A DNA stretch of 64,000 bases from Bacteroidota bacterium (GTDB taxonomy: Bacteria; Bacteroidota; Bacteroidia; UKL13-3), in the NCBI GenBank assembly GCA_947477885.1, contig CANJUD010000001.1:420632-484631 (forward strand). Reading direction: 5' to 3'. Positions 1-64,000 of the stretch are shown here, piece by piece (positions within the stretch are counted from its first letter, which is position 1; each line of letters starts with the position of its first letter). The notes below the pieces were generated by a model, which saw only the letters and a list, made by a program, of their open reading frames with translations, ran no database searches and had not been told where the DNA came from. The position numbers and the translations under genes are program-made.

Positions 1-69
1 AAAATAATTTCATACTACCATTACAAAACAATAAGGTAGGAGCTTCCCCTTCCTTATTGTTGATAATCT

Positions 70-821
70 TTAAAACCAGCATTCACAAGGGTCAGGTGGA
101 CAGGGACCGCTAGAACCGATAAACTTGACAGATTTTCCGTGATAGCTGCCGAGACCATCATATTGTTTTGTTGACAATACAAACCCGGGGTTGCCTTGAT
201 TGGCACTATCGTAATTACCTGTATACAAATTATCCAAAGTTGAGGTAAGAAACGAAGATGTAATTACAAAACTATATTCCCATTCCGTCGTGGTTGGCAA
301 ACAAAAATCAATACATAAATCTCCATTTGCATTAGCTGTAGCAGTTTGCAGACTACTTGATATAACTGTTTGTAGATAATTATTTTTTTTGTGCATCAGT
401 TGAGAAACCACCATAGGTTGCAGTATTAACAAAGTTAATCCCTTTTACATAGCCTACTTTATAATTTGCACCTCCTTCCAGACCATGCCAACAAACAGTT
501 ATTTTTCTTTTAGGACAACTTGCCGGCCCAGCGGGGCAGCATACTTGAATAATCTGTGGGCTTGAATTTGTGGCGTTAACTGCGTTTGAAGGGTCGGTAA
601 TCGACATAGTAGAACCTCCACAGGGAATAATTTCTAGTAAATTAGGTTTTTGGTTACTCTGAGCGAATAAATTAAAGCAACCTAAAAAGGAAAAAACCGC
701 GAATGATAAAAGAGATTTTTGCCATCGCCATCGCTGCTTAATGTCGCAATTGTGTGTGTGTGTGTATGTCCATAACTGCACCTTGTGCATTTACAGAATT
801 TTCAATGTAAATGTTTTTCAT
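70..821 (-). pseudogene. Small secreted protein, reading frame broken at an A8 tract; family unknown
   Basis: Two overlapping minus-strand frames make one plausible secreted protein of about 230 residues. The upstream frame (stop at 380) has a hydrophobic signal-like segment ending LFAQ and then Cys-containing segments (VCCPAG, SCPKRK). It runs into TAA directly after an eight-A run (T8 on the plus strand, 383-390). The downstream frame (70-432) continues with NNYLQTV and ends in a Cys/Pro-rich tail. Removing one A (A7) joins them seamlessly. The N-terminus is also uncertain. The first ATG after the promoter (819-821) reads MKNIYIEN but stops just after a (CA)7 tract (751-764), whereas an ATG at 788-790 lies in the signal-peptide frame. 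I do not recognise the family. The cause could be decay, slippage or a sequencing error. Confidence 0.6.
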
Positions 822-859
822 GTTTTTTTAGTCCGTAAAGCTTTGTTTTACAGACCTCA

Positions 860-889
860 CAAACTTAAGACTAGCTATTTAAAAATCAA
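860..889 (-). promoter_or_regulatory. Promoter, TTG-N19-TAAGTTTG
   Basis: On the minus strand a TAAGTTTG box (860-867) follows a TTG (887-889) by exactly 19 bases, matching the Bacteroidota primary sigma consensus. It lies about 40 bases upstream of the ATG at 819-821, so the frame-broken gene below it is probably still transcribed. Confidence 0.6.
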
Positions 890-1034
890 AATTAAAAATA
901 TTACCGAGTAAGCCCCTGCGTTTTATTTTTTGATTCTCCATTTAATTTTTAATTCTTGTTATTAAGGAACGGTTTTTGTAATTTTACGGCAAAAATAACC
1001 CAAGTCCCACTCCAAAACCTAATATCATCAAATT

Positions 1035-2057
1035 ATGAAAAATATTGGATTCGCTGTTTGTATAATAACAGCCTTTACACTAGCTAGTTGTAGCATTGTA
1101 AAAAACAACCCAAGTAATGTAGACGATGTGTACACTATTGGCGGCGATTTTAAGCATATACAAAATGACCAAGTGGCTCGAGAGCAAAAAGCCATAAAGC
1201 GAGAGCAAGAAAAACAAACAGCAATGGCTGCTTTATATAAAACCAATATTTCGCAATCAACCGCTGCTGCTGTTCCTATTGCTGCAATAGCCAGCCCGAA
1301 CAATCCCTATGCCTGCAACAATATGTATCCTGGATACGGCACTTATGGTTTCAATACCGGTTATGGTTATAGTAATAATTATGGTATGATGGGATATGGC
1401 TATAATACAAGTAGCTTTGGCTATCTGGGGAATAATTACCATAGCCCTTATTATGGTTATAATAATTCATATGGTTACAATAATTATTACACACCTCAAA
1501 ATTATTCTTATAATACCTATTCAAATAATAATAGCGGATACACTGAAAACACACAACAACATACTGCACCCCAACATAGGGGAACAGGTATTGGCAGCAG
1601 TACACCGGGTAATAACAGTGGCGTAAACGCTTCGTTTGATAAACCGAATGTTGCAGCTCAAACCAATACTCCGCCTACAGTTAATGTGCAAGTTCACACA
1701 CGCAGTACTTATAATAATCCGCAAACATCCTATACGCCTGTTCCGCAGAATTCTCAACCAGCACCGCAGACTCATAGTGCAACCACACCATCAACGCAGC
1801 AGGCATATACCCCAATTCCAGCGGCAGCACAACAAACTTATACGCCTGCCCCACAAGTAACACAACAGAGCTATACCCCAGCTCCACAACCTGCATATAC
1901 CCAACCAACATATCATCAGCCAACTTATTCAACACCTACGCCTTCATATAGTACCCCTACTCCCAGGTCGGGTGGCGGTGGCTTTGGTGGCAGTAGCAGC
2001 GGCGGTTCTATTGGTGGTGGATCGCATAGCAGTGGCGGAGGAGGAAGACATCGCTAG
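1035..2057 (+). CDS. Low-complexity lipoprotein
   Basis: A 340-residue protein with a lipoprotein signal peptide; the lipobox LASC puts the lipidated Cys at residue 19. The early mature part contains the motif SNVDDVYT and a charged stretch rich in Lys, Glu and Gln (about residues 45-60). Next come a Tyr/Gly/Asn-rich segment (about 80-170), a segment of repeated Tyr-Thr-Pro-x-Pro units rich in Gln and Pro (about 200-310), and a Gly/Ser tail. Lipoproteins with an N-terminal DDVY motif and disordered tails are common in Bacteroidota, but I know of no assigned function. The next gene, an outer-membrane barrel, starts 37 bases downstream and is probably co-transcribed, which suggests a role at the outer membrane (inference). 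Confidence 0.85.
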   Translation: MKNIGFAVCIITAFTLASCSIVKNNPSNVDDVYTIGGDFKHIQNDQVAREQKAIKREQEKQTAMAALYKTNISQSTAAAVPIAAIASPNNPYACNNMYPGYGTYGFNTGYGYSNNYGMMGYGYNTSSFGYLGNNYHSPYYGYNNSYGYNNYYTPQNYSYNTYSNNNSGYTENTQQHTAPQHRGTGIGSSTPGNNSGVNASFDKPNVAAQTNTPPTVNVQVHTRSTYNNPQTSYTPVPQNSQPAPQTHSATTPSTQQAYTPIPAAAQQTYTPAPQVTQQSYTPAPQPAYTQPTYHQPTYSTPTPSYSTPTPRSGGGGFGGSSSGGSIGGGSHSSGGGGRHR

Positions 2058-2094
2058 GATTATATTTTTATAATTTATATATAAAATAAAAACT

Positions 2095-3633
2095 ATGAAG
2101 TCTTTAAAAAGTATTTCATTGGGTATTTTACTCAGTGTTTTTTGTTCCTTCTTAGTTCATGCCCAAAATGAACAAGACGCACTTCGTTACAGCAGATTTT
2201 TCCCCTATACCACTGCCCGCAGTTTATCGTTGGGCGGGGCCATGGGAGCAGTGGGGCACGATATCGGTTCTTATTCCATCAACCCTGCAGGCATAGCTGT
2301 AAACAGATATAATCTTTTAAGCTTCAGTGGGGGGTCATTGCAAACAATTTCATCAGGCAATTATGCAGGCGATATCTCAAAAGCCAACCGATTAAATAAC
2401 AATATCCCGTCAATGGGAATAGTACTGACAGGTATTCAATACGATGAAAAAAACAGACCAGTTACTAACGGATTGGCCAATATAAATTTATTATTTAGTT
2501 ATAACCGCAACACACCATTATATGATGATTATACCTATAGTGGGGTTAATAGTCAGAGTTCTGTTGCTGATATGTTTGCACAACAAGCTAATGGGCAAAG
2601 TACGGGCGATTTGAATACCAATTTTGCCGATCCTTATGCTTTGGCTTTTCAAACAGGGGTGATAAAATCATCGGGAACTTATGGACAATATGTTCCTGCA
2701 TTTGTAGAAAATGCCAGCAATCCACATCCCCAGTTTTTACAGTCAGGGCAAAATACTTTAAGGGGTAATGTGAATGAGTTTACTTTGGGATTGGCTGCAA
2801 GTTACGGGCATCGTTGGTTTATTGGTGGGTCAGTTCTTTTGCAAACGGTTAGGTTTAGATCTACCCTCAATTATCAAGAAGAAGACATAAATAATTCTGC
2901 CACCTATATAAAATCGATGGCCTATAACCAAAAACTTTTTACCAGTGGCAGTGGCGGTGGTATAAAGCTTGGAGCGATATACAGACTCAATGATTTAGTG
3001 AGAATAGGGTTGAGTTACCACAGTGCTATTGTATATAATCTTACCGACCAATATAGCTACAATGTATCCTCCGTATTCGACCAAGCTATTAACGGAAGTA
3101 CCGATTATAGCAGTCCTTCTGACCAGCAAAATTTCGGGTATCATATTTATCGCCCAGCCCGCATTATACTAAGCTTAGCATTGGTGAAAGAAAAAAGAGG
3201 ACTCTGGAGTTTTGATGCGGAGTATGTAAATTATACCAACGGTAATCTAAGTGCAAACAATACGAATTCCGTTCAGCCAGGTTATGACTTTAAACAAGAA
3301 AATAAAACCATCACCACCTTATATAAACCAAGTCTGAATATTAGAACCGGTGGTGAACTTTACTTGGGCAATATATTTTTACGTTGCGGTTATGCATATA
3401 TGGCCAGCCCCTATTCCAATAGAAGTGCTTATGCCGCTGCTCCCTCATCTAGGCATTTATTAAGTGGTGGTGTGGGCATTACCAGCAAGTACCATTCATT
3501 GGATTTTGGCATTGGGTATATGGTGGGCAAAGATTATTTTACACCTTACAGTATCAATACACTTCCCTATCAAAGTGCCATTGTGGAAAAGCAATCTTAT
3601 ATGATGATGTTAACTTATAACTATAAGTTTTAA
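2095..3633 (+). CDS. Outer-membrane beta-barrel protein, OMPP1/FadL-like
   Basis: A 512-residue protein with a signal peptide ending VHAQ at about residue 24. The mature start contains ARSLSLGGAMGAVGHD followed by SINPAGIA, the N-terminal pattern of Bacteroidota proteins of the OMPP1/FadL/TodX type. The rest has the alternating pattern of transmembrane beta strands, many aromatic residues, and a terminal Phe (TYNYKF), as expected for BAM-dependent barrels. The likely role is passive uptake of hydrophobic molecules; the substrate cannot be read from sequence. It lies 37 bases after the low-complexity lipoprotein gene and is followed by a palindromic intergenic repeat, then a convergent gene. 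Confidence 0.85.
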   Translation: MKSLKSISLGILLSVFCSFLVHAQNEQDALRYSRFFPYTTARSLSLGGAMGAVGHDIGSYSINPAGIAVNRYNLLSFSGGSLQTISSGNYAGDISKANRLNNNIPSMGIVLTGIQYDEKNRPVTNGLANINLLFSYNRNTPLYDDYTYSGVNSQSSVADMFAQQANGQSTGDLNTNFADPYALAFQTGVIKSSGTYGQYVPAFVENASNPHPQFLQSGQNTLRGNVNEFTLGLAASYGHRWFIGGSVLLQTVRFRSTLNYQEEDINNSATYIKSMAYNQKLFTSGSGGGIKLGAIYRLNDLVRIGLSYHSAIVYNLTDQYSYNVSSVFDQAINGSTDYSSPSDQQNFGYHIYRPARIILSLALVKEKRGLWSFDAEYVNYTNGNLSANNTNSVQPGYDFKQENKTITTLYKPSLNIRTGGELYLGNIFLRCGYAYMASPYSNRSAYAAAPSSRHLLSGGVGITSKYHSLDFGIGYMVGKDYFTPYSINTLPYQSAIVEKQSYMMMLTYNYKF

Positions 3634-3651
3634 GACCTCTCCTTTAACGAG

Positions 3652-3712
3652 TCATTGCGAGGAGTGACGCGTTGGATAGTGCGGTAGGGATCTCCCAAGG
3701 ACGAGGCATTGA
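3652..3712. repeat. GTCATTGCGAGG-type intergenic repeat (single arm)
   Basis: Eighteen bases after the barrel gene's stop there is GTCATTGCGAGGAG, followed downstream by GATCTCCC. This is the familiar half of a GTCAT...ATGAC interspersed palindrome. Related arms are seen at 36428 and 62258. No matching right arm is visible before the convergent gene ends at 3718. Confidence 0.5.
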
Positions 3713-3717
3713 ACAAA

Positions 3718-6375
3718 TTATTCAACAACCAATTTTATCTTCTCTTCGCCAACAGAAAGTATATATAGTCCTTTTGACAAATATCCAATCGATATATTAT
3801 ATAATACTTCCCCATTGGTAGAATTATTATATACTATCCTCCCCGTCATATCACACATCACAACCTGCCGAGCCTGCCTCTGGTTGGTGTTGTCACCAAC
3901 CAGCTCCACATACAACACATCACTCACCGGATTCGGATATACATAAATACAACTTTCTATGCCCTCTATATGGTTCACCCCCGTGTGCAGCAATGACCCG
4001 CTATTCGCCATACAACCATTCGCATCCACCACATGCACATAATACCTGCCCGTGGGTGGGTGAAACAGTGATGAAGCAGTATTATACAATATACTATCCT
4101 TATACCAAGTATATGATACTATGGGACGCGTAGCTATTGTATATAAACTATCCTTAGCGGTTTTAATATTGGCAAACAGTTGCGGCAAGAAATCTATCTT
4201 AACCGTATTGCTCTGTGCCCCGCAGCCGAAGGTATTTACAGCGGCCACATAATAGCTGTTTGCCGTATCTACTTTTATACTTGGTGTACTAACCTGCCCC
4301 GCATTCCATTTGTATTTTACAAATGGTGGGTAGTTTATATCTTTTTGTTTTGCGGTAAGTATAAAACTATCCCCAAAGCACAAAGGGTTGTGGCTTGGAC
4401 TATCTATATACACAACAGGCTGTGGCAGTATACGAAACACATTTGTTTTATATAATGAATCTGTGCATCCTTGTTTGGTTATATATATAAGTTTGGCATT
4501 ATAATAACCTGTATCTTGTACAATAAGTTTTAGTTTATTGGTGCTAACAGTATCATATTGTTTTACTATATTGTTTGGATAATAGATTGTCCACTTCCTC
4601 TGTTGTATAAGGCTATCCATACCACCGCTGCTATCTGTGAGGGTGATGGTGCTGTTGCCGCAGCTTTGGGTGTAGTTGGGTGTAAAATAAGCAAGTGATT
4701 TGGCATCTATATTTACCTTCTGTTGCAAGCCCACACTATCATAACAATCTTTGTTCTTGGCAGCAGCACAATATATATAAGTACCATTGGTATCAAATGT
4801 ATTGTTATATATAAACGTATTTACGGTGCTGGAGTTGTTTGTATATAATATAGTATCATAATTACCCAGGTGCAGCTTTACAGTATCGCAGTATTTGTAT
4901 AATATTTTCGTTTGCACATGGTACTGCCCACAGGTATAATAAGTAGTATCTGTTAAGGCAATATTGGGTTTAAACTTTATGGTTACACTATCGCCCACCC
5001 ATTGCATATAATCACAGTTGCCAAGCTCACAGCCAAGCCGCACATAATAACTTCCTGCATTTTTGTATTGGTGTACTACACTTTTTCCCACCGCACTATC
5101 TCCATCTCCAAAATACCAGTTGTAGTTTTTAAAAGCACTATCTGCATCTGCTTTAAATTGTAAGCTATCGTTATCATATACACAGCCATTTGCACCTGTT
5201 ACTCCGAAACGTGGATTAATGCGTTTGATAGGAAAGCTATGGCAGGGGAAATTCTGAGAATTATTTTTTGAACCTTGCAGCATTGCAAAGCCATTAGTAA
5301 TAAATTCACACCCATTGCCCCATATATCGGGGTATTTTATATAGCTTAGTGTTTGAAACAAAGAATCAGAAGATATATTAGTATATAATCTATTATCAGC
5401 CCCCAACTGGCTTGAGTAGTTCCCATAAATTTTATTTTTTTTAGCTTTTACAAATCCTATCAATGTTTTACTATTGAATGGATTACTATTATATGTGTGC
5501 ATTTGGTACACGAGAGCACTGTCTATAGTACCATTAGTTTTGTAAGTAGTGTAGTATAAAATACTATCATTGGGCGAAAAAGAAAAACTTATGGGTAACT
5601 CTGATTTTGGAATTAATCCTCTACCATTGCTTAGCTTACCTGTGGATTTATCGAAATCATATAAAAGATAACGATAGTTTTTCAGAATAGGATATCCTAA
5701 TTCTGTTGAAATTATCATATTTCCGTTGTTTGAACAACGCAAATAAGGTGCATTTGCTCCGCCGTTTATACTACTAGTCCCATAACAAGAAGATATTACA
5801 GGTTTATTGTTTATTCCGTTTTTTGTCAGCAAATACGCGTGCATGGTATATTCACTTGCTTTATATAACACCCAGTAGTCCGTATCATTGATATGCTTTA
5901 TAAACCCTGAGGTCATTCCATTTGAATCCGTTATATGTACTTTGTATTTCTCAAAATCACCTCTGCCACTATCACTATTATTGTTAAGCAAAAAATAATC
6001 AAATCCTGCGTAATTTGATGCTAAGAACAGATATACTTGAGAGTCGTTGCCTGGGGCGGGTATGAAAAAATTATTATCATAATGCACATTCATTTTACCC
6101 ATAGTATTTAAGAGCTTATGCTCCCTATTCCACACCAAGCTATCGCCACCTATATAATACAATAAATTTCCTTTACAATCAGATATAGCTTGGGGGTAGT
6201 TGCAACTGACGGAATCATTTTTATAATCATGTATAGCTGATAGAAATGGCTTAGCAGGGTTTTTGTTGAAGCTGATACCTGCTCGCCAGCCATATACCCA
6301 ATTATTGCTCTGTTGTCCATTTGCATTTGCATATGAACAACAGAGCAATATAGATATTGTTATATTTTTAAGCAT
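3718..6375 (-). CDS. T9SS cargo protein with PKD domain and type A sorting domain
   Basis: An 885-residue secreted protein. It has a signal peptide (about 1-21, ending NGQQ). An N-terminal region (about 22-380) resembles the beta-propeller-like module of many Bacteroidota surface proteins (for example ISDCKGNLLYYIGG and SLVWNREHKLL). A PKD domain follows at about 385-470 (WYFGDGDSAVGKSVVHQY), then Ig-like segments with paired Cys, and a C-terminal type A sorting domain from about residue 810 (VYPNPVSDVLYVELVG, ending KLVVE). T9SS moves such proteins across the outer membrane and removes the C-terminal domain. It starts 5 bases after the stop of the 795-residue T9SS gene, so the two form one transcription unit. 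The ligand is unknown; adhesin or matrix roles are typical but not shown. Confidence 0.85.
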   Translation of the reverse strand: MLKNITISILLCCSYANANGQQSNNWVYGWRAGISFNKNPAKPFLSAIHDYKNDSVSCNYPQAISDCKGNLLYYIGGDSLVWNREHKLLNTMGKMNVHYDNNFFIPAPGNDSQVYLFLASNYAGFDYFLLNNNSDSGRGDFEKYKVHITDSNGMTSGFIKHINDTDYWVLYKASEYTMHAYLLTKNGINNKPVISSCYGTSSINGGANAPYLRCSNNGNMIISTELGYPILKNYRYLLYDFDKSTGKLSNGRGLIPKSELPISFSFSPNDSILYYTTYKTNGTIDSALVYQMHTYNSNPFNSKTLIGFVKAKKNKIYGNYSSQLGADNRLYTNISSDSLFQTLSYIKYPDIWGNGCEFITNGFAMLQGSKNNSQNFPCHSFPIKRINPRFGVTGANGCVYDNDSLQFKADADSAFKNYNWYFGDGDSAVGKSVVHQYKNAGSYYVRLGCELGNCDYMQWVGDSVTIKFKPNIALTDTTYYTCGQYHVQTKILYKYCDTVKLHLGNYDTILYTNNSSTVNTFIYNNTFDTNGTYIYCAAAKNKDCYDSVGLQQKVNIDAKSLAYFTPNYTQSCGNSTITLTDSSGGMDSLIQQRKWTIYYPNNIVKQYDTVSTNKLKLIVQDTGYYNAKLIYITKQGCTDSLYKTNVFRILPQPVVYIDSPSHNPLCFGDSFILTAKQKDINYPPFVKYKWNAGQVSTPSIKVDTANSYYVAAVNTFGCGAQSNTVKIDFLPQLFANIKTAKDSLYTIATRPIVSYTWYKDSILYNTASSLFHPPTGRYYVHVVDANGCMANSGSLLHTGVNHIEGIESCIYVYPNPVSDVLYVELVGDNTNQRQARQVVMCDMTGRIVYNNSTNGEVLYNISIGYLSKGLYILSVGEEKIKLVVE

Positions 6376-6380
6376 ATCTC

Positions 6381-8768
6381 TTAGTATGTTTTGATTACTT
6401 TTTGCGAGACAATTGTTTCTCCATTGTTGTGGTTATACACGCTCAACAAATAGCAACCCGATGGCAGTTTACTTATATCAAGCGAAGGTCTAGATTTTCC
6501 TTTCACATTCCCGGTCATTACTTGTTTCCCAGTCATATCTAACAAGTCAAAACCCATAACTATTTCATAATTATTCTCCAACACCATGTAGTCATTGGCA
6601 GGGTTTGGGAATATATTGATACTGTTATTTTTTATGGGGTCTTTAGCTTTGGGGAATATTGTTGGGTCGGGTTTAAAGGTACCCCGGCAACCGCCTGCAG
6701 AACCTGAATTATGCATCGTAACTTTATTGGCAACACCATTAGAAACAGTATGCCCATCTAAGATTATGGTATTGCTGTTCCATTGAGGTAGATAGGTACT
6801 GTAATAATATATATCTGCATTGCTGCCGGTCTTATACCAAGCTATATCAGCATAGGTATTAGTTGTATACCCTGCACTGTAGTCAAAGAAATTTTCCCAT
6901 TCAGTAGTCCCTGAACCTCCTTGTGGGTCGATATCCCCGACACCTGCAATCCCCCAATCATTATTAAATATTTTATTGCAAGAGTATTCGAGTCGTCTTA
7001 AATTTGTATAATTATTACTATTACTACATGCAAGGCTTGTTGCGGTTGGGTCACATTCAGGTGCTATCACTAAGCCGTATTTATTATTTTGAATATCATT
7101 TTCAGCAATAAGGCCTACGCAATTATTAGTATAGTTATAATATTCTATTCCTTTTAAGAAACTCCAGGTCGAATCATTAGTAAGGATGAGATGATTTACT
7201 TGTGAAAGATTTATAGCAGATACACCACCTTGGCTAGCAGTATTAATAACTCCACAGATATAAATGGTCACCCTATCCCCATCAAAAACTTCAATCCCGT
7301 GATTCACATTCCCTAATACAGAACATTGATATAAATATAAATCTTCCACATGTGAAAAATACATCGCATCATTAAAATCGCCAGCAAAATGGCATTGGTC
7401 TATCTCAAAACCTGACACCAAACACAGTTCAGGAGAAACGTTATATACTTCTACGGCATTTTGATCAAACGCAGTATGCCAATTTAAACAAACAAACTTA
7501 TCTTCTGCTAATTTAATTGTTTTACAATCATCCATATATATCATTTTCCTACATGAACTATTATTGGGGGTTGTGGGTAAATTTAAAGGCGTGAATCCAG
7601 GGACTGTTTCCATCAAATAGCTAAATAATGTGTGATGTATTTCAAGATTCACACCTTGATTACCCCCACCACTGCACCCACTTTCTTCACCACTAAAACT
7701 TCTCAAGTCAATATGCTGATAATTATTTTCAAAAACATTATAGCTTAGTGTCAGTATTGCATTATTGTCCGCATATAAACCTACATAGGCATCATGTATT
7801 TCAGAATAAGTAATAGAAATTTTAGCACTGTAAGGGTTATTAACTGTAGTGTTATCATAGCCCTCTGCATATATACCTCCCCATTTGTCACAACTGCTGA
7901 ATCTAGTATTATAAGTGGTCAACCATCCACCATTACTTTGTCCAAGACCAGGGTCAGCTTTTTGCACAATAATTTCTGCTCCACTTTTCATAATTACATC
8001 ACAATTGCTCATGATTACAATGGCATCAGGTGAAACAAGGATTGTCCCATCCAAAACAACTGTAGTATTTGAAAGACTTGTAGTGCCCGGAGGGAAAATA
8101 TAATTAGCCGTATAAGTGTTGCTCAGACCACAACCCAAATTTACTGTACTAGAGGTCCTATTTCCACAAAATGATGAATAACCTTCAAGATAATAATCAC
8201 CTGCTATTGTAGCAATATAACTGCTATACGTTGCACCAGATATAGCTATGCCATTTCTATACCATTGAAAGTTGGTATAGTTCATTAAAGCTACATTGCT
8301 GTTGCTTACAACATCCAATGACATTGTTAAAGGAAATGAACCTGAAGTTGGTGTAATATCAAAACCGAGTGCTACAACCAAATGGATACTCCCAGATGAA
8401 CAAGTCCCACCACCATTTGTAGCATTATAGTGAAAATAATATTCTCCATCGGAATATATATCAGTGTATGTTTTACCAGTAGATAAATAAGTTGGTGCTG
8501 AACAAAGAGTACCTGGTGCACAATGGTCATCATACCAATTGTATGTATAACCTCCCATTGCATTAGAATATAAAGTTACATTTTCAGCGCAACTATATAT
8601 ATCTATAGAGCCTGCACATGCCGATTGCCCTTTAACTTTCCCAAAAGGCATCACTGCAAAAAGCACCAACAAAGTGAAAGATAATAATACCCGCTCAATC
8701 CTATAATAAGATTTATGAAGGCAATTTAATGATTTTGAAAGGGGAGGGGGCAACATGTTGTTTTTCAT
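6381..8768 (-). CDS. T9SS cargo protein with right-handed beta-helix and type A sorting domain
   Basis: A 795-residue protein. The signal peptide is long, with a roughly 25-residue n-region before the hydrophobic core, ending GKVKGQS near residue 48. An Ig-like segment with several Cys is followed by a parallel beta-helix region (about 220-640) with repeated short strands and Asn-rich turns, then a type A sorting domain from about 715 (NIFPNPANDYMVLENN, ending QKVIKTY). It is first in a two-gene unit with the 885-residue T9SS gene and has a TACATTTG box 44 bases upstream. Beta-helix T9SS proteins are often adhesins or polysaccharide-binding or cleaving proteins; no catalytic motif could be identified here. 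Confidence 0.85.
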   Translation of the reverse strand: MKNNMLPPPLSKSLNCLHKSYYRIERVLLSFTLLVLFAVMPFGKVKGQSACAGSIDIYSCAENVTLYSNAMGGYTYNWYDDHCAPGTLCSAPTYLSTGKTYTDIYSDGEYYFHYNATNGGGTCSSGSIHLVVALGFDITPTSGSFPLTMSLDVVSNSNVALMNYTNFQWYRNGIAISGATYSSYIATIAGDYYLEGYSSFCGNRTSSTVNLGCGLSNTYTANYIFPPGTTSLSNTTVVLDGTILVSPDAIVIMSNCDVIMKSGAEIIVQKADPGLGQSNGGWLTTYNTRFSSCDKWGGIYAEGYDNTTVNNPYSAKISITYSEIHDAYVGLYADNNAILTLSYNVFENNYQHIDLRSFSGEESGCSGGGNQGVNLEIHHTLFSYLMETVPGFTPLNLPTTPNNSSCRKMIYMDDCKTIKLAEDKFVCLNWHTAFDQNAVEVYNVSPELCLVSGFEIDQCHFAGDFNDAMYFSHVEDLYLYQCSVLGNVNHGIEVFDGDRVTIYICGVINTASQGGVSAINLSQVNHLILTNDSTWSFLKGIEYYNYTNNCVGLIAENDIQNNKYGLVIAPECDPTATSLACSNSNNYTNLRRLEYSCNKIFNNDWGIAGVGDIDPQGGSGTTEWENFFDYSAGYTTNTYADIAWYKTGSNADIYYYSTYLPQWNSNTIILDGHTVSNGVANKVTMHNSGSAGGCRGTFKPDPTIFPKAKDPIKNNSINIFPNPANDYMVLENNYEIVMGFDLLDMTGKQVMTGNVKGKSRPSLDISKLPSGCYLLSVYNHNNGETIVSQKVIKTY

Positions 8769-8811
8769 TGTGTTATAATTATTGTTTTTAAACGGATAAA
8801 TTATAAAAAGG

Positions 8812-8819
8812 CAAATGTA
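8812..8819 (-). promoter_or_regulatory. -7 box TACATTTG for the T9SS gene pair
   Basis: A perfect TAnnTTTG on the minus strand, 44 bases upstream of the ATG at 8768. No TTG is found at the usual distance upstream. Confidence 0.45.
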
Positions 8820-8896
8820 ATAGTTTTCATTATTATATTTATCTTATCGTCATCAAATGAAAGTATAAAAAACGCATCAAAAAAATATATTTTAAA

Positions 8897-8919
8897 TACT
8901 AGGGATTTCCCTAGGTATA
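8897..8919. promoter_or_regulatory. 23-bp dyad, possible operator
   Basis: ATAC and TAGGGA flank a central TT, followed by TCCCTA and GGTAT. The inner CTAGGGA/TCCCTAG arms are a perfect 7+7 dyad separated by two bases. It lies about 80 bases upstream of the -7 box of the minus-strand T9SS pair. A dimeric regulator site is the natural guess; it is not an obvious terminator because no gene ends nearby. Confidence 0.4.
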
Positions 8920-9234
8920 ATAATTGGGCTTAATTGCATATATTTTTATAATGTTACATTGCTATGGCATATAATAATACAATTATTGAAAATTCAGTCG
9001 AGTTATTTAATGTTTCTAACAGGAAAGAAAACTGCCGTTATCATTATGCATATACAAATTGAGGGGGCATTTTATAAATATTAAAAATCTGGAAGTATTA
9101 CCTAAAGTGGCCTTTTGCAAACCACTGCTTAATGAGTAAGTATACAGGGCTATTTATTACAAATCTGCTTGTTATTCTATACAATATATTGAGCACAATT
9201 ATCTGAACCATCTATATAAGTATCTCAAAAAATT

Positions 9235-9264
9235 TTGCTCCTTAAATATTACTATCTACTTTTG
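9235..9264 (+). promoter_or_regulatory. gdh promoter, TTG-N19-TACTTTTG
   Basis: TTG at 9235-9237, a 19-base spacer, then TACTTTTG at 9257-9264, directly followed by GCAGCCC. This is a full match to the Bacteroidota -33/-7 consensus, 27 bases upstream of the gdh ATG. Confidence 0.75.
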
Positions 9265-9290
9265 CAGCCCTTAATTCTAAATTCATACGA

Positions 9291-10565
9291 ATGACTTATA
9301 AAGAACCTGCTCCATTGAGCAAAACCCATCTTAATCCTTTCGAGTCCATGATGTCACGCTTTGACATTGCCGCTAAAGCACTCGGATTAGACGACTCTTC
9401 CTATAATGTTTTAAAATCGCCCGCCAAAGTGGTGATGGTGAACTTGCCCGTTGTGATGGACAATGGCAAAGTACAAGTATTCGAAGGCTACCGTGTAGTG
9501 CATAATGCAAACCTTGGCCCCTCAAAAGGCGGTATTCGCTATAGCATGGATGTGAACTTAGATGAAGTGAAAGCTCTTGCTGCATGGATGACTTGGAAAT
9601 GTGCTGTAGTAGGAATTCCCTATGGTGGTGGTAAAGGCGGCGTTAAGTGCGACCCTCGTAGCATGAGCAAAGGCGAATTGGAAAGACTTACCCGTGCATA
9701 TACTGTTTCTATGATAGATGTGTTCGGTCCTGAAAAAGATATACCAGCACCCGATATGGGAACAGGCCCACAAGAGATGGCTTGGCTGATGGATGAATAT
9801 TCAAAAATAAAAGGCTATTCATGCCCCGCAGTTGTTACTGGAAAACCACTGGTACTTGGTGGTTCATTAGGCCGTGTAGAAGCTACCGGTCGTGGGGTGA
9901 TGGTTACTGCCCGTAGTGCCATGGCCAAAATGGGAATTAACCCAGTAGGTGCAACTTGTGCCGTACAAGGATTTGGAAACGTAGGTTCGATATCTGCGAA
10001 ATTATTAGCCACACAAGGTTTAAAAATTGTTGCCATATCCGATGTAACAGGTGGTTATTATAATGCTGAAGGAATTAATATAGAAGAGGCTATTGCTTAT
10101 CGCGATCGAAACCAAGGGACCTTGGAAGGATTTAAAGCTGATCGAATTAGTAATAATGAACTTTTAACTTTAGATGTAACTGTATTGGTTCCTGCTGCAA
10201 TGGAAGACCAGATTACTGCTGAAAATGCCAATGATATAAAAGCAAAACTAATAGTTGAAGGTGCGAACGGACCCACTTCGTGGAATGCTGATGAGATATT
10301 AAACGGCAAAGGCATTATGGTAGTTCCCGATATATTGGCCAATGCCGGCGGTGTAACTGTATCGTACTTTGAGTGGGTACAAAATCGCCTAGGCTATTAC
10401 TGGACAGAAGAACGCGTAAACCGCCGTGCCGACCGTACCATGAAAATGGCTTTTGAAGCAGTATATGCTGCGGCCCAAAAATACAATGTAAGCTGGCGAA
10501 TCGCCGCCTATGTGGTATCCATCGACAAGGTAGCCAACACCCAAAAATTCCGTGGCGTATTTTAA
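9291..10565 (+). CDS. gdhA: Glutamate dehydrogenase (Glu/Leu/Phe/Val dehydrogenase family)
   Basis: A 424-residue protein of the usual length for hexameric glutamate dehydrogenases. It interconverts glutamate with 2-oxoglutarate and ammonia using NAD(P). The substrate half contains GPSKGGIRYSMDVN and the Lys-rich active-site loop PYGGGKGGVKCDP. The conserved Asp sits in APDMGTGPQEMAW. The Rossmann half has the nucleotide motif GFGNVGS and then NAGGVTVSYFEWVQN. Cofactor preference cannot be settled by eye. The gene has its own strong promoter and is monocistronic-looking: a hairpin and word-repeat stretch follow the stop. A leucine or phenylalanine dehydrogenase is less likely given length and motifs. 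Confidence 0.93.
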   Translation: MTYKEPAPLSKTHLNPFESMMSRFDIAAKALGLDDSSYNVLKSPAKVVMVNLPVVMDNGKVQVFEGYRVVHNANLGPSKGGIRYSMDVNLDEVKALAAWMTWKCAVVGIPYGGGKGGVKCDPRSMSKGELERLTRAYTVSMIDVFGPEKDIPAPDMGTGPQEMAWLMDEYSKIKGYSCPAVVTGKPLVLGGSLGRVEATGRGVMVTARSAMAKMGINPVGATCAVQGFGNVGSISAKLLATQGLKIVAISDVTGGYYNAEGINIEEAIAYRDRNQGTLEGFKADRISNNELLTLDVTVLVPAAMEDQITAENANDIKAKLIVEGANGPTSWNADEILNGKGIMVVPDILANAGGVTVSYFEWVQNRLGYYWTEERVNRRADRTMKMAFEAVYAAAQKYNVSWRIAAYVVSIDKVANTQKFRGVF

Positions 10566-10661
10566 CCCTTGCTTCGTCCCGACTATTTGGGACTGCTCAG
10601 CCAGCGGCCTGATACTTGATACTAGCTACTATATACTTGATACTAACTACTTGATACTATT
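10566..10661. repeat. Word-iterated intergenic element A (TACTTGATACTA repeats)
   Basis: Directly after the gdh stop is a small palindrome GTCCC-N8-GGGAC (10576-10593), then three imperfect copies of TACTTGATACTA (about 10613-10660) ending at the psd start codon. It carries the octamer CGTCCCGA, also found in the minus strand of the element at 50.2 kb. Confidence 0.55.
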
Positions 10662-11318
10662 ATGATACACAAAGAAGGATTTGCTACAATTTTTATCGTT
10701 ACTTTGGTACTGGTAGGAATGAACTGGGGACTCACTTTCATCACCACCAATGAACTCATTGTTGGACTATTAATGTTGGCTTCGGTGGTTGTATTTGGTA
10801 TTGTATTACAATTCTTTCGCAACCCTAGCAGAAACACACCGATTAATGCAAATGATATTATAGCTCCATGCGATGGAAAAGTAGTAGTGATTGAAGAAGT
10901 AGAGGAACCAGAATATTTTAAGGACAAACGCATACAGGTTTCCATTTTTATGAACCCTTTTAATGTGCATGTAAATAGAAACCCAATAAGTGGAACTGTA
11001 AAATATAGCAAGTACCATCCAGGTAAATATTTGGTAGCTTGGCACCCCAAAAGTAGTACAGAAAATGAACGCACTACTATTGTAATAGAACAACCCGAAA
11101 AAAAGCAGGAAGTACTTTTTCGTCAAATAGCTGGGGCAATGGCCCGCCGAGTAGTGAACTATAGCAAAGAAGGACAACCAGCAATGCAAGGTGCTGAAAT
11201 GGGATTTATAAAATTTGGCAGCAGGGTAGATTTGTTTCTACCTATTGGCACGCAAATAAAAGTAAAACTGGGCGATAAAACAGTGGGTGGAGAAAGCGTA
11301 GTTGCTTCATTTACTTAA
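10662..11318 (+). CDS. psd: Phosphatidylserine decarboxylase family protein
   Basis: A 218-residue proenzyme of the short PSD type. It forms phosphatidylethanolamine from phosphatidylserine at the inner membrane. Residues 8-50 hold two hydrophobic membrane segments. IIAPCDGKVVVIEEV and SIFMNPFNVHVNRNPI are typical family blocks. The self-cleavage pair Gly186-Ser187 is in KFGSRVDLFLP; Ser187 would become the pyruvoyl cofactor. His residues in NVHVNR and KYHPG are conserved in the family. The next gene is an MsbA-type lipid exporter, so the pair fits envelope lipid biogenesis. CDP-diacylglycerol-serine transferase is not in the window. Confidence 0.9.
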   Translation: MIHKEGFATIFIVTLVLVGMNWGLTFITTNELIVGLLMLASVVVFGIVLQFFRNPSRNTPINANDIIAPCDGKVVVIEEVEEPEYFKDKRIQVSIFMNPFNVHVNRNPISGTVKYSKYHPGKYLVAWHPKSSTENERTTIVIEQPEKKQEVLFRQIAGAMARRVVNYSKEGQPAMQGAEMGFIKFGSRVDLFLPIGTQIKVKLGDKTVGGESVVASFT

Positions 11319-11413
11319 TCGTTATCTTCATTATATATATATGTAATGGTTGTATATATAATATATCTATTGACATACTATATTAAATTTAGCTTATCGT
11401 TATTATATAATTA

Positions 11414-13252
11414 GTGAATACAAAAATATATTTCCGCATCTTGGGTTTTGCCCGCAAATCGATGCAGATAATTCCTTTATATCTTATATTTACTTTAATG
11501 AGTATTGTTTTTGGCATGCTCAATATTATGCTGTTGATACCGCTACTCAAAGTTATTTTCGATAAAGCCTTGCCAAAACACTTGCCTGCACCTGCATTTG
11601 AAAATCCCTTTCAATATCTAGTTGATTCATTCAACTATCAGTTCGATAAAATATTGATTGAACATGGGAATTTGGGGTCATTATATTTTGTGTGCGGTGT
11701 GGTAATGGTATCCGTATTATTGGCCAATATATGTCGCTATATGGCTCAACGAACCATGCTTAAAATAAGGGTGAATGTAATTAAAAATCTAAGACAAGCT
11801 ATATATGATAAAATCGTATCGCTTGATTTGTCATTCTTCAATAACCAACGCAAAGGCGATTTAATGTCGAGCATGAGTAATGATGTGCAATCGATAGAAG
11901 ATACTATCGTATCGAGTATACAAGTGGTGTGCAAAGATCCGTTGATGATTATTATATATTTCATCATGCTGTTTTCTTTATCTGCTAAGCTTACTTGGTT
12001 TACCATTGTGATATTACCCATCACGGGTTTGATTATTTCGCAAATAAGCAAACGCCTAAAAAGAGATTCAACTGAGAGTCAAAAAACTTTGGGCAGCATA
12101 CTTTCAGTAACTGAAGAAACTATATCAGGCACCCGTATTATCAAAGCTTTTAATGCACAACATTATCTGCGTGACAAATTTGAAAACCTTAACTTCTATT
12201 ATTCCCGCACGCTGAAAAGAATGTTCTATATTAGAGATATTGCATCGCCTTTAACTGAGTTTATGGCCTACGGTGCAATCATTTCTATCATATTATATGT
12301 AGGGCCTTTGGTATTGTCTGACAAAAGTGATTTAACAGCAGAAGAATTTATAGGGTATATAGTTTTTTATGTGCGGATATTGGACCCCGCCAAAAATATC
12401 ACAGGAGCCATAGCAGCCATACAGCGTGGACTCGCATCGGGCGAAAGAATTTTCGCTATTATGGACGAAGAGCAACAAATCGTAGAAAAACCCAATGCTG
12501 AAAATTTGAATAGTTTTGAAAGAGATATTGTATTTGAGAACCTCTCATTTGCCTATACCAAAGGAGATAGAGGTTATGTATTAAAAGATATAAATCTAAC
12601 GATAAAGAAAGGTCAAATGATCGCATTGGTGGGTCATTCAGGAAGTGGTAAAACTACAATGAGTGATATGCTACCTCGTTATTACGACCCTAGCCAAGGC
12701 TGCGTGAAAATTGATGGACGCGATCTAAAGGATTTGAAACTGCATGGGTTACGCGATTTGATGGGTGTTGTTTCGCAAGAAGCAATTTTATTTAACGACA
12801 GTATATATAATAATATCGCTTTTGGATTGCCGCATATACTGCCAGAGCAAGTAGAGCAAGCAGCTCGCATTGCCAATGCCCACGATTTTATAATGCAAAC
12901 GGAAAACGGCTATCAAAGTATGATAGGAGACCGGGGAAATAAACTAAGTGGAGGACAAAGACAAAGACTTTCAATTGCCCGTGCAGTGTTAAAAAACCCA
13001 CCTATATTAATACTTGATGAAGCCACAAGTGCATTGGATACCGAAAGCGAAAAAATAGTACAAGATGCATTATATAAACTGATGCAAAACCGCACCAGTA
13101 TTGTAATCGCACACAGACTTAGCACGGTTCAAAATGCAGATATGATAGTGGTGATAGATAAAGGTGAAATTGTGCAACAAGGAACTCATGAAGTATTGAT
13201 TGCACAAGCAGGAATATATAAACAACTAAACGATTTACAAAAGTTGGGTTAA
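11414..13252 (+). CDS. MsbA-type ABC exporter (fused membrane and ATPase domains)
   Basis: A 612-residue half-transporter. The membrane domain (about 20-340) has six predicted helices and the ATPase domain is at about 365-610. Visible motifs are Walker A GHSGSGKTT (about 405), signature LSGGQRQRLSIARA (about 511), Walker B ILILDEATSAL (about 531) and the switch His in VIAHRLSTVQNAD. As a homodimer it would export a lipid or other amphiphile from the inner membrane; lipid A flipping (MsbA) is the usual assignment in Bacteroidota but is not proven by motifs. The start is GTG at 11414, immediately preceded by an in-frame stop (11408). An ATG 17 codons in is a possible alternative. Confidence 0.9.
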   Translation: MNTKIYFRILGFARKSMQIIPLYLIFTLMSIVFGMLNIMLLIPLLKVIFDKALPKHLPAPAFENPFQYLVDSFNYQFDKILIEHGNLGSLYFVCGVVMVSVLLANICRYMAQRTMLKIRVNVIKNLRQAIYDKIVSLDLSFFNNQRKGDLMSSMSNDVQSIEDTIVSSIQVVCKDPLMIIIYFIMLFSLSAKLTWFTIVILPITGLIISQISKRLKRDSTESQKTLGSILSVTEETISGTRIIKAFNAQHYLRDKFENLNFYYSRTLKRMFYIRDIASPLTEFMAYGAIISIILYVGPLVLSDKSDLTAEEFIGYIVFYVRILDPAKNITGAIAAIQRGLASGERIFAIMDEEQQIVEKPNAENLNSFERDIVFENLSFAYTKGDRGYVLKDINLTIKKGQMIALVGHSGSGKTTMSDMLPRYYDPSQGCVKIDGRDLKDLKLHGLRDLMGVVSQEAILFNDSIYNNIAFGLPHILPEQVEQAARIANAHDFIMQTENGYQSMIGDRGNKLSGGQRQRLSIARAVLKNPPILILDEATSALDTESEKIVQDALYKLMQNRTSIVIAHRLSTVQNADMIVVIDKGEIVQQGTHEVLIAQAGIYKQLNDLQKLG

Positions 13253-13291
13253 GTTGTGCATAAAATTCTCTGACAACTAGATCGCCTTTCC

Positions 13292-13299
13292 TATCTTTG
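13292..13299 (+). promoter_or_regulatory. -7 box TATCTTTG that decides the next start
   Basis: A perfect TAnnTTTG lying 15 bases upstream of ATG 13315. It overlaps the in-frame TTG at 13297, which therefore cannot be the start because it lies upstream of the expected transcription start. Confidence 0.55.
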
Positions 13300-13314
13300 T
13301 TTTGTCTTTTCTAC

Positions 13315-14001
13315 ATGAAACATATATATAATACTTTTATACTCATTTTTGTCTCAAATGTATTGAGCATGCCATATGCAGCCGCTCAAACTCCAGAGAA
13401 GGCTGGCAAAAAATTAAATTATTTGCAAAATGAGGGTTATGCGAAAGCTTTAAAATATGCTGCATACGAAAATAAACCTGTCCTATTATTTTTTAATTCG
13501 CACGATTGCCACCAATGCGAAAAGTTCAGCAGTGAGGTAATGGAGAGCGATACTTTTATCAATACGATTAAAGGAAAATTTGTGGCCGTAAATGCTTCAA
13601 TAAATAATGATGATGCTAAAAAAGCAGCAATCAAATTTGGTGTATTGAAACTTCCATTATTGCTGTTAATGCATTCAGCCAACCCTGAGTTTTACTATAT
13701 ATGTGAAATGACCATGAATGCGGACTCGATGGCTAAACAAGCCGATGTATTTACCGCAGCCAAAAACTTATATGACCAAATTTTGTTGATGACCACTACT
13801 AATAAAATAAGCAGTGATTCTGCATCGGCAGCTATTGCACGTAATTATGCCAAACGCGATTATACAAAATATAAAGACAACGAAGCAGTATCGCATTGCA
13901 AGTCGCGAACTTTAGATATTAAGTTTTTTACCAAGTTTAAAGATATATATATACAAGAGTGGGAAATACAGAAGAAAAAAGCAGTAGCCAAAAAGCCTTA
14001 A
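13315..14001 (+). CDS. Secreted thioredoxin-like protein
   Basis: A 228-residue protein with a signal peptide (hydrophobic core at 7-20, ending YAAAQ). A thioredoxin-fold domain (about 40-150) contains the redox pair C65-H-Q-C68 in SHDCHQCEKF, within the pattern KPVLLFFNSxDC typical of periplasmic DsbD/thioredoxin-7-like proteins. The cis-Pro loop is KLPLLLLM. The C-terminal 75 residues are Lys-rich and unassigned. It probably acts as a periplasmic thiol oxidoreductase (inference). Its end overlaps the glycosyltransferase start by 43 bases, so the two are co-transcribed. I chose ATG 13315 over upstream TTG 13297 because of the promoter position. Confidence 0.85.
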   Translation: MKHIYNTFILIFVSNVLSMPYAAAQTPEKAGKKLNYLQNEGYAKALKYAAYENKPVLLFFNSHDCHQCEKFSSEVMESDTFINTIKGKFVAVNASINNDDAKKAAIKFGVLKLPLLLLMHSANPEFYYICEMTMNADSMAKQADVFTAAKNLYDQILLMTTTNKISSDSASAAIARNYAKRDYTKYKDNEAVSHCKSRTLDIKFFTKFKDIYIQEWEIQKKKAVAKKP

Positions 14002-15143
14002 GAGTTTTAATCGTAGGGCCTGCACATCCCTTGCGTGGTGGGCTTGCCACTTTCGACGAACGCCTTTGTAAAACTTTTAACGACCTTGGCCACCATTGCG
14101 AAATATTAAATTTCAGCCTGCAATACCCCAATATATTATTCCCCGGTAAAACACAATATAGTGATGAACCTGCTCCTAAAGATATTATAATAAATACAGA
14201 ACTTAATTCAGTAAATCCTTTTAATTGGCTTGCTAAAGGATTAAAATATAAAAAGCAAAATTATGATTTTTTGGTATTCCGTTTTTGGATGCCTTTTATG
14301 GGGCCATGTTTAGGCAGCATAGCACGCATAGTGAAGTCGAATAAGAAAACTAAAATTTTAGCGATTGCTGATAATTTAATTCCCCACGAAAAAAGGGCAG
14401 GCGATACACTTTTAACCAAATATTTTATCAATACCACCCAAGCTTTACTCACCATGTCTCAGTCAGTAATGCATGATATTGATATACATTTTCCAGGCAA
14501 ACCCAAAGCATATAATCCGCATCCCATGTACGATTCTTTTGGCCCTGCTGTAAGCAGAGAAACAGCATTGAAAGAATTAAATCTTGATCCCAGCTATCGC
14601 TACCTTTTATTTTTTGGTTTTATAAGAAAATACAAAGGGCTTGATATATTATTAGAGTCTTTAGCAAAAAGTAAATATTTTAATAATGCTACAAAAAAAG
14701 TTAAAGTAATAATTGCCGGAGAATTTTATGAAGACTCAAAACCTTATATGGATTTGATAGAAAAATACAACCTTCAGGAGCATCTAATTTTGCACACAGA
14801 TTTCATACAAAATAGCAAAGTCCCAAATTATTTTTGTGCGGCTGATATGGTAGTACAGCCTTATCATAGTGCTACACAAAGTGGGGTTACTCAAATTGCT
14901 TATTATTATAATGTGCCGATGCTTGTAACGGATGTGGGCGGCTTGGCTGAGCTGGTTCCGCACAACGAAGTAGGCTATGTGTGCCAACCAAATGCCGAAG
15001 CAGTTGCAACCTGTATTGACGATTTTTTCGACAACAATAGATATGATATCATGAAAGCAAATGTAGAAGTATATAAAAAGAATTTTTCTTGGAATTCATT
15101 GGTTGAAAAACTGATTGGATTATATAATAATATCAAACCTTAA
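13959..15143 (+). CDS. Glycosyltransferase (GT-B fold, family 4-like)
   Basis: A 394-residue cytoplasmic or membrane-associated sugar transferase. The N-terminal half begins VLIVGPAHPLRGGLATF, the Gly-rich loop of GT-B enzymes. The C-terminal half has YLLFFGFIRKYKGLDILL, the donor-binding region, and ends with the conserved block VQPYHSATQSGVTQIAYY followed by LVTDVGGLAELV. Acceptor and donor are unknown. The first in-frame start is GTG 13959, inside the preceding gene; the conserved core begins at residue 15, so a start much further in is unlikely. The small membrane-anchored protein gene begins 11 bases after its stop. Confidence 0.88.
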   Translation: MGNTEEKSSSQKALRVLIVGPAHPLRGGLATFDERLCKTFNDLGHHCEILNFSLQYPNILFPGKTQYSDEPAPKDIIINTELNSVNPFNWLAKGLKYKKQNYDFLVFRFWMPFMGPCLGSIARIVKSNKKTKILAIADNLIPHEKRAGDTLLTKYFINTTQALLTMSQSVMHDIDIHFPGKPKAYNPHPMYDSFGPAVSRETALKELNLDPSYRYLLFFGFIRKYKGLDILLESLAKSKYFNNATKKVKVIIAGEFYEDSKPYMDLIEKYNLQEHLILHTDFIQNSKVPNYFCAADMVVQPYHSATQSGVTQIAYYYNVPMLVTDVGGLAELVPHNEVGYVCQPNAEAVATCIDDFFDNNRYDIMKANVEVYKKNFSWNSLVEKLIGLYNNIKP

Positions 15144-15154
15144 ATTAAATTAAC

Positions 15155-15829
15155 ATGGCATCAACAAAAAAATATAGCCTCGCATTTATTATTATAATTT
15201 CCCTCACAGGTATATTATACTTTTCGTGGGATTATTATAATAATTCGAAAGAATTAACCAGTGAAAAAAATACTCCCGAAGATTCGCTGAAAGATTTAGA
15301 TGCAATGGATACAATTGTTATGGGAACTAAAAGCATTGATGACATTGAGAAGAAATTTGGCAAATCGAAAGTTGACAAATTTGCAGGCAACTATTATATT
15401 GATAAAGAAGTAGGATATATATTTGAAGTGGAGAATGCCCAAGATTACAAGTTGAAATATAATTTTGAAAAGAAAATAAAACCCGATGATCCAATATTAA
15501 GATGTAGCCCAGGGAACAATATATTTTTTGAGATTACTGAAGTGCAACTACAAAAAGGTATGGGTATAGATGATTATATAAATAAATGGTGCCTACCTGG
15601 AATATATGGCAGTAGTAAATATCCCAAAGTCGATTTCAACTATCAAGTTCAAACTGCATCTTTTAGCGGTGAGTTTCCTGTATATAAGCAATTATTATAT
15701 TCTAAATATTGTTTAAAGGATGATAAGGTTATTGCGTGTATGCTTCGGTATGATGCCAAAGATTCTGAGAATCGTTTTGTAAAAGCTTTGTTTAAATCAG
15801 TAGAAGGATTTAAGCTAATAGCTAAATAA
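15155..15829 (+). CDS. Membrane-anchored protein of unknown function
   Basis: A 224-residue protein with one N-terminal hydrophobic helix (about 8-25) that could be an uncleaved anchor, then an acidic linker (30-50) and a soluble domain with several Tyr, Lys and paired Cys (CSPGNN and WCLPG). I do not recognise a family. It follows the glycosyltransferase by 11 bases and ends 4 bases before a strong bidirectional terminator, so it is the last gene of the run starting at the thioredoxin-like gene. Confidence 0.75.
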   Translation: MASTKKYSLAFIIIISLTGILYFSWDYYNNSKELTSEKNTPEDSLKDLDAMDTIVMGTKSIDDIEKKFGKSKVDKFAGNYYIDKEVGYIFEVENAQDYKLKYNFEKKIKPDDPILRCSPGNNIFFEITEVQLQKGMGIDDYINKWCLPGIYGSSKYPKVDFNYQVQTASFSGEFPVYKQLLYSKYCLKDDKVIACMLRYDAKDSENRFVKALFKSVEGFKLIAK

Positions 15830-15830
15830 A

Positions 15831-15858
15831 AAAGCAGGTTCAATGAACCTGCTTTTTT
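15831..15858. terminator. Bidirectional intrinsic terminator
   Basis: GCAGGTTC (15834-15841), a three-base loop, and GAACCTGC (15845-15852), with A6 before and T6 after. It serves the plus-strand operon and the convergent T9SS gene. Confidence 0.85.
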
Positions 15859-15880
15859 ATAAAAAAAATATTGAGAAATA

Positions 15881-16549
15881 TTATAATTTAACAAATTTAA
15901 CATTTACTTCTATTCCAAATTTTTCAAAATGGAATATGTAAACACCTTTGGGTAAAAATGGCAATGAAATATTTTGTATATCGTTACCATTTAACTGCTG
16001 TGTAGCAATTGATCTCCCGCTTAAATCAATAATTTTTACTTGTTTAAAATCTGATATGCCTGATACCTGTATATCATCGGCAGCATTATATAAAATCACT
16101 TTTGGTGTTTTCGATTTCACATCTTCAATAGCTGTACACCAAGCTTTCAAATTAAAAATCAAGGTATCGGTTTTGGTAGGGTCAGAATCTAGTTTAATGG
16201 CTAGGGCTATTTGGCCACTTCCACATTCTGAATTTGTTTCCACATCCAAGGTAAAGGTTTTTGTTTTACCTTTTCCTATTAAAAACTGATTACTGGTATT
16301 AAAAGGGGTATTATGGCATACACTGGGGTCGCAAAGTGTGCATACCCATGTATTTTTAAGTGATGCGTTAATCAAAGTCCAGGTAAAATCTGAATCGGTA
16401 GTGCTGTTATTGGTAATTTGCACAGTCTTGGCTAAACTACCGCCAGTGGCTGCGTCTAAATTAATTGTTTTTTGGGACAATGTAAATTGCTGACCAAAAA
16501 TAGTGAGGGTAAAAAAGAGGAAAACTTGGAGTGAAATGATTTTTTTCAT
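15881..16549 (-). CDS. Small T9SS cargo protein
   Basis: 222 residues when started at ATG 16549, giving a standard signal peptide MKKIISLQVFLFFTL ending FGQQ; the longer frame from 16606 would add 19 residues before it. The mature part (about 20-140) is Thr/Asn-rich and carries two Cys pairs (WVCTLCDPSVC), with the beta pattern of an Ig-like fold. The last 75 residues form a degenerate type A sorting domain (DLSGRSIATQQLNGND, ending VKFVKL). The promoter (TATTTTTG) lies 26 bases upstream of the chosen start and inside the longer frame's leader, supporting the shorter form. Confidence 0.8.
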   Translation of the reverse strand: MKKIISLQVFLFFTLTIFGQQFTLSQKTINLDAATGGSLAKTVQITNNSTTDSDFTWTLINASLKNTWVCTLCDPSVCHNTPFNTSNQFLIGKGKTKTFTLDVETNSECGSGQIALAIKLDSDPTKTDTLIFNLKAWCTAIEDVKSKTPKVILYNAADDIQVSGISDFKQVKIIDLSGRSIATQQLNGNDIQNISLPFLPKGVYIFHFEKFGIEVNVKFVKL

Positions 16550-16574
16550 TTTAATAAGTACTGTTAATTTAAGG

Positions 16575-16606
16575 CAAAAATAAAGGAAAGTATTTGAGAA
16601 TGGCAA
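16575..16606 (-). promoter_or_regulatory. Promoter, TTG-N21-TATTTTTG
   Basis: On the minus strand, TTG (16604-16606) and TATTTTTG (16575-16582) are separated by 21 bases, upstream of ATG 16549. Confidence 0.5.
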
Positions 16607-16679
16607 CTTTTTTCTACTTAAACTTTTTTGATTTACTCAAAAAAAGAAATTTTTATTTTTCAATATAAAAACAAGATTG

Positions 16680-16687
16680 TACCTTTG
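16680..16687 (+). promoter_or_regulatory. -7 box TACCTTTG
   Basis: A perfect TAnnTTTG 33 bases upstream of ATG 16721, which supports that ATG over the upstream one at 16628. Confidence 0.55.
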
Positions 16688-16720
16688 GCAATTAAAATTA
16701 ATCTAAAATCAATAAAAAAC

Positions 16721-18931
16721 ATGAAAAAACTATTACTTGGACTGGCCTTATTGGCTGCAGGGACAGCATCCTATGCTCAATCTTATTATTCCATTAAAAA
16801 AACAGGAGTTGCCGACTCATACGATTGGCAATACGGACTGACAAGCGGTACAGCAATCCTTAACAAGCCTTCTAATGATGCATTATCTGCTAGCCAGACA
16901 GTGCCTTTCTCTTTCACTTTATTTGGCAATAGCTATACTTCTTACAAAGCTTCTGACAATGGTTACATTACTTTCGATGCAAGTGCTTCTGCAAGTGATA
17001 ATACTCCAGCAGCTTTACCTTCTTCTTCAAAACCACAAAATTCTATCTTTGGATTTTGGGCTGATTTAGAATTGAAAGCAGCTCCGAATGCAAATTTCCC
17101 AGTCAAAGTGTTGAACTATACTTATGGCAGTTCTCCTAACAGGGTTCATGTGATTCAGTGGTATGGCGTATCTAAAAAAGGTGTTGCTATTGCAGCCAAC
17201 GGCGATGTACTTGCATTTGCAGTAAGATTATACGAAGACAGCCATTTTGATGTGGTTTACAGCTGGGGTGGCAATGCCAACTTTACCGGTTCAGTTGGTA
17301 CTCAAGATGCTGGAAGCAATGCCTACACACTTTCTGGTAGTCCTTCTTTTGCTTTCCCACTTACTGCTGGTGGTAGCCAAAAAAATAGCGATGCTATTAT
17401 ATATACTTTCAAATCGGGTTCTCAACCAGATTGGGATGCTTCTGTAATTTCCTCTACAATTAAAACTGTAGTAAAAATGGGCAATGTAAACGTAGGTGGT
17501 GTAGTTACCAATTATGGCAAAAGTGCCATCACTTCATTCGACATCAATTATAGTGTTGATGGTGGTGCAACAATAACTAAAAATATTACCAGTGTAAATA
17601 TTGCTCCAGGTGGGGGTACTTATAAATTTACCCATCCTACAGCATGGGTTCCTGCTACACTAGGCAAATTATATGCTTGCAAAATTTGGGCTTCTAATTT
17701 AAATGGAAATACCGATGCAAATCCTAGCGATGATGAATTCAATGTTAACTGTTTTGTAAACGAAGGCCTTAGTGGAACCAAACACGTATTATTGGAAGAA
17801 GGTTCTGGCGGTTGGTGCGGTTACTGCCCCGATGGCCACTTGATTATGACCAGTATATTGGAAGACCCCAACTACGCTGGCAAAGTATTCGGTGTGGTGC
17901 ATCACAATGGCGACGGCATGACCAATGCTAACAGTGATATTATTAATACTAAATTCGCAACTGGCTATCCTTATGGTATGATTGACCGTACCCTTTTCTC
18001 GGGTCAAACCACCGTGGGGTTGAGCCGTAACCTATGGGTACAAAATGTAGATGCGAAACTTAATGCTTCTACGCCTGTTGATGTTACCATCACCAATAAA
18101 AAATATGATCCTGCTACCCGTAAATTAACCTTTACCGTAAAAGCTAATTTTGCCGATTACTACATGGGCGACCTTCGTATCAATGCTTTCATTATTGAAG
18201 ATAAAGTTCGTGGTGCCGATGTTCACTCAACATGGACACAACATCAGTATTTTAGCAAACAAGGTTCTGCCGCCGGCGGTCCTTCGCATCCATTATATAA
18301 TCTGCCTGAATGGATGGTAGGTTATGTTCACAACCATGTGGTTCGTAAAGTTAATCCTGTAGCTACTTCATCTGCCTGGGGCGATGCAGGTATAATCCCA
18401 ACTATTGTTGCCAAAGGCGATAACTATACCCAAAATTATTCTTATACAATCCCCGTGGTTAAAACCGTTACTGGCCTTACTGGCAAAAACACCCTTCCTT
18501 GCAATTTGTGTAACGAAAATGATGGTGATGGTATGAACAAAGCTGATGATATTAAAATTATTGGTTATGTAAGTATGTACGATGCTACTGATATAACCAA
18601 ATATGAAGTATTAAACTCAATGGAAGAAAGTTCTGTTTGGGGAACTGGTGTAACTGAAAAACGTGTTTCTACAATTTCAGTAAGCTCATTATATCCTAAC
18701 CCTACAACTGATGTAATCAATGTGGAATTGAACTTGACCCAATCAGCAAATGTAGCTGTAACAATCACTGATGTTGCTGGTAAATTGGTTCAAACCGTTG
18801 CTAACAAATCACTTCCTAATGGTGCTTCTATGTTGCCACTTTCTACTTTATCGCTTGAGAATGGTATTTACTTTATGACCTTGAATGTAAACGGACAAAG
18901 CGTAACTCACCGTTTCGTAGTTGCTCGTTAA
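16721..18931 (+). CDS. T9SS cargo protein with Omp28-like thioredoxin-fold domain
   Basis: A 736-residue secreted protein started at ATG 16721, giving signal peptide MKKLLLGLALLAAGTASYAQ. The N-terminal 250 residues form a beta-rich domain. A CARDB-like stretch follows (about 250-345). An Omp28-related domain (about 350-600) begins HVLLEEGSGGWCGYCPDGH with a redox-type pair C366-x-x-C369. The C-terminal type A sorting domain begins near 660 (SLYPNPTTDVINVELN) and ends RFVVAR. Omp28-type proteins are surface antigens of Bacteroidota with a thioredoxin-like fold; thiol chemistry at the cell surface is plausible but unproven. A strong terminator follows. Confidence 0.88.
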   Translation: MKKLLLGLALLAAGTASYAQSYYSIKKTGVADSYDWQYGLTSGTAILNKPSNDALSASQTVPFSFTLFGNSYTSYKASDNGYITFDASASASDNTPAALPSSSKPQNSIFGFWADLELKAAPNANFPVKVLNYTYGSSPNRVHVIQWYGVSKKGVAIAANGDVLAFAVRLYEDSHFDVVYSWGGNANFTGSVGTQDAGSNAYTLSGSPSFAFPLTAGGSQKNSDAIIYTFKSGSQPDWDASVISSTIKTVVKMGNVNVGGVVTNYGKSAITSFDINYSVDGGATITKNITSVNIAPGGGTYKFTHPTAWVPATLGKLYACKIWASNLNGNTDANPSDDEFNVNCFVNEGLSGTKHVLLEEGSGGWCGYCPDGHLIMTSILEDPNYAGKVFGVVHHNGDGMTNANSDIINTKFATGYPYGMIDRTLFSGQTTVGLSRNLWVQNVDAKLNASTPVDVTITNKKYDPATRKLTFTVKANFADYYMGDLRINAFIIEDKVRGADVHSTWTQHQYFSKQGSAAGGPSHPLYNLPEWMVGYVHNHVVRKVNPVATSSAWGDAGIIPTIVAKGDNYTQNYSYTIPVVKTVTGLTGKNTLPCNLCNENDGDGMNKADDIKIIGYVSMYDATDITKYEVLNSMEESSVWGTGVTEKRVSTISVSSLYPNPTTDVINVELNLTQSANVAVTITDVAGKLVQTVANKSLPNGASMLPLSTLSLENGIYFMTLNVNGQSVTHRFVVAR

Positions 18932-18950
18932 TATTTAATTATAATTTTTT

Positions 18951-18983
18951 AAAACCCTGCCCGATAAAGGCAGGGTTTTTTTA
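18951..18983 (+). terminator. Intrinsic terminator of the Omp28-like gene
   Basis: AAAACCCTGCC (18951-18961), a seven-base loop, GGCAGGGTTTT (18969-18979), then T-rich sequence. Confidence 0.85.
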
Positions 18984-19005
18984 TTATATAAGAGAGTATG
19001 TCTGT

Positions 19006-19069
19006 CTGAGTTCATCGAAGACGACATCGGAGAATACGCTTCCTTTTGTCTATCCTTCCATGAACTCAG
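19006..19069. repeat. Intergenic palindrome CTGAGTTCAT...ATGAACTCAG
   Basis: CTGAGTTCATCGAAG (19006-19020) pairs with CTTCCATGAACTCAG (19055-19069) at 14 of 15 positions across a 34-base loop. It sits between a terminator and the AMP nucleosidase gene, so it is not itself a terminator. Confidence 0.6.
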
Positions 19070-19096
19070 GATTACAAAAATGATAACATAACAAAC

Positions 19097-19867
19097 ATGA
19101 ACAACAAAGAAGACATAGTAAAAGACTGGTTGCCCCGCTACACAGGCACCCCGCTTGATAAATTTGGTGAATTTATATTGCTCACCAATTTCAGCAATTA
19201 TATAGAACTGTTTTCCAGAAAATACAATGCGGATATTATAGGAAAAGATAAACCCATGCAAACCTGCACCCATGATAATATTACGATTATCAACTTTGGG
19301 ATGGGCAGTGCCATGGCAGCTACGGTAATGGATTTACTTTCTGCAGTGATGCCTCAGGCAGTTTTGTTTTTAGGCAAATGCGGTGGCCTCAAAAAAACCA
19401 AATTGGGTGATTTTATTTTGCCCATCGCAGCCATACGTGGCGAAGGTACAAGCAATGACTATCTGCCACCAGAAATCCCTGCCCTTCCTTCTTTCCGTTT
19501 GCAAAAAGCTGTATCGGTTAATATAGTAAAGCACCAATGCGATTATTGGACAGGTACAGTATATACCACCAATCGCCGAGTATGGGAGCATGATCAAAAG
19601 TTTAAAGACTATTTGCAAGATATTAAAGCCATGGGTATCGATATGGAAACAGCCACCATATTTATAGTAGGTTTTGCCAATGGAATTCCACACGGTGCAT
19701 TACTTTTGGTAAGCGATAACCCAATGACACCCGAAGGTGTAAAAACCAGCAAGAGCGACCAAAATGTAACAGGAAAATTTGTAGAAAAACATTTGATGAT
19801 AGGAATTGATTCTTTAAAAGAATTAAGAGATTCCGGCGAGAGTGTCAAGCATTTGAAGTTTGATTAA
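19097..19867 (+). CDS. amn: AMP nucleosidase
   Basis: A 256-residue protein of the nucleoside phosphorylase superfamily. It matches the short Bacteroidota AMP nucleosidase, lacking the N-terminal regulatory half of the roughly 480-residue E. coli enzyme. It would hydrolyse AMP to adenine and ribose 5-phosphate. Seen: ITIINFGMGSAMAATVMDLL, the nucleotide-binding block FLGKCGGLKKTKLGDFILP, the purine-site segment MGIDMETATIF and the catalytic Asp region LLVSDNPMTPEGVKTS. A uridine kinase gene follows 54 bases later on the same strand, consistent with a small nucleotide salvage unit. Confidence 0.9.
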   Translation: MNNKEDIVKDWLPRYTGTPLDKFGEFILLTNFSNYIELFSRKYNADIIGKDKPMQTCTHDNITIINFGMGSAMAATVMDLLSAVMPQAVLFLGKCGGLKKTKLGDFILPIAAIRGEGTSNDYLPPEIPALPSFRLQKAVSVNIVKHQCDYWTGTVYTTNRRVWEHDQKFKDYLQDIKAMGIDMETATIFIVGFANGIPHGALLLVSDNPMTPEGVKTSKSDQNVTGKFVEKHLMIGIDSLKELRDSGESVKHLKFD

Positions 19868-19921
19868 TATATTATAGTTATCCGAATTAAATTTTACAAC
19901 CCAAACAATTTGATCTAATCT

Positions 19922-20551
19922 ATGTCGACCAATCCATACATCATCGGAATAACCGGCGGAAGTGCCTCCGGCAAAACATCATTCCTGCTCGAACTGAAAA
20001 ATACATTTAGTGCGGATGAGGTTTGTGTAGTCTCCCAAGACAACTATTATAAACCTATACATGAACAGGAAGCTGATAGTAATGGCATGGTAAATTATGA
20101 TTTGCCATCTTGTATTGATGTAGATAGATTTTTAATTGATATACAAAATCTAAAAAATGGAGAAAGTATAACAAAGACAGAATATGTATTTAACAATCCC
20201 AATAAAGTTCCCGAAACTATTGTAGTAAATCCTGCTCCTATTATTATAGTGGAAGGGTTATTTATATATTATTTCGAACAAATTGCAGAACAACTACAAT
20301 TGAAAATATTTGTAGATGCAGATGAGGAACTTAAATGGCAACGCCGCCTGCAACGTGATACTTCCGAACGCGGTATAGGAAGTGATATCGTAAAATACCA
20401 ATGGGACAACCATGTAAAACCTGCTTATGAGCAATATCTTTTACCTTATAGAAATCACAGTGATATTATTATAACGAATAATACCAACTATCATAAAGGG
20501 TTACAAATAATGCAGAATCATATTAGGCAGATTTTGAATAATGAATGTTGA
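19922..20551 (+). CDS. udk: Uridine kinase
   Basis: A 209-residue P-loop kinase of normal length that phosphorylates uridine and cytidine. Walker A is GGSASGKTS (residues 11-19). Other family blocks are VSQDNYYKP (nucleoside binding), NYDLPSCIDVDRF and IIIVEGLFIYYF (Walker B), and the lid LQRDTSERGI. It follows the AMP nucleosidase and is likely co-transcribed. Immediately after its TGA come a small hairpin and a word-repeat stretch. Confidence 0.92.
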   Translation: MSTNPYIIGITGGSASGKTSFLLELKNTFSADEVCVVSQDNYYKPIHEQEADSNGMVNYDLPSCIDVDRFLIDIQNLKNGESITKTEYVFNNPNKVPETIVVNPAPIIIVEGLFIYYFEQIAEQLQLKIFVDADEELKWQRRLQRDTSERGIGSDIVKYQWDNHVKPAYEQYLLPYRNHSDIIITNNTNYHKGLQIMQNHIRQILNNEC

Positions 20552-20812
20552 GGTCTCCCCTCAGGGGAGATATAGCATGGCTGTCCTACCTTGCGGTTGG
20601 TCAAAAGACGCAACCACAGGCAGTATAATAATCAGGCGTAAGCACACATCGTGTGTCGTAGATCGTGCATCGTACATTTTTGTCGAAAGCAAAATCGTAA
20701 ATCAAATTTCTGTGGATGAGCAGTTACAATTTCGTTAAACCTTGTTCTTAAATCAATCCGTCGTGTGATGATTATTTGCAAATTTTGTTCAAAATCCCCG
20801 CCTCCCAAACAA
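20552..20812. repeat. Word-iterated intergenic element E (ATCGTxxATC words) with hairpins
   Basis: Three bases after the udk stop is TCTCCCC-TCA-GGGGAGA (20554-20570). From 20648 to 20705 there is an irregular run of ATCGT words (ATCGTGTGTCGTAGATCGT, then CATCGTACAT and AATCGTAAATC). The same words occur inverted at 41332-41364. A 65-residue open frame across this stretch has no protein character and is not called. Confidence 0.5.
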
Positions 20813-20820
20813 TACTTTTG
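20813..20820 (+). promoter_or_regulatory. -7 box TACTTTTG of uvrA
   Basis: A perfect TAnnTTTG 25 bases upstream of the uvrA ATG. The nearest upstream TTG is about 25 bases away, longer than usual. Confidence 0.55.
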
Positions 20821-20845
20821 CATCCCTGTTAGTGATTGGTAGTAA

Positions 20846-23689
20846 ATGAACAATAAAGAAGAAATAGAAGATGGCCTGATAGAGGTATTTGGTGCACGCA
20901 TGCACAACCTCAAGAACATTGATATAGCTATGCCCCGAAACAAACTGATTGTGATTACGGGACTTAGTGGAAGTGGGAAAAGCTCACTAGCTTTCGATAC
21001 GATTTTTGCCGAAGGACAGCGCCGCTACCTCGAAACTTTCAATGCATATGCACGCCAATTTGTAGGAAACTTGGAACGCCCCGATGTGGACAAGATTGAT
21101 GGATTGAGCCCCGTTATTGCTATTGAACAAAAAACCGTGAGCAAAAATCCACGCTCTACTGTCGGGACTATAACAGAGGTTTATGATTTTCTTCGTCTAT
21201 TATATGCCCGTGCTGCTGATGCCTATAGTTATATAAGTGGCGAACGCATGGTGAAGATGAACGAAGATCAAATCATCCAAAAAATATTAGTCAATTTTCA
21301 TAACAAAAAGATCATGCTTCTGGCTCCTGTAGTCAAAGGCCGCAAAGGGCATTATAGGGAATTGTTCGAACAAATTCGCAAACAAGGATATAGCAAAGTT
21401 CGCATTGATGGAAAGCTGCAAGATATCGTTCCAAAAATGCAAACTGACCGCTATAAAATACATGATATAGAAATACTGATAGACCGTGTAGAGCCTGGTG
21501 TGGAAAAGGAAACCCGCATTAAAGACAGTATAAAAATGGCGATGAAAACAGGCAAAGGTATTATAATGGTTGCCGAGGCCGATGGAGAAAATGTGCAACA
21601 TTATAGTCGTTTCTTAATGGACCCTGTAAGCGGTATAAGTTATGATGAACCACAACCCAATACTTTTTCTTTTAACTCGCCCTATGGTGCTTGCCCCACA
21701 TGCGATGGATTGGGCTCACAACGCGAAGTGAACGAAAAATTTCTGATTCCTGATCATACCAAATCTATAGTAGGCGGAGCGCTAGCCCCCCTAGGCGAAT
21801 ACCGAAGCAACTGGACATTTGCAGTGATGAAAGCTTTGGGAAAACGACACAAGTTTGCATTAAGTGACAGCATAAATTCTTTTAAGAAAAACCAAATGGA
21901 AATCCTCTTCCATGGCGATCCGGAGCAACTTGATGTGGAGTACGAATTTGCATCAGGCTATAAACAAATATATCATACTACTTGGGAAGGACTGGCAAAT
22001 TATGTTAAACGCCAATACCTCGAAAAGCCTGGTGACAGCATCGCAGTGTGGGCTGAGGAATTTATGGAAGTTTCACCATGCCCCAGTTGCCATGGCACTC
22101 GATTGAAACAGGAAAGTCTTTGCTATAAAATCGCCGATACTAATATAGCCCAACTTGCAGAAATGGATTTATTGAGCTTGGGCAAGTGGATGGAAAATGT
22201 AGAAAAAAAATTAGATGAACGTCAAAAAATAATCGCGACAGAAGTATTAAAAGAAATCCGTTCGCGTTTGGGCTTTTTATTGAATGTGGGATTGGAATAC
22301 TTAACACTAAATAGTCCTGCACGCACACTCAGCGGAGGTGAAGCACAACGCATACGCTTGGCCACACAGATTGGAAGTCAACTTACAGGAGTATTATATA
22401 TATTAGATGAACCCAGTATTGGTTTGCACCAACGCGATAACCATAAACTAATAGAAAGTCTCAAAAACCTCCGCGATATAGGAAATACAGTAATGGTGGT
22501 AGAGCATGATAAAGATATGATGATGGATGCCGATTATATAGTGGATATCGGACCCGGTGCTGGCAGCCATGGTGGACATATTGTGGCACAGGGAAATTTG
22601 CAAGAATTTATGAAACAGAATTCTGTTACTTCACAATATATAAGTGGTAAAAGAAATATTGATGTTCCAAAAACGCGGAGAGAAGGCAATGGTAAATTCA
22701 TAGAACTTAAAGGATGCACCGGAAATAATTTGAAAGGTGTGGATGCGAAATTCCCGCTGGGAAAATTCATTTGTGTAACAGGTGTTTCGGGTAGTGGAAA
22801 ATCATCATTGATTAATGAAACATTATATCCTTTATTACACAAACATTTTTATCAGTCACGATTAAAACCTTTGCCGCATAAAAGTATTACAGGATTAAAA
22901 AATATTGACAAAGTAATAGAGATTGATCAGAGCCCAATTGGTCGCACACCACGAAGCAATCCTGCAACTTATGTAGAAGTATATACTGATATAAGAAACC
23001 TGTTTACAAACTTACCTGAAGCAAAAATAAGGGGATATAAACCCGGGCGTTTTTCGTTCAATGTAAAAGGTGGCCGCTGCGAAACTTGTGAGGGCGGAGG
23101 AATGCGTGCCATTGAAATGAATTTCTTGCCCGATGTATATGTGCAATGCGAAACTTGCAAAGGCAAAAGATATAATAGAGAAACATTAGAAATAAGATAT
23201 AAAGGGAAATCCATCAGCGATGTTTTGGATATGAGTATAGAACATGCCGTTGAGTTTTTTGAACCTGTTCCATCTATATATAGAAAAATAAAAACACTGA
23301 AAGATGTGGGATTAGGATATATAACTTTAGGACAACAAAGTACCACACTCAGCGGGGGCGAAGCACAACGTGTAAAACTTGCTACAGAGTTAAGCAAACG
23401 CGATACTGGAAACACATTTTATATATTAGATGAACCCACCACGGGTTTACATTTTGATGATGTGAAAGTATTATTGGATGTATTAAACTTATTGGTTGAA
23501 AAAGGAAACACAGTTTTGGTAATTGAGCACAATATGGACGTGATAAAAGTGGCAGACTATATTATAGATATTGGCCCTGAAGGAGGCAATGGTGGCGGAC
23601 AAGTATTGGCCACAGGAACTCCTGAAGAACTTATTAAAGTTAAGAAAAGCTATACTGCCCAATTTTTGAAAAAGGAATTGGGGATTTAG
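20846..23689 (+). CDS. uvrA: Excinuclease ABC subunit A
   Basis: A 947-residue DNA-damage sensor of the UvrABC nucleotide excision repair system, full length. First ABC half: Walker [17 protein letters not shown] (about residue 37) and signature [14 protein letters not shown]. Second half: Walker [16 protein letters not shown] (about 650) and [14 protein letters not shown]. Zinc modules are visible as CPTCDGLG with [10 protein letters not shown], and CETCEGGG with [10 protein letters not shown]. Single gene with its own promoter. Its last codons and stop (GGGATTTAG) form one arm of a 14-bp perfect palindrome, so repeat sequence and coding end overlap. Confidence 0.96.
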
Positions 23690-23724
23690 GATTCGGGGCG
23701 GCAGCTTTCTGAATCCTAAATCCC
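23681..23724. repeat. 14-bp perfect palindrome overlapping the uvrA stop (element D)
   Basis: GGGATTTAGGATTC (23681-23694) and GAATCCTAAATCCC (23711-23724) are perfect inverse copies with a 16-base loop. The loop region, read on the minus strand, contains AGCTGCCGCCCCGA, close to the AGCTGACGCC core in the elements at 41.4 and 50.2 kb. The related words GAATCCCGAATCCTGAATCC resume at 23902, beyond the inserted MITE. No T-run follows, so a simple terminator is unlikely. Confidence 0.65.
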
Positions 23725-23729
23725 GAATC

Positions 23730-23901
23730 AATGCCGTTTAGTTAAGCATTTTCTATTGCCCCGACTTTTAAGTCGGGGTATAAAAATTGCAAACAAATTG
23801 GCTTTAGCCGCAGAAAACAATGTGGCTAAAGCCGAATACTTGTTACCATTAAACCGCTGGCTAAAGCCAACGGCAATAAATATTCTTAACTAAACGGCAT
23901 T
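23730..23901. mobile_element. 172-bp MITE-like element with 17-bp TIRs and 5-bp direct repeat
   Basis: Terminal inverted repeats AATGCCGTTTAGTTAAG (23730-23746) and its exact inverse (23885-23901) are flanked on both sides by GAATC (23725-23729 and 23902-23906). Inside are a CCCCGACTT/AAGTCGGGG hairpin (23759-23778), one GGCTTTAGCC (23800-23809) and two GGCTAAAGCC copies (23824-23833 and 23859-23868). No ORF is present, so any movement would need a transposase in trans. It splits the GAATCC word array that starts at the uvrA stop. Confidence 0.65.
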
Positions 23902-23906
23902 GAATC

Positions 23907-24268
23907 CCGAATCCTGAATCCAAGGTTCGCATAGTACATTAGTATAATAATTCTCCATCATTTTTTGATGATGCAAAATTCATCATTTGTTTACATATCT
24001 GATTTTTTTCTAAATTTCAGGGATTCAAAATACCCTCAATTTCCATTTTTTTAGACATTTTTTTTAGAGATAAAAAAAAATAATTTTAGCTTCGTTGAAA
24101 ATTAACGTCCATTGGGTAAAAATATGGCCCACCAGATAAATCACCAAATTTTTAATCCACAAATTGTTTGCAACCTTACAATCATTTTACATATCTTAGT
24201 AGCCCGATTTAATACTAAAGTAATAACCAAAAAAACTAATCCATTATCCAATCTAAACTATAACAATT
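23907..24268. other. Long AT-rich leader before the giant gene
   Basis: 362 bases with no gene. It starts with the tail of the word array (to about 23922), then a small CATCA/TGATG hairpin near 23957-23972, then T-rich sequence. No exact TAnnTTTG box was found; one-mismatch versions occur (TAAATTTC near 24011, TAATTTTA near 24081). The promoter of the giant gene is therefore unresolved. Confidence 0.4.
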
Positions 24269-27200
24269 ATGAACAATTTCTACAAATTAATTTTCTCGTT
24301 CTTGCTTCTATTTGCCACCAACATGGTGCAGGCACAATTAACAGGCACAAGGACAATTCCGAGCACCAACTATCCCTCCGTAAAAATCGCTGTTGACTCA
24401 ATTAACTTATATGGTGTTGGAGCGGGCGGTATTATTTACAACATTACTCCGGGTCACTATGAAAGGACGACTGGAAACATTGCAGTGTTAATCAACACGA
24501 GTTCTTCTAATTCTATCACCTTTAGAAAAAACGGTGCAGGTGCTAATCCTATCATTACAGCAGGAACTGGAGTGTATGCTCGTGATGGTATCTTAAAAAT
24601 ATCAGGAACAGACAGTGTTACTATTGATGGACTTGAACTTAGAGATACAACTTCTAATACCACCGCTAACCAAATGATGGAGTACGGAGTGGTCTTTTTT
24701 AGAAAATCTGTCACCGATGGCTCAAATAATTGCAAGGTTAAAAACTGTGTAATTAAACTTCAAAAAAACAATACAACAAATGGTAGTTTTGGAATAGCTC
24801 TATTAAATGCCGACTCAAGTGGTAGTGTATTAAGTCCAAATATTAATACAGGTTACAGAGCTTCAAATTTACTAATTGACAATGATTCTATTAGCAATGT
24901 TCAGACTGGTATTTTCTTATCAAATACGGGAACACCAAACTCGGTAATATATGATGACAACGTTATCATAAGTAATAACAATATCAGTAATTTTGGAAAC
25001 TCAACCAATACCTATTACGGTATTCGTTTCGACCAATGCACTGGAGCATCAGTATATAATAATGCTATTATAGGGGGGAGTGGCAACACAACTACTTGTT
25101 ATGGCATATATAATACCGGAAATGATTCTATGTCAAACACGATTAGGAAAAACACTGTTTCGCTTAGCCCATCAAACACAGGTAGCCAAATTGCTCAGAT
25201 TGCTGTCCTCAGTTATTCAGGAGCCCAAGGAACTCTTAATATAGACTCAAATACTATACAAAATTGTACTGCAACCTCAGCAGCTGGGGCAGACTGGTTA
25301 GGTATATATATAAACTCTTCGATTAATTTTACAACAAATATAGTTGGCAACACTTTTTCGAACAATACTTATGGGTCTTCCTCTGTTACGGCAACAGGAC
25401 AATTCCATGCCATATATGTTTCTTCGGGTGCTAATACAAACTCGGGCAGTAGCATAACTATTGCAGGAAACAGTATTTCAGGACATACACGTACACAGAG
25501 CACAATTGGTGCAGGTACGAGTTATATGATTGGAATGACAGGAGAAGCATTATCTGTAATTGTAAATAACAATACCATACAAAACAATAACTTACCTGGT
25601 ACTGCAATTTGTGCTGGCGTATACAGTACAGCCGCTTCTGCGACAGTTACTAGAAGAATATTCAATAATACCATTAAAAATATTACAAGATCCTCAGCTA
25701 GTACTGGTATTAAATATGGTATTGGCTTAACCTCTGGCTCTAGTTCCATTGATAGTATCTATAATAATACAATCAGCGATTGGAGTGTACTGGGAACAGG
25801 CCAATTTATTGGTATGCAAGCCAGTTCAACTGGGTTCAAATACTATAATGCTGACAGCATATATAACATTAGCGATTCCTCAAATACACTGTGCTATGGT
25901 CTCTACACCACCGCTGGAACTTCAAATAGTTGCAGTATGAAAAATAACTATATTTACAATATTACCTATAAATTGGGAACAGGTACATTCTATGGAATTA
26001 ATCAGACAGGCAGTGGTACAACTGGTTCATCAAATACCCTAAATATTGACAACAATTTCATATCAACCTTATCTCACCCTAATATGACCTCAGGCGGTTT
26101 GGCGGGAATTGTTAATTCTGGTATGACAAACAACAATAGTATCAGCAATAATGTGATTAAGTACCTAACTGCTGGATCAAGCAGCGTAGTTGCCAATGGA
26201 CTTTTATATGGAATCAACTGTACAAGTAGCAATACTACAAGTGCTAGTATTATTACTATACAAAATGACTCTATATATGGTTTCACCAGAACTCAAAGTA
26301 CAAATGGATCAGGGAATAACTATATGTTTTATTTACAAGGTGAATGCTTAAGTAATGTGTTTGCCAATAATATTGTAAAAGATCATGTATTAGCTGGAAG
26401 TGGAGACTTTATTATATTAAATAACACCCCTACAGCCGCTACAACTACACGTAGGTGTTTCAATAATAAATTCAGCAACAACAACCGTACTTTTTCAAGT
26501 ACTGGAGTAATGTATGGCGTTTATTATATTGGTGCTTCTTCATCTGCAGATAGTATATATAACAATACTATTACAAATTATACTACTTGTGGTACTGGTT
26601 CTTTTATAGGATTCCAATCTAATTCTACTGGATTTAAATATTTCAACAGAGACAGTGTATATAATATTACAGACTCAAGCACTGGTACAAACTTTATGAT
26701 AAATAGCGTAGGAGGAACTACCAACAATGTTGCCATATCGCTCAACTATATATATAATAATACATTTAAAGCAAATACATTTACCCATACTGGAATCGGA
26801 AATTCATCGTCTTCATCAACAAGTGGCACAGCGAGGATTGATAGCAATTATATTAGCAACCAATCTTTCCCAAATGTGACTACAGGAACGGTGTATGGCA
26901 TACAAAGCACTGCAAATGCCTTCAATTATTATATGAGATATAATGGAATACATAATGTTACTTATGGCAATGGGTCAACCTCTGCTAGTGGTACATGTTA
27001 TGGTATTTTTAATTCTGGTACTAATGCAAACGCTAGTTCTTTTACCACAATAAGCAATGACAGTATTGATGGTTTTACGCGTAGCCAAAACACAAATAGT
27101 GGAGGAGCTTTCTATAACATATTTATGAGTGGTGCTGCTATTACCTTGAATATTAATAACAATTTGGTGCAAAACAGTGTAAGTCCTGGTACTGGTGATT

Positions 27201-30200
27201 TTGCAGGTGTATATACTACAGCTACTACGCCTACTACAAGAAATATATACAACAACATTGTAAAGAATTTTACACGAAATAACAGTTCAACAGGTTCGAC
27301 TTATGGTATATTAATTAGTGGCGGAGCTGCTACTGACAATGTGTACTTAAATACCGTAAATTCATTCAATTCAATAGGAACTGGTACCACATATGGATAT
27401 TATTTTGGAGGAAGTGCAACCACAAATAAATTTTTATACTTTGATACTGTTTATAATATAACTACCAACGGTACTATATATGGTATATATACGCTTAATG
27501 GCACTAACTCTTTTATCACTCGTAACCAAGTTTCAGCAATTACAACTAATAACAACGGCGTCAGTGCTGCAGTTGCAGGTATTGTAATGGCCAGTGGTAC
27601 AACTGCGAATATTTTTAACAACAAAATTGCAGGGCTTTCAGCTCCTTTCTCTAGCAACACTACTAATGCTTTAATGGGTATTTTTCTCTCAGCTGGAACC
27701 AATGCAAATGTCCATTATAATACTATATATTTAAATGGGAGTACGGCTGCGGCAAACTTTGGCACGGCTGCATTATATACAAATGTGTCTACTATACTAA
27801 AAGCATCAAACAATATATTCGTAAATACTTCTACGCCTTCAGGAACAGGGGTTACTACTGCAGTATATAGAGCAGGCACTACTGTCACAACACATAATGA
27901 TAGTTGCAACAACAACTTATTGTATGCGGGCACTCCAAGCACAACACGTACTTTGGTATTTGATGGTACTAATAGATTACAAACACTTACTACAGCAAAG
28001 AATTACTTTAGGGCAACTGCTACTCCATTCCGCGAACAATACTCTGTTAGCTCAGCAGTTAGTTTTTACAATAGTACAAATTGTCAACTAAGTTCTTTCT
28101 TAAAACCAGACTCAAGCAGTACTACTGAACTTGAAAGTGGCGGCAGAGCTACCTCATGGACTACTGACGAATTTGACCAAGCATCTGTGCGAACTGGCTA
28201 CCCATTAGGAGGTCAAGTAAATAGCGGTGGAATAGGACCAGATATTGGAGCTGATGAATTTGACGGAATGCCGATAACATCGCATGCATATAATACTACT
28301 GTAGTTACTCATCCTACCTTATTGGCAACCGCTGTAAGACAACGTAACCAACAGATTTTAAAAATTGACTTGCAAACAACAGGTGGCTATAATTTGAAAA
28401 GTATCACCAACCTTCAATTTAATGCTAACAACACAGACAATATCGCTGATATTGATACTGCTTATATATATTATACTGGTAACACATCTACATTTGACAC
28501 TTTACACAAACTAGCTGCAATTGCACCTACCCTAATAAACTATAATATTTCACCAAGTTTCAAATTACAACCCGGAAGTAATTATTTTTGGCTTACTTAT
28601 AATATTAAGAGCTCTGCAACAGTTACTGATACAGTTGATGCTGAACTTGTAGACGTGACTGTTGGAGGTTCTGTACAACCTATAAATGCAGCCCCAGATA
28701 AGGGACGTGAAATAAAAGGGCCAATGTGTGGTACTTATAAAGTAGGCACATCAAGTGCTTCCGACTATGCAACTATTACGGACTTGACCAGTGAACTATG
28801 GACTAGAAGAGTTGATGTTGCCTGCGGTACTGGTGTTATTTGCAAATTAATAGATGCTACTTATAGCACAGGAGAAACATTCCCAATTATATTTGATTCA
28901 ATTGAAGGAACAGGCCCAGCTGGCAGAACTATTACCTTAAAGCCAGATTCTGGTGTTACTGCAACCATTATTGGTTCTAGCGATCACAGTCTTATACAAT
29001 TCCGTGGTACCCGTTATTTTACTGTAGATGGGAATAATGGAAATGGCCAAAAAAGTTTGATAATTAATAACAATAATTCAGCTCCAACAGTTGGAAATAT
29101 TGCCGATGTAACCTTACTTAGCTATGGTACCAATTTGGGTGCAAAGTATATGACGTTTAAAAATACCCAGTTTACTTCTTTTTGGGGAGCACCAATCGGG
29201 ACACTCTCAACTGCTGCTGCAGGTATTACAACAGGCACATCCGCATTACCAGTTACTACTGCAACAGACATTGACAATCTTACTATTGATAGCTGTTGGT
29301 TTTATAATGTAGCCCAAGGATGTGTGCTTCAGGGTGGAACTACCATGGACACACTTACAATTACACACAATATTGTTGGGCATGATGATTATGTGACAAA
29401 CAGAGGTGCTTATGGATTCTTTATTACAAACGTGGGCGTTACTTATTTTAATTATAATAGAATCTATAACCTTATTGGCAATGCTTCTCCAGCATTTGTA
29501 AATCCTTATGGTCTTTTATTACAGGTGACCACAGTAGGCCTACCTGTTGAAATTAAGAAAAACAATATATATTCTATCAGATATGACAGGGTAACTCCCT
29601 CTCCATTTGGTGCACAAGGAATATGGATTATTCCCAATGTTGCAAATGCAAATGTAAAAATACATAACAACTCTATTGCTGATATTACAGCACCTGGGAA
29701 TATTATTTCTGCAGGCCAAGGCAATGGTACCAAAGGTATTGCTGTTACAGGAACAGCAACTAGCAATGTGGAGATCTATAATAATTCTATTAGTATGGCT
29801 GGTACTGTTGTTCGTTCAGGATCTACCAACGATAAAACAGCTTGTATATTTATTGACAACGTGGCTGACAGTATTTTCATGTACAACAATACCATGTCAA
29901 ATAGCATACAAAACTCTGCGGGTATTGACACTGCCTTCTCAATATACTGCATAGCCGCATCCTCAAAATTAAGAAGAATCGACAATAACAACTATTATAC
30001 TAGTGGTACACGGAGCAAACTGGGTTTCTTCTTAAGTGCAGGTACCGTTAACACCATTGCTGCTATTAAAACTGCTACAGGTCAAGATACTTTCTCTAAA
30101 ACTGGCGACCCTAAATATAATACAAGTACTAACTTAAGACCCCAAAGCACTACCAATTTATACGGTGCAGGTAAATCATTAGCTTCAATCACCGACGACC

Positions 30201-33200
30201 TTCTTGGTACAGCCAGGACTTCTACGCCTACTATTGGTTGCTATGAAGACACCGGCGATTTTGCTGCACCTGTTATCACTTATGCTGCATTTGTGAATAG
30301 TACAAATGTAAATACATATAACATCAACAGCAACGTGAAAGCCATCGACCCTTCTCCTGGTACACCCGCCACAACATGCCGCGTTTATTATCGTAAGACT
30401 ACTAATGCAAATGCTTGGGGTGGAACCAATGACAACACTACAGATGGTTGGAAATATGTAGATGGGGTAGTTAGTGGGGCATACTTTAATATCCCGATGG
30501 ATTTCACCTTGATTAATGGGGGAACTACTATTGGCGATGTAATACAATATTTTGTAATAGCACAAGATGGAAAAGCAATTCCAAATGTGTCATATACCAA
30601 AGGTACGCTTACCAATGCTCCTACAAGTATTACACTTACCACCGAATTCCCACTTACAGGTACTCCTGATTCATTCAACATTAACAATGCAATTACGGGC
30701 TGGTTCGATGTAGGGCCTAGCTATACATATAAGAACTTGACTGGAGATACTGGAATATTTAAAATGCTTAACCAAAATGTATTAGGCAGTGATATCCATG
30801 TACGTATCAGGGAAGACCTTATAGAGCCTGGAACTCATGCTCTAAATGAACAATCTGACAGTGTAGGGAATTCACGGATCATTATATATCCCGATGGAAC
30901 AACTACTCGAAAAATAACTGGCTATGTCCCTAATGCTATGATACGAATAAATGGTGCAGATAGAGTGAGCATAGATGGTAGAGATACTGCAACCAATACG
31001 GGCAAATATTTATTATTCCGCAATACAAATTCAACCAATCCTACTATTAAATTTATAGGAGAGCCCAGTTATGATACGATTGAGTATTGTACTATTGAAG
31101 GCTGGAATTCTACTGCTACTTCAGGTACCGTATATATAGGTCAAGGTATTACAGATGGTGTAGACAATATCACTATAACTAATAATGACTTTGGCAACCG
31201 CAGTGACTCTGCCGCCGCTGCATTACCCTACCAACACATCTATTGTGAAGGACAGTCAATATATATATTAAATGATTATAATAATATTACCAATAATAAT
31301 ATATATAACTTTACCAATGCTGGAGTATTTTCTGCCAACATCGGAAATGGCAATTATTGGAATATCAGTGGAAACAGTTTCTATTATAATCATGGCACAA
31401 ACCCTACTACTTCACAATTCGCTATGAACTGGGCTGCTGGAGGATTATCAGGAGGTAATACTTTCAACGATAACTATATAGGAGGTTCTACTACTAATTG
31501 TGGCGGAAGCTATTGGACTAATGCTAACAATGTTGCTGCCACATCATTCAATGGTCTTCGTGTAACAGGAAGTGGACTTAAAAGTGACATGTCAGGCAAT
31601 GTAGTTAAAAATATAAGGGTTTCAAGTACTGGAAACGGGCCACAATTTATTGGCATTTTAGTTAATGGTAGTGGAAGCTTCAACATTGGCAGTATTGCAA
31701 AACCTAATATAATTGGTGATGCTACAGATACCTCTAGTATCAATCTTAGCCCATCAACTAGCAGTCATTATGCTTTATTCTCTACTTCAACCAACAATGT
31801 GAACATGCGTTATAACAAAATACAAGGCATGAAATTTAATTCTACTACAGCTTCTGTAGGTATGATTATGTCGCAAGGAGCTACTGGTTTTGACAGCATC
31901 GAATACAACGAAATTGGTTCAACCGCTGTTAACAGTATCAACCATTATGGTACAAGTACTTTCTTTGGAATTAATAGCACCAAAACACTGGGTTCATTAA
32001 TAAATGGCAATACTCTTAAAAGTATTAGTGTATTTGGCACAGCAGTTCAAGTGCAAGGTATTAACCAAAGTGCTACCACCGGTGCAAACATATATATGAC
32101 TGGAAATACTTTCGGCTCTTCTACTGCAACAAATGGCATTAGAATGTATGGAGACGGGTCAGGAGCATGGTTTGGCTTGATAGCCTCCACCACTACAGCT
32201 ACTGCATATATATCTAACAATACGGTAAAAGGCATTCAAATATTGCATCCATCAAATACAGGACAAATTGCATGTGCTCAATTAACTGGTAGTTGTATTT
32301 ACAGATGCAACAATAATACATTTGGAGAATTAGGCATTAATAACAGTATGATATTTGCTGGCAACACTTCCCAGCTCTTCGGACTTTACCTAGGCAATTC
32401 GGATTCAACTTTTTGTTATGGAAACACATTGGCTGGTATTAATCTTACCAATACTGGTGGTACAGGTGCTTTCTATGGTATGTATCATCCAACAACCAAT
32501 ACCTATTTCTTAGATTCTGGAAACATGGTTGGAGACCCTACTGTAACAGGCAGTATAACAAATGCTAGTAGTGGAACTATGTATGGAATATATAATGTTG
32601 GAGCCTCTACTAATGGCATAACCTTTAAGAATAATACCATTGGTGGTATTAGCCGCACAAACACTGGATCTTATACTACCTATATAGTAAATAACTCCAA
32701 TGGTTCTAATACTGCAAGTGGTCATAAATTTAGTAACAATACAATCCAAAACTTAAGTTTTGCAGGAACTGCTACTACATATGGCATGTATTTATTTGGC
32801 AGTGCGACACCTAGTTTGGGATTAAGAGTAAATGATAATATCATTAAGGATATTGCATTTACACATCCTTCTGGATCTTGTTCTTTCTTTGGTATCGCTC
32901 CAGTTTCTGGAGCTCCAGATTTTGTTTGCTATAACAACACCATCGGAGACGCAGCTAGCACTAACAATATTACAATGAACGAAGCAAGTACTTTTGGTGG
33001 TATATATAATACTAATGCGACTGATACGGTAATGGTTTATAATAATACTATTGCGGGAGTTAATATTAACAACAGCTCGAGCAGTCCAACAATGTATTGT
33101 ATTTATAATTCTACAGCAACTAACTACTTCTTAGACTCAGCTAATACTACAGGCAACCCAAGTGTAAACGGCTCTATTACTATTGCAGGTACAGGTACAT

Positions 33201-36200
33201 TTGCAGCACACAACTTTGCTGGGGCATCTACAAGTGGAATATATATTCGTAATAATACCATTGGAGGCATCACAAGGTCTGGAACAGGAACTTATACTAG
33301 CTACGGCATCTTTAATTCTGATGCCAGCAACACCAAAAGTGCCCATCACATCAACAACAACACTATCCAAAACATGACTTTTGCAGGATTAGCTACTACG
33401 TATGGTATCAACTCTACTACAAATACTGCTGTTGATAACAATGGTGGACCTGGTAATAGGAATTATAATAACATAATTAAAACTATATCTTTCACTCATT
33501 CAAGTTCTGCATCAACTTTCTATCCATTATATAATGCAGGAGCGGGAGATTGGTTAGTATATAATAATATAATAGGCGACACCTCAGCTACTAGTGATAT
33601 AAGCATGAAAGAAGTATCGGCAAATGGTTTCGGTGCAATCTATAATAACAGTGGAACTGATACTGTAATTGTATATGGAAACGTAGTCGGTGGTATTACC
33701 ATTAATAATAGCAGCACTAGTCCCAATATGTACGGATTTACATATGTACCTGCCACTTCTTATCCAAACTATTTGGTTGACTCAGCAAACATAATAGGCA
33801 ATGCTAATGTAAGCGGTAGTATCACCATCAATGGAAATGGCACATTTTATGGCCATAATTTCCCAACTAATATTTCCGTAACAGGGACAAGAGGTGTTAA
33901 TATCAGAAACAACAGAATTGGAGGTATTACAAGAACCAGCACAGGTTCTGCAAATACCTATGGTATTTATGATGCATGGGCACCAACTGGTCTGCAAAGT
34001 CCTCACAATATCAATGACAATAGTATTAGCAACTGGAATATGTCAAACGTGGGTATTACAACTGGTATCTTCTGTAATATAAGTAGCAGTAGAAATAACT
34101 TCGTATATAATAATACTATTAAAGGATTCACCTTTACCAATACTGGAACTGGTGGTTCGTTTGCAGGTATTGCCATCAATGCTGGTAAAGTATTGTTGAC
34201 ACAACCCGACTCTTCAAGTGCAGGAAACAATGTAATTGGAGATCCTAATGTTTCAAACAATATCAACAGTAGCATGAACGGCCCTCACAATGGAATCAGT
34301 ACAGGCTCGGCCAATGCCATATCCGTTATAGGAAATAGCGTTAATAATATCACCGCTACTTCTACAGGTACAAGCTGTGTTGTAATTGGAATCGCCTGTG
34401 GCAATAGTGCCACTGCTACTATTATAAATAGCAACACGGTGAAAAACCTATCAGGTGCTGGAACAACTACCAATGGCTTTAATTTAGGAGGTGCTGTGTG
34501 TGGTATATATACAACCTCAACCTCTACTATGAGTGTTAATAACAATATTGTTAATGGCATTGCACTTACAAGCACAGGTACAACTTCCAATGCATATGGT
34601 ATTGACTTATACTTGTCAGGAAATACTACTGTTAATTCAAACAGAGTATATAATATGTCTTCTACCAGCAATGGTAATTTGACTGGTTTGTATTTCAACT
34701 CTACAAATGCTTCTACACATGCAATTAAGAATAATCAGCTAAGTATTGCCAATGGTGCAAATACCAATGACTTACCCATACAAGGTATTTATGCTGATAA
34801 TGGTGCTGGTTCAGGTACTGTACAGATGTATTATAATACCGTTTTCTTGTCAGGTTCTGCCTCTTCTGGTTCTAATATTAGTGCTTCGTATTTCAGAAAC
34901 TCGACTACTGGAACAACCAATGTGCTTAATAACATATTCATGAATAGTCGTACAGGTGGAAGTGCCAATCACGTTGCTCAGGCCTATATTGGTGGTATCA
35001 CAAACAACCGTACTAATTACAACTTGAATATTACTGCAGATAGTAATAGAGCAGTTTCTGTTAGTGGTACAAATTGGAATATCAATGCCTGGCGTAACGG
35101 CTTGAAACGTGACAGTAGCGGCTGGTACGCAATTGCAGGAACAAATGTGGTAGCTGATAGTATGTTTATCGATAAAGCCAATGGTAATTTGGGAATCAAC
35201 ACAACAACTACTGATGCTTGGTATGCTAATGGTAAAGGGTTGCAAACTCCTGGATATGCTGATGAGTATGGAAATACTGCTTCGGTTCGTAGTACTACCG
35301 TTGCAAATGGTGCACCTGACTTAGGATCCGATGAGTTCACACCAACTTCTCATCCTGATGAATTGTTCTCAAAAGGACCTCACACCAATGGCAACGTTGA
35401 CTCTTTAATGTATGGTTTCAGACCTGTAGCTTATGTTAAATGGAGAGGTGCATCAATACCTACATTTACTACCATTCGTTATTATACTGGCACAACCCCT
35501 CCTGATAATACCAATAATGGCAATAACCCTTCAGCTAGATATCTGAACTGCTATTGGTGGATTTCGGCTACCGGCGGCACTGCAGAATATGATATCAACT
35601 TTATTTATGATGACGCTTTAGTTGGTTCTATCAGTTCAGAAAGCTCGTTGAGGATTACCCGTAAAGAAGTGGGTGTTGTAGGATCCTGGAAAGCACATAC
35701 TGCCGATGCAACAGTGAATACAACGACCAACAATATGCAACTGCTCAATACCCGCGGTTTCTCAATATGGACAGGTAGCGACAACGCCTCTCCGTTGCCA
35801 GTAACCTTGGTGAGTTTCACTGGACAAAAACAAGATAAGAATGTGATGTTGAAATGGGTAAGTTCATTCGAAGAACAAATGGATGGCTATGAAGTTGAGT
35901 TTAGTGCCGATGCACAAAACTTTAACAGCATTGGATTTGTGAAAGCAGTAAACAACCGTTTCAGCGAAAACAACTACAACTTATTGCATACTTCTCCTGT
36001 TAAAGGCAACAACTATTACCGCTTGAAATCAATTGAAAGCAATGGTAAATTTACTTATAGCAATATCGTTGTGGTTAACTTCGACGAAATAGACCGTATG
36101 CAAATTGTAATACAACCCAATCCATCAAAAGACCAGGTTAGTGTGATATTGCAAAACCAAACACAGCCAGCCCTGATCCAGGTATATGATATGGCCGGCC

Positions 36201-36346
36201 GCTTGATGTTCAACGAAAAAGTTTCTCTAGGTCAAAGTGCTACTCAAGTGAACCTTTCAGGTTGGAATTTGGGAAGCTATATCTTAAGAGTTACCAACGA
36301 CGATGGCACCTCATTCATCAACAGAATAATGAAAATAGAGGAATAG
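24269..36346 (+). CDS. Giant (4025-residue) beta-helix T9SS cargo protein
   Basis: Signal peptide 1-23 (ending VQAQ). Residues about 30-1330 form a right-handed beta-helix with three degenerate repeats of about 265 residues; their landmark block (I.GFTRTQST-like, then TRR, STGFKY and DS.YNI.DSS) starts near 401, 669 and 933. A domain at about 1340-1485 resembles the N-terminal domain of BNR-repeat neuraminidases (YFWLTYNIKSSATV). A second helix spans 1490-1985, a beta-sandwich-like domain 1995-2110, and a third helix about 2200-3690 with repeats of about 210 residues starting near 2749, 2956 and 3172 (landmark DSxN..G....GSIT, then NNTIGGI.R). Near 3840 comes LPVTLVSFTGQKQDKNVML, then a type A sorting domain (QPNPSKDQVSVILQN, ending MKIEE). 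Composition is rich in Asn, Ser, Thr and Gly. The likely role is a surface filament or adhesin (inference). Confidence 0.92.
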   Translation: MNNFYKLIFSFLLLFATNMVQAQLTGTRTIPSTNYPSVKIAVDSINLYGVGAGGIIYNITPGHYERTTGNIAVLINTSSSNSITFRKNGAGANPIITAGTGVYARDGILKISGTDSVTIDGLELRDTTSNTTANQMMEYGVVFFRKSVTDGSNNCKVKNCVIKLQKNNTTNGSFGIALLNADSSGSVLSPNINTGYRASNLLIDNDSISNVQTGIFLSNTGTPNSVIYDDNVIISNNNISNFGNSTNTYYGIRFDQCTGASVYNNAIIGGSGNTTTCYGIYNTGNDSMSNTIRKNTVSLSPSNTGSQIAQIAVLSYSGAQGTLNIDSNTIQNCTATSAAGADWLGIYINSSINFTTNIVGNTFSNNTYGSSSVTATGQFHAIYVSSGANTNSGSSITIAGNSISGHTRTQSTIGAGTSYMIGMTGEALSVIVNNNTIQNNNLPGTAICAGVYSTAASATVTRRIFNNTIKNITRSSASTGIKYGIGLTSGSSSIDSIYNNTISDWSVLGTGQFIGMQASSTGFKYYNADSIYNISDSSNTLCYGLYTTAGTSNSCSMKNNYIYNITYKLGTGTFYGINQTGSGTTGSSNTLNIDNNFISTLSHPNMTSGGLAGIVNSGMTNNNSISNNVIKYLTAGSSSVVANGLLYGINCTSSNTTSASIITIQNDSIYGFTRTQSTNGSGNNYMFYLQGECLSNVFANNIVKDHVLAGSGDFIILNNTPTAATTTRRCFNNKFSNNNRTFSSTGVMYGVYYIGASSSADSIYNNTITNYTTCGTGSFIGFQSNSTGFKYFNRDSVYNITDSSTGTNFMINSVGGTTNNVAISLNYIYNNTFKANTFTHTGIGNSSSSSTSGTARIDSNYISNQSFPNVTTGTVYGIQSTANAFNYYMRYNGIHNVTYGNGSTSASGTCYGIFNSGTNANASSFTTISNDSIDGFTRSQNTNSGGAFYNIFMSGAAITLNINNNLVQNSVSPGTGDFAGVYTTATTPTTRNIYNNIVKNFTRNNSSTGSTYGILISGGAATDNVYLNTVNSFNSIGTGTTYGYYFGGSATTNKFLYFDTVYNITTNGTIYGIYTLNGTNSFITRNQVSAITTNNNGVSAAVAGIVMASGTTANIFNNKIAGLSAPFSSNTTNALMGIFLSAGTNANVHYNTIYLNGSTAAANFGTAALYTNVSTILKASNNIFVNTSTPSGTGVTTAVYRAGTTVTTHNDSCNNNLLYAGTPSTTRTLVFDGTNRLQTLTTAKNYFRATATPFREQYSVSSAVSFYNSTNCQLSSFLKPDSSSTTELESGGRATSWTTDEFDQASVRTGYPLGGQVNSGGIGPDIGADEFDGMPITSHAYNTTVVTHPTLLATAVRQRNQQILKIDLQTTGGYNLKSITNLQFNANNTDNIADIDTAYIYYTGNTSTFDTLHKLAAIAPTLINYNISPSFKLQPGSNYFWLTYNIKSSATVTDTVDAELVDVTVGGSVQPINAAPDKGREIKGPMCGTYKVGTSSASDYATITDLTSELWTRRVDVACGTGVICKLIDATYSTGETFPIIFDSIEGTGPAGRTITLKPDSGVTATIIGSSDHSLIQFRGTRYFTVDGNNGNGQKSLIINNNNSAPTVGNIADVTLLSYGTNLGAKYMTFKNTQFTSFWGAPIGTLSTAAAGITTGTSALPVTTATDIDNLTIDSCWFYNVAQGCVLQGGTTMDTLTITHNIVGHDDYVTNRGAYGFFITNVGVTYFNYNRIYNLIGNASPAFVNPYGLLLQVTTVGLPVEIKKNNIYSIRYDRVTPSPFGAQGIWIIPNVANANVKIHNNSIADITAPGNIISAGQGNGTKGIAVTGTATSNVEIYNNSISMAGTVVRSGSTNDKTACIFIDNVADSIFMYNNTMSNSIQNSAGIDTAFSIYCIAASSKLRRIDNNNYYTSGTRSKLGFFLSAGTVNTIAAIKTATGQDTFSKTGDPKYNTSTNLRPQSTTNLYGAGKSLASITDDLLGTARTSTPTIGCYEDTGDFAAPVITYAAFVNSTNVNTYNINSNVKAIDPSPGTPATTCRVYYRKTTNANAWGGTNDNTTDGWKYVDGVVSGAYFNIPMDFTLINGGTTIGDVIQYFVIAQDGKAIPNVSYTKGTLTNAPTSITLTTEFPLTGTPDSFNINNAITGWFDVGPSYTYKNLTGDTGIFKMLNQNVLGSDIHVRIREDLIEPGTHALNEQSDSVGNSRIIIYPDGTTTRKITGYVPNAMIRINGADRVSIDGRDTATNTGKYLLFRNTNSTNPTIKFIGEPSYDTIEYCTIEGWNSTATSGTVYIGQGITDGVDNITITNNDFGNRSDSAAAALPYQHIYCEGQSIYILNDYNNITNNNIYNFTNAGVFSANIGNGNYWNISGNSFYYNHGTNPTTSQFAMNWAAGGLSGGNTFNDNYIGGSTTNCGGSYWTNANNVAATSFNGLRVTGSGLKSDMSGNVVKNIRVSSTGNGPQFIGILVNGSGSFNIGSIAKPNIIGDATDTSSINLSPSTSSHYALFSTSTNNVNMRYNKIQGMKFNSTTASVGMIMSQGATGFDSIEYNEIGSTAVNSINHYGTSTFFGINSTKTLGSLINGNTLKSISVFGTAVQVQGINQSATTGANIYMTGNTFGSSTATNGIRMYGDGSGAWFGLIASTTTATAYISNNTVKGIQILHPSNTGQIACAQLTGSCIYRCNNNTFGELGINNSMIFAGNTSQLFGLYLGNSDSTFCYGNTLAGINLTNTGGTGAFYGMYHPTTNTYFLDSGNMVGDPTVTGSITNASSGTMYGIYNVGASTNGITFKNNTIGGISRTNTGSYTTYIVNNSNGSNTASGHKFSNNTIQNLSFAGTATTYGMYLFGSATPSLGLRVNDNIIKDIAFTHPSGSCSFFGIAPVSGAPDFVCYNNTIGDAASTNNITMNEASTFGGIYNTNATDTVMVYNNTIAGVNINNSSSSPTMYCIYNSTATNYFLDSANTTGNPSVNGSITIAGTGTFAAHNFAGASTSGIYIRNNTIGGITRSGTGTYTSYGIFNSDASNTKSAHHINNNTIQNMTFAGLATTYGINSTTNTAVDNNGGPGNRNYNNIIKTISFTHSSSASTFYPLYNAGAGDWLVYNNIIGDTSATSDISMKEVSANGFGAIYNNSGTDTVIVYGNVVGGITINNSSTSPNMYGFTYVPATSYPNYLVDSANIIGNANVSGSITINGNGTFYGHNFPTNISVTGTRGVNIRNNRIGGITRTSTGSANTYGIYDAWAPTGLQSPHNINDNSISNWNMSNVGITTGIFCNISSSRNNFVYNNTIKGFTFTNTGTGGSFAGIAINAGKVLLTQPDSSSAGNNVIGDPNVSNNINSSMNGPHNGISTGSANAISVIGNSVNNITATSTGTSCVVIGIACGNSATATIINSNTVKNLSGAGTTTNGFNLGGAVCGIYTTSTSTMSVNNNIVNGIALTSTGTTSNAYGIDLYLSGNTTVNSNRVYNMSSTSNGNLTGLYFNSTNASTHAIKNNQLSIANGANTNDLPIQGIYADNGAGSGTVQMYYNTVFLSGSASSGSNISASYFRNSTTGTTNVLNNIFMNSRTGGSANHVAQAYIGGITNNRTNYNLNITADSNRAVSVSGTNWNINAWRNGLKRDSSGWYAIAGTNVVADSMFIDKANGNLGINTTTTDAWYANGKGLQTPGYADEYGNTASVRSTTVANGAPDLGSDEFTPTSHPDELFSKGPHTNGNVDSLMYGFRPVAYVKWRGASIPTFTTIRYYTGTTPPDNTNNGNNPSARYLNCYWWISATGGTAEYDINFIYDDALVGSISSESSLRITRKEVGVVGSWKAHTADATVNTTTNNMQLLNTRGFSIWTGSDNASPLPVTLVSFTGQKQDKNVMLKWVSSFEEQMDGYEVEFSADAQNFNSIGFVKAVNNRFSENNYNLLHTSPVKGNNYYRLKSIESNGKFTYSNIVVVNFDEIDRMQIVIQPNPSKDQVSVILQNQTQPALIQVYDMAGRLMFNEKVSLGQSATQVNLSGWNLGSYILRVTNDDGTSFINRIMKIEE

Positions 36347-36385
36347 TAAACTAATTTATAAAATCAATCCGAACCAAAAGGATTC

Positions 36386-36420
36386 AAAAGCCACTCTGAA
36401 AAGGGTGGCTTTTGTTTTTT
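36386..36420 (+). terminator. Intrinsic terminator of the giant gene
   Basis: AAAAGCCAC (36386-36394) pairs with GTGGCTTTT (36405-36413), followed by GTTTTTT. Confidence 0.85.
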
Positions 36421-36427
36421 ACTAATA

Positions 36428-36525
36428 CGTCATCCTGAATTTATTTCAGGACCCCTTAACGTGCGTATAAATGTATACCGACCAATAAGCTGTGAATCAG
36501 ATGCTTAAATAAATTCAGCATGACG
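36428..36525. repeat. GTCAT-type intergenic palindrome
   Basis: CGTCATCCTGAATTTATTT (36428-36446) pairs with AAATAAATTCAGCATGACG (36507-36525) at 18 of 19 positions around a 60-base interior. Further TGACGGG copies follow at about 36538 and 36555. Same family style as the elements at 3652 and 62258. Confidence 0.65.
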
Positions 36526-36610
36526 GGTTGTACAGTGTGACGGGTTACATCTGATGACGGGTGTATTAAACTCAATAATGAAAAGAGTTCTAATAAACCA
36601 ATTGTACTCT

Positions 36611-36618
36611 TACTTTTG
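36611..36618 (+). promoter_or_regulatory. -7 box TACTTTTG of the GNAT gene
   Basis: A perfect TAnnTTTG followed by CAG, 21 bases upstream of ATG 36640. Confidence 0.55.
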
Positions 36619-36639
36619 CAGTTTAATAGAAAAAAGTAG

Positions 36640-37113
36640 ATGGATATCATCATAAGACCAGGAAAGGTTGAAGACATGCCAACCGTGATTGCTCTAGTAA
36701 AAGAACTAGCCGAATACGAACAAGCCCCTCACGAGGTTGAAGTAACCGTGCAAGAATTGGAGCAGGATTTTGTTTCAGAGTACTTTAATTTTATTGCCGC
36801 CGAGGTGCAAGGTAAAGTGGTAGGTATTTGTCTGTATTTTATCAAATACTCTACCTGGAAGGGTAAATGCATATACCTTGATGATATTATAGTGCATGAT
36901 ACCTTTAGAGGCACCGGGATAGGGACACAGCTTTTTGAAAGCCTTATATTATTGGCCAAAGAAATGGGTGTTCGCAAGCTTGAATGGATGGTACTGAACT
37001 GGAACGAAAATGCTATCGGGTTCTACGAAAAATTCCCTACAGTTTTAGACAGTGAATGGATTCTATGCAAACTAACTGAAAAAGAAATAAAAAATTATAA
37101 GCTCCCATCCTAA
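36640..37113 (+). CDS. GNAT N-acetyltransferase, diamine/spermidine acetyltransferase-like
   Basis: A 157-residue GNAT protein. Its N-terminus IIRPGKVEDMPTVIALVKEL followed by EYEQAPHEVEVT matches the pattern of eukaryotic-type spermidine/spermine acetyltransferases. The acetyl-CoA loop is in DDIIVHDTFRGTGIGTQLF (R/Q-x-x-G-x-G/A). The C-terminal Asn-Tyr region is LNWNENAIGFYEKF. It would acetylate an amine using acetyl-CoA; a polyamine or thialysine-type substrate is inferred from the family only. It has its own promoter and is followed by rpsO 73 bases later. Confidence 0.85.
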   Translation: MDIIIRPGKVEDMPTVIALVKELAEYEQAPHEVEVTVQELEQDFVSEYFNFIAAEVQGKVVGICLYFIKYSTWKGKCIYLDDIIVHDTFRGTGIGTQLFESLILLAKEMGVRKLEWMVLNWNENAIGFYEKFPTVLDSEWILCKLTEKEIKNYKLPS

Positions 37114-37132
37114 CAATAATCAGGAAAAAAAT

Positions 37133-37163
37133 TTGTCACTTGCAAAATTATTGTTTACTTTTG
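37133..37163 (+). promoter_or_regulatory. rpsO promoter, TTG-N20-TACTTTTG
   Basis: TTG at 37133-37135 and TACTTTTG at 37156-37163, 20 bases apart, 23 bases before ATG 37187. It shows that rpsO starts at 37187 and not at an upstream TTG (37133). Confidence 0.7.
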
Positions 37164-37186
37164 CACTCCCAAAAATAATAACATAC

Positions 37187-37456
37187 ATGCATTTAACTTC
37201 TGACGACAAGAAAGCAATTTTTGAAAAACATGGCAAAGTAGCTACCAATACAGGCAGCCCAGAGAGCCAAATAGCTTTATTCACTTCCCGTATCAACCAT
37301 ATTTCGGGCCATCTAAAAACCAACAAAAAAGATAAATCTGCTGAGTTAAGCCTAATTAAAATGGTAGGTAAACGCCGCTCATTGCTCGATTACTTGACAC
37401 ATAAGGATATTTTCCGCTATCGTGCCATCATTAAAGAACTTGAACTAAGGAAATAA
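37187..37456 (+). CDS. rpsO: 30S ribosomal protein S15
   Basis: 89 residues from ATG 37187, the exact usual S15 length. It binds the central domain of 16S rRNA and helps bridge to the 50S subunit. Diagnostic blocks are NTGSPESQIALFTSRINHIS, HLKTNKKDKS and LIKMVGKRRSLLDYL, ending RYRAIIKELELRK. The upstream open frame adds 18 codons that would overlap the promoter and is rejected. pnp follows after a strong hairpin, the same rpsO-pnp order as in Enterobacteria. Confidence 0.96.
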   Translation: MHLTSDDKKAIFEKHGKVATNTGSPESQIALFTSRINHISGHLKTNKKDKSAELSLIKMVGKRRSLLDYLTHKDIFRYRAIIKELELRK

Positions 37457-37480
37457 TTCCTTTCAAAAAAGATTAATATA

Positions 37481-37519
37481 ACAGTCAGTTATTCAAAAAT
37501 AAATTGGGTAACTGACTGT
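37481..37519 (+). promoter_or_regulatory. Hairpin between rpsO and pnp
   Basis: ACAGTCAGTTA (37481-37491) and TAACTGACTGT (37509-37519) are a perfect 11-bp inverted repeat with a 17-base loop. Only a weak T-run follows (TCTAGTTTTATT). In E. coli the rpsO-pnp spacer holds a terminator plus an RNase III processing hairpin; a similar attenuator or processing role is inferred from position. Confidence 0.6.
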
Positions 37520-37631
37520 TCTAGTTTTATTCCACGCCACAAACAAATTAAAAATATATAACAACAGCAGCAAGGGGTCCGGTATTGTGGACAGCCCTCA
37601 AATTGTTGCACTAACAAGCGGTAAAAAAATT

Positions 37632-39764
37632 ATGATAACCCCAATTACAAAAACAATTGACTTAGGCGATGGGCGTACCATTACCCTAGAAACAGGAAAA
37701 CTGGCCAAACAAGCAAATGGCTCAGTAGTAGTAAAACAAGGCAACACCATGTTGCTAGCCACTGTGGTTTCAAACAAAGAAGCCAAACCCGATATGGATT
37801 TTCTTCCACTATCAGTCGATTACCAAGAAAAATTCGCAGCTGTGGGCCGTATCCCTGGCAGTTTTCTCCGTCGTGAATCTCGTTTAAGCGATTACGAAGT
37901 TCTTATCTGTCGTATTGTCGATAGAGCACTTCGCCCCTTGTTCCCCGATGATTACCATGCCGATACCCAAGTAATTATAAGCCTTATTTCATCTGATGAT
38001 GATATTATGCCTGATGCATTGGCAGGCCTTGCGGCATCAGCAGCTATAGCTATTTCCGATATCCCTTTTAATGGCCCAATAAGCGAAGTTCGTATTGCCC
38101 GTATCGATGGCAAATGGTGCATCAACCCACTTAAATCGCAAATGGCCAGTGCCGATATCGATCTAATAGTAGCAGGAACCAAACACGACTTGAACATGGT
38201 TGAAGGCGAAATGAGCGAATGCAGCGAAGCCGATATGCTTGAAGCGATGAAGCTTGCCCACGAAAGTATTAAAGTGCAAATACAAGCTCAAGAAGAGTTT
38301 GCCGCTATGGTAGGAAATACCAAACGTGAGTACAAACACGAAAATAGCGACCCTGAATTAAAACAAGCTATTAAAGATTTTTGCTATGATAAGATTGTAG
38401 TAGTTGCATCAACTGCATCTGCCAAATCTGAGCGTAGTGCTTTATTAAAAGCAATAGGAAAAGAATTTGTTGAAAGCCTAGGCGAAGACCATGGCAAAGA
38501 CGCTTTCTTAATTAAAAAATATATACACGATGTAGAAAAAGAAGCTATCCGCAATGTGGTACTCGATACCCGCAAAAGACTTGACGGACGTGAGCTTACC
38601 GAAATCAGACCTATATGGTCAGAAGTAGGATACTTGCCTGCAACACATGGTTCAGCAATCTTTACCCGTGGCGAAACACAATCGTTAACTTCTATCACCC
38701 TAGGTTCAAAAATGGACGAGCAATTATTAGATGCTCCTATGGCTAGTGGTAAAGGAAGATTCATGTTGCATTATAATTTTCCTGGTTTCTCAACCGGCGA
38801 AGTAAAACCTAACCGCGCTCCTGCCCGCAGAGAGATTGGTCACGGAAACTTAGCTTCGCGTGCTGTGCGTAAAGTAATGCCAAGCCAAGAGGTTTGTCCT
38901 TATGTAGTGCGTATCGTAAGCGATGTATTGGAATCAAACGGTTCATCATCAATGGCTACTGTGTGTGCAAGTTCGCTTGCCCTTATGGATGCTGGTGTTA
39001 AACTAAACAGCCACGTATCAGGTATTGCCATGGGAATGATTGCCGATGAAACCACTGGCAAAATTGCCATCCTATCCGATATACTTGGAGACGAAGACCA
39101 CTTAGGCGATATGGACTTTAAAGTATGCGGTACCGAAAAAGGAATCGTGGCTTGCCAAATGGATATTAAAGTAAACGGACTTAGTTACGACGTACTTGCC
39201 CAAGCATTGGAGCAAGCCCGTCAAGGTCGTTTGCATATACTGGGCAAAATGAAAGAAACTCTTGCCCAACCTAACGAAGATTACAAACCACATACCCCAC
39301 GTATCGAAACAGTTGTTGTTGACAACGAATTTATTGGAGCAATTATTGGCCCTGGAGGTAAACATATACAACAACTGCAAAAAGATACAGGTACTACAAT
39401 TTCTATTACCGAAGATCCAAGTGGTAAAGGTGTAGTGGAAATTATGGCTACCAATGGCGAAGGAATGGCAGCGGCGATGAAAGCCATTAAAGGCATCACT
39501 ACCAAAGCTGTGGTGGGCGAAATTTACGAAGGTACAGTTCGTTCTATCCAACCCTTCGGTGCATTTGTAGAAATACTACCAGGCAAAGATGGCCTTTTGC
39601 ATATTTCTGAAATATCACACTCACGCCTAAACAGCATGGACGGTGTATTACAAATAGGCGAACAAATACAAGTAAAACTCGTAGAAATTGACCAAAAAAC
39701 CGGTAAGTTCCGCTTGAGCCGCAAAGTATTAATTCCTAGAGAAGGTCAGGAAGTGAATAACTAA
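37632..39764 (+). CDS. pnp: Polyribonucleotide nucleotidyltransferase (PNPase)
   Basis: 710 residues from ATG 37632, giving the usual N-terminus [20 protein letters not shown]; the longer frame from GTG 37587 lacks family support. It degrades RNA 3' to 5' by phosphorolysis as a trimer. Two RNase PH domains (about 10-215 and 310-540) are seen with [20 protein letters not shown] and [17 protein letters not shown] domain contains [13 protein letters not shown] (about 570). An S1 domain at about 620-690 contains [19 protein letters not shown] clear terminator follows. Confidence 0.96.
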
Positions 39765-39793
39765 GAACTACCAACCACGGATATTCTTAAAAT

Positions 39794-39829
39794 AAAAAGC
39801 CTTGTAATGAACTTACAGGGCTTTTTTTT
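39794..39829 (+). terminator. Intrinsic terminator of pnp
   Basis: AAAAAGCCTTGTAA (39794-39807), a five-base loop, TTACAGGGCTTTTT (39813-39826), ending in a run of eight T. Confidence 0.85.
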
Positions 39830-39872
39830 GGGTAATGGTGCAAAATAAAGATGTTGACCTAATTCAACAAAA

Positions 39873-41249
39873 TCACCCTCCAAACAACCGCGCAAAGAAA
39901 CCTTTCTTCTTCACTTTTTTGCTAGTAAGCTTTTGGCCTTTTATGGGTTTTGCCATTTTCTTGCCAACGGGCGAGCGGCGAAGAGCGGAGATATTGCCTT
40001 GTTCTGCTTCTACTTCTTTACGGAATTGGTAGTCGCAGCTTTCTAAGTCAAGGCATTCAAAAAGGTTGGCTTTGGTATTGAGTTTATATTTGTTTTGGCC
40101 AATAGTGAGCAAGCCATCCTGTGCTTTGCTAAGTATGTCATTAATGTCATCGCTAATTGTATATACACTACCACCAGTGCGGTAGGCAAGGTTTATATAT
40201 TCTACATTAATGCCCCATTCGCAACCTGTTAGTATCACACGCACAGGGTGCTTTATTTTTGACAATAATTCATAATCACGGATTGGGGTATTGTCAGCCA
40301 CCAGTATCAGTTCGTCAAATCCTTCAAAATGTTTCTCGGCTTCTATTAATGCTTCGCAATCATTTTCATCAAGTGTCTCTCCTCCGTATCCTGCCCGCAT
40401 TACGGTATAAAGCATGCGTGAGGCTTTCTCGGCTTTGGCGGCTTCAATAAAGTAGATTCCGCCAGTTGCACCGATCACTTTATCCTTCTCTTGTTTTTTA
40501 TCGCCATCGTTAAAATAGCAAAGATATTTGATGCCACTAGTACCCGCATTTTTTAGATGCCATAGCAATACCTGGGGTGAATATTGATACATGCTACCTG
40601 TCATGTCCATTACCACCAGCGAGTTTTTCCAACTTGGGTGTTCTGATAGCGTACGCCACACAAATGAATCTTGCAGGCCACCCACTTCTACTAAATATCT
40701 GTCGACACGCTGCACGGGTGTCATACCCGCATCGGGTTTCGGCACTTGCTTGGCTTTTCGCTTGGCATAGCGAATAATGAACCCATGAAACATGGCCTTG
40801 GCTTCTTCCTGTGTTTCGCAACTGGTTTGCAATATAATATTGAACTTGATATTTACATCATTCAAAGTTGAATCGTAAGTGAATAATTCTTTGAGCCTTT
40901 TAACCAACAGCTCATGGTAATCGGTGAGCCAGAATTCTCTGTCTTTGGGATATTTGGTGTACACCACATCAATAGTGTGGGCCTGGTATTCTTCTTTTAG
41001 CATCAACCAGTCTTTCACGTTTTTTATTTTGTATTGGGCATAGCCATTCTCAAGCACCACCATCTCTTTCAAGTTTCGGGTATATACTTTTTTGGTTTCC
41101 GAAACTTTAAAAATAGCTTCAAGTTCTGAAGTATATGAGCTGGGTTTCTCCAACATGCGTGCTGAAAATCTAAGTGTAGCAGTTTGGGCTTTCGCAAAAA
41201 GGCAAAGAGTAACCAAAGTAAATAAAGTGCAAAGTTTTTTTATTTCCAT
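39873..41249 (-). CDS. Secreted protein with a von Willebrand A-like MIDAS motif
   Basis: A 458-residue protein with a signal peptide (LFTLVTLCLFAKAQ, about 1-22). Residues 25-195 are an unassigned domain. From about 205 a vWA-like fold begins SLVVMDMTGSMYQYSPQ, where Asp-x-Thr-x-Ser forms a metal-ion-dependent adhesion site. GYGGETLDENDCEALIEAE (about 285) carries the Thr/Asp positions, and LILVADNTPIRDYELL (about 318) the late Asp. GATGGIYFIEA lies between. The tail is Lys-rich (TSKKVKKKGFFARLFGG). I recognise this arrangement as a Bacteroidota-type vWA-like protein without assigned function. It has no detectable operon partner; ligand binding in the periplasm or on the surface is inferred. 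Confidence 0.75.
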   Translation of the reverse strand: MEIKKLCTLFTLVTLCLFAKAQTATLRFSARMLEKPSSYTSELEAIFKVSETKKVYTRNLKEMVVLENGYAQYKIKNVKDWLMLKEEYQAHTIDVVYTKYPKDREFWLTDYHELLVKRLKELFTYDSTLNDVNIKFNIILQTSCETQEEAKAMFHGFIIRYAKRKAKQVPKPDAGMTPVQRVDRYLVEVGGLQDSFVWRTLSEHPSWKNSLVVMDMTGSMYQYSPQVLLWHLKNAGTSGIKYLCYFNDGDKKQEKDKVIGATGGIYFIEAAKAEKASRMLYTVMRAGYGGETLDENDCEALIEAEKHFEGFDELILVADNTPIRDYELLSKIKHPVRVILTGCEWGINVEYINLAYRTGGSVYTISDDINDILSKAQDGLLTIGQNKYKLNTKANLFECLDLESCDYQFRKEVEAEQGNISALRRSPVGKKMAKPIKGQKLTSKKVKKKGFFARLFGG

Positions 41250-41331
41250 TTATAACCTGCAAATTTAACTGACCACAATAGGTATTTAACGCATAGGATT
41301 TAAAAATATTGTGTACAATGTGGATATATAT

Positions 41332-41416
41332 GATTTACGATGTACGACATACGATGTACGATTTAGCTGACGCCAGATATACACTGCCTAACTGAGTGTT
41401 CCCGAATAAATTCGGG
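41332..41416. repeat. Word-iterated intergenic element C (TACGATGTACG words) with CCCGAA hairpin
   Basis: Positions 41332-41364 are a run of GATTTACGATGTACG and ACATACGATGTACGATTT words, the inverse of those at 20648-20705. Directly next is AGCTGACGCC (41365-41374), identical to the minus strand at 50217-50226. A perfect CCCGAA-TAAA-TTCGGG hairpin follows at about 41401-41416. All of it lies upstream of the beta-helix lipoprotein gene. Confidence 0.6.
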
Positions 41417-41465
41417 TGAAGCATGCAACCCTTTTCAATTATTATGGGTCTTTGCTATTGTTCAG

Positions 41466-41473
41466 TATATTTG
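41466..41473 (+). promoter_or_regulatory. -7 box TATATTTG of the beta-helix lipoprotein gene
   Basis: A perfect TAnnTTTG 12 bases before ATG 41486. It places transcription start at or just before that ATG and rules out the upstream ATG at 41423. Confidence 0.5.
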
Positions 41474-41485
41474 CAATCTTATTTC

Positions 41486-42901
41486 ATGATTAAATTTAAT
41501 CGCCTTGGGGCATTTATTATAATAACTGTTGTGTTTTTGCTAATGCCAATTTTTTGGGGCGGGTGCAAGAAAGACAAAGTTTTGTCAAGTAATTTCTCTC
41601 TTAGTTTTTCTGCAGATACTTTAATGTTCGATACCGTATTTACAAAAATGGGGAACGGCAATCCGCCATCTATGTATCAATATTTGGTAGTATATAATAA
41701 TGAGAACCATTCAATAAATACAAGGGTAAGACTAGCAGGAGGAGGTACCTCTCCATTTCGCATGAATGTGGATGGACGTAGCGGACCAGTGGTAGACAAT
41801 GTAGTTATTAGAGCCAAAGACAGTTTGTTTATTTTTGTAGAAGCATTCCCCGATCAAACCAATCAGAACAACCCACTCGTTATCACAGATTCAATATTGT
41901 TTGACAATACCAACGATTTGAAAAATGTAAAACTGGTGTGCTGGGGGCAGGATGCACATTATTTAAATGATTCCGTACTTACAGGTAATGTAAAATGGGA
42001 TGACAATTTGAAACCCTATGTAATATACAATTCTATGTTGGTCGATCCCACTTGTAATTTAACAATTGGCAGAGGGGTGCATGTATATTCTCACAACAAT
42101 TCAAAAATATATGTACAGGGCACACTTAAAGTGCAGGGCGATACCGATGCCAAGGTGGTGTTTGAAGGCGACCGTTTGCAATACAGTTATCGCAATGAAG
42201 CCAACCAATGGCGGGGCATCAGGTTTATGGTAGGAAGTACAGGAAATATTATAATGAATGCTATCATAAGGAACGCAACAATAGGAGTGGAGATAGACTC
42301 GATACCCATTACCGGGAAATATAATGTGATTTTGGATGGGGTTGAAATTAGGAACCATTCTGTTGCAGGTATTTATTCTTTTATGGGGGGTGTGCAAGCA
42401 ACCAATTGCTTAGTGGCCAATTGCGGTCAATACACTATGGCAGGCCTTGCAGGCGGAACCTACGATTTTTATAATTGCACATTTGCAAGTTATAATACAA
42501 TGTTTACAAGGAAGAATGAACAATTCGGTATTAGCAATAAAGTGGTAGAAGCTGGAGGTATAAGTTATAAAGCCCCGCTTAGTTTCGATATTCAAAATTG
42601 TGTGATATACGGAGACCAGGATGATGAAGTAGTTTTTGTTTTTGAAACACCAGCCACATCAGGTGCAATAGATAATTGTTTGATAAAAGCTAAGGATACG
42701 GCACTCGTTAGTTCTTTAAGTGGGCATGGCAATATTTTAGATAAAGGTCCCGGGTTTGTAGATAATGTCAATTATAATTTTAGCATTACCAAAGAATCTC
42801 CTTGCATTGAAGCTGGGAACAACAAGCATCCTGTTACCTATGATATTGATGGCAAGCACCGCATTAATTTGCCAGATATAGGATGTTATGAATTTTATTA
42901 A
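41486..42901 (+). CDS. Lipoprotein with right-handed beta-helix fold
   Basis: 471 residues from ATG 41486. The signal MIKFNRLGAFIIITVV ends in lipobox WGGC (lipidated Cys27), followed by KKDK, the Lys after Cys common in Bacteroidota lipoproteins. An N-terminal Ig-like region (about 35-165) is followed by a parallel beta-helix (about 190-455) with an NCxxANCGQY turn and Asn-rich ladders, ending YDIDGKHRINLPDIGCYEFY, the same GCYE/GADE closing motif seen in the T9SS beta-helix proteins nearby. It is probably an outer-membrane-anchored surface protein. A thioesterase gene starts 20 bases later, possibly by read-through. Confidence 0.85.
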   Translation: MIKFNRLGAFIIITVVFLLMPIFWGGCKKDKVLSSNFSLSFSADTLMFDTVFTKMGNGNPPSMYQYLVVYNNENHSINTRVRLAGGGTSPFRMNVDGRSGPVVDNVVIRAKDSLFIFVEAFPDQTNQNNPLVITDSILFDNTNDLKNVKLVCWGQDAHYLNDSVLTGNVKWDDNLKPYVIYNSMLVDPTCNLTIGRGVHVYSHNNSKIYVQGTLKVQGDTDAKVVFEGDRLQYSYRNEANQWRGIRFMVGSTGNIIMNAIIRNATIGVEIDSIPITGKYNVILDGVEIRNHSVAGIYSFMGGVQATNCLVANCGQYTMAGLAGGTYDFYNCTFASYNTMFTRKNEQFGISNKVVEAGGISYKAPLSFDIQNCVIYGDQDDEVVFVFETPATSGAIDNCLIKAKDTALVSSLSGHGNILDKGPGFVDNVNYNFSITKESPCIEAGNNKHPVTYDIDGKHRINLPDIGCYEFY

Positions 42902-42921
42902 TTACAGATTAAATATATATA

Positions 42922-43455
42922 ATGAATATGAACATGTCTAACACAAAAAAACACCCGCACGAAAGTATCACTGTGATGAATGAACTTGTGCTGCCAAATG
43001 ATACAAATATACTTAACAACTTAATGGGTGGCCGCTTGTTGCATTGGATGGATATATGTGCAGCCATTGCAGCACGCAAGCATTGCAATCGCAGTGTGGT
43101 AACCGCATCTGTTGATTCGGTATCATTTAAAGAACCTATTAGGTTGGGCGATGTGGTTACAATTACTGCTAAAGTTACGCGTTCATTCAAATCGTCGATG
43201 GAGATACACTTGGATGTATTTGCTGATAATATACAAACTGGCGAAAACCGCCGATCGAATGAAGCCTATTATACTTTTGTTGCTGTGGATGGTTATGGAA
43301 GCCCTATCAATGTGCCCGAACTTGAGCCGCAAACAGAAGAAGAACTCAAGAAGTTTGAAGGTGCTTTGCGACGCCGCCAATTAAGATTGATATTGAGTGG
43401 CAAAATGAAACCAGAAGATGCTACTGAGTTACGCAGTTTATTTATAACAGATTAA
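42922..43455 (+). CDS. Acyl-CoA thioesterase (hotdog fold, YciA/ACOT-like)
   Basis: A 177-residue single-hotdog thioesterase that would hydrolyse acyl-CoA to free acid and CoA. The catalytic-loop pattern is NLMGGRLLHWMDICAAIAAR, with the helix containing the Asp of ACOT-type enzymes. SVDSVSFKEPIRLGDVVTI and SSMEIHLDVFADN are the beta strands of the fold. The C-terminal 45 residues are Glu/Arg-rich and helical. Substrate length is unknown. Several Met codons cluster at the start (residues 1, 3 and 5), so the exact start is uncertain by a few codons. Confidence 0.88.
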   Translation: MNMNMSNTKKHPHESITVMNELVLPNDTNILNNLMGGRLLHWMDICAAIAARKHCNRSVVTASVDSVSFKEPIRLGDVVTITAKVTRSFKSSMEIHLDVFADNIQTGENRRSNEAYYTFVAVDGYGSPINVPELEPQTEEELKKFEGALRRRQLRLILSGKMKPEDATELRSLFITD

Positions 43456-43492
43456 TTAACAAAAAAATATGTTTATTCATTCAAATATTCTT

Positions 43493-43500
43493 TAAATTTG
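43493..43500 (+). promoter_or_regulatory. -7 box TAAATTTG of the 1870-residue T9SS gene
   Basis: A perfect TAnnTTTG 26 bases upstream of ATG 43527. Confidence 0.45.
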
Positions 43501-43526
43501 ACAAAATTTTTTAAAAAAACATATAC

Positions 43527-46500
43527 ATGAAATCTTCGATTCACGAAAACAATATAAAAACAATTAAATTTATGAGTAAAAATAATTTTACAAAACTCCT
43601 AACAGCTATTCTACTTTTTGTTGGCGGGGCAATTAATTATCAGGCTAAAGGCCAGTGTGCAACCCCTACTGCGCAAAACAAATGTTGTGGCATAGGTGTA
43701 GTGAGGGTGGACGTATACGGACAATTTCAAAAAACGACAAAATATAATCAAGGCGATACCTACTTTGATTATTTCAACAGTACAGGTACTTGCTTAAATT
43801 TGGGCGATACTGTGTACATGGCTGCTGAAGTAGGCACTTACAGCTACCAACAGGCTTTTATGTATATAGACTGGAATAGAAATGATACTTTTGAGAGTGC
43901 TGAATTGTTATTGCAGAATTCAAACCTAACCGCTGGTGACAGTCTTTATGGGTCATTTATAGTTCCTTTGGGAATAGCTCCTGGAGCCTATCGTATGCGT
44001 ATAGGTTCTGATTATGGAGGAATGGCTGTTACCAATAATCCTTGCCTAAGCACCTATGGAGATTTCTGGGATTTTCAAATTGATATCAATGCCGATACCA
44101 ATTATAATGTAGCAGCAGTTTCATTAGGTGGTCCGTCAAGTCTTACCATTGGCCAGTATGATACACTTAGCCTTACTATATCAAATCACAGTGATAGTGC
44201 TTTGGATAGTGTGCGAGTGTATTATTCTTTTAACGGGAATATATATACTGAAGATGTGACAGGGATGAATCTTATTTCTTGCGGGCAGTATACCCATAAA
44301 TTTTCGCAACCTGTTTCACCTTCTACTAGTGGTATGTATACCATCCAGGCTTGGGTTAAATATCCAAATGGAAATAATCCTGATGCAAATCCCAAAGACG
44401 ATACTACCAGTATAATATTATGCACGGGAATACAAGGTACATTTACCGTAGATCCAGCAAGTTCCTCTTCCTATACCAACTATCATAAACTAAGCGAAGT
44501 GGCACAATTGATGAAAAATTGTTTCATCAGCGGCCCTGTTATAATAAAAATAAAAGCAGGAACTTATTCTGATAGTGCCTATTTTTCAAATGTAAATGGC
44601 CTAAGCAGTACCAACACTATTACCATAGATGGAGGACGTGCGGATTCGACTATTATATCTAACAGTAGTAATATAGTTCTTGGGTTTGAAGATGCATCAT
44701 ATATCACAGTTAAAAATCTAACAATAAACCAGTCAAGCACTGGTACGGTAACAAAAGTTGCCTTGTGTTTTTCAGGCGATATAACCGAGATTCATGTAGA
44801 TAGTTGTATTATAAAATCATACATAAGCAATAATAACTATTATACTTATAATATAGCTTTTACTGATGTTTTAAAAGGTGGGCAGCAATATACGCTTACC
44901 AATAGCTCAATCACCAACTCTAAATTGGTAGGAGGATATATGGGGGTGTATTTATACGGAAACTATACCAATAAAGGGTATAATTTAACCGTAAAAAATT
45001 GCAATATTTCAGATCAGACCAGTATTTCATTGTATATAATTTATACCGATTCGGCAAATATTTCTAATAATTATATATATAATACAAAAACCAATTTACA
45101 AACCTATGGAATATACATAGTTGAGTCGTCGGAATCAAAAATAATTGGGAATAAAATAAATTGTAATAATACAGGCATTTTTGCCTATGCTAAAGATAGT
45201 TTTTTAATACAAAATAATTTTATTTGGGGCACAAACCCCTATAGTATGTATGTTGCCAATTCGGGAAACACTCCAGCCAATGTAATGATTTACCATAATA
45301 CTATTCGCAATTACGCACCTAGCGGAAATACAGGCCGAACAGGTTTATATTTATACGATATTTCTGCCAATCTGCGAAATAATATAATAAGTGTGCAGCA
45401 AACTAGTAATCAGTGTTTATATATAGACAAAGCAAGCACACTCAATCTCTCTGAATATAATAATTTTCATGGTGATGCAGGTGCTGATATGATGAGTATA
45501 GGTGGCGTAATTTATAGTGCCATAAAAGATGTGCAGGGACTAAATGGTGTAAACAATAATGTGTTTAACCAACAGGCTTCATTTATTAGTAATAGTTCGC
45601 CTTATAATTTGCATTTAGTGGCCAATGTAGCACCATTGCAAGCCGATAGCCTTGCAGGTGTTACTGATGATATAGATGGCGATCAGCGTTGTATGATTGC
45701 ACCTCAGTTAGGAGCAGACGAAAGCAAATTTCAATATACTAACCCTTCTGCTAGTTTTAGTGTTCAAGATACTGTTTATGTAAGCAGTCCATTTGCCGCT
45801 AAAAATCTCTCGAAAAATACAGGAGAGTATTATAATTGGTATATTGATGGCAGTTTGGTAACGGGGCTTTTAACAAAAAATTTAATTAGCAGTGGAATAT
45901 CAAGCACAGGTAGCCATACCATTACACTGGAAGCAACTAACTGTAAGGGCACTCACGATACAACAATTACTATTATAGTTGTTACACCAACCCAAGCACC
46001 AGTAGTTAGCTTTTATGCAAGTGACACTATTATAGATGCAGGGCAAACTATTAGCTTTAATAACTATACTACTTTAGGTCCACAAACATTTAATTGGACT
46101 ATCACACCCGGTAGTTATGGTAACGATTGGGCGTATCAAAATGGTACCGATACAAATAGTTATCAGCCCTATATCACGTTTATTACTCCGGGTCGCTATA
46201 ATGTTTGCTTAAATGCCGATAACTCAGCAGGCAGTAGCCAACTTTGCAAAACAGTGTATATAAAAGTATTGCTTAATCTCAATTTGGATGGCTCTACCAC
46301 CTTTACCAATGAATCTGAAGGTCGTTTGTTTGATGATGGTGGTAAATACGGTTACCACGGTTATAATAAAAAGTATGATTTATTGATTTCGCCCTGTGCT
46401 AAAGATGTAACAATAGAATTTGATCCCAAAAAATTCGACTTAGGGTATCAAGCTTGGATAGGCGTTTGGGATGGAACCGATAGTATAACTGGCAAACCGC

Positions 46501-49139
46501 TTCATACCAACTATGGGTTTTCTACAAGTCCAAATTTGAACAAACCACCCGCAAAACTTACTGCGAAAAGTGGTAGTATGTATATATATATTTATAGTTC
46601 GTGGTCCACAGGAACTGGCTTTGAAGCGAAGTGGTATTCAACTCCAGGAACTTTCCCCAAACCTAGTGCTTCATATACAACACCTGATACAGTTTATATA
46701 GGTTCCACCATGAATATTAAAGCTACCTATTGGGACAAAACATATTCTTATAGCTGGGACTATGATAATGACGGGGTAGAAGATGCTACGGGATGGAAAA
46801 ACCCTTATACATTTAACAATGCAGGAACCCAAGTTTGCCGCCTAATAGTGACAAGCTGTGGAGGGGCTGATACTGTTGATAGAACAATAGTAGTGCTCAA
46901 TCCAACTCAAGCACCCGTTGCCGATTTTGGAGCGGAATATTCATATGTTCCCAATGGCTGTGTAGCGATTCAAAATACAACACCTACCAAGCTAACCTTA
47001 AACAAAATAGTAACCTTAATCGATAAATCACAGTACGGTGCTACCGGATGGGATTGGGATATTCAACCCAGCAATAATGTGGTGTTCGAAAATGGTACAA
47101 GCCAATCAGATCAAAATCCAGATGTGTCATTTACCGACACAGGATATTATACGGTAAAACTAACTGCCACTAATGCTTATGGAAATAATGTTAAATCAGT
47201 TACTAATTTTATTCGTGTAAATGATGATTACTGTTATCCTACATGTTCTACTTTTACAGGTACAGAAGCTGGTGTCAGTATGTTTAATGTGGGAGATATA
47301 TATAATGTTTCAGACATTGGTACTTCTGATTATTGGGATTATACAACAGCAAGTACCACCTGTTTGGTATTGGGCGGAAAATATAAATTTAATGCAGCAC
47401 GTCTAACAAATAACACCAAAGCAACGTGTGCTATCTGGATCGATTATAATATCGACGGTATATTCCAAAGCGGGGAACGTGTATTTTTTAGTTCTTTAAC
47501 ATCAAATAAAACCTGGGCTAATAGCTTCACGATACCTACCAAAACCAGCGGGAAATCCACAACAGGATTTACCAAATTACGTATCTCCGTTACCGATGGG
47601 GTTAGCATGGCGGCCTGCGGTACCACTAAGTATGGCGGGGAGTACGAAGATTATGGAGTATTCTTGGTTGATGATTATGAAGGACCTGTTATTACCTTAA
47701 TTGGTGGCATGAATACAACTGTAGAACAAGGACGTACCTATAATGACAGTGGTTCTAAAGTTACCGATAATATAGACCTAAACTTAAAAGCCATAGTAAC
47801 AGGATCGCCACTCAATACCCAAACATTGGGAACATACTCACTTGTATTTAACGCTGCCGATAGCAGTGGCAACAAAGCTATTCCTGTATATAGGAATGTA
47901 ACAGTTACCGCAGATGTTACTGCACCTTATATTGCTCTGATAGGAAACAATCCTGATACTGCAGATGCAAATATTACCTATAATGACCCTGGTGTTGTTG
48001 CCTACGATTCTGTAGATGGAAATGTATCAAATAATGCAGTGAGAACTGGGAGTATAAATATTGCAGTTTTAGGCACTTACCAATATCAATATAAAGTTGC
48101 CGATAAAGCCGGAAATAAATCAGGTTCTATATCACGCGATGTGGTAGTAGTTGACCGTGTAAAACCTGTTATCACACTTACAGCACCCAACCCTTATACT
48201 ATGCATATTGGTGATGTGTTCTCAGAACCTGGATATAAAGTAATCGATAATTATTCTAAAAACTTATCAGTATCGGTTAACCCAAACAGCTTTACCGGCA
48301 CCAACCCCGATACTGTATATATAACATATAGTAGTACTGATAGTGCTGGTAATACAGGTACCGCACAACGTATGGTAATAGTTACAGATAATGTAGCACC
48401 AGTTATCAAACTTAAAGTTTCAGATACTATATATAGTGAAGCAGGATATGTATTTACTGACCCAGGCTATACTGTAACCGATGATTATGATACAGGACTT
48501 AATGCTACAGTAATTGGCAGTATTAATATTATGCAGTTGGGTACACAAACACTTACCTATGTTGCTTCTGACCATTCAGGAAATTCAACTTCAAAAACTA
48601 GATATATAATTGTACAAAAAACTAAAAAACCTGTATTAACCTTAATTGGTAAAGCTATCGATTCTGTAGTTCAGTTCCAAAGCTATACCGATCTAGGTGT
48701 AGCTATTACTGATAGTTTTTATTCATCGGCCACACTACAATCATTATTAACTATTACGGGTACTGTTAATACTTCCGTAACGGGCACCTATAATTTAGCC
48801 TACGGCCTTAGCGACCCATCAAATATTAAAGCTAATGATGTTACAAGGTCAGTTGTGGTATATAGTGGGAACTCAATTAAAGGAGCACCTGTGCAAGAAG
48901 CGTTGCGTTTATATCCCAATCCTGCAAATGATGTATTAAATTTAGTTTTTGCAAATACTACCACAGCCAAGCAGGTACTTATATATAATCAAGCAGGGCA
49001 ATTGGTATATAGTGCAAATGCTCAAGCTACAGCCCAATCTATTGTAATGCCCGTAAATGAGCTTGCTCATGGGTTGTATTATATAGCAGTAGTTACACCA
49101 GATGGACAGAGACAAATTGCAAAATTTGTGAAAGAATAA
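43527..49139 (+). CDS. Multidomain T9SS cargo: GEVED, beta-helix, PKD, CUB-like and DUF5011 domains
   Basis: 1870 residues; an ATG at 43572 is an alternative start giving a tighter signal peptide (ending QAKGQ). Domains in order: GEVED at about 50-190 (FMYIDWNRNDTFESAELL), CARDB-like 195-300, beta-helix 305-730 closing LGADESKFQ, two PKD-like 735-912, CUB-like 915-1044 (LLISPCAKDVTIEF), PKD 1046-1124 (WDYDNDGVEDATGW), another PKD to 1229, and a second GEVED 1231-1383 (IWIDYNIDGIFQSGERVFF). Five DUF5011/HYR-like Ig domains follow at 1384-1790 (LGTYSLVFNAADSSGNKA). A type A sorting domain comes from about 1797 (LYPNPANDVLNLVFAN), ending KFVKE. Likely a large surface adhesin exported by T9SS; the ligand is unknown. 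Repeating Ig-like domains near the C-terminus would act as a stalk. Confidence 0.92.
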   Translation: MKSSIHENNIKTIKFMSKNNFTKLLTAILLFVGGAINYQAKGQCATPTAQNKCCGIGVVRVDVYGQFQKTTKYNQGDTYFDYFNSTGTCLNLGDTVYMAAEVGTYSYQQAFMYIDWNRNDTFESAELLLQNSNLTAGDSLYGSFIVPLGIAPGAYRMRIGSDYGGMAVTNNPCLSTYGDFWDFQIDINADTNYNVAAVSLGGPSSLTIGQYDTLSLTISNHSDSALDSVRVYYSFNGNIYTEDVTGMNLISCGQYTHKFSQPVSPSTSGMYTIQAWVKYPNGNNPDANPKDDTTSIILCTGIQGTFTVDPASSSSYTNYHKLSEVAQLMKNCFISGPVIIKIKAGTYSDSAYFSNVNGLSSTNTITIDGGRADSTIISNSSNIVLGFEDASYITVKNLTINQSSTGTVTKVALCFSGDITEIHVDSCIIKSYISNNNYYTYNIAFTDVLKGGQQYTLTNSSITNSKLVGGYMGVYLYGNYTNKGYNLTVKNCNISDQTSISLYIIYTDSANISNNYIYNTKTNLQTYGIYIVESSESKIIGNKINCNNTGIFAYAKDSFLIQNNFIWGTNPYSMYVANSGNTPANVMIYHNTIRNYAPSGNTGRTGLYLYDISANLRNNIISVQQTSNQCLYIDKASTLNLSEYNNFHGDAGADMMSIGGVIYSAIKDVQGLNGVNNNVFNQQASFISNSSPYNLHLVANVAPLQADSLAGVTDDIDGDQRCMIAPQLGADESKFQYTNPSASFSVQDTVYVSSPFAAKNLSKNTGEYYNWYIDGSLVTGLLTKNLISSGISSTGSHTITLEATNCKGTHDTTITIIVVTPTQAPVVSFYASDTIIDAGQTISFNNYTTLGPQTFNWTITPGSYGNDWAYQNGTDTNSYQPYITFITPGRYNVCLNADNSAGSSQLCKTVYIKVLLNLNLDGSTTFTNESEGRLFDDGGKYGYHGYNKKYDLLISPCAKDVTIEFDPKKFDLGYQAWIGVWDGTDSITGKPLHTNYGFSTSPNLNKPPAKLTAKSGSMYIYIYSSWSTGTGFEAKWYSTPGTFPKPSASYTTPDTVYIGSTMNIKATYWDKTYSYSWDYDNDGVEDATGWKNPYTFNNAGTQVCRLIVTSCGGADTVDRTIVVLNPTQAPVADFGAEYSYVPNGCVAIQNTTPTKLTLNKIVTLIDKSQYGATGWDWDIQPSNNVVFENGTSQSDQNPDVSFTDTGYYTVKLTATNAYGNNVKSVTNFIRVNDDYCYPTCSTFTGTEAGVSMFNVGDIYNVSDIGTSDYWDYTTASTTCLVLGGKYKFNAARLTNNTKATCAIWIDYNIDGIFQSGERVFFSSLTSNKTWANSFTIPTKTSGKSTTGFTKLRISVTDGVSMAACGTTKYGGEYEDYGVFLVDDYEGPVITLIGGMNTTVEQGRTYNDSGSKVTDNIDLNLKAIVTGSPLNTQTLGTYSLVFNAADSSGNKAIPVYRNVTVTADVTAPYIALIGNNPDTADANITYNDPGVVAYDSVDGNVSNNAVRTGSINIAVLGTYQYQYKVADKAGNKSGSISRDVVVVDRVKPVITLTAPNPYTMHIGDVFSEPGYKVIDNYSKNLSVSVNPNSFTGTNPDTVYITYSSTDSAGNTGTAQRMVIVTDNVAPVIKLKVSDTIYSEAGYVFTDPGYTVTDDYDTGLNATVIGSINIMQLGTQTLTYVASDHSGNSTSKTRYIIVQKTKKPVLTLIGKAIDSVVQFQSYTDLGVAITDSFYSSATLQSLLTITGTVNTSVTGTYNLAYGLSDPSNIKANDVTRSVVVYSGNSIKGAPVQEALRLYPNPANDVLNLVFANTTTAKQVLIYNQAGQLVYSANAQATAQSIVMPVNELAHGLYYIAVVTPDGQRQIAKFVKE

Positions 49140-49158
49140 TTCATTATTTCTATAATAG

Positions 49159-49195
49159 AAAGCTCTGAAACTAATTGTTTCGGGGCTTTTTTTTG
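49159..49195 (+). terminator. Intrinsic terminator
   Basis: AAGCTCTGAAAC (49160-49171), loop TAATT, GTTTCGGGGCTT (49177-49188, two G-U type pairs) and then T-rich sequence. Confidence 0.8.
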
Positions 49196-49270
49196 TTTAA
49201 TATTTAAATGAAATTAAGATTCTAATATGTTGATGTAGCGTTTATTAAATATTAAATGTTCCTCTGTTTA

Positions 49271-49278
49271 TATTTTTG
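49271..49278 (+). promoter_or_regulatory. -7 box TATTTTTG
   Basis: A perfect TAnnTTTG 42 bases upstream of ATG 49321. Confidence 0.45.
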
Positions 49279-49320
49279 GTACGCTTTTTATAAAGTTAAT
49301 GGAAACTAAAAACTACAATC

Positions 49321-50100
49321 ATGAAGAAGATTATTAAAATTGGCATTTGTACTATTATTATAGTATTCGTTTGGGCTTTCACTACCAAGCCACCAGAATC
49401 AGAACCATACACTGCAGGTGAGAGGCTCGAATACAGAGTGCATTACGGAATGGTTGACGCAGCCAAAATAACTATGAGAATAGACACGAGCATAAAAACC
49501 ATAAACGGACAAAATACAATTAGAATTATTGGCGAAGGCCGCACATTGAGTGGATATGATTGGTTTTTTAAAGTTCGTGACCATTATGAAACGTTTATTG
49601 ATACGCACACCAATTTACCAGTTAAGTATATTCGTAATGTGGAAGAAGGCACTTATAAAGATGTGGAGCATGCAACATTCGACCATAAAAATAATAAAAT
49701 ATATAGCAGTAAAGGAATATATAAATCAGATGGTCCTTCTTTTCAGGATGTGCTATCAGCAATATATTATTTGCGTGGGCAAAACTTAAAGCAAATGAAG
49801 AAAGGCGATAAAATAAAAGTGAAATTTTATCTCGACAAAACAATATATGAATCGGAAGTTACTATTGGTGGGAGAGAGGTGATAAAAACAGCATTGGGAA
49901 AATTCAATACTATTATATTAAAACCAAATGTAGTCGTCGACCGAGTATTTCCTAATAAAGATGCTCTAACCATTTGGGCTACTGATGATGCCAATTTAAT
50001 ACCTTTACGTATTAAAACTGAATTGATGGTAGGTTCTATTAAAGCAGATATTACAAAAATTACGGGGAACAAAAATCCGCTTAGTAGTAAAATAAATTAG
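49321..50100 (+). CDS. DUF3108 domain-containing exported protein
   Basis: 259 residues. An N-terminal hydrophobic segment (KIGICTIIIVFVWAF, about 6-20) is followed by the DUF3108 pattern YTAGERLEYRVHYGMVDAAK and later FYLDKTIYESEVTIGGREVI and IWATDDANLIPLRIKTEL. This is a widespread periplasmic or envelope beta-barrel-like fold (LolA/LppX-like) in Bacteroidota and Proteobacteria with unknown function. Monocistronic: terminator upstream, palindromic repeat and a convergent gene downstream. Confidence 0.85.
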   Translation: MKKIIKIGICTIIIVFVWAFTTKPPESEPYTAGERLEYRVHYGMVDAAKITMRIDTSIKTINGQNTIRIIGEGRTLSGYDWFFKVRDHYETFIDTHTNLPVKYIRNVEEGTYKDVEHATFDHKNNKIYSSKGIYKSDGPSFQDVLSAIYYLRGQNLKQMKKGDKIKVKFYLDKTIYESEVTIGGREVIKTALGKFNTIILKPNVVVDRVFPNKDALTIWATDDANLIPLRIKTELMVGSIKADITKITGNKNPLSSKIN

Positions 50101-50160
50101 GAAATAAGTTACTGGATTTATATATAAAGTCAGGATGCGAAAGTGTCTTGGCTTTTTTTT

Positions 50161-50260
50161 ATAGTAGTCAGTAAACAGTAGTCAGTAATCAGTGCCTCCT
50201 CGATAGATATCGGGACGGCGTCAGCTACTGGCTACTGATTACTGACCACTGTTTACTATA
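50161..50260. repeat. Word-iterated palindromic element B (CAGTAATCAGT words) overlapping the atl stop
   Basis: AGTAAACAGT plus AGTCAGTAATCAGT (50170-50193) pairs with 50234-50257 at 23 of 24 positions. The right arm includes the TAG stop of the alkyltransferase-like gene (50256-50258). The interior on the minus strand reads AGCTGACGCC, GTCCCGATATC, TATCGAGG. It is not followed by a T-run on the minus strand. Confidence 0.65.
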
Positions 50261-50597
50261 GCCCCAGCTCAATACTTGGATCCCAAAATACCTTAACGAA
50301 GTTTTGGATTTGATTATCTATAACAATTATTCCTTCTTTTTCTAAAGCATTTTGCATGGTATTTTCACTTTCGAAATGGTGCTTTCCACTAAGCAGCCCG
50401 TTCCTATTTACAACCCTATGAGCCGGAACATATTCATATTCAAAGTGACTGTTATTCATAGCCCAGCCAACCATGCGGCTACTTTTTGTACTACCCAAAT
50501 ATCGTGCAATTGCACCATATGAGGTAGCCTTGCCCTTAGGAATTAACCTTACTACTTTATATACTTGTTTAAAAAAATTGTCATCTTCATTTTTCAT
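50256..50597 (-). CDS. Alkyltransferase-like protein (MGMT fold lacking the acceptor Cys)
   Basis: A 113-residue protein matching the C-terminal DNA-binding domain of O6-alkylguanine-DNA alkyltransferases. The active-site motif PCHRV is here P58-A-H-R-V62, so the alkyl-acceptor Cys is Ala59 and the protein cannot repair by transfer. Kept are the helix-turn-helix (TSYGAIARYLGSTKSSRMVGWA), the Tyr27 and Arg41 positions that flip the base, and NRNG. Known ATL proteins bind O6-alkylguanine and pass it to nucleotide excision repair; uvrA lies in this window, though 27 kb away. It is the last gene of the rpsP run, 14 bases after the TonB-like gene. Confidence 0.88.
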   Translation of the reverse strand: MKNEDDNFFKQVYKVVRLIPKGKATSYGAIARYLGSTKSSRMVGWAMNNSHFEYEYVPAHRVVNRNGLLSGKHHFESENTMQNALEKEGIIVIDNQIQNFVKVFWDPSIELGL

Positions 50598-50611
50598 AAA
50601 CTTATATATAG

Positions 50612-51343
50612 TTACTGAATATTAAAGTTGATGGGCAACATATAACTCATCTTTACTTTTTTCTTTTCAATCATTGCGGGTGTCCATGATTTTCCCAATG
50701 ATTGTACAACGCGTATGGCTTCTTTTTCAAATACATTATTCGTACTATTTTGCACTTTCGCTTCTAAGGTATAACCTAGTGTATCTATTATAAAACTCAC
50801 TTTTATAGAAGCAGTTTCACCTTTCTCAAATTCAGTAGCTGGGTATAATGTTTCATTTTCAAGTGTTCTATGTAAATTGCCCAATCCACCAATAAAATAG
50901 CACATTTGGGAACGGTTGGTTTCATCTTGCGGAGCTAAATAAGGATAAATTTCTTTTTCTTTTTTTATATTATAATATATTAAAGAGTCCTTGGTGTGGT
51001 CGTATGTTTGAATTAAATCGCCATTGATACTATAATATTCCCAAATACCTGTTTTGTGGTCATTCTTATAATATCCAACTGCCATTAGTTTGCTCGATTT
51101 GGAATAGTATTTCCATAAACTATCTTTTTGGTTATAATCATAATATCCCTGTTCTATTAAGACTTTGTTTCTGTATTTTAAGTAGGCCCCTTTTTTTATA
51201 TGGGGATTCGATTTAAGGACTGTTAAACTCTCCTTAATATTATTGGGTTTAGTAGGTTTTATTATAATATGTTTTGTTTTTTGCCCAATGCAGATATTGA
51301 TAGAAAACCCAAATACAATTAATATATATAATATGCTTTTCAT
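50612..51343 (-). CDS. TonB-family C-terminal domain protein with MORN-like repeats
   Basis: 243 residues with a signal-like N-terminus (SILYILIVFGFSINICIGQ). Residues about 50-115 contain MORN/YwqK-type repeats (GYYDYNQKDSLWKYYS and GYYKNDHKTGIWEYYS). Residues about 155-243 match the TonB C-terminal domain: TASIKVSFIIDTLGYTLEAK, then VFEKEAIRVVQSLGKSWTPA. There is no obvious inner-membrane anchor plus long Pro-rich linker, so it is not a canonical energy transducer; a cell-envelope role is inferred. The gene starts 19 bases after trmD and continues the same minus-strand run. Confidence 0.8.
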   Translation of the reverse strand: MKSILYILIVFGFSINICIGQKTKHIIIKPTKPNNIKESLTVLKSNPHIKKGAYLKYRNKVLIEQGYYDYNQKDSLWKYYSKSSKLMAVGYYKNDHKTGIWEYYSINGDLIQTYDHTKDSLIYYNIKKEKEIYPYLAPQDETNRSQMCYFIGGLGNLHRTLENETLYPATEFEKGETASIKVSFIIDTLGYTLEAKVQNSTNNVFEKEAIRVVQSLGKSWTPAMIEKKKVKMSYMLPINFNIQ

Positions 51344-51362
51344 TATATAGTTTGCAATTCTA

Positions 51363-52046
51363 TCAGTCTTTAATCATATCAGGTCTACGCAAGTGGGTAC
51401 GCTCCAATGCTTGTTCGTGACGCCAGTTTTCAATCTCTGCATCATGACCACTTAACAATATTTTTGGCACCTCCAATCCACGCCAATTTGCAGGGCGAGT
51501 ATATACCGGGGGCGATAATAATCCATCCTGAAAACTATCTTCTAGTGCTGACTGTTCATCGCCAATTACACCTGGGATTAATCTTACTATGGCATCTGTT
51601 ATTATAGCTGCAGCCAACTCGCCGCCGGTAATTACATAATCGCCAATTGAAATTTCTTTGGTGATATATGTTTCGCGGATTCGTTCATCTACACCTTTAT
51701 AATGTCCACAAAGAATGAGCAAGTTTTTTTTAAGAGAAAAACTATTCGCAGTGTGTTGATTAAATAAAACACCATCGGGTGCCATCAATATAATATCATC
51801 GTAGGTTCTTAAGGTTTTCAAATGGTCTATACATTTAGCTATAGGCTCAGCCATCATTACCATACCAGCACCGCCACCAAATTGGGTGTCATCAGCTTGG
51901 TGGTGTTTACCATCCGCATAATCACGAATATTGATGATATTAATTTCTACTAATTTTTTGTCCTTTGCACGTTTTATAATACTGTGGTTAAAGGGACTTT
52001 CAAGCAAGTCAGGCACCAATGATAATATATCGATATGCAAAAGCAT
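51363..52046 (-). CDS. trmD: tRNA (guanine-N1-)-methyltransferase
   Basis: 227 residues from ATG 52046, one base after the rimM stop; the longer frame to 52118 would overlap rimM and adds an unrelated leader. TrmD methylates G37 of tRNAs with SAM to prevent frameshifting. Family blocks are [19 protein letters not shown], the substrate loop [29 protein letters not shown], and the trefoil-knot SAM site [17 protein letters not shown] followed by [13 protein letters not shown]. Part of the rpsP-rimM-trmD operon. Confidence 0.95.
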
Positions 52047-52047
52047 T

Positions 52048-52557
52048 TTAATTATTTTTATAAAAATCGAGCAGCCCTTCAGGAATATGCAAATGTAGAA
52101 TTTTATTTGCATCATCAATACCTAAAAGTGTTTCTTCGTTCATGGGTAACAATACCTCATTTCCATCAATCATTACTTTTACTAAATATTGATTATAGTT
52201 CACAATTTCTGATACCGTGCCTACAGGTTTATCATCTTGGTCAATTACAGCATAGCCATTCAGTTTTTGTAAATCGTCAACTTCCACAATAACAAATTTG
52301 CTTTCGGCATGCACTTGTCTTCCTATAAGTTCACTGGCTTTTTCTTCACTATCAATTCCTTCAAAATGAATAACAAGTTGATCGGGTTGCTCTTGGAAAG
52401 AAGTAAAAAAAAAAGGAACTGGTTTGTTTGCAAATTCTACAAACAATACCAGTCCCTTAGGTTTCTTAATTGAGGTATTTGGATTCAGGACAATTTTAAC
52501 TTGTCCCTTATAACCGTGTACACGGCTCACATGCCCTATGTGTACTAGGTTTTCCAA
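52048..52557 (-). CDS. rimM: 16S rRNA processing protein RimM
   Basis: A 169-residue 30S maturation factor that binds S19. The N-terminal RimM domain begins [19 protein letters not shown], with an intact G-x-x-G-x-x-G/A pattern. The C-terminal PRC-barrel (about 95-169) has [19 protein letters not shown] and the end [11 protein letters not shown]. It starts 8 bases after the rpsP stop and ends one base before trmD, so translation of the three is probably coupled. Confidence 0.94.
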
Positions 52558-52565
52558 ATAAAAAG

Positions 52566-53300
52566 TTATTCAGTTTTTTCCGAATCAGCAGGAGCTTCGT
52601 CTGTTGCATCGGCAGCAGGGGCTTCGGTAGCTGTTTCAGCAGGTGTTTCAGCAACGGGCTCGGCGGCAACCTCAGCTGGAGCTTCGGCAACTGTTTCAGC
52701 AGGTGTTTCTGCAACTGGCTCGGCGGCAACCTCAGCAGGAGCTTCAGCAACAACTTCTTCAGAAGCTGTTTCAGTAGCAGGAGCTTCGGCAACAGTTTCA
52801 GCAGGTGCATCAGCAGCAGCTTCAGCAGCATCGGCAGCCATAGCGGCGTTGCGTTTTGCAGCAAGAGCTTTTTCGCGTGCTTCTTTCACTTTGGTTTCTG
52901 CTTCCATTGCCGATTTGGCTTTGTCTTTACCGGCAGAAGCAAGTGAGTCGCGTTTGCTGTTTACTTTGTTTTCTTTTTCTTGAAGCCAAGCTGCATATTT
53001 TTCTTCAGCTTGTTCTAAGGTTAAGGCTCCTTTGTTTACACCTTTTAAAAGGTGAAGTTTCATCATTGCACCTTTATAAGAAAGGATTGCTCTGGTAGTG
53101 TCGGTTGGTTGTGCACCTTTTTGCATCCAGTCAACAGTTTTGTCGACATTCAGCTCAATGGTAGCGGGGTTGGTGTTGGGATTATAACGTCCTAACAATT
53201 CAATGAATTTACCATCCCTCGGAGCACGTGAGTCAGCCGCCACAATGTGGTAGAACGGATACTTTTTGCGTCCGTGTCTTTGTAATCTGATTTTTAACAT
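52566..53300 (-). CDS. rpsP: 30S ribosomal protein S16 with a long Ala/Glu/Pro tail
   Basis: 244 residues. Residues 1-80 are normal S16 (MLKIRLQRHGRKKYPFYHIV, ADSRAPRDGKFIELLGRYNP, NVDKTVDWMQKGAQPTDT). A Lys/Glu-rich helical linker follows (85-150). The last roughly 95 residues contain only Ala, Glu, Val, Pro, Thr and few others, with a 20-residue unit (roughly ETVAEAPAEVAAEPVAETPA) repeated twice. Ordinary S16 is about 80-90 residues. Extended S16 is known in Bacteroidota, but tail length varies. First gene of the rpsP-rimM-trmD operon; a one-mismatch -7 box (CATATTTG) lies at 53350-53357 on the minus strand. Confidence 0.94.
   Translation of the reverse strand: MLKIRLQRHGRKKYPFYHIVAADSRAPRDGKFIELLGRYNPNTNPATIELNVDKTVDWMQKGAQPTDTTRAILSYKGAMMKLHLLKGVNKGALTLEQAEEKYAAWLQEKENKVNSKRDSLASAGKDKAKSAMEAETKVKEAREKALAAKRNAAMAADAAEAAADAPAETVAEAPATETASEEVVAEAPAEVAAEPVAETPAETVAEAPAEVAAEPVAETPAETATEAPAADATDEAPADSEKTE
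52621..52740. repeat. 60-bp tandem repeat within rpsP
   Basis: Two adjacent 60-base units (52621-52680 and 52681-52740) differ at a handful of positions, and a partial third unit follows. They encode the 20-residue acidic unit of the S16 tail. The in-frame period keeps the reading frame when copy number changes. Confidence 0.85.
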
Positions 53301-53421
53301 ATTTTATAATTGTTTTTTAATCCTTTTGCTCTCCTCACAAAAGGGCAGCAAATATGGGCATTTTTTGCCGATTAAAAAAGCAGAAATTTAAATTTGATTT
53401 CTGATTAATAGAAACCAATAA

Positions 53422-54336
53422 TTAAATTTGGAAATGAGATAGCTTGGAAAACTCTTGAACCCTTGCCATGATGATGTCTTGGTTAAGATTGAGTAAGTTT
53501 TCTGTACCAAATTTTTCTACACAAAACGAAGCCATGGCTGAACCATAAATCACCGCACGTTTCATATTCTCAAAACTTAGGTCGCCAGTTTTTGCCAAAT
53601 GGCCTATAAATCCTCCAGCAAAAGTATCGCCAGCACCCGTGGGGTCGGTTACTTGTTCAAGCAATAATCCTGGGGCAAAAAACAAATTTTCGCCATGAAA
53701 TAATAAAGCACCATGCTCTCCTTTTTTTATGATAAGATACTGTGGCCCCATTGCTCTTATAACTCTTGCAGCTTTCAGCAATGAATGTTCGCCACTCAAT
53801 TGGCGGGCTTCTTCATCGTTAATAGTAAGCACATCCACCATTTTTAAAGTTTGTTTCAAATCGTCCAAAGCAATGTCCATCCAAAAATTCATGGTATCCA
53901 TCACTACCAATTTTGGTCTTTTGTTCAATCTTTCCAAAACTGTTTGTTGAATTTTGGGAGTGAGGTTTCCCAACATTACATAATCTGCATTTTTATACGA
54001 TTCAGGAATGATGGGGTCAAAATCAGCAAGCACATTGAGTTCTGTAACCAAGGTATCTCTGCCATTCATATCATTGTGATAGCGGCCATGCCAGAAAAAA
54101 GATTTTTCACCCTGTTTTATTTGAAGCCCTTCAATATCGATGCCTCTGCTTTTAAAATGTTCAATATCTGCTAAGGGAAAATCATCACCAACAACGCCCA
54201 CCAATTGAACATCTTTGGTAAAATAACTTGCACATAGGCTGATATATGTTGCGGCACCGCCAACAATTTTGTCGGTACTACCAAAGGGTGTTTCAATGGC
54301 ATCGAAGGCCACGCTGCCCACTACTAATAAACTCAT
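53422..54336 (-). CDS. PfkB-family sugar kinase
   Basis: A 304-residue ribokinase/PfkB family kinase. The N-terminus MSLLVVGSVAFDAIETPFG and the Gly-rich IVGGAATYISL bind the sugar. The C-terminal signature TDPTGAGDTFAGGFIGHLA (about 225-245) carries the catalytic Asp in GAGD and the anion hole. The substrate is not clear; the family covers adenosine, ribose, fructose and 2-keto-3-deoxygluconate kinases, and the HGRYHNDMNGRDT segment does not identify one to me. A stand-alone gene between rpsP and a lipocalin-like gene. Confidence 0.9.
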   Translation of the reverse strand: MSLLVVGSVAFDAIETPFGSTDKIVGGAATYISLCASYFTKDVQLVGVVGDDFPLADIEHFKSRGIDIEGLQIKQGEKSFFWHGRYHNDMNGRDTLVTELNVLADFDPIIPESYKNADYVMLGNLTPKIQQTVLERLNKRPKLVVMDTMNFWMDIALDDLKQTLKMVDVLTINDEEARQLSGEHSLLKAARVIRAMGPQYLIIKKGEHGALLFHGENLFFAPGLLLEQVTDPTGAGDTFAGGFIGHLAKTGDLSFENMKRAVIYGSAMASFCVEKFGTENLLNLNQDIIMARVQEFSKLSHFQI

Positions 54337-54398
54337 AATATTTTTTTAAAGGTTAGTATTTTTCTGAGCCGCAAATAACCGCAAAAAAAGGCCAAAAA

Positions 54399-54430
54399 AA
54401 AAGCCGCCATTTTAGTGGCGGCTTTTAATG
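54399..54430 (-). terminator. Intrinsic terminator of the lipocalin-like gene
   Basis: On the minus strand AAAAGCCGCCA pairs with TGGCGGCTTTT (54399-54409 with 54416-54426), followed by a nine-T run, just after the stop at 54442. Confidence 0.85.
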
Positions 54431-54441
54431 TTGTTATTTTT

Positions 54442-54891
54442 TTATTTAGCAATTGCTAAAGTATAAGTGGTTTTTGTTTGCACAAGACCAGCAATTGTAG
54501 CTTGGTTAAACTCATTGTACCAAACTTGTTTTTCAGCTTCGTTTCCTGTTACATCAAAGGTCAATTGATTAACTTTGGCGTTTTGGTCTTTAACCAAAAT
54601 AGATAGATGCCCCTCATCATTGAACCAATCGGTAACATTGTAAACAACTAAGTCGCCATTGGCATTGGCAGGATCACTGATAGTGCCAGTTCCGTCAGAT
54701 TTTAATTCGATAGAACCTTTAGCAGAAACATTATAGGTTTGGCTTGGTGTTAGCACATTATTGTAATAGAATTGGTAATCTTTTGTTGTAATGTTCCATT
54801 TGCCAGTCAAGCGGGAGTGAAGTTTTTTTGTTTTACTGCATGCTGCAAATACAACGGCAGTAATGGTTAGAATTGTCAATAATTTTTTCAT
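54442..54891 (-). CDS. Lipocalin-like lipoprotein
   Basis: 149 residues with a lipoprotein signal (MKKLLTILTITAVVFAAC, lipidated Cys18). The mature part begins LTGKWNITTK, the LxGxW start typical of lipocalin-like domains in Bacteroidota, followed by eight or so beta strands (GSIELKSDGTGTI, LVVYNVTDWFNDEGHLSI, KTTYTLAIAK). These small proteins are common and mostly uncharacterised; ligand binding is inferred from fold only. A clean terminator lies right after, and the next gene is divergent. Confidence 0.82.
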   Translation of the reverse strand: MKKLLTILTITAVVFAACSKTKKLHSRLTGKWNITTKDYQFYYNNVLTPSQTYNVSAKGSIELKSDGTGTISDPANANGDLVVYNVTDWFNDEGHLSILVKDQNAKVNQLTFDVTGNEAEKQVWYNEFNQATIAGLVQTKTTYTLAIAK

Positions 54892-55029
54892 GTTGATTTA
54901 TTTTTTTTAGTTTAATTTTTGTGCGAATATAAGAACATTTTGTTTCCCACAAATGCTGCACTTGAAAATATATTTTTTATAAAAGGCCGAATCGGGTTAA
55001 TTTGCGGCACTTTTTTAAAAAATCAACTC

Positions 55030-57942
55030 ATGAAAAAAATTAGTTTAGCATTTGTGTATTTGTTTCTGATTACACAAGCATTTTCTCAAAATTACACTTA
55101 TCAATCTTTCCCCAATGATCCATACAAAATAAGGAAATATACCTTGAGCAATGGCCTCTCTGTATTTTTAGGTGTAAATAAAAAAGAGCCTCGTGTGGAG
55201 ACTATGATTGCTGTGAAAGCTGGCTCTAAAACAGACCCATCAAATAATACAGGGCTGGCACATTACCTCGAGCATTTGATGTTTAAAGGTACTGATAAAT
55301 ACGGCACTGCGAATTATGATTTGGAAAAAGGTTTGATTCAAGCCATCGATGAGCACTATGGCATTTACAACTCGAGCAAAGACAGTACTTTTCGCAAACA
55401 AGTATATAAAATTATCGATTCATTGTCCATCGCAGCTTCCAGATTCGCTATTGCCAATGAATATGATAACATGATGCAGAATTTGGGTGCCAGTGGGACC
55501 AACGCTTTCACGAGTGATGAAATGACAGTATATGTAAATAATGTTCCTTCAAACAATATTGATAAATGGCTTACTGTTGAAGGTGAGCGTTTTCGCAATC
55601 CAGTTTTTAGGTTGTTTCACACGGAGCTGGAAGCAGTATATGAAGAAAAAAATATTGGTTTGGATAATGATAACCGCAAAGCCGAAGAAGCTTTGATGGC
55701 AGGTTTGTTCCCAATGCATCCATATGGTACTCAAACTACTATTGGTACTGTTGAGCATCTTAAAAATCCCAATCCCAAAGCCATTCGCGATTATTATAAT
55801 AAAAACTATCGCCCCAATAATATGGGTATTATTATGATAGGGGATATTGACCCCGATGAAACCATTAAACTTATCGATAAATATTTTTCGTACATGCAGC
55901 CACAACAAATACCGCCACTCGAATTTCCACAGGATGCATATTTAACCAAACCAGCAGTTAAAATTGTAACTGGGCCCGATGCGTCGTTTCTTAAAATGGG
56001 TTACCGCACACCTGGTGCAGGCACTCGCGAAGCACTCATTTTAGATTTAGCTTCTGCATTATTATATAATGGTACGTCAGGAATTTTGGAATTGGACCTT
56101 GTTAAAAAACAAAAAGTACAAACCTTAACACTTAGCACCAACACTTTGCAAGATTATAGCGTGTTGGAAATTATGGCCAAGCCCAAAACGCTGGCACCTG
56201 GCAATGACCTGCCAATTATTATAGATATGAGCCGAGAGATATCGCTGTCCATAGAAAAACTGTCGAGCGGAGGTTTTGATGAGAAACAAATCAAATCGGT
56301 TTTAGCCAATAAAAAAGTAGAATTGATGCGCAAACAAAGCGACAGCCGTTCCATAACCTATGATGTACTCGATGCTTTTGTAACCGAGGTTGATTGGAAT
56401 AAATATTATAGTAAGTTGGATGAAATGGGCAAAGTAACCAAACAAGAAATAATAGATTTTGCCAAAAAATATTTAGCTAGTGGATATGTAACCGTTGTTA
56501 AAACAAAAGGCACTGATACCACTATTAAAAAGGTAGACAAACCACAGATAACAGCAGTGGAAACAAATGCAGGAATGCAATCTGATTTTACTAAAAAAAT
56601 ATTGGAAGTGCCATCGCCAACCATTAAACCCGTGTTTGCCGATATTAAAGGTAAGGTGAAAGAATTAACTTTGAAAAATGGGATAGAAATAAGTTGCGTA
56701 CAAAACACAAAAAATGACCTTTTTAATTTAACAATTACTTGGAATGTGGGCAAACTTAATTTGAAGACATTGCCGCTGGCATTGGGCTATCTCAAATATT
56801 TGGGAACTGAAAAACACTCAGCCGAAGAGATGGCTAAGAATTTTTATGATATAGCTTGTGAATATAGTTTTGGTTCAACTGATAGGCAAACATATATAAA
56901 TATTAGTGGCCTAAACGAAAATTTCGACAAAGCATTTGAGTTGATTGAAGATTTGTTTACAAACCCTAAAGTAGATAAAGAGAAGTTTGCAGAATATATG
57001 AATATTGTACGCAAAAACAGGATGGATAATAAACAGAACAAACGTTTAATAAATCAGGGATTGGTGAACTTGGCATTATATGGACCGATGAATCCTTTTA
57101 GCTATAACTTAAAACCCGATGAACTTGAAAAACAAACTCCAGAAAATTTACTGAGTATTGTTAAATTGGTTTTCAATTTCAAACCGCATATAGATTATTA
57201 TGGTCCAGAAAAAATTAAAAAAATAAGCAAAGAAATAGCAAAATTGCATCATACTCCTGAAAGATGGGACTCCGTACCACCTGCTTTCGATTTCAGAAGG
57301 ATTATGGTAGCACAAAATGCAGTATTGTTTGTAGACTATGATATGGTGCAAGTTGAACTGCAATGGGTACGTAATAGTATCCCGTTTGAAGTTTCCCAAA
57401 CGCCCATCATTAACATGTTCAATGAGTATTATGGTGGTGGTATGGGTTCAGTAGTGTTTCAAACTATTCGTGAATCAAAAGCATTGGCATACTCATGTTA
57501 TATGGTTACCAGGCAGCCCGATTATAAAGACCAACCTTTTACTATTAATGCATATATAGGCACACAGGCCGATAAGATGGCCGACGCTATAAGCTCAATG
57601 AACGAGTTAATAAATACGATGCCTGAGACTCCGCAATTATTAACTTCAGCAAAAGCATCTATCATGTCGCAGATCGAGAGTGAACGTTATGATGATGAAG
57701 ATTTGCTAGCCTTAAAAAACAGATTAGCCAAACTCGGGCTTACAGAAGATTCTCGGAAATTGATATATGAAAAACTTAACGACCTGTCGTTTGCCGACTT
57801 GCAAAAGTATTTCAAACAGAATGTGAATATACCTGGCTATACCTTGTGTGTGGTGGGCTCAAAAAAGAATATACAAATGCCAGAGTTGTTAAAATATGGT
57901 AGAGTAACTGATGTTAATTTGCAATTGTTGTTTGGGTATTAG
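55030..57942 (+). CDS. M16 family zinc metallopeptidase (pitrilysin type)
   Basis: 970 residues from ATG 55030; the upstream frame from 54919 adds a non-signal leader and is rejected because MKKISLAFVYLFLITQAFSQ is a standard signal peptide. The first catalytic domain has the inverted zinc motif H78-Y-L-E81-H82 (LAHYLEHLMFKGTDKYGT) and the downstream Glu region HTELEAVYEEKN. The second M16 half (about 540-940) lacks an HxxEH motif and is the usual inactive partner. The enzyme would cleave peptides in the periplasm or outer-membrane face. It ends at a bidirectional terminator with a convergent flavoprotein gene. Confidence 0.92.
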   Translation: MKKISLAFVYLFLITQAFSQNYTYQSFPNDPYKIRKYTLSNGLSVFLGVNKKEPRVETMIAVKAGSKTDPSNNTGLAHYLEHLMFKGTDKYGTANYDLEKGLIQAIDEHYGIYNSSKDSTFRKQVYKIIDSLSIAASRFAIANEYDNMMQNLGASGTNAFTSDEMTVYVNNVPSNNIDKWLTVEGERFRNPVFRLFHTELEAVYEEKNIGLDNDNRKAEEALMAGLFPMHPYGTQTTIGTVEHLKNPNPKAIRDYYNKNYRPNNMGIIMIGDIDPDETIKLIDKYFSYMQPQQIPPLEFPQDAYLTKPAVKIVTGPDASFLKMGYRTPGAGTREALILDLASALLYNGTSGILELDLVKKQKVQTLTLSTNTLQDYSVLEIMAKPKTLAPGNDLPIIIDMSREISLSIEKLSSGGFDEKQIKSVLANKKVELMRKQSDSRSITYDVLDAFVTEVDWNKYYSKLDEMGKVTKQEIIDFAKKYLASGYVTVVKTKGTDTTIKKVDKPQITAVETNAGMQSDFTKKILEVPSPTIKPVFADIKGKVKELTLKNGIEISCVQNTKNDLFNLTITWNVGKLNLKTLPLALGYLKYLGTEKHSAEEMAKNFYDIACEYSFGSTDRQTYINISGLNENFDKAFELIEDLFTNPKVDKEKFAEYMNIVRKNRMDNKQNKRLINQGLVNLALYGPMNPFSYNLKPDELEKQTPENLLSIVKLVFNFKPHIDYYGPEKIKKISKEIAKLHHTPERWDSVPPAFDFRRIMVAQNAVLFVDYDMVQVELQWVRNSIPFEVSQTPIINMFNEYYGGGMGSVVFQTIRESKALAYSCYMVTRQPDYKDQPFTINAYIGTQADKMADAISSMNELINTMPETPQLLTSAKASIMSQIESERYDDEDLLALKNRLAKLGLTEDSRKLIYEKLNDLSFADLQKYFKQNVNIPGYTLCVVGSKKNIQMPELLKYGRVTDVNLQLLFGY

Positions 57943-57970
57943 TTTAATAATTTAAGAAAATTTATACAAA

Positions 57971-58000
57971 AAAAGCAGTGAATTTTTCACTGCTTTTTTT
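57971..58000. terminator. Bidirectional intrinsic terminator
   Basis: GCAGTGAA (57975-57982), loop TTT, TTCACTGC (57986-57993), with an A-run before and T7 after. It lies between convergent genes. Confidence 0.85.
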
Positions 58001-58017
58001 ATGGTGATTTGTATAAA

Positions 58018-59475
58018 CTATGCTTTTATACTCTGCGGATGATGTATAATATTATTACTATCATATTCCCTTTTCACAGCTTGCAATCTTTTATAATTAT
58101 TTCCATAATAAGCAGTTTCCCAATCTTCAAAATCGAGGCTACAATAGTTGATATATTGAGCCGTGATTTTATTGTCGCTTAATATATCCAAAATTTCTTT
58201 GGAAACCTTTTTCAGTTTTTCATCTTTGCCTGCGGTGTACCAATATGCTTGCAGTTCAGCTATAAAATTATAAGCACGATGGGGATAGCACGACACTTTT
58301 TCAAATTCAGGATTTGCAATGTTTCCACCCAAGGTGTTCATCTGAAACATCATTCCCGGTGTATGGATTGATTTGTGAAGAATATCTGAAATGAATTCGG
58401 AAATCTCATCGAAGTTTTTATATAATCCCGCAGAAGAATTTTTGAAATATATGGGAACTAAAGAGCCATAATAATTTTTGAGCATGTAAGCAATTTTACC
58501 TGGTCCACCTGTTTTGTATTCATCAGTTTCTAGGGCAAGTGTATCTAAAAGTGTTTGTAGTTTTTCGGTGTGTTTTTCAAAATTTGTTACTAAAATAGTT
58601 AAGTTATTGCCATTAAGAACATATGCCGAGAAGCACGAATTGGGTAGCTGTGCGGCAAACTCAAACCATTTCTCTAATATATTTTTCGCTCTTTCAGCAT
58701 TTAGTTTTTTAGCTTTAAAATGATGGGCTTGTATAATAGCAGGTGCTGTGTATGATTTATATATTAACTCGGTCACAACACCAAAATTCCCTGAACCGCC
58801 ACCTCGTAATGCCCATAGTAATTCAGGGTCATCTTTTGTTGAATGTATTTTTCCGTTTCCATCTACCATCGTTGCTTCTAATAAATTATCGCAAGTAAGT
58901 CCATATTTTCTTGAGAACAATCCATAACCACCACCAAGTGTGAGGCCGCCAAGTCCCACAGTGCCGCACGAACCTATAGGTATAATTCTTTTCTTTGGAA
59001 GTATTATATTATATAACTCAGAAACAGTACAACCTGGGCCTATTTTAATTCTGTTCTCTGCCAAAAACTCAACGGTATTCATTTTTGAAAGATTGATTAC
59101 CATGCCGCTATCATTACTCGAAAATCCTTCCAGGCTGTGGCCTCCACTTTTTACTGCAATAGCAAGGTTATTTTCATTTGCATAGTTCATTGCTTCTACC
59201 ACATCAGCAGTTGTGGTACATAAGGCAATAACCAAAGGAAATTTATTGATGCATTTATTATATCCTTTTCGCAATTCTTCATATTGCGAATCATCTTTTT
59301 TAATTAACCGAACCTTATATATATTCTCAGATTTTATAGTTGCTGAATCAGATTTTGTTATTATAGTTTTTTTCTGCTCCTCATTGTCATTAGCACCGCA
59401 AGCAGCAAGCAACAAACCTGTTCCAGCAAGAGTGCCGAGTTTAATAAAATCTTTACGGGAATATTTTTTGTGCAT
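58018..59475 (-). CDS. Berberine-bridge-type FAD oxidoreductase, exported lipoprotein
   Basis: 485 residues. The N-terminus SRKDFIKLGTLAGTGLLLA resembles a Tat signal (Arg-Lys in place of Arg-Arg) and ends in lipobox LAAC (Cys26), so a folded, lipid-anchored periplasmic protein is likely. The FAD domain (about 75-250) has IAVKSGGHSLEGFS and GSCGTVGLGGLTLGGGYG. His113 and Cys170 are both present, which in this family gives FAD attached at two points. The C-terminal BBE motif region is YCSLDFEDWETAYYGNNYKR. It would oxidise an alcohol or sugar with oxygen or another acceptor. Its ATG directly abuts the stop of the upstream unknown gene. Confidence 0.88.
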   Translation of the reverse strand: MHKKYSRKDFIKLGTLAGTGLLLAACGANDNEEQKKTIITKSDSATIKSENIYKVRLIKKDDSQYEELRKGYNKCINKFPLVIALCTTTADVVEAMNYANENNLAIAVKSGGHSLEGFSSNDSGMVINLSKMNTVEFLAENRIKIGPGCTVSELYNIILPKKRIIPIGSCGTVGLGGLTLGGGYGLFSRKYGLTCDNLLEATMVDGNGKIHSTKDDPELLWALRGGGSGNFGVVTELIYKSYTAPAIIQAHHFKAKKLNAERAKNILEKWFEFAAQLPNSCFSAYVLNGNNLTILVTNFEKHTEKLQTLLDTLALETDEYKTGGPGKIAYMLKNYYGSLVPIYFKNSSAGLYKNFDEISEFISDILHKSIHTPGMMFQMNTLGGNIANPEFEKVSCYPHRAYNFIAELQAYWYTAGKDEKLKKVSKEILDILSDNKITAQYINYCSLDFEDWETAYYGNNYKRLQAVKREYDSNNIIHHPQSIKA

Positions 59476-60066
59476 TTATCCCTTTTTTTTATCGTGTAAT
59501 TGCTTAAGGATTCTAGCAAAATATTCTTCAAAACTTTCTCCAGATTCCATGGGATTATTTTCTAGTGATGATTGGAAACCATCTATTAGATCGGTATATT
59601 TTTTAAACGTTTCTTCAAGCAATTTTTCATCTCCTGTTTCCCAATACTCTCCCTCGTCAATCACTTTAAAATCGAGCAAATATTTCCTACTTATATATTT
59701 TAACAAGTGAATAATTAATTTATGAATTTCAATTCCTACATACTGTGTTTTTGTAGAAAGCATATACAGATATAATGCATCATCTTTATTTTCTGAATTA
59801 CCAAAAAATTTAAGATGTGCGGTACTACTCATTCTGCCATTTGATAGAAATGACAAACTAACGGTTTCAGAATTCGGTGGTGTAAAGCAGATGCCATAAA
59901 CATCTTGGGAATATTCTGTTTTACCAATTGTGTTTGGAGGAAATTCATCAATATAAACATGATATTTCCATTTATATATTTCAGCAATATCTTTTACTTC
60001 TTCACTTAGACCTTTTAAAGAAGATGACGGATTAAAACTGCCGCAGTAATGAATACTTAATTCCAT
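59476..60066 (-). CDS. Protein of unknown function, coupled to the flavoprotein gene
   Basis: 196 residues with no signal peptide or membrane segment, so probably cytoplasmic. Mixed alpha/beta pattern; a block STKTQYVGIEIHKLIIHLLK followed by a Lys/Glu-rich acidic C-terminus (ESFEEYFARILKQLHDKKKG). I do not recognise the family. Its TAA is immediately followed by the ATG of the FAD oxidoreductase, so the two are translationally coupled and this is the first gene. A cytoplasmic partner for an exported flavoprotein, for example in its maturation, is only a guess. Confidence 0.7.
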   Translation of the reverse strand: MELSIHYCGSFNPSSSLKGLSEEVKDIAEIYKWKYHVYIDEFPPNTIGKTEYSQDVYGICFTPPNSETVSLSFLSNGRMSSTAHLKFFGNSENKDDALYLYMLSTKTQYVGIEIHKLIIHLLKYISRKYLLDFKVIDEGEYWETGDEKLLEETFKKYTDLIDGFQSSLENNPMESGESFEEYFARILKQLHDKKKG

Positions 60067-60088
60067 AATGTTATTGTTTTTACAATCG

Positions 60089-60096
60089 CAAATGTA
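60089..60096 (-). promoter_or_regulatory. -7 box TACATTTG of the two-gene unit
   Basis: A perfect TAnnTTTG on the minus strand 23 bases upstream of ATG 60066. Confidence 0.5.
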
Positions 60097-60120
60097 TAAT
60101 AAAATTAGTATTCAAAGAAG

Positions 60121-60862
60121 CTAATATTTAAAATGCCAATATTTACTTTCCCCATTTTCATAAGTAATAATTAAAGTGTCACCAACAAAATTAACTTTTC
60201 CGGTAGATATAAAATCGTCAAATTTTATTTTAATACTATCCCCAATCAAATCATATTTATAGGTGGCATTGTGGTCAACATAATATATAGAATCTCTCGT
60301 GATTTCGAAGGTGGCATTTTCATTGGTATCATAAGTATAGGTATATCTATAAGAATATAAATCGAAGGATTTTCCAATGTAATTGGCATCCTTTTCCATG
60401 TAGGGCATTTTCTGGGTTCTTTGCTTCCTTTATTTTTTTAGTAGCATCATATATATAAGTATAAGTGAGTGGGTCAATAGTCGCCATTCCTTTTTTGATT
60501 ATTTTTACTGCAGTATTATAAGTGCAATGATATAATCTTACCTTGTTCTTTATCATATACCAATGGGCGAAGTGGATTGCCCAAGCTGTATAAGTATAAC
60601 TGGTATCTGGGTCGGCTTTGTCGTTAGTAACCATATAATATTCCATTTCAATTTGTCCTTTGGTATTACATATAATTATCTCTTTTAATACAGAATCTTT
60701 ATATACCGAATCTACCTGATATCGTTTGCACCATTTAATGCCTGCAGTTTTGTATTTGGCACTTTCGCTTGGTTTGGCGGGAAGGTGAGAGTAAAGGAAC
60801 TGTGCTGCAGCTGTAGTAACTGCAAACAATGTTATAATAGAGATGAAGAGAATTTTTTTCAT
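60121..60862 (-). pseudogene. Secreted protein broken by a one-base frame shift; family unknown
   Basis: The upstream frame starts at ATG 60862 with signal peptide MKKILFISIITLFAVTTAAA and runs 171 residues to a stop at 60347, ending in an unprotein-like tail. The downstream frame (to 60121) starts near 60408 and lacks any signal, but has a regular beta pattern (ITRDSIYYVDHNATYKYDL, LIITYENGESKYWHFKY). Dropping one A from the GAAAATG near 60410 joins KNPE to MPYMEKDANYIG and yields one 246-residue protein. I favour a disrupted single gene, but two overlapping genes cannot be excluded. I do not recognise the family. Confidence 0.55.
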
Positions 60863-60884
60863 GGCGATAAAATTATCTTCATCA

Positions 60885-60892
60885 CAAAAGTA
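60885..60892 (-). promoter_or_regulatory. -7 box TACTTTTG
   Basis: A perfect TAnnTTTG on the minus strand 23 bases upstream of ATG 60862, fixing that ATG as the start instead of the earlier ATG at 60976. Confidence 0.55.
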
Positions 60893-60936
60893 TGAGTTTA
60901 TTGTTAATTGTATATACCTTGGGGGTGGTATATTTT

Positions 60937-60974
60937 GATGGTGGTGTCGGGTGTTTGCGCCCGACACCACCATC
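60937..60974. repeat. 15-bp perfect palindrome abutting the helicase stop
   Basis: GATGGTGGTGTCGGG (60937-60951) and CCCGACACCACCATC (60960-60974) with an 8-base loop, two bases from the helicase TAG (60977-60979). GC-rich, but followed on the minus strand by AAAATATA and not by a T-run, so termination would have to be of another kind. Confidence 0.7.
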
Positions 60975-60976
60975 AA

Positions 60977-62215
60977 CTACTTCTTCTTTTTCTTCTTATG
61001 CTCCTCCTCCGCTTTCATAGCTTCATTAATCAACGCACTCCAATTATTATTCGCATCTTTTGAAAAATCTAGTGTTGCTTCATAATCGTTTTTATCAATT
61101 CGTACCTCATCAATCGACCCACCTATATATTCTTCAATGGCATCGAGCAACGGTTTTTCTTCGGGACTACAAAAGGAAACCGCATGCCCCTTCAAGACGC
61201 CACGACCAGTCCTACCAACACGATGCACATAGTTTTCGGGCAACTCAGGTAAATCATAATTGATTACATAATCTACTTTCGATATATCAATTCCGCGTGC
61301 ACTTACATCGGTTGCAATCAGCATTTTTACTTTGTCGTTTTTAAAATCAGTCATTGCTGATAGGCGTGCATCTTGTTCTTTGTCGCCATGCATCGTGAGA
61401 CTTGTAATGCCCACTCTTTGCATCGCTTGGTGAACTCTTTCTGCTCGCACTTTTGTTCTTACGAAAACCAATATCTTACTCTCGGGAGCCTCGGTAGCCA
61501 AGCGTTCCAGAAAGAATCTTTTATCATCCATTCCTATATAAGCAACTGTATGCGTTACATTTTTCGATACCGGATTTTTGGGAGATATATGTATTCTAAT
61601 TGGATTATCTACAATAGCATACGCCAACTTTTTTATTTCCTTATCTATGGTAGCTGAGAAAAATAATGTTTGTCTTTTATGCGGCAAAAGTTTGATTACA
61701 TCTCTTATATCTTTTATAAAACCAAGATCAAGCATTTGGTCTGCTTCGTCCAAAATTAAAACTTCTACCGCATCCAGTTTTATATATCCCTGACTCACCA
61801 AATCAAACATTCTACCCGGTGTTGAAATTAATATATCTACACCACCTTCTAGTTGGTCAATCTGCGGCCATTGCTCCACACCACCATGCAGGCATAATAT
61901 ATTAAGTTGTGTATATTTACTTAGCTGATTAAATACTTCTGAAATCTGTACTGCTAACTCTCGAGTGGGAAGCATCACCAAACATCTAATGTTTTTGGTT
62001 TTAGTATGTTCTTTGGGTTTGCGTTGTAATCTATGTATTACAGGTATGGCAAATGCTGCAGTTTTGCCAGTACCTGTTTGGGCGATAGCTAATATATTCT
62101 GTCCTTTTAATATAACAGGAATCGATTTGAATTGTATATCTGTAGGGCGGCTAAAACCTATTTCAGCAATACTTTTTTTTAGTTCGGTTGATATTAGGTA
62201 GTCGGCAAATTTCAT
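60977..62215 (-). CDS. DEAD-box ATP-dependent RNA helicase (RhlE-like)
   Basis: A 412-residue superfamily 2 RNA helicase that unwinds short RNA duplexes using ATP. Motifs: Q motif (FSRPTDIQFKSIPVIL), Walker A AQTGTGKT (45-52), PTRELAVQ (Ia), DEAD in VLILDEADQMLDLGF (156-159), SAT (187-189), then VRTKVRAERVHQAM, IATDVSARGIDI and HRVGRTGR in domain 2. The C-terminus is Lys-rich (EEHKKKKKK). Length and core match RhlE/CsdA-type helicases without a long tail. Its exact role (ribosome assembly, cold response or mRNA decay) is not visible. Flanked by palindromes on both sides. Confidence 0.93.
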   Translation of the reverse strand: MKFADYLISTELKKSIAEIGFSRPTDIQFKSIPVILKGQNILAIAQTGTGKTAAFAIPVIHRLQRKPKEHTKTKNIRCLVMLPTRELAVQISEVFNQLSKYTQLNILCLHGGVEQWPQIDQLEGGVDILISTPGRMFDLVSQGYIKLDAVEVLILDEADQMLDLGFIKDIRDVIKLLPHKRQTLFFSATIDKEIKKLAYAIVDNPIRIHISPKNPVSKNVTHTVAYIGMDDKRFFLERLATEAPESKILVFVRTKVRAERVHQAMQRVGITSLTMHGDKEQDARLSAMTDFKNDKVKMLIATDVSARGIDISKVDYVINYDLPELPENYVHRVGRTGRGVLKGHAVSFCSPEEKPLLDAIEEYIGGSIDEVRIDKNDYEATLDFSKDANNNWSALINEAMKAEEEHKKKKKK

Positions 62216-62257
62216 TTGTTATGTTATATAGTTTTTAAAGCTGCCGTTTCACCTCTT

Positions 62258-62451
62258 CGTCATTCTGAGCAGGCTTCCTGCGAAGAATCTCATTGAGCGT
62301 GTGCTCGGTATTATAACTCTCCGCGTTGTTTCTTTTTGTCTTGTAATTATTATATATAGTTCTCGGGGATTTCAATATGGTCGAGCACACACTTAAGGAG
62401 ATTTGCTTCGTCGCCTACACACATCCAAACGCACTGCTCCTCGCAATGACG
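62258..62451. repeat. Long GTCATTCTGAGC...GCAATGACG imperfect palindrome
   Basis: CGTCATTCTGAGCAGG (from 62258) and CTGCTCCTCGCAATGACG (to 62451) are outer arms. GAAGAATCTCATTGAGCG with GTGTGCTCG (about 62282-62307) and its counterpart CGAGCACACACTTAAGGAG (about 62382-62400) are inner arms. The whole is a 194-bp imperfect palindrome between the helicase and nuoH, and no gene fits inside it. Confidence 0.6.
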
Positions 62452-62493
62452 GACGTGGGGAACTTGCCTTTTGTTGTGGTTAGCGGAGTCGAA

Positions 62494-63522
62494 CTACTTC
62501 CACACATAAGTCATCCACCCACCTGTAATCAGCATATTTATTATAGCAAGTGGTATCAAAACTTTCCATCCCAAATGCATCAATTGGTCATAGCGGAAAC
62601 GAGGTAAAGTCCAACGAACCCACATGAAGAAGAAGATGAAGAAAATTATTTTTGAGAACAAAACGGCGACCTCTATAATAGCAAGCCAGTTGTGTCCTAA
62701 ATGATCACCTACCCAGTGCATCCCGGGGAAATTATAGCTGCCAAAATACAAGGTCGATATCATCGTTGCTGATATAAACATATTGATATATTCAGCAAAT
62801 AAATAGAAGCCCAATTTCATACTACTATATTCTGTATGATAACCACCTATTAGTTCACTATCACATTCTGCAAGGTCAAATGGAGCACGATTGGTTTCTG
62901 CAAAAGCACATACAATAAATATTAAAAACCCGAGTGGTTGATATAATACATTCCAGTGCCAACTATCTTGTTTTTCGGCAATCACACTTAAGCTCAGGCT
63001 TTCGTTCATCATCACAATTGCTATAATACTTAAGCCCATCGCTAGCTCATAACTAATCATTTGGCTCGATGCACGTATCGCACCCATCAATGAATATTTA
63101 TTATTCGATGCCCAGCCGCCTACCATAATTCCATATACACCAATACTTAAAAATCCCATCACATATAATATACCTATATTAATATCGGCTACTTGCAAAC
63201 TTATATTTCTGCCAAACATTTCTATCGAGGTTCCCCAAGGAATAACTGCACTCGTCATCAACGCAGTAAGCATTGCAATTCCGGGCCCCAATATAAATAA
63301 CCAACGCTCCGATTTTGCAGGAATAAAATCTTCTTTAAAAAACATTTTGCCACCATCAGCCAGTGGTTGTAATATACCGAATGGTCCCGCTCTGTCAGGC
63401 CCAATGCGGTCTTGCAAGAATGCCGCTACCTTGCGTTCCATATAAGTACTATACATTGCAATCACCAGTGTGATGGAAAATATAACAATAATTAATATAC
63501 TTTTTTCTAATATTAAATCCAT
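62494..63522 (-). CDS. nuoH: NADH-quinone oxidoreductase subunit H
   Basis: A 342-residue membrane subunit of Complex I with about eight helices that lines the quinone channel between the peripheral arm and the proton pumps. Family blocks: YMERKVAAFLQDRIGPDRAG, PLADGGKMFFKEDFIP, FAETNRAPFDLAECDSELI and FFMWVRWTLPRFRYDQLMHL. It follows nuoG by 28 bases, in the usual nuoG-nuoH order, and is the last gene of the operon seen before the palindrome, so nuoI and later genes would have to be elsewhere or lie beyond the repeat on the chromosome. Confidence 0.95.
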   Translation of the reverse strand: MDLILEKSILIIVIFSITLVIAMYSTYMERKVAAFLQDRIGPDRAGPFGILQPLADGGKMFFKEDFIPAKSERWLFILGPGIAMLTALMTSAVIPWGTSIEMFGRNISLQVADINIGILYVMGFLSIGVYGIMVGGWASNNKYSLMGAIRASSQMISYELAMGLSIIAIVMMNESLSLSVIAEKQDSWHWNVLYQPLGFLIFIVCAFAETNRAPFDLAECDSELIGGYHTEYSSMKLGFYLFAEYINMFISATMISTLYFGSYNFPGMHWVGDHLGHNWLAIIEVAVLFSKIIFFIFFFMWVRWTLPRFRYDQLMHLGWKVLIPLAIINMLITGGWMTYVWK

Positions 63523-63550
63523 GATATAATGTGGTAATTATTATAATAGT

Positions 63551-64000
63551 TTATTTCAAAGTTTTCACTTTTTCAAGCTCCGGAAGTTCATAATGATTTT
63601 GTGCAATCACCGAATGCTTGTCTATATGTCTGGGTCCTTCAATCGTCCAATCGGCTAGCGATTTTTTATCGAAGCGACAGGTATTACATATAAAGTCTTC
63701 CACCTCGCCCCACTGGTCTTTGCGGGCAGTTACGCGTAATACTTCATCGCCAAATAACCATACTGCAGTTTTGCCGCAGCACTTGTCACAATTGCGGTGT
63801 GCATCCATTGGGCGGGTATACCAAACACGGCTTTTAAATCTAAAAGTTTTATCAGTCAACGCACCTACGGGGCATACATCAATCACGTTTCCTGAGAAAT
63901 CGTTATCGATAACATTATGTATATAAGTACTAATTTCACTGTGGTCGCCACGGTTCAATATGCCGTGTACGCGGTTGTCGGTTATTTGGTCGGCAACATA
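63551..64000 (-). CDS. nuoG: NADH-quinone oxidoreductase subunit G, 3' part (truncated by window edge)
   Basis: The frame is open to the window edge; 149 C-terminal residues are visible, and a TTG at 63958 is not the real start because the frame continues upstream as YVADQITDNRVHGILNRGDH. It contains DVCPVGALTDKTFRFKSRVW and the Cys-containing iron-sulfur segments NCDKCCGKTAVW and FICNTCRFDKK. It stops only about 30 residues later, so the large molybdopterin-oxidoreductase domain found in enterobacterial NuoG is absent. Short NuoG is usual in Bacteroidota. It carries iron-sulfur clusters in the electron path from NADH to quinone. Confidence 0.9.
   Translation of the reverse strand, partial: YVADQITDNRVHGILNRGDHSEISTYIHNVIDNDFSGNVIDVCPVGALTDKTFRFKSRVWYTRPMDAHRNCDKCCGKTAVWLFGDEVLRVTARKDQWGEVEDFICNTCRFDKKSLADWTIEGPRHIDKHSVIAQNHYELPELEKVKTLK

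Follow-up and report, generated by a model that had tools for sequence, protein, structure and literature searches.

Several described systems come close to the element analyzed here. Bacteroidota MITEs with similar ends but unrelated interiors, as also seen here, are known from P. gingivalis and include BrickBuilt; unlike in our case, their ends match IS5-family elements, according to the accessible parts of PMC4596501. MITECca01 of Cardinium is a further Bacteroidota MITE of about 240 bp whose parent was identified by its ends, although this parent belongs to the IS982 family (PMC9769881, available sections). In Ca. Thiomargarita nelsonii, the hupL MITEs carry 10-bp direct and 19-bp inverted repeats, similar to the repeats described below, and no parent was found, as reported in the available text of PMC4853749. 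Also close is the IS4 subgroup, which Table 1 of PMC2266710 lists with lengths of 1400–1650 bp, ends of the form -AATR--------WTW, a YREK motif, and duplications of 10–13 bp. For E. coli IS4, the single record used here shows TAATGCCGATCAGTTAAG as the end and a duplication of 12 bp (CAGAACCAAGAT). REP/BIME repeats, finally, are intergenic palindromes arranged as inverted units that share a short, conserved tag (PMC2817692 and PMC3733652, accessible parts).

The window, i.e. the whole stretch of 64,000 nucleotides that was analyzed, contains an element that is best read as an IS4-subgroup MITE with a REP-like hairpin pair, moved in trans by an IS4 transposase into a heptad array (Table 1); we assign this reading a probability of about 0.93. 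The IS4-type DDE transposase would have been provided in trans by a full-length element sharing the 18-bp ends, and the insertion into the GAATCCY heptad array behind uvrA would have duplicated 10 bp of the target. The interior consists of two inverted, REP/BIME-like hairpins, a pair that is also found without the ends. As the source element is no longer present in the assembled genome, the copy is probably stranded, and the element has probably lost its mobility in this genome. It is ordinary in kind, with a well-resolved parentage.

Table 1. Position of the element, its parts, and the surrounding features in the window.
Feature	Position	Strand	Remarks
MITE element	23729..23902	.	174 bp, CAATG...CATTG; perfect 18-bp ends, other genome copies, ends as on IS4 elements
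Left terminal inverted repeat CAATGCCGTTTAGTTAAG	23729..23746	+	fits -AATR--------WTW of the IS4 subgroup (as given in PMC2266710)
Right terminal inverted repeat	23885..23902	-	perfect reverse complement of the left one
REP-like unit 1: TCTATTGCC + hairpin CCCCGACTT/AAGTCGGGG	23752..23778	+	TCTATTGCCC repeated in the genome
Central hairpin GGCTTTAGCC...GGCTAAAGCC	23800..23833	.	also found in copies without ends
REP-like unit 2, inverted: hairpin + GGCAATAA	23854..23879	-	
Target-site duplication, left copy AATCCCGAAT	23719..23728	+	same geometry in other copies
Target-site duplication, right copy AATCCCGAAT	23903..23912	+	perfect 10-bp direct repeat
GAATCCY heptad words left of the element	23711..23728	+	
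GAATCCY heptad words right of the element	23903..23921	+	
Inverted repeat across the uvrA stop, built of GAATCCY words	23677..23728	+	arms 23677-23694 / 23711-23728
uvrA, context gene	20846..23689	+	TIGR00630 / NF001503

An earlier note on this DNA described a 172-bp unit with perfect 17-bp ends and internal hairpins. The 17-bp inverted ends (23730-23746 and 23885-23901; two exact sites in the window, 0.28 expected at ≤3 mismatches) are real and the hairpins are present as stated, but comparison with other copies places the true ends one base further out (CAATG...CATTG), extending the perfect repeat to 18 bp and the element to 174 bp. This size lies within the 50–1000 bp of MITEs, and the element has inverted ends and no transposase. 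Folded as a single strand, it reaches -80.5 kcal/mol (z -12.0), with none of 200 shuffles as good. An Rfam search of the window yielded no families. A 4025-aa open frame located directly downstream (window 24269-36346) has a T9SS sorting domain (TIGR04183) at its C-terminus, which indicates a Bacteroidota host.

The genome contains three complete copies at different sites, including the one in the window, and one-ended remnants (e.g. C5:103744, C9:83012, and C15:51070). The copy at C1:225236-225416 is 75% identical and lacks a clean duplication, and the copy at C3:73701-73909 (L039) has the duplication CCCGCAGGG vs. CCCATAGGG, matching in 7/9 bases. Compared to the other two complete copies, L039 contains a palindrome-like piece of 16–18 bases in its central and right hairpin regions; the two pieces are reverse complements, which is suggestive of copying from one arm into the other. 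The flanks of L038, L039, and L040 show copies adjoining a GTCCC...GGGAC / CGGTAG repeat type.

In the interior, the sequence TCTATTGCCC has 22 exact matches in the genome, compared to one for the reversed control. Judged by eye, 16 of these sites contain a hairpin unit (weak in one case) and six lack a hairpin. An element end is found ≤50 bp upstream of six of the 22 sites at 0–1 mismatches, of one site at three, and of another at four mismatches, while random 50-mers reach ≤4 mismatches in 0.8% of cases; this control is conservative, as its pool was drawn from loci bearing such elements. The remaining sites have no element ends. The element and the REP units are thus separable, and the window element is a composite. 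A tandem REP unit (TTGGCTGAAGCCAACGGCAATAGATAAT...) without element ends is found at C2:135434-135619 (L043). Similar to REP/BIME as described in the accessible parts of PMC2817692 and PMC3733652, the palindromes are intergenic, repeated, arranged in inverted pairs, and tagged (here by CTATTGCC). In contrast to the repeats described there, the units are few, the tag is not GTAG/CGTC, and a linked Y1 gene was not found: the genome has four Y1 genes, and the motif is absent within ~1.5 kb of them.

These features could also reflect a REP/BIME element whose mobility depends on a tyrosine (Y1) transposase of the REP-associated type, with the terminal repeats being incidental, a scenario we regard as very unlikely. 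It would account for the two inverted CTATTGCC hairpins inside the element and for CTATTGCC hairpins elsewhere in the genome without ends (e.g. C14:14959-15091, C1:263847, and C2:135395), and the four Y1_Tnp genes would provide candidate movers. However, the absence of the motif holds for all four loci (4/4), and these show no convincing similarity to the element (best E 0.74), so that we rejected them as the mover. Moreover, other elements combine the same ends with unrelated interiors. Single-strand Y1 transposition is not known to give a 10-bp duplication or to require long inverted ends. Y1 is therefore disfavored as the whole explanation, the ends and duplications being common to IS4, and may have spread the interior REP units.

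The ends themselves are widespread. At one mismatch, the core end occurs in 15 of 97 genomes, and the exact core end plus the first base in 9 of 395 class genomes (reversed control 0 for the latter); both counts include the window's own genome. Paired copies at the class loci read span 65–326 bp, several with perfect 9–11 bp duplications, such as GTATTATGATT, GAATCTCTTTT, and ATACTCATTT in other families of the class. Window-type ends are also found in several phyla, mostly 61–450 bp apart and often with perfect 9–12 bp duplications. A scan of named contigs for the ends matched at least 119 stretches. The 119 listed stretches contain at least 65 end pairs, 33 of which have a 9–12 bp duplication scoring ≥8, compared to a mean of 0.18 and a maximum of 2 when right flanks were exchanged as a control among the matches listed. 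Among the 32 sub-threshold pairs are decayed copies and, probably, some that arose by chance. A 1143-bp pair in L090, one end of which has three mismatches, encloses an unrelated gene and was taken as chance. L104 (G062) shows a tandem arrangement, in which the target duplicated by one element is immediately followed by another left end of the same element type. Many duplications elsewhere among the matches listed are CCCnnnGGG-like, and small GC palindromes may be preferred targets of IS4-type ends; the palindrome score of the duplications (0.97 vs. 0.57 in shuffles, with 12/1000 as high) is a weak signal that we do not rely on.

Full-length elements with these ends link them to IS4. A search with the E. 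coli IS4 transposase gave matches in only 3/395 class genomes at four loci, three of which have both window-type ends and the fourth one end. IS4-type open frames are present in at least nine loci of the 119 listed stretches, and in at least six of these (L162, L190, L196, L248, L250, and L252; 1467–1691 bp) both ends enclose the frame. Among the matches listed, the hosts of these six loci are Aquimarina, Holophagae, Lunatimonas, Paenibacillus, Clostridium, and Allobaculum, with the frame split in two in the Allobaculum locus (L190). Lengths of full-length elements with the same ends are 1440 bp (L146 and L148), 1467 bp (L196), 1572 bp (L162), and 1599 bp (L252). The transposases with these ends have a DDE domain and score above the cut-off of NF033592, and all seven tested (7/7) exceed the NCBIfam cut-off for the IS4 family; Y-x2-R-x3-E-x6-K is readable in L146 and L196. 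Ends of this kind thus bound elements of 1400–1650 bp encoding a DDE/YREK IS4 transposase, as in the IS4 subgroup. Compared to the subgroup as tabulated in PMC2266710 (Table 1), CAATGCCGTTTAGTTAAG fits -AATR--------WTW----, and the duplications are 10 bp in the window and 9–12 bp in the other copies (10–13 bp in the subgroup). The window element differs from E. coli IS4 at three positions of the 17-bp core end, starts with CAATG instead of TAATG, and, at 174 bp, lacks a transposase. The lack of an IS4 transposase in the window's genome might point to mobilization by another IS family with similar ends; this is even less probable than the Y1 scenario, as the ends and the 9–12 bp duplications both agree with the IS4 subgroup, and IS4 transposases are encoded by the full-length elements that carry these ends.

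A putative source for the IS4-subgroup MITE is found within the genus. A profile of seven IS4-type transposases, run against 64 genomes of the family, had matches in 17, three of them strong and the rest weak and partial; two of the three strong matches belong to the genus of the window. One sister genome (G002) contains a decayed IS4 element of 978 bp, the ends of which are perfect and flanked by the 9-bp duplication CCCTCAGGG. The other (G001) encodes an intact 441-aa IS4 transposase, the frame of which stops just before a right end with two mismatches, while the left end lies beyond the contig start. In the window's genome, listed as 99.88% complete, no IS4 or other PF01609 transposase was found, although an IS4 copy may be hidden in a contig gap. 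A parent in the same genome is usual but not essential for a MITE. In eight other MITE-bearing genomes, none of the 30 PF01609 loci (from 32 matches) is flanked by these ends, suggesting that such elements frequently persist after their source has gone, or that the source was lost in assembly. The earlier observation that no transposase is nearby extends, for IS4 and other PF01609 transposases, to the whole genome. Mobilization in trans, as suggested in the earlier note, is supported as the probable origin by the intact IS4-group elements with these ends and by the transposase in the genus. Today, it would need a re-arriving IS, since the genome now lacks an IS4 transposase. Together with the further copies and the target duplications in relatives, the autonomous elements with the same ends corroborate the classification as a MITE.

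The target site is consistent with this origin. In position and length class, the 10-bp duplication resembles those of the other copies (9–12 bp). The 5-bp GAATC repeat previously noted at the flanks is only part of it, and was rejected as the duplication because it is too short compared to the 9–12 bp of the other copies and IS4. Because the target array is itself repetitive, the 10-bp direct repeat is partly expected at this site and is weaker evidence than the duplications of other copies. The GAATCC words are real and constitute a GAATCCY heptad array, with the pattern AATCCYRAATCCYRAATC occurring at 39 places in the genome at ≤1 mismatch (reversed control 0). GAATCCY words sometimes occur in inverted pairs forming hairpins, e.g. 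at C2:222299/222341. Excising the element together with one duplication copy yields GAATCCT AAATCCC GAATCCT GAATCC, and since these heptads are in register, the sequence supports insertion into an older array, as had been proposed. An uninterrupted array behind uvrA, which a relative might have retained, was not found, as both other genomes of the genus have neither array nor element at this position; their uvrA genes are 89% and 85% identical. Least likely of all is a functionally conserved, immobile regulatory or terminator structure behind uvrA, for which the strong fold (z -12) straight after the uvrA stop would speak, but which is at odds with the copies at other genome sites and the absence of the element behind uvrA in 2/2 other genus genomes, the two findings that also contradict the idea of a single copy conserved at this locus in relatives.

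Variability of the interiors, combined with a tendency to fold, is also found beyond this genome. After trimming 35 bp per end, 73 of the 80 end pairs from two locus lists were long enough to be scored, and their interiors have a median fold z of -3.75, with 35/73 at ≤-4, among the matches listed. Flanks of equal length have a median of -0.46, with 10/144 at ≤-4 among these matches; the shuffles of interiors and flanks preserved base composition only, and longer inverted ends may add some structure. The interiors of 45 hand-picked elements, mostly chosen for good duplications, fall into 33 sequence groups. The interiors are thus much richer in hairpins than the flanks and mostly unrelated in sequence, which may reflect selection for interior structure. 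In T. nelsonii, contig L184 contains two elements with window-type ends and 11–12 bp duplications, and these and the hupL MITEs, compared by the available description in PMC4853749, likely form one family. More tentatively, and with the odds rather against it, the IS4-subgroup ends could constitute one multi-phylum MITE system, including the parentless Thiomargarita hupL MITEs, where the ends stay constant while unrelated hairpin-rich DNA, often local REP/BIME units, repeatedly takes the place of the interior. Selection would then act on the structure of the cargo and not on its sequence, e.g. as an insulator making the insertion harmless.

A published description of a MITE family with these ends was not found in the literature searched, which was mostly outside subscription journals. 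An orphan-looking repeat can be tied to a named transposase group, with a source seen within the genus, and a single end signature allows small IS4-type elements to be recognized in different phyla, also in a genome whose abundant MITEs were published as parentless. The constancy of the ends, as opposed to the changing yet structured interiors, makes the origin of MITE interiors testable.
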